Assembly: GCA_947569225.1 (NCBI GenBank)
Contig: CANORX010000015.1
Span: 1-11,622, forward strand
Direction of reading: 5' to 3'
From: an uncultured Clostridia bacterium
Lineage (GTDB): Bacteria; Bacillota_I; Bacilli_A; RF39; UBA660
DNA: 11,622 bases
Shown here piece after piece: positions 1 to 11,622 of the stretch. The notes beneath the pieces were generated by a model. It ran no database searches. It was not told where the DNA came from and was given only the letters and a program-made list of their open reading frames with translations. Position 1 is the stretch's first letter. Every line of letters starts with the position of its first letter. A program made the position numbers and the translations under genes.

Positions 1-2
1 AA

Positions 3-968
3 GTTTGGAATGAGTATGCTTTAAAGGGTGCTAGTTTTTTGATGTTACAAACTGAGATGCCTGGCTTAATGGTAAATATAGATGATGAGAAGTTGTCTCG
101 TGCTAGATATGTTGAAAGAATGACTTCTTCTATTTATAAGAAGTTACAGCTTGAGTTTAAGATACCTTGGTGTATAGCTAATATACCTAATAAGTTATGG
201 GCTAAGAGTGTTTTTCCTAGTGATGATTACGAGCAGGCTTATGAAAAATTATTTAAGGCTATTTGTTCTATGTGTATGGTTGATACTGATAATCCTATAA
301 ATAGTTGGAATAGTTTTTTTAAACAACAAGATAGAATTGTGGCTGATTTAAATTCTCTTAGAATTCATAGTTTACATTATATTAATTCGAAAGGTACTAA
401 TTTGAGTGTAGAATTAGATAAGGATGCTTTGTGGGAAAGTGCAGGTAGTTTGGGAGAGAATATGATTGTTAATATGCCTTCTTATGAGATATTTACTACA
501 CCTAATATGTATAAGACTAATGGAGTGGTTTATTCTTCAAGACCACTTATATATAATGGAGCTATAATAAATGATTTTTATTTAGAGTTTAAAGATGGTA
601 AGGTTGTTAGTTTTGCTGCTAAAAAGGGAGAAAAGTTATTAAGCGAGATAATTAATAGTGAACAATTTTCTAGTTATTTGGGTGAAGTGGCTTTAGTTAA
701 TTATGATTCTCCTATTTCTAATACTGGTAAGATATTTAATAATACTACTATTGATGAAAATGCTTCTTGCCATTTAGCACTTGGAAAAGGTTTTTCTGAA
801 TGTATTATAAATGGAGAAGGTATGAGTAAAGAAGAATTAATAGAAAGAGGAGTTAATCCTTCTATAAATCATGTGGATTTTATGATAGGAACAGAAGATT
901 TGGAAATTTTAGCTAATACAAGTAAAGGTAAATTATTAATAATGAAGAATGGTAATATTTCTATTTAA
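3..968 (+). CDS. Aminopeptidase of the M29 family (3' part; start lies before the window)
   Basis: The reading frame is open from base 3, and codons before the first possible start (TTG 39, ATG 42) read VWNEYALKGASFLM, which continues the protein upstream, so the gene is cut by the window edge. Sequence blocks fit the M29 metallo-aminopeptidases (AmpS/PepS/AmpT type), cytoplasmic enzymes that remove N-terminal residues from peptides using two metal ions. Candidate metal ligands appear in family order: Glu in YEIFTTP (codon 486-488), Glu in GEVALV (684-686), His in ENASCHLALG (771-773), then His and Asp in NHVDFMIG (870-872 and 876-878). About 322 residues are visible of an expected 400 or so; the C-terminus is intact and the ligand half is complete. 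It ends in a terminator and is not part of the NAD operon. The family call is firm; substrate preference cannot be read. Confidence 0.88.
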   Translation, partial: VWNEYALKGASFLMLQTEMPGLMVNIDDEKLSRARYVERMTSSIYKKLQLEFKIPWCIANIPNKLWAKSVFPSDDYEQAYEKLFKAICSMCMVDTDNPINSWNSFFKQQDRIVADLNSLRIHSLHYINSKGTNLSVELDKDALWESAGSLGENMIVNMPSYEIFTTPNMYKTNGVVYSSRPLIYNGAIINDFYLEFKDGKVVSFAAKKGEKLLSEIINSEQFSSYLGEVALVNYDSPISNTGKIFNNTTIDENASCHLALGKGFSECIINGEGMSKEELIERGVNPSINHVDFMIGTEDLEILANTSKGKLLIMKNGNISI

Positions 969-990
969 GACAAGTTATTTGTCTTTTTTA
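966..990 (+). terminator. Rho-independent terminator of the aminopeptidase gene
   Basis: The 7-bp stem AAGACAA (967-973) / TTGTCTT (979-985) has a 5-nt loop and is followed directly by a T run. The stem overlaps the TAA stop codon, so the gene ends inside its own terminator. Confidence 0.75.
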
Positions 991-1045
991 TTTAATTATA
1001 TGAAATAAAATAGTTGCTATTAGTTGGTGTACATATATATAATTA

Positions 1046-1075
1046 TTGACTTCTCAAGTATACAACTTTTATAAA
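1046..1075 (+). promoter_or_regulatory. Candidate promoter of the decayed reading frame
   Basis: TTGACT (1046-1051) and TATAAA (1070-1075) are separated by 18 nt. A good Shine-Dalgarno site (AAGAGGTGA, 1089-1097) and an ATG at 1102 follow, so the expression signals of the gene at 1102 survive although its reading frame does not. Confidence 0.45.
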
Positions 1076-1101
1076 TTAAAAAATTTGTAAGAGGTGATAA
1101 A

Positions 1102-1303
1102 ATGGATATAAAGATAATGATTTATAAAAGTTTAGAATGGTAGTTACGCACGCGTGTTCTATGTGAGTACTGGTAATCCTGGCCGCTTCTTCCATTATTG
1201 GCTCTACGGCTTGAATGCCGTGCACCCTAGTAGTTTCTCTCTTATTTTTAGCCAAAACTTTGGATTAATAATAGATTTAACTGAAGAAGATAAAAAAAGA
1301 TAA
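1102..1303 (+). pseudogene. Frameshifted, internally deleted remnant with a GC-rich C-terminal piece
   Basis: A well-placed ATG at 1102 opens a 13-codon frame (MDIKIMIYKSLEW) that stops at TAG 1141-1143. A second frame overlaps it, from about 1139 to TAA 1301-1303. It begins GSYARVFYVSTGNPGRF, runs through HYWLYGLNAVHPSS, and ends in an AT-rich tail LTEEDKKR. Bases about 1145-1235 are near 50% GC in a region otherwise about a quarter GC, which points to a different mutational or evolutionary history. The pattern ARVFYV..GNPG......AV.P resembles the C-terminal strands of C-type-lectin/FGE-like or DUF6273-type domains, which usually end in GVRPxxxL. That is resemblance by eye only. I read this as the start and the extreme 3' end of a surface or phage-type protein gene joined by deletion and frameshift. 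Function, if any, is unknown. Confidence 0.5.
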
Positions 1304-1453
1304 TTAGGGAAAAATTAGAGAGATTAAGAAACTTATAAGATATATGTATAATAACCTTTAAAATTATATTGTAAAAAAAGTTAATGTAAATAAGAAAGGG
1401 ATGATTTATATTAGTAAATTCCATTTTATATAATGTAAGATGTAAAAAAATAG
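1304..1453. other. AT-rich spacer with no recognisable feature
   Basis: This is A/T-rich sequence between the remnant and the pncA promoter. I see no plausible gene, no clear terminator with a T run and no repeat. Confidence 0.5.
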
Positions 1454-1482
1454 TTGACATTTTAATTTGTTTTTAATATACT
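1454..1482 (+). promoter_or_regulatory. Promoter of operon A (pncA)
   Basis: A consensus -35 TTGACA (1454-1459), a 17-nt spacer and -10 TATACT (1477-1482) predict a start near 1489. The same arrangement, including the T-rich spacer ending in gtttttaa, recurs at 6146-6174 before the second NAD operon, so the two units are probably co-regulated. Confidence 0.85.
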
Positions 1483-1493
1483 GTTAATAACAG
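1481..1493. promoter_or_regulatory. Candidate NrtR operator, proximal site of operon A
   Basis: CTGTTAATAACAG is a perfect 13-bp palindrome overlapping the last two bases of the -10 and the predicted start site, where a bound repressor would block initiation. Its core TGTTAnTAACA is also perfect at the matching position of the other NAD promoter (6174-6184). Assignment to the NrtR-like protein of this locus is inference from context. Confidence 0.62.
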
Positions 1494-1508
1494 GTGAGGA
1501 AAACCTGT
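1490..1508 (+). promoter_or_regulatory. 5' leader hairpin of operon A
   Basis: ACAGGT (1490-1495) pairs with ACCTGT (1503-1508) around a 7-nt loop, at or next to the predicted transcript start. The counterpart at 6180-6201 uses AAGT/ACTT, so a G-C pair has become A-U while pairing is kept. It could be a 5'-stabilising or regulatory stem, or part of an extended operator. Confidence 0.45.
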
Positions 1509-1522
1509 AAAATTAAAAGTTT

Positions 1523-1533
1523 TGTTATTAATA
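1523..1533. promoter_or_regulatory. Candidate NrtR operator, distal site of operon A
   Basis: TGTTATTAATA differs at one position from the TGTTAnTAACA palindrome and lies 41 bp from the proximal site, close to four helical turns. The block GTTATTAATAAAAT is identical in the leader of operon B (6215-6228), although the sequence around it differs. Confidence 0.45.
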
Positions 1534-1560
1534 AAATATTAAAAAGAAGGAGAGATAAAA

Positions 1561-2154
1561 ATGAAAAATTTAGAAGAGATTAAAGAATTATTAGTTGTCG
1601 TTGATATGGTGAATGGATTTTGTAAAAAAGGAGCTTTAGCTGATAAACATATTATGCATATAGTACCAGAATTAGAAAGATTAATTCAGTATTATAAAAA
1701 TATGCAAGATGCACAGGTAGCATTTATAAGAGATGCTCATAAGAAAGGGTGTGCTGAATTTAATAAGTTTCCAGAACATTGTTTAGAAGGTACTTGGGAA
1801 AGTGAAATAATAGATGAGTTTAAACATTATGTAGAAGGGTCACTTGTTTATAAGAAGAATTCTAGAAGTGCATTATTTGCGCCTAACTTTATGAATGATT
1901 TAAATAAAATGAAAGAATTAAGAAGAGTTATTGTTGCAGGATGTTGTACAGATTTATGTGATACAGATTTAGCTATTCCTATGGTAAATTACTTTGATGA
2001 GATGGATAGAGATGTAGAAATAATTGTACCAAAGAATGTGGTGGAGACATATGATGCTCCTTGGCATAATAGAGAAGAATATCAAAATTATGCTTTTAAA
2101 TTAATGGAACAAGAAGGTATTAAATTAGTAAAAAGTTTAGGAGGTATAAGTTAA
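1561..2154 (+). CDS. pncA: Nicotinamidase (isochorismatase-fold amidase)
   Basis: PncA hydrolyses nicotinamide to nicotinate and ammonia, the entry step of the cytoplasmic Preiss-Handler salvage route. The 197-residue protein has a normal length for the family. The catalytic triad is visible: Asp15 in VVVDMVNGF, Lys98 in SLVYKKNS, and Cys133 in AGCCTDLCDTDLA. Asp58, His60 and His73 (RDAH, then PEHC) fit the metal site, with Glu66 a possible fourth ligand. The start is fixed by AAGGAG at 1547-1552, eight bases before the ATG. It is the first gene of operon A, one base from pncB, whose product uses the nicotinate formed here. Expression probably answers to the operators at 1481-1533. Isochorismatase-fold relatives act on other amides, but the pncB neighbour and the cysteine motif make nicotinamidase the best call. 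Confidence 0.93.
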   Translation: MKNLEEIKELLVVVDMVNGFCKKGALADKHIMHIVPELERLIQYYKNMQDAQVAFIRDAHKKGCAEFNKFPEHCLEGTWESEIIDEFKHYVEGSLVYKKNSRSALFAPNFMNDLNKMKELRRVIVAGCCTDLCDTDLAIPMVNYFDEMDRDVEIIVPKNVVETYDAPWHNREEYQNYAFKLMEQEGIKLVKSLGGIS

Positions 2155-2155
2155 T

Positions 2156-3568
2156 ATGACAATGTTTACTGATTTTTATGAAATTACAATGAGTCAGTCT
2201 TATTTTGATAATAAACTTCAAGATAATGTAGTAGTGTTTGATGTGTTTTTTAGAAAAAATCCTTTTGAAGGAGGATATACTATAATGGGTGGGCTTGATG
2301 AGATTATAGATTATATTAAGAATTTTAGAGTGACTGATGAAGATATAAAATATTTAAGAAATAATGGAATGTTTAGTGAAAAACATCTAGATTATTTAAA
2401 GAGAATGAGATTTACTGGGGATATTTATGCTATTCCAGACGGAACACCAATATTTCCAAATGAACCAGTTATGACAATAAAAGCTAAAGCTATTGAAGCG
2501 CAGTTTATAGAAACAGCTTTATTAGTCAATTTCAATCATGGTAGTTTGGTTACAACAGCAACTAAGAGAATAGTTAATGAAGCAAAAAATAGACCAGTTA
2601 TGGAGTTTGGTGCAAGAAGAGGGCGTGGAATGACTTCTAGTACAGAAGCTAGTAAATATGCTATTATTGGAGGTTGTGCTGCTACTTCTAATACTTTGGC
2701 AGGTAAAAAATATGGTATTCCAGTAAGTGGAACAATGGCTCATTCTTATATGGAAATGTTTGATAGTGAATACGAAGCTTTTTTAGCGTATGCTAAAACT
2801 TTTCCTGATAATGCAGTGTTTTTAGTGGATACTTATAACGTTCTTAAAAGTGGTATACCTAATGCTATTAGAGTAGCTAAAGAATATTTGGAACCTAATG
2901 GATATAGGTTAAAAGGTATTAGAATAGATAGTGGAGATTTAGCTTATTTATCTAAAGAAGCAAGGATTATGCTAGATGAAGCAGGTCTAAATGATGCAGG
3001 AATTTGTCTATCTAATGGTCTTAATGAATATACTTTAAATAGTTTATTAGAACAAGAAGCATGTATTAATAGTTTAGGTATAGGAGATAATATAGCTGCT
3101 TCTAAAGAAAGACTTGGTGGAGTTTATAAATTAGTTAGTGTTATGAAGGATGGAGTATTTATTCCTAAAATTAAGGTTAGTGAAGATCCTATTAAGACGA
3201 TTAATCCTGCGTATAAACGTGTTTATAGATTCTATGATAAGGAAACAGGTTATGCATTAGGAGATGTATTAGCGCTTCATGATGAAGTAATAAATAAAAA
3301 TGAATATACATTAATAAATCCAATACATAATGAAAAGTTCAAAATTATTAGAAATTATGAAGTTAGAGAATTACAAGTACCAATATTTTTAGGAGGTAAA
3401 TTAGTTTATGAACAACCAAGCATAATGGAAAGACAAGCATATTGTGCTGATGAGTTCAATACTTTATATCCTGAGGTTACTAGACTTATGAATCCTCATG
3501 AATATTATGTAGATTTATCAGAAGATTTATTAAGTTTAAAGAAGAAAATGATATTAGAAAGAAGGTAA
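2156..3568 (+). CDS. pncB: Nicotinate phosphoribosyltransferase
   Basis: PncB joins nicotinate to PRPP, giving nicotinate mononucleotide (NaMN), usually with ATP hydrolysis, in the cytoplasm. The 470-residue length fits the longer bacterial form. Family blocks in order are TDFYEITMSQSYF near the N-terminus, EFGARRGRG (150-158), GTMAHSYMEMF with the expected phospho-acceptor His196, and RIDSGDLAYLS (256-266) in the phosphoribosyl-binding region. The first ATG is preferred: AGGAGG at 2139-2144 lies inside the end of pncA, 11 nt upstream, and a second ATG six bases later would be too far from it. The one-base gap after the pncA stop suggests translational coupling. Prs, encoded in operon B, would supply the PRPP. 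Confidence 0.95.
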   Translation: MTMFTDFYEITMSQSYFDNKLQDNVVVFDVFFRKNPFEGGYTIMGGLDEIIDYIKNFRVTDEDIKYLRNNGMFSEKHLDYLKRMRFTGDIYAIPDGTPIFPNEPVMTIKAKAIEAQFIETALLVNFNHGSLVTTATKRIVNEAKNRPVMEFGARRGRGMTSSTEASKYAIIGGCAATSNTLAGKKYGIPVSGTMAHSYMEMFDSEYEAFLAYAKTFPDNAVFLVDTYNVLKSGIPNAIRVAKEYLEPNGYRLKGIRIDSGDLAYLSKEARIMLDEAGLNDAGICLSNGLNEYTLNSLLEQEACINSLGIGDNIAASKERLGGVYKLVSVMKDGVFIPKIKVSEDPIKTINPAYKRVYRFYDKETGYALGDVLALHDEVINKNEYTLINPIHNEKFKIIRNYEVRELQVPIFLGGKLVYEQPSIMERQAYCADEFNTLYPEVTRLMNPHEYYVDLSEDLLSLKKKMILERR

Positions 3569-3572
3569 AAAA

Positions 3573-4187
3573 ATGAGAAGAGAAAAATTAGAAGAATTAA
3601 AGAATTTAATAGAAGAAGTTAAGTTTGTTTCTATGAAAAAAGTAGAAGTTAGAGAAGATAAAAAATTTATAAAAAGTATTTTTTATGATGTTACTTTGAA
3701 AGATGGTATGGTTATAAGACGTGAAAAACTTGTGAAGGGTGGTAGTGATGGAAGCGCGGCTGTTATTCTACCTCTTACTAATGATGGAAATGTGATTTTA
3801 ACAGTTGAACCTCGTGTGTTTACGAAACGTGGTGTTGGAGTAGGACTTCCTAGTGGATATATAAATCCTAAGGAATCTCCTAGTCATGCTGCACTTCGTG
3901 AATTAAAAGAGGAGACAGGGTATACTTGTAAAAATGTAATTGATTTAGGAGGATTTTATCAAGATATGGGAGTTTCTAGTGCATATAATAGATTGTTTTT
4001 AGGAATAGATGCTAAAAGGGTGAGTGAACCAAATTTTGATAGAGATGAAATAGTTTTATCATTTGTATGTACTTATGAAGAAGCGTTAGAACTTATTAAT
4101 TTAGGTTATATTGAAGGATGTAATGCACTTATAGCTTTAGAAAGAGCAAGAGATGATATTAAAAGATTAAATGTGTTAAAAAGATAG
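3573..4187 (+). CDS. Nudix hydrolase, probably ADP-ribose pyrophosphatase-like
   Basis: The 204-residue protein has a complete Nudix box, G-x5-E-x7-RELKEETGY, at residues 95-117, so it should be an active Mg-dependent diphosphatase. The N-terminal arrangement (a variable helix, then KGGSDGSAAVILPLTNDGNVILTVEPR) resembles ADP-ribose pyrophosphatases of the NudF type, which cleave ADP-ribose to AMP and ribose 5-phosphate. That substrate is inferred from family resemblance and from the NAD operon; other nucleoside diphosphate derivatives are possible. It starts four bases after pncB behind AGAAGGT and ends in TAG, the only non-TAA stop among the clear genes here. If the substrate is ADP-ribose, it would recycle ribose 5-phosphate for Prs and lower the ligand pool seen by NrtR. 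Confidence 0.82.
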   Translation: MRREKLEELKNLIEEVKFVSMKKVEVREDKKFIKSIFYDVTLKDGMVIRREKLVKGGSDGSAAVILPLTNDGNVILTVEPRVFTKRGVGVGLPSGYINPKESPSHAALRELKEETGYTCKNVIDLGGFYQDMGVSSAYNRLFLGIDAKRVSEPNFDRDEIVLSFVCTYEEALELINLGYIEGCNALIALERARDDIKRLNVLKR

Positions 4188-4190
4188 TGA

Positions 4191-5447
4191 GTGGTTAATG
4201 TGAAGAAAATAATAGGAATGACTTTTCCAAAACAAGATACTAATCTTGGGCTTGAGCCATCACTTTTAACAGTTCTTCCTAGTGGAGATAATGTTATGTA
4301 TTCAATGGAAAATATTGACTTTAATGATGAAGAAGTAGAGTATTATGCATGTTCAGTTTATATAACTGGGATGAGAGAATTTAAAGAGTGGGCTAGTAGA
4401 CATGATAAAAGTAAAATTATTGTTGGAGGATATGAACCTACTATTAATCCTCAAGAATTTGTGCCTTTTGCGCATAAAGTTATGGTAGGGCCATGTGATG
4501 ATTTTTACGCTAGTATAGCGCAAGAAGGGGATATTATTAATGGTATTACTAATTATAAGAGAATACCTAGATATGATTTATATGATATTAAAAATAATCA
4601 ACAAATTATACCTCTAAAAAAGAGAGATGATATTGTTACAAGTATTAATACTTCTCAAGGGTGTCCATTTAAATGTGATTTTTGTTGTAGTCCACTTATG
4701 TGTGATAGGTTAATATCTAAGCCTTTAGATTTAATTAAAGAAGAAATAGAGTTTTTAAAGAATTTTAATCCTAAGTTTGTGTTTGTTAGGGATGAAAATT
4801 TTCCACTTCAAATAGATTGGAGAGAAAGATTAATAGCTATTAATGATATGGGAGCTAAAATATATTTATTTGCATCTGCTAATTTATTAACAGAAGATAA
4901 TGTTAAATTTATGAAAGAAAATGGTGTATATATGGTTTGTCTTGGGCTTGAAGATATAACTGTTGATTATGCTAAAAATAAAAAGTTAGATGAGGTTTGT
5001 GATTTACTTCATAGTTATGGTATTATGGTTTATTTATCATTTATAGTTAATCCTTTGAAAGTTAAGACTCAAAGGGAAAGTGATAAATTTTATATAAAAT
5101 TAATTAGTAGATTTTGTGATTTAAAACCTGAGATGGTGTGTGGTAACTTCTTAATGCCTTTTAGAGGTACAAAGATTTGGGAAGATTATAAAGATTTAGT
5201 TAAAGAAGAAGATTTTGATTTTTATAATTCTAAAAGTGCCTTTTTAGAAAAAGATTTAGTTAATAGAACTAGAATGGAATATGAAATGTTTTATTATCAG
5301 TGGCTTTATTATAATTCAGAGTTTTATAGAGATAATGTTAGAGATTTTCATGTTGGAGATACTTTAGAAGAAAGATTTATAGAACTTAGAAGAGAATTTG
5401 AAGGGAAAGAGAATAAATTGGTTTTAGGTAAAAGTTTATTAAGATAA
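4191..5447 (+). CDS. Radical SAM protein with B12-binding-like N-terminal domain, function unknown
   Basis: The canonical radical SAM cluster motif CxxxCxxC is present in SQGCPFKCDFC (Cys158, Cys162, Cys165), so it should bind a 4Fe-4S cluster and SAM. Residues about 45-110 (YYACSVYITG, then KIIVGGYEPTINPQEF) look like the Rossmann-type cobalamin-binding-like domain that precedes the barrel in many such enzymes; a cobalamin-ligating DxHxxG motif is not evident. The N-terminus is uncertain: GTG 4191 follows an in-frame TGA, a second GTG lies at 4200, and neither has a clear Shine-Dalgarno site, so translation may depend on coupling to the Nudix gene three bases upstream. It is the last gene of operon A before a terminator. 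I do not recognise a named subfamily. Context suggests a link to NAD or nicotinamide metabolism, but this is not shown by sequence. Confidence 0.85.
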   Translation: MVNVKKIIGMTFPKQDTNLGLEPSLLTVLPSGDNVMYSMENIDFNDEEVEYYACSVYITGMREFKEWASRHDKSKIIVGGYEPTINPQEFVPFAHKVMVGPCDDFYASIAQEGDIINGITNYKRIPRYDLYDIKNNQQIIPLKKRDDIVTSINTSQGCPFKCDFCCSPLMCDRLISKPLDLIKEEIEFLKNFNPKFVFVRDENFPLQIDWRERLIAINDMGAKIYLFASANLLTEDNVKFMKENGVYMVCLGLEDITVDYAKNKKLDEVCDLLHSYGIMVYLSFIVNPLKVKTQRESDKFYIKLISRFCDLKPEMVCGNFLMPFRGTKIWEDYKDLVKEEDFDFYNSKSAFLEKDLVNRTRMEYEMFYYQWLYYNSEFYRDNVRDFHVGDTLEERFIELRREFEGKENKLVLGKSLLR

Positions 5448-5465
5448 TGTTATTGGAAAAGTTAT

Positions 5466-5509
5466 AGAGCATGAGTAAAGATGAATAATTTTTATTTAGC
5501 TCTTTTTTT
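5466..5509 (+). terminator. Terminator of operon A
   Basis: AGAGC (5466-5470) and GCTCT (5499-5503) enclose an AT-rich loop with some inner pairing (AATAA 5484-5488 / TTATT 5492-5496), followed by a run of seven T. The stem is short, but the T run and position after the last gene support it. Confidence 0.55.
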
Positions 5510-5779
5510 GTTGTAGAAAGCAGCTATATAATTTAAACTAGTACTTTAGATTTGTATAAAAAAGTTATAATGAATATATTAGAAATGAATGTCAAATTAT
5601 AAATTTATCAAAATTTTAAATAATTAGGAAAAACTACTTTACGTATTTATTGGCATAAATAAACTCCAACAACTGTAAAACTTTTAATGTTATTCCAAAT
5701 GATTATATATTTTTTTTCATGAAATAATAATAAATACAATCATCCTTCAATATTTTTATATAATTATTTAAATGTTTGC
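5510..5779. other. AT-rich intergenic stretch, nothing recognised
   Basis: Between the operon A terminator and the small-peptide locus I find no convincing gene, RNA or repeat. A TATAAT at 5566-5571 has no acceptable -35 at the right distance. Confidence 0.5.
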
Positions 5780-5825
5780 TTGTTTTTATATATTATTGAG
5801 AGTAAAATGTAATTAGGAATATTTA
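5780..5825 (+). promoter_or_regulatory. Candidate promoter region of the small membrane peptide
   Basis: Two weak options exist: TTGTTT (5780-5785) with 17 nt to TAAAAT (5803-5808), or TTGAGA (5796-5801) with 18 nt to TATTTA (5820-5825). The second would start the RNA near 5832, just before the GGTACTATTC element that is complementary to the 3' end. Neither is strong. Confidence 0.35.
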
Positions 5826-5843
5826 GTTAGTTTGGGTACTATT

Positions 5844-5870
5844 CTCCTTTACTTTTAGAAGTGGAAGGAG
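5844..5870 (+). promoter_or_regulatory. Hairpin masking the Shine-Dalgarno site of the small peptide
   Basis: CTCCTT (5844-5849) is complementary to AAGGAG (5865-5870), the core of the ribosome binding site. An inner stem ACTT (5851-5854) / AAGT (5859-5862) closes a TTAG loop. About ten pairs would hide most of GGAGG and limit translation, as in leaders of type I toxin mRNAs. The unmasked site AAGGAGGTGA is a full match to the 16S 3' end and stronger than those of neighbouring genes. Confidence 0.6.
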
Positions 5871-5878
5871 GTGAAATT

Positions 5879-5971
5879 ATGAGAAAGAAAGACGAATATC
5901 TTTATATTATCATAATACTCCTTATTATTGTGATTTTAATCATTCTAATAAAAATAGTACCAACTGTATAA
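5879..5971 (+). CDS. 30-residue single-span membrane peptide, candidate type I toxin
   Basis: The peptide has a charged N-terminus (MRKKDEY), an almost pure Ile/Leu/Val segment from residue 8 to 24 that would span the membrane once, and a short KIVPTV tail. A perfect Shine-Dalgarno site ends six bases before the ATG, which makes translation very likely despite the small size. Charge, one hydrophobic helix and size match small toxic peptides of type I toxin-antitoxin systems, but I cannot match it to a named family such as Fst, TxpA/BsrG or Ldr. The surroundings support the idea: an SD-masking hairpin, complementary 5' and 3' mRNA ends, a terminator at 5995-6035, and a convergent antisense promoter and terminator over its 3' half. 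A harmless small membrane protein remains possible. Confidence 0.65.
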   Translation: MRKKDEYLYIIIILLIIVILIILIKIVPTV

Positions 5972-5980
5972 GTCGGTACT
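5946..5980 (-). terminator. Intrinsic terminator of the antisense RNA
   Basis: Read on the minus strand, AGUACCGACU and AGUUGGUACU form a ten-pair stem with one G-U pair and a 5-nt loop, followed by AUUUUUAUU. On the plus strand the same site has an A-C mismatch in place of the G-U pair and no T run, so the structure is tuned to the minus-strand RNA. Confidence 0.62.
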
Positions 5981-5994
5981 TTACCTAAATTTTT

Positions 5995-6035
5995 GGAATA
6001 GTACCTAACTCTTCAAAACTAGGTATTCCTTTTTT
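5995..6035 (+). terminator. Terminator of the peptide mRNA, also complementary to its 5' end
   Basis: GGAATA (5995-6000) pairs with TATTCC (6024-6029) and CCTA (6004-6007) with TAGG (6020-6023), with a small bulge and then six T. GAATAGTACC (5996-6005) within it is the exact complement of GGTACTATTC at the 5' end of the transcript (5835-5844). AGTACC here can also pair with GGTACT at 5975-5980. Confidence 0.68.
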
Positions 6036-6063
6036 ATTTTATGCAAGTTTCCTTGACATATTC

Positions 6064-6092
6064 ATAATAACATATTTTATTATTTTTGTCAA
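6064..6092 (-). promoter_or_regulatory. Promoter of the antisense RNA
   Basis: On the minus strand, TTGACA (6092 to 6087), a 17-nt spacer and TATTAT (6069 to 6064) form a near-perfect sigma-A promoter. It points toward the 3' end of the peptide gene and is clearly stronger than the peptide's own promoter, as expected when an antitoxin RNA must be in excess. Confidence 0.62.
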
Positions 6093-6110
6093 AAGGCTCT
6101 TGTAATAGAA

Positions 6111-6144
6111 TAAAAAAATCTTTTTAATAATTTGTTAAAAAGAT
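6111..6144 (-). terminator. Weak AT-rich minus-strand terminator upstream of operon B
   Basis: ATCTTTTTAA (6118-6127) and TTAAAAAGAT (6135-6144) are a 10-bp inverted repeat directly before the -35 of operon B. Read on the minus strand it is followed by a run of T. It could stop leftward transcripts before the antisense promoter. The stem has one G-C pair, so support is modest. Confidence 0.3.
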
Positions 6145-6145
6145 G

Positions 6146-6174
6146 TTGACATTTTAGTGTGTTTTTAATATAAT
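6146..6174 (+). promoter_or_regulatory. Promoter of operon B
   Basis: Exact consensus: TTGACA (6146-6151), 17-nt spacer, TATAAT (6169-6174). It matches the pncA promoter through spacer, start region and leader, and was probably the original nadE promoter before the gene at 6269 came to lie in between. Confidence 0.88.
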
Positions 6175-6184
6175 GTTAGTAACA
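6174..6184. promoter_or_regulatory. Candidate NrtR operator, proximal site of operon B
   Basis: TGTTAGTAACA is a perfect palindrome around a central base, beginning at the last base of the -10. It is the counterpart of 1482-1492; the central base differs but both arms are conserved, as expected for a dimeric repressor. Confidence 0.62.
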
Positions 6185-6201
6185 AGTGAAAATACTTGTT
6201 A
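6180..6201 (+). promoter_or_regulatory. 5' leader hairpin of operon B
   Basis: TAACAAGT (6180-6187) pairs with ACTTGTTA (6194-6201) around a 6-nt loop. It corresponds to the pncA leader hairpin with a compensatory change in the stem. Confidence 0.45.
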
Positions 6202-6213
6202 AAAAATATAATA

Positions 6214-6224
6214 TGTTATTAATA
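6214..6224. promoter_or_regulatory. Candidate NrtR operator, distal site of operon B
   Basis: TGTTATTAATA is identical to the distal site of operon A, one change from the palindrome, and 40 bp from the proximal site. Confidence 0.45.
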
Positions 6225-6255
6225 AAATGTTAAAAAGAAGGGGAGATAAAAGAAA

Positions 6256-6330
6256 ATGAAAAATTTTAATGTTAAAGAAGAAACTAAAAGAGTTATTTTT
6301 AGAATTGGTGGTGGTATTGGTGTTAGATGA
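6256..6330 (+). pseudogene. Truncated copy of the nadE 5' end
   Basis: Behind the Shine-Dalgarno site GGGGAG, the ATG at 6256 opens MKNFNVKEETKRVIFRIGGG, then stops at TGA 6328-6330. The true NadE starts MRNFNVKEETEKVI and has GVILGISGGKDS a little later, so the remnant keeps the first ten codons. VIFRIGGG may also be a damaged P-loop block after loss of about sixteen codons. A 24-bp stretch (6261-6284) is identical to 7167-7190 in nadE. It shows that the promoter at 6146 once led directly into nadE. Confidence 0.75.
6261..6284 (+). repeat. Direct repeat, copy 1 (nadE 5' remnant)
   Basis: 24 bp identical to 7167-7190, inside a longer similar stretch that includes the ribosome binding site (from about 6236). 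The two copies bracket the unknown gene. Confidence 0.85.
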
Positions 6331-7105
6331 TAATAGAAAAAATAGATTAACTATTTTAAATAAAGTTCCAAGCGGGACATATAATATAAATTTAAATGGT
6401 CAAAATATAAGCTTAAATGTATTCGATGATTTTTATGGACTTGATAGTTGGTATTATAGTGAAACGGAATATGATATAAGAAAAAATGTGCAATGTATAA
6501 GTGAAAATGGAGATATACTTTTTAATATTATGTATTGCAATTGTTTTAGTAAAACTTCTAATGGTGGTTGTTTTGAAGTAGATATTGAAGCTATTTTACC
6601 TACAAATGAAGTATCTCAAGGGAATCGTCACTTGAGATACAGCACTTGGAATGGTGATAGTATTGAATATAGTATTAATGGAGTAAAATATACATTATCT
6701 GGTTTAAATCATGATTTTTATTTTCTAATTTTAGAAAAGGAATCTGATGTAAAACAAGTATACAATATAAGAAAAGATATGTTGTATAAAAAAATGAAAG
6801 ATTTTCAAATAGGAATTAGTTTTGAAGGTGATAATTTAAAAATAATTGAATCTAATTGGCCGTATAGTGAAATTATAGATGAAAGTATTATAAAAAGTAT
6901 TAATAAATTTGAAATTATAGAAGAACTAAAAAAAATAATTAAAGTTTTTGAAATTGGTAACAAAATTGTAGATGAATATCCTATTAATGAAATTATAGAT
7001 AAACTTATAGAGAATTTTGAATTAATTTTAATAGAAATTGAGAAAGGAAAAAAAGATAATAATAAACTCAAAAACTTATTTAACTTTTTTAAATATAATA
7101 GATAA
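6269..7105 (+). CDS. Unknown protein inserted between the NAD promoter and nadE
   Basis: I do not recognise this 278-residue protein. Its apparent first residues (MLKKKLKELFLELVVVL) are the nadE remnant read in another frame, so the native start has probably been lost or lies near 6310-6340. There is no well-placed Shine-Dalgarno site for ATG 6269; the nearest belongs to the remnant ATG at 6256. The central part is polar with many aromatic and Gly/Asn residues (SGTYNINLNGQN, FYGLDSWYYSETEY), suggesting beta structure. The last 90 or so residues are rich in Ile, Glu and Lys and probably helical (FEIIEELKKIIKVFEIGN). No signal peptide or clear membrane span is seen; the Val/Leu run near the N-terminus comes from the remnant. 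It is flanked by nadE-derived direct repeats and is not expected in an NAD pathway, so it looks acquired. It would be transcribed from the NAD promoter. Confidence 0.55.
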   Translation: MLKKKLKELFLELVVVLVLDDNRKNRLTILNKVPSGTYNINLNGQNISLNVFDDFYGLDSWYYSETEYDIRKNVQCISENGDILFNIMYCNCFSKTSNGGCFEVDIEAILPTNEVSQGNRHLRYSTWNGDSIEYSINGVKYTLSGLNHDFYFLILEKESDVKQVYNIRKDMLYKKMKDFQIGISFEGDNLKIIESNWPYSEIIDESIIKSINKFEIIEELKKIIKVFEIGNKIVDEYPINEIIDKLIENFELILIEIEKGKKDNNKLKNLFNFFKYNR

Positions 7106-7161
7106 ATATTTTTGAGATAATTATTTTAAGAAGAAATAAATTAAAAAGGAGAGATAAAAAT

Positions 7162-7920
7162 ATGAGAAATTTTAATGTTAAAGAAGAAACAGAAAAGGTT
7201 ATAGAGTTTATTAGAAACTACTATAAAGAAAATAATTTAGGAGGAGTTATTTTAGGAATAAGTGGAGGAAAGGATAGTGCGGTAGTTGCAGGATTATTTG
7301 TAGAAGCTTTAGGGCGTGAAAATGTTTTAGGTGTTACATTACCATGTCATTCTAAAAGTGAAGATGCTATTGATGCTAAGTTAGTTAGTGATTACTATGG
7401 ATTTAAGCTTATAAATTTTGATATAACTAGTACTTTTGATGCTTTTAAAGATGAACTTAAAAATTTAGGAGAGTTTACTAATAAGCAAGTTAAAAATAGC
7501 GATATTAATTTGAAACCTAGACTTAGAATGAGTACACTTTATTATCTTGCGGCTTTGTATAGTGCAGTAGATAATAAAACTTATTTAGTGGCAGGTACTT
7601 CAAATAAGTGTGAGTTATATGTAGGATATTTTACTAAAGGAGGAGATTCTGTTCATGATATTAGTGCTATAGCTGATTTTACTGTAGATGAGGTAATAGA
7701 AATAGGAAAGTATTTAAATGTTCCAGATAAGGTTTTATTTAAGGCACCTAATGATGGACTTTCTAATATGACTGATGAGGATAAATTAGGTGTTAAGTAT
7801 AGTGATATTGCTATGTATATGGAAGATGAAGATAAAGTTAATGAGGAAACTAGAAATAAGATAAGGAAACTTCATAGAAATAATTTACATAAGTTTAATA
7901 TTCCAACTTATAGGAGGTAA
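7162..7920 (+). CDS. nadE: NH3-dependent NAD synthetase
   Basis: NadE amidates nicotinate adenine dinucleotide to NAD with ATP, the last step of the pathway. The 252-residue protein is the short form without a glutaminase domain, so it uses ammonia. The PP-loop motif SGGKDS lies at residues 34-39. Further family blocks are GTSNKCELYVGYFTKGGD (145-162) and NMTDEDKLGVKYSDI (202-216). The ATG is fixed by AAGGAGAG at 7146-7153. No promoter is evident directly upstream, so transcription must come through the unknown gene from 6146. A damaged copy of its first codons remains at 6256. The prs Shine-Dalgarno site lies inside its 3' end. Confidence 0.95.
   Translation: MRNFNVKEETEKVIEFIRNYYKENNLGGVILGISGGKDSAVVAGLFVEALGRENVLGVTLPCHSKSEDAIDAKLVSDYYGFKLINFDITSTFDAFKDELKNLGEFTNKQVKNSDINLKPRLRMSTLYYLAALYSAVDNKTYLVAGTSNKCELYVGYFTKGGDSVHDISAIADFTVDEVIEIGKYLNVPDKVLFKAPNDGLSNMTDEDKLGVKYSDIAMYMEDEDKVNEETRNKIRKLHRNNLHKFNIPTYRR
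7167..7190 (+). repeat. Direct repeat, copy 2 (intact nadE 5' end)
   Basis: 24 bp identical to 6261-6284; it encodes the first residues of intact NadE. Confidence 0.85.
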
Positions 7921-7923
7921 AAA

Positions 7924-8961
7924 ATGAGAGATGATTTAGCTTTAATTGTAATGGATAATCATAAGGTACTTGGAGAAGAGATTAATAATATTATTAATAA
8001 GATGAGAGGGACAGATAAGTCTTATATTATCCCTCTTGTTAATGATAGGTTTAGTAATGGAGAGGGTAAGATTACTATAAAGGGTTCAGTTCGTGAAAAG
8101 GATATTTATATTATAGCTGATATAGGAAATTATAGTTTAACTTATAATATGCATGGATTAGTTAATCATGTTTCTCCTGATGAACATTATCAAGATATAA
8201 AGAGAGTTATAAGTGCTATGAGTGGACATGCTAGGCGTGTTAATGTTATTATGCCTCTTTTGTATCAGTCAAGGCAACATAAAAGAAAAGGTAGAGAGAG
8301 TTTGGATTGTGCGATTGCTTTAAGAGAGTTAGAAACAATGGGCGTTAATAATATTATTACTATAGATGCTCATGATGCTAGTATTTGTAATAGTGTTCCT
8401 AATACGTCATTTAATAATTTTTATCCTACTAAGTTAATTTTAGATAGAGTTAAAAAAGATATAGAAGATATTAATGATGTGATTGTTATAAGTCCAGATA
8501 TGGGTGCGACTGAAAGGACAAGGTATTATGCTGATAGTTTAAAGTGTGATATGGGTGTTTTTTATAAAAGACGTGATTTGACTAAAGTGATTAATGGTAA
8601 GAATCCAATTATTGAGCATGCTTATATGGGACCTGATGTTAAAGGTAAGACTGTTATTATTGTTGATGATATGATAGCTAGTGGTGTATCTATGTTAGAG
8701 GTGAGTGAAAAACTTAAAGAAAAAGGTGCTAAAAAGGTTTTTATGATAGCAACGTTTGCTTTGTTTACTGAGGGAGTAAAGTGTTTTAAAGATGCTTATG
8801 AGAATAAGTTGTTTGATGCTGTTTATTCTACTAATGCATCTTATATTCCTGATAGTATTACTAGTGAAAATTGGTTTATTTTAGTAGATACTAGTAATTT
8901 ACTAGCTAATATTATTAATGATTTAAATCATGGGCAAAGTTTGGAAAGATATTTTAATTAA
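7924..8961 (+). CDS. prs: Ribose-phosphate pyrophosphokinase (PRPP synthetase)
   Basis: Prs makes PRPP from ribose 5-phosphate and ATP; PRPP is the co-substrate of PncB. The 345-residue protein has the PRPP-binding loop VIIVDDMIASGVSM (244-257), the block YQSRQHKRKGRES (114-126) equivalent to the family's RQDRK region, and SPDMGATERTR (190-200). It diverges from housekeeping enzymes: the N-terminal FxDGE block reads FSNGE, the segment around 60-90 is unusual, and it is slightly long, so it may be a paralogue dedicated to NAD synthesis. The start is fixed by AGGAGG inside the end of nadE, three bases between stop and ATG. Its stop overlaps the nadD start by one base. Family membership is clear; the dedicated role is inference. 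Confidence 0.88.
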   Translation: MRDDLALIVMDNHKVLGEEINNIINKMRGTDKSYIIPLVNDRFSNGEGKITIKGSVREKDIYIIADIGNYSLTYNMHGLVNHVSPDEHYQDIKRVISAMSGHARRVNVIMPLLYQSRQHKRKGRESLDCAIALRELETMGVNNIITIDAHDASICNSVPNTSFNNFYPTKLILDRVKKDIEDINDVIVISPDMGATERTRYYADSLKCDMGVFYKRRDLTKVINGKNPIIEHAYMGPDVKGKTVIIVDDMIASGVSMLEVSEKLKEKGAKKVFMIATFALFTEGVKCFKDAYENKLFDAVYSTNASYIPDSITSENWFILVDTSNLLANIINDLNHGQSLERYFN

Positions 8962-9533
8962 TGAAAATTGGTGTTTATGTAGGTAGTTTTAATCCAGTTC
9001 ATAAAGCTCATCAAGATGTTGTTAGTCATTTAATTAGTAATGGTTATTTAGATAAAGTTATAGTTGTGCCTACAGGTAACTATTGGGATAAGCAAGATAT
9101 TATTTCTTTAAGTGATAGGGTTAATATGTTAAATATTGTTTTTAATAATAATGTGGAAGTGAATGAAAAACTTGGTCTGTATCAATATACTTATCAAATT
9201 ATGAATGAGTTAAAATGTATTTATCCTAATGATAGTTTGTATTTAATTATAGGTGCTGATAATGTTAACAATTTTTATAAATGGAAAAATGTAAATGATG
9301 TTTTAAATAATTATGTTTTAGTTATTCCTAGAGATGGTATAGATGTTAATTTATATATAGATAAATATAATCTTAAAGATAGGTTTATTATAGTTAAAGA
9401 TTTTAATATGAAAGATATTAGTTCTACATTTATTAGGGATAGTATTAAACTAGAAAATTTAGAATTAGTTAAAGATATTATAGATGATAAAGTGATTAAA
9501 TATATTGTTATTAATGATTTGTATAAATCATAA
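8961..9533 (+). CDS. nadD: Nicotinate-nucleotide adenylyltransferase
   Basis: NadD transfers AMP from ATP to NaMN, forming nicotinate adenine dinucleotide, the substrate of NadE. The 190-residue protein has the nucleotidyltransferase motif GSFNPVHKAH (8-17, with HxxH), IIGADNVNNFYKWKN (96-110) and ISSTFIRD (153-160), all typical of NadD. The ATG overlaps the prs stop (TAATG), indicating coupled translation. No separate Shine-Dalgarno site is obvious; GGAAAG at 8943-8948 is the nearest. The stop is followed by a 7-bp hairpin without a T run, so transcription probably continues into pncC. Confidence 0.93.
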   Translation: MKIGVYVGSFNPVHKAHQDVVSHLISNGYLDKVIVVPTGNYWDKQDIISLSDRVNMLNIVFNNNVEVNEKLGLYQYTYQIMNELKCIYPNDSLYLIIGADNVNNFYKWKNVNDVLNNYVLVIPRDGIDVNLYIDKYNLKDRFIIVKDFNMKDISSTFIRDSIKLENLELVKDIIDDKVIKYIVINDLYKS

Positions 9534-9579
9534 AGAAAATATGTTATGATAGTATTAGATATAGTTAAAGGAGAATGTT

Positions 9580-10053
9580 ATGTTTGAGTGTGTTGTAAAA
9601 AAATTAAGTGATTTAGGTAAAACAATTTCTACAATGGAGAGTTGTACTGGAGGTGCGATTGCAAACGAGATTACTAATATTGAAGGCGCTAGTGAGGTTT
9701 TAAAGTATAGCGCTATTACTTATTCAAATGAGTTTAAAATTAAAATGGGAGTAAGTAAAGATATAATAGATGAGTTTACTGTTTATAGTGCAGAAGTGGC
9801 ACGTGAAATGAGTAAGAAAATAAGTGATTTTACTCTTTCTGATTATGGTATTGGTGTTACTGGTAGAATAAATAGAAGCGATAGTAGTAATCTTGTAGGC
9901 GGAGATAATTCTACTATTTATGTTAGTGTTTATGATAGAGAAAATGATAAATATTATGAAAGTATTGTTAAAGCAGTAAAGGAAAGTAGGTGTGAAAATA
10001 AAGAGTTAGTTGTTAAAAATATTGTGGAAATGATGGAAAAGGATATTCTCTAA
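9580..10053 (+). CDS. pncC: NMN amidase (CinA C-terminal domain family)
   Basis: PncC deamidates nicotinamide mononucleotide to NaMN, letting NMN released by NAD turnover re-enter the NaMN-based route. The 157-residue protein is the stand-alone CinA C-terminal domain, without the N-terminal MoCF-like domain of full CinA. Conserved blocks are MESCTGG (19-25), YSNEFKIKMGV (48-58) and YGIGVTG. The usual TGIAGPGG after the last block is replaced by TGRINRSDSS, an unusual change in a normally conserved loop. AAAGGAGA about ten bases upstream marks the start. The gap after nadD is 46 bases and has no strong promoter. Activity is inferred from family and context; the altered loop leaves some doubt about catalysis. 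Confidence 0.85.
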   Translation: MFECVVKKLSDLGKTISTMESCTGGAIANEITNIEGASEVLKYSAITYSNEFKIKMGVSKDIIDEFTVYSAEVAREMSKKISDFTLSDYGIGVTGRINRSDSSNLVGGDNSTIYVSVYDRENDKYYESIVKAVKESRCENKELVVKNIVEMMEKDIL

Positions 10054-10167
10054 AAAACTTTAATTACTTAAATAATATTTATTTTATATAGTAAATATGT
10101 TAAACTTAGAAGTAGTGAAAGAAAGTTATAAGCGTAAGATATCTAAAGAATTGGAGGATAAAATTAT

Positions 10168-11001
10168 ATGGAGTATAATAGTGAAGAAGAATTTTTAAGA
10201 AATTATGATTCTAGTTGTTTTGAAAAGTTGTCGGTGACAAGTGATGTTTTGATTTTTAGTGTTGCTGATGGAGTGCAAGAAAATTATAGAAAGTTAAATG
10301 AGAAACATTTCGCTATTTTGCTTGTTAAGAGATATGATTATCCTTTTAAAGATAAATGGTGTTTGCCAGGAGGATTTATTAGAATAGATGAGACTACTAG
10401 TAGTGCTGCTAAAAGAGTTTTAAAAGATGAGACTAATTTAGAGGATATTTATTTAGAGCAGCTTTATACTTTTGATGAGGTTAATAGAGATCCTAGAATG
10501 AGAATTATTAGTACTTCTTATATGGCTTTAGTTGATAAGAATAAACTTCATAATAAGTTAAGTGATAATGCTTCTTGGTTTAATATGAATGTAATTGAAA
10601 GTGATGAGTCTATTAATATAGTGTTTGACAATGGTAATGAGAGTTTTAGTGTTGTTGTAGGTAAGACTTTAAGAGAATTTACTACTGATAGGTATGAGTA
10701 TAGTGTTATTAAGAATGATAGTTTAGCTTTTGATCATCCAATTGTAATAGCTTCTGGTATTAGTAGACTTAAAAATAAATTAGAGTATACTGATATAGTT
10801 TTTAATATGATGCCAGAGTATTTTACTTTAGGCGAACTTCAACAGGTTTATGAGGTTATTTTGGGTAAGGAGTTATTGGATCCAGCTTTTAGAAGAATTA
10901 TAGCTAGTAAGGTAGAAAAAACAAATAAGGTAAAGACAGGTGGAGGACATAGGCCTTCAGTGTTATTTAAGTATAAGTCTAATAATAAGAAGAAATTATA
11001 A
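10168..11001 (+). CDS. nrtR: NrtR-type NAD regulator (Nudix-like domain plus winged helix)
   Basis: NrtR proteins repress NAD synthesis genes and respond to ADP-ribose. This 277-residue protein has SVTSDVLIFSV near the N-terminus, a Nudix-like region (GGFIRIDETTSSAAKRVLKDE, within 68-91), the family block FDEVNRDPRMRIIS (102-115), and a C-terminal winged-helix part (FTLGELQQVYEVILGKEL, then FRRII and GGGHRPSVLFKY). The Nudix box is degenerate: Glu84 is replaced by Val, the next Glu by Asp, and the final Gly by Asn. Loss of catalysis with retained ligand binding is typical of NrtR. GGAGG at 10153-10157 marks the start. It is last in operon B, which suggests autoregulation; the 115-bp gap upstream shows no clear promoter or TGTTAnTAACA site. 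The operators at 1481 and 6174 are its probable targets. Confidence 0.88.
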   Translation: MEYNSEEEFLRNYDSSCFEKLSVTSDVLIFSVADGVQENYRKLNEKHFAILLVKRYDYPFKDKWCLPGGFIRIDETTSSAAKRVLKDETNLEDIYLEQLYTFDEVNRDPRMRIISTSYMALVDKNKLHNKLSDNASWFNMNVIESDESINIVFDNGNESFSVVVGKTLREFTTDRYEYSVIKNDSLAFDHPIVIASGISRLKNKLEYTDIVFNMMPEYFTLGELQQVYEVILGKELLDPAFRRIIASKVEKTNKVKTGGGHRPSVLFKYKSNNKKKL

Positions 11002-11032
11002 TTTTGATTCTAGTTAAGTTTTATATTGAATT

Positions 11033-11072
11033 AAAAAAAATATAAAGTGTTTAAAGTCTTTATATTTTTTTA
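11033..11072. terminator. Bidirectional terminator between nrtR and the convergent gene
   Basis: AATATAAAG (11039-11047) pairs exactly with CTTTATATT (11058-11066) around a 10-nt loop, with A run before and T run after, so it works as a terminator in both directions. It contains the stop codon of the minus-strand gene. Confidence 0.8.
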
Positions 11073-11566
11073 GTTAATGATTTTATTTCATTTTTGTTGT
11101 TTTTTAAATTGTCTTTAATTATTTCGTTAAGTTCTTCCCAACTTTCAGGACTATATTCGTTTATTAAATTTTCAACAAATTTGTTTAAGAAATTTATTAT
11201 TCTTTTAAATGTATTTTCTGTTATGTCTTCTTCTAAGTTTTCAAAATATGAAGTTATATCTATAGCATTTGGGTAAGCACTTTGTTTTTTATCACATCCA
11301 GTGGTAGTATGTATGCATTCATTTTTGTAATCATAATAATAATTAATATATAAGTCATTAGGGTCTATTAAATTTAAGTCTTTTTCATAATAAAAATAAA
11401 ATAGTAAAGGGCAATTATCAATTGTTAAAAGACTATCTTTTTTTTCTTGTAATAGTTTTTTTGATTTAGTTAAGCTTTTTATTTTTTCTGTAGTTTCATT
11501 TATTAATTTTTCATAATTTTTTAAAATAGAACTTCTTTCTTTTTTTTCTTCTATTAATTTATTCAT
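11060..11566 (-). CDS. Small protein of unknown function with terminal helices
   Basis: I do not recognise this 168-residue protein. Residues 1-48 are charged and probably a coiled coil (MNKLIEEKKERSSILKNYEK, then TEKIKSLTKSKKLLQEKKDS). The middle is rich in Tyr, Asp and Asn with cysteines (DNCPLL, NECIHTTTGCDKK). The last 50 residues are again helical and charged (ESWEELNEIIKDNLKNN). There is no signal peptide or membrane span. Expression looks real: AAGGAAGTGA lies directly before the ATG and a good promoter sits upstream. It converges on nrtR and shares its terminator. The base composition is more AT-rich than the NAD genes, so it may be accessory. Its relation to NAD metabolism is unknown. 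Confidence 0.72.
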   Translation of the reverse strand: MNKLIEEKKERSSILKNYEKLINETTEKIKSLTKSKKLLQEKKDSLLTIDNCPLLFYFYYEKDLNLIDPNDLYINYYYDYKNECIHTTTGCDKKQSAYPNAIDITSYFENLEEDITENTFKRIINFLNKFVENLINEYSPESWEELNEIIKDNLKNNKNEIKSLTKKI

Positions 11567-11587
11567 AATTCACTTCCTTGATTTAAT

Positions 11588-11616
11588 ATTCTAAAGTAAA
11601 TATATTTAAATGTCTA
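11588..11616 (-). promoter_or_regulatory. Promoter of the minus-strand small gene
   Basis: On the minus strand, TAGACA (11616 to 11611), a 17-nt spacer and TAGAAT (11593 to 11588) each differ from consensus at one base. The predicted start is near 11581, giving a leader of about 15 nt that holds the ribosome binding site. Confidence 0.65.
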
Positions 11617-11622
11617 GTTTTT

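Follow-up and report, generated by a model that had tools for sequence, protein, structure and literature searches.

Judged by its sequence, a compact module at positions 5775-6093 of the window probably represents a new family of type I toxin-antitoxin systems (the window is the whole stretch of DNA analysed, 11,622 bp from contig C15; the draft genome amounts to 1.1 Mb in 193 contigs). It comprises two convergent promoters, a peptide ORF and two terminators, and is one copy of a large family that recurs throughout one group of uncultured gut bacteria and is apparently undescribed. The first-pass annotation had proposed the type I reading, which is supported by the antisense -10 box and terminator kept in 96 of 97 copies, by covariation and by the matches of a model restricted to the antisense half. 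Type I systems are hard to find because their peptides are short and their RNAs diverge; here, a family to which none of the searched libraries gave a match was recognisable by its antisense half alone.

Organization of the module

Features of the module are listed by window coordinates and strand, with their basis in brackets.

5780..5808, plus strand: sense promoter, -35 TTGTTT at 5780-5785, 17 nt, -10 TAAAAT at 5803-5808, start near 5815
5815..6036, plus strand: predicted toxin mRNA of ~222 nt (promoter and terminator positions; fold)
5815..5828, plus strand: 5' arm of the outer lock helix H1, pairing with 6017-6030 (covariation)
5832..5844, plus strand: 5' arm of the inner lock helix H2, pairing with 5996-6008 (covariation)
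5843..5871, plus strand: local hairpin masking the ribosome binding site (predicted fold; pairing in copies)
5865-5871, plus strand: ribosome site AAGGAGG, inside hairpin 5843-5871 and 7 nt before the ATG
5879..5971, plus strand: ORF of a 30-residue hydrophobic peptide, putative toxin (sequence, family matches, pN/pS)
5948..6057, minus strand: predicted antisense RNA of ~110 nt, putative antitoxin (promoter, terminator, covariance model)
5956..5980, minus strand: antisense intrinsic terminator (terminator scan; covariation)
5981-5994, no strand assigned: hypervariable linker joining the two 3' hairpins (majority identity 67%)
5995..6035, plus strand: sense intrinsic terminator, hairpin 5995-6029 then six T; holds the 3' lock arms
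6044..6055, minus strand: 5' hairpin of the antisense RNA, CAAG/CTTG (beyond the sense mRNA; variant stems in other copies)
6064..6092, minus strand: antisense promoter TTGACA-17-TATTAT with extended TG, i.e. TG-N-TATTAT (promoter scan; kept in copies)

The ORF encodes MRKKDEYLYIIIILLIIVILIILIKIVPTV, which displays a single membrane segment. Most of these parts had already been described, and the one-segment peptide, the maskable ribosome site, the sense terminator with its six T and the convergent promoter (6092-6064) with a terminator of its own (5980-5956) were all found in place. The sense promoter (5780/5803) was absent from that description. The size given for the antisense RNA (~110 nt) agrees with our prediction, whereas that of the sense RNA had to be corrected from ~200 to ~222 nt. 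The predicted antisense RNA spans the last peptide codons and the 3' UTR of the sense mRNA. A terminator scan of the window returned three terminator-like sites including the one at 5980-5956 on the minus strand, against 1.5 in shuffles; the sense terminator was absent from its output, its stem being bulged and its loop long.

Distribution and conservation

The module is a dispersed, sometimes tandem, repeat. A second close copy occurred in the same genome on contig C37 (92% DNA identity over 298 nt), together with a divergent copy on C34 encoding a different peptide, a module piece at the end of C65 and a weak covariance-model match on C7. With this 92% copy and 97 distinct full-length copies, the module is real and beyond chance. 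On C34 (L261, reverse strand), the divergent module is adjoined by a second one of its type, of which the 5' half is present, perhaps as the remnant of a tandem array.

Searched in 60 genomes, the peptide matched in 10 including the source genome, one of these matches (G021, E 0.0088, within a 419-aa frame) being probably due to chance. Within the bacterial family of the source genome, a peptide profile of 12 rows gave matches in 99 of 386 genomes and in 59 of 150 genera, several of them in tandem. The window peptide itself displayed no match in the eight other genomes of its genus; modules on the same chassis were recorded in at least four of these eight with the antisense covariance model. 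A tblastn search of the peptide against genome contigs gave no match, perhaps because a 30-residue query of low complexity cannot reach the required E-value; a DNA pattern then gave 95 stretches among named records. The titles of these refer to metagenome-assembled genomes from uncultured Bacilli, Tenericutes, Firmicutes etc., and the samples of many of them were labelled Lapin. An origin from a phage or plasmid was rejected, as no match to the module was found in phage and plasmid collections or viral contigs.

A DNA profile applied to 164 loci gave 201 hits, among which 117 were distinct and strong and 31 weak. The 97 distinct full-length copies could be aligned from 5775 to 6093, and conservation ended at ~5775 and ~6093, so that the conserved block is bounded by the two promoters; flanks fell to 53-60% majority identity. 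Majority identity was 88-98% in the lock arms, in the coding sequence and, on the antisense side, in the terminator and the -10, and averaged 79% in the antisense -35. For the sense promoter, the values were 81% (-35), 91% (-10) and 62% (spacer). The linker 5981-5994 (67%) was as variable as spacer, and was the most variable stretch of the RNA-RNA overlap. Since loci L050-L144 were picked by a 32-nt pattern inside the ORF, identity and pN/pS are biased there; the 45 copies not chosen by this pattern displayed a nearly identical conservation profile.

RNA structure and covariation

Both predicted RNAs folded better than any of their shuffles (z = -5.65 for sense RNA 5800-6035; z = -3.73 for the antisense RNA). 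The sense fold pairs the 5' end (5815-5828 and 5832-5844) with the 3' end (6017-6030 and 5996-6008, respectively) and places the ribosome site in a local hairpin. Pairing was then followed in alignment A3, which holds 27 divergent modules; 6 were taken from 54 non-redundant close copies and 21 from 33 weak ones, leaving aside duplicates and copies that were decayed or cut at an edge. In the lock and hairpins, 74.3% of the cells were paired, against 39-54% in slid versions and 67.6% in shuffles. Cells with double changes numbered 145, versus 66 for shuffles; pair types were not in excess (82 versus 80.1). The 13 main pairs of H1 formed in 91.4% of the cells with both sides changed in 8 of the 13, and those of H2 in 89.9% with both sides changed in 10 of 11 counted pairs. 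As for the ribosome-site hairpin, 1105 of 1137 ungapped cells paired in the 97 close copies, and its fit was poor in the divergent modules (62%).

The antisense terminator fitted sense alignment A3 poorly (46% of cells paired). In alignment A4, made on the antisense strand with 35 of 41 modules, both-side changes occurred in 6 of 7 pairs of its stem and in 6 of 8 pairs of the other antisense hairpin. At least 8 of its 10 pairs formed in every one of the 97 copies. Wobbles were strand-specific: on the plus strand of the 97 copies, H1, H2 and H3 displayed 174, 38 and 187 G.T against 14, 5 and 14 A.C (399 versus 33 altogether), counted as cells and not as independent events. The antisense terminator (H5) displayed the opposite, i.e. 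99 A.C (G.U in the antisense RNA) against 20 G.T, although much of the former count probably stems from one inherited position since the window copy itself has one A.C there. Taken together, these compensatory changes support the existence of a long 5'-3' lock in the mRNA and of the antisense terminator.

In the full-length window mRNA, the predicted unpaired probability was 0.06 for the ribosome site and 0.004 for the start. For the ribosome site it was 0.07 when the mRNA was cut at 6008 and 0.19-0.26 when it was cut further or bound by the antisense; the site is thus mostly masked in every form folded, and the folds do not account for the activation step of the mechanism proposed below.

The antisense half as a probe

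Covariance model R1 covers the antisense RNA and its promoter (156 positions) and contains little coding sequence. R1 matched in 272 of 372 genomes of this bacterial family and 116 of 150 genera (E<=1e-5). A class-wide control gave matches in 6 of 120 genomes, all six from that same family. Copy number reached 12 in one genome of 1.2 Mb (G012).

R1 matches included copies with quite different peptides. At 29 of 40 matches, a hydrophobic ORF of 22-42 codons led by a ribosome site was found on the opposite strand with its end at the predicted place, which was the case in 0.1% of mononucleotide shuffles; the remaining 11 had no ORF of this description. This test covered 40 of 42 matches, two being places seen twice, and 20 of the R1 places were chosen by hand among the matches listed, favouring those without a peptide of the window type. 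At least five types of peptides could be told apart by eye on this chassis, such as MKKKDLLISFLILIIILLIVSLMILSIKK, MKTKTFILKVLKLITIILFLLIIMIVVIKK, MTKKDFLIFALIVIIILLILLLFK and MTKRENSLFIIILLLFFIVITLLFR next to the window type; some of these types were also represented among the training modules of R1.

The antisense promoter was well kept in the 97 copies, with the TA...T of the -10 in 96, the extended TG in 94 and the TTG of the -35 in 91. Promoter and antisense 5' hairpin, the latter with variant stems such as GAAG/CTTC, both lie outside the mRNA and were kept in divergent copies. Together with covariation, strand-specific wobbles and the search with the antisense-only model, this conservation points to an antisense RNA that is functional and faces the gene of the hydrophobic peptide.

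In 38 of the 97 copies (e.g. L103, L031 and L128; not in the window copy), a terminator-like hairpin of the minus strand overlapped the antisense -35, as if shielding the antisense promoter from readthrough.

Apparent joint decay, and selection

Homologous loci keeping the peptide but having lost the antisense promoter and terminator had been named as the case that would speak against the type I reading. Among full-length copies, 96 of 97 kept the antisense -10 and the terminator stem, and in the exception, L120, the altered -10 was accompanied by loss of the ATG. Start and frame of the toxin were intact in 92 of the 97 (with a longer tail in L156, and one check shared by the two L091 copies). 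They were lost in five, by an early shift in L126 and L135, at the ribosome site and start in L009 and at the start codon in L120 and L050; L120 was the only one of these five with an altered antisense -10.

Three partial copies were devoid of the antisense half (L057, L107 and L136), and each was also toxin-defective. The frame was shifted in L107, which sits 117 nt from a contig end so that the site of its antisense promoter could be seen only in part; L136 lacked its 5' half; in L057 the sense -10 was unrecognisable and the peptide tail changed. Toxin defects thus concerned 4 of 4 antisense-defective copies against 4 of 96 antisense-intact ones (Fisher p 1.8e-5; 2.2e-4 without L057; 0.003 without L057 and L107), for decay classes set after inspection and for few copies, all from fetched loci. 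Left out of this count were L162, which kept the antisense promoter, had lost the antisense terminator and displayed a longer fused frame, and L158 (at 1402), which had lost its ribosome site and whose intact antisense half lies ~120 nt away from the toxin half. Joint decay of antisense and toxin expression is suggested by these cases.

Sequences L158:1579-1700 and L057 after 2081 looked alike by eye; both directly follow the toxin half, and in L158 this sequence splits the two halves.

Over 72 distinct sequences, the peptide displayed a pN/pS of 0.48. By region, it amounted to 0.50 in codons 1-10, 0.21 in codons 11-24 and 0.64 in codons 25-30, the middle value being only indicative because the DNA pattern behind about half of the copies lowers variation in codons 12-22. 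Silent variation decreased from 0.30 in codons 1-10 to 0.06 in codons 25-30, the part of the ORF overlapped by the antisense terminator.

Such purifying selection would fit any useful peptide, and many small membrane proteins are regulators. The product might accordingly be a non-toxic small membrane protein tuned by its antisense, e.g. a regulator of another membrane protein. We regard this as unlikely, as multicopy, tandem and patchy spread, divergent peptides on one chassis, the differing neighbourhoods of the copies and the few cases of joint antisense and toxin-expression loss all fit a toxin better.

Flanks and possible movement

Twelve pairs of modules displayed at least 95% identity. 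Two of them (L078/L048 and L080/L101) were flanked by dissimilar sequence on both sides, and L031/L033, with modules 99.7% identical, had dissimilar left flanks; most of the 12 pairs shared some flank. These differences around near-identical modules suggest some movement or gene conversion.

Discrete boundaries, tandem arrays and these same pairs would also be expected from a small selfish repeat, i.e. a non-autonomous intergenic element with promoters and hairpins serving chiefly its own upkeep. This was considered quite unlikely: the ends of the block coincide with the two promoters, both reading frame and structure are under selection, and some flank is common to most of the 12 pairs. The two readings overlap as well, an addiction module being able to be selfish too.

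Database and literature searches

Neither the window peptide nor 14 diverse members gave anything above cut-off in Pfam and NCBIfam, and the window peptide gave nothing above cut-off in PADLOC. Pfam and NCBIfam should contain toxin profiles for TxpA/BsrG and Fst/Ldr. The former did not occur among the Pfam/NCBIfam matches of the 14 members at E<=10, nor the latter among those of the window peptide and the 14 members. In Rfam, no family reached its gathering cut-off (best 27.8 bits versus a cut-off of 50), and a PDB search returned an integrin chain as its single match (E 0.23).

Divergent membership of the Fst/Ldr family (par of pAD1) would fit the convergent promoters, the peptide of about 30 residues and the masked ribosome site, but appears highly improbable and was rejected in view of the missing profile match, of two separate terminators instead of one bidirectional one and of inverted repeats in place of the direct DRa/DRb described in PMC7472228. 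A description of the family was not found in the literature covered, which included PMC6563280 and had subscription papers and T1TAdb outside its scope. The statement that the module is undescribed, with a peptide like no named family, thus holds for the libraries and literature searched.

Genomic place

4188..7161, no strand assigned: segment between a nudix gene and nadE (comparison with relatives)
6146-6174, no strand assigned: perfect consensus promoter TTGACA-17-TATAAT, just after the module (promoter scan)
6256-6330, no strand assigned: incomplete copy of the start of nadE, preceding an orphan ORF, nadE itself being found from 7162

The module had been placed between two NAD operons. This could not be upheld, as these are contiguous in two relatives: nadE directly follows the nudix gene in G001 (same genus), the same order occurs in G011 (another genus), and the segment is absent from both. 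A ~3-kb segment thus splits one NAD salvage operon. It consists of 2,974 nt with a radical SAM gene (without match in the eight other genomes of the genus), the module, the consensus promoter, the partial nadE copy and the orphan gene. In G004 and G006 (same genus), the nudix/nadE junction holds ~1 kb of other sequence, indicating that the site received DNA more than once or was rearranged. The promoter at 6146-6174 probably drives the downstream half of the split operon, and the nadE leader seems to have been captured by the orphan ORF (6269-7105), which matched nothing in Pfam or NCBIfam.

A leader peptide or attenuator for the downstream NAD genes, suggested by the position of the module upstream of nadE with a terminator between, is barely credible and was rejected along with an NAD-linked riboswitch: other copies in the genome stand beside other genes with differing flanks, a consensus promoter (6146-6174) follows the module, its downstream half is the antisense promoter, and nothing was found in Rfam.

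Proposed mechanism

In the toxin-antitoxin reading, the sense promoter would produce an mRNA of ~222 nt, in which the local hairpin is the first structure to mask the ribosome site. Once the 3' end is made, the two-helix 5'-3' lock, a structure backed by covariation, would close the whole mRNA. The convergent promoter would produce a 110-nt antisense able to pair with the 3' UTR and the last codons. As the 3' lock arms lie in the region covered, the central hairpin of this RNA (opposite 5996-6030) nearly reproduces the mRNA 5' arm; it could therefore displace this arm and form a duplex of ~90 bp. By analogy with TxpA/RatA, the duplex would probably be destroyed by RNase III. When the antisense runs out, surviving mRNA would be unlocked and translated, and the Ile/Leu helix would enter the membrane and stop growth.

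An RNase III gene was matched in 11 of 13 genomes searched. In the source genome, its frame (C49:91-711, L259) contains three in-frame TAA codons, all within an AT-rich stretch; this could reflect misassembly or a real loss.

As a broader proposal, possible rather than probable in our eyes, one RNA chassis made of the extended -10 antisense promoter, the antisense 5' hairpin, the covarying 5'-3' lock and two terminators would carry interchangeable membrane toxins in a small-genome family of gut Bacilli, with up to ~12 loci in a genome of 1.2 Mb. The antisense would displace the 5' lock arm by copying it, and the hypervariable, single-stranded linker 5981-5994 would act as a private recognition code for each locus. 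The family offers a natural set for testing toxin swapping and the divergence of antisense specificity between sister loci, and for asking why small genomes keep so many such modules. Model R1 is a ready marker for annotating these gut genomes.

Comparison with known systems

Features typical of type I systems that are found here are a short hydrophobic peptide (30 aa) behind its own AAGGAGG and, for the predicted antisense RNA, a promoter, a terminator and covariation. The predicted layout is of the TxpA/RatA - BsrG/SR4 kind, with a lock resembling those of hok and AapA.

Fst/RNA II (par of pAD1) is similar by its convergent promoters, hydrophobic peptide and masked ribosome site. Its peptide has 33 residues, structural features are conserved across loci and direct repeats DRa/DRb are present (PMC7472228). 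It differs by a bidirectional terminator, instead of the separate ones found here at 5956-5980 (minus strand) and 5995-6035 (plus strand), and by repeats that are direct there and inverted here, the mRNA 5' arm being complementary to its own 3' UTR. Moreover, the Fst type of pairing at the ribosome site does not apply, as the predicted antisense stops short of that site.

In TxpA/RatA from the B. subtilis Skin prophage, toxin mRNA and antisense overlap at their 3' ends, as predicted here over ~90 nt (5948-6036). There, the overlap is ~120 nt, the toxin mRNA contains a long helix and RNase III cuts an extended duplex (PMC3531473). Differences are an mRNA of ~270 nt against 222 nt, a prophage location against a multicopy intergenic element, the whole-mRNA lock displayed here and a peptide without profile match. 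The antisense of bsrG/SR4 (B. subtilis SPbeta) likewise overlaps the toxin mRNA 3' end, and acts both through decay by RNase III and by making the ribosome site inaccessible (PMC8309996). BsrG differs by its 38 residues with a cationic polar tail, and its profile was not matched here.

In hok/Sok and aapA/IsoA (Helicobacter pylori), a long-distance 5'-3' lock and transient ribosome-site hairpins silence the full-length mRNA, and the lock and hairpin predicted here are of similar layout. In aapA/IsoA, an 80-bp duplex forms between the antisense and the truncated mRNA, whereas here it lies opposite the mRNA 3' end and copies the 5' lock arm. Translation there proceeds from the 3'-truncated mRNA only (PMC6733600), and aapA, like the present module, encodes a 30-residue peptide and occurs in several copies per chromosome (PMC6733600 and PMC8309996).
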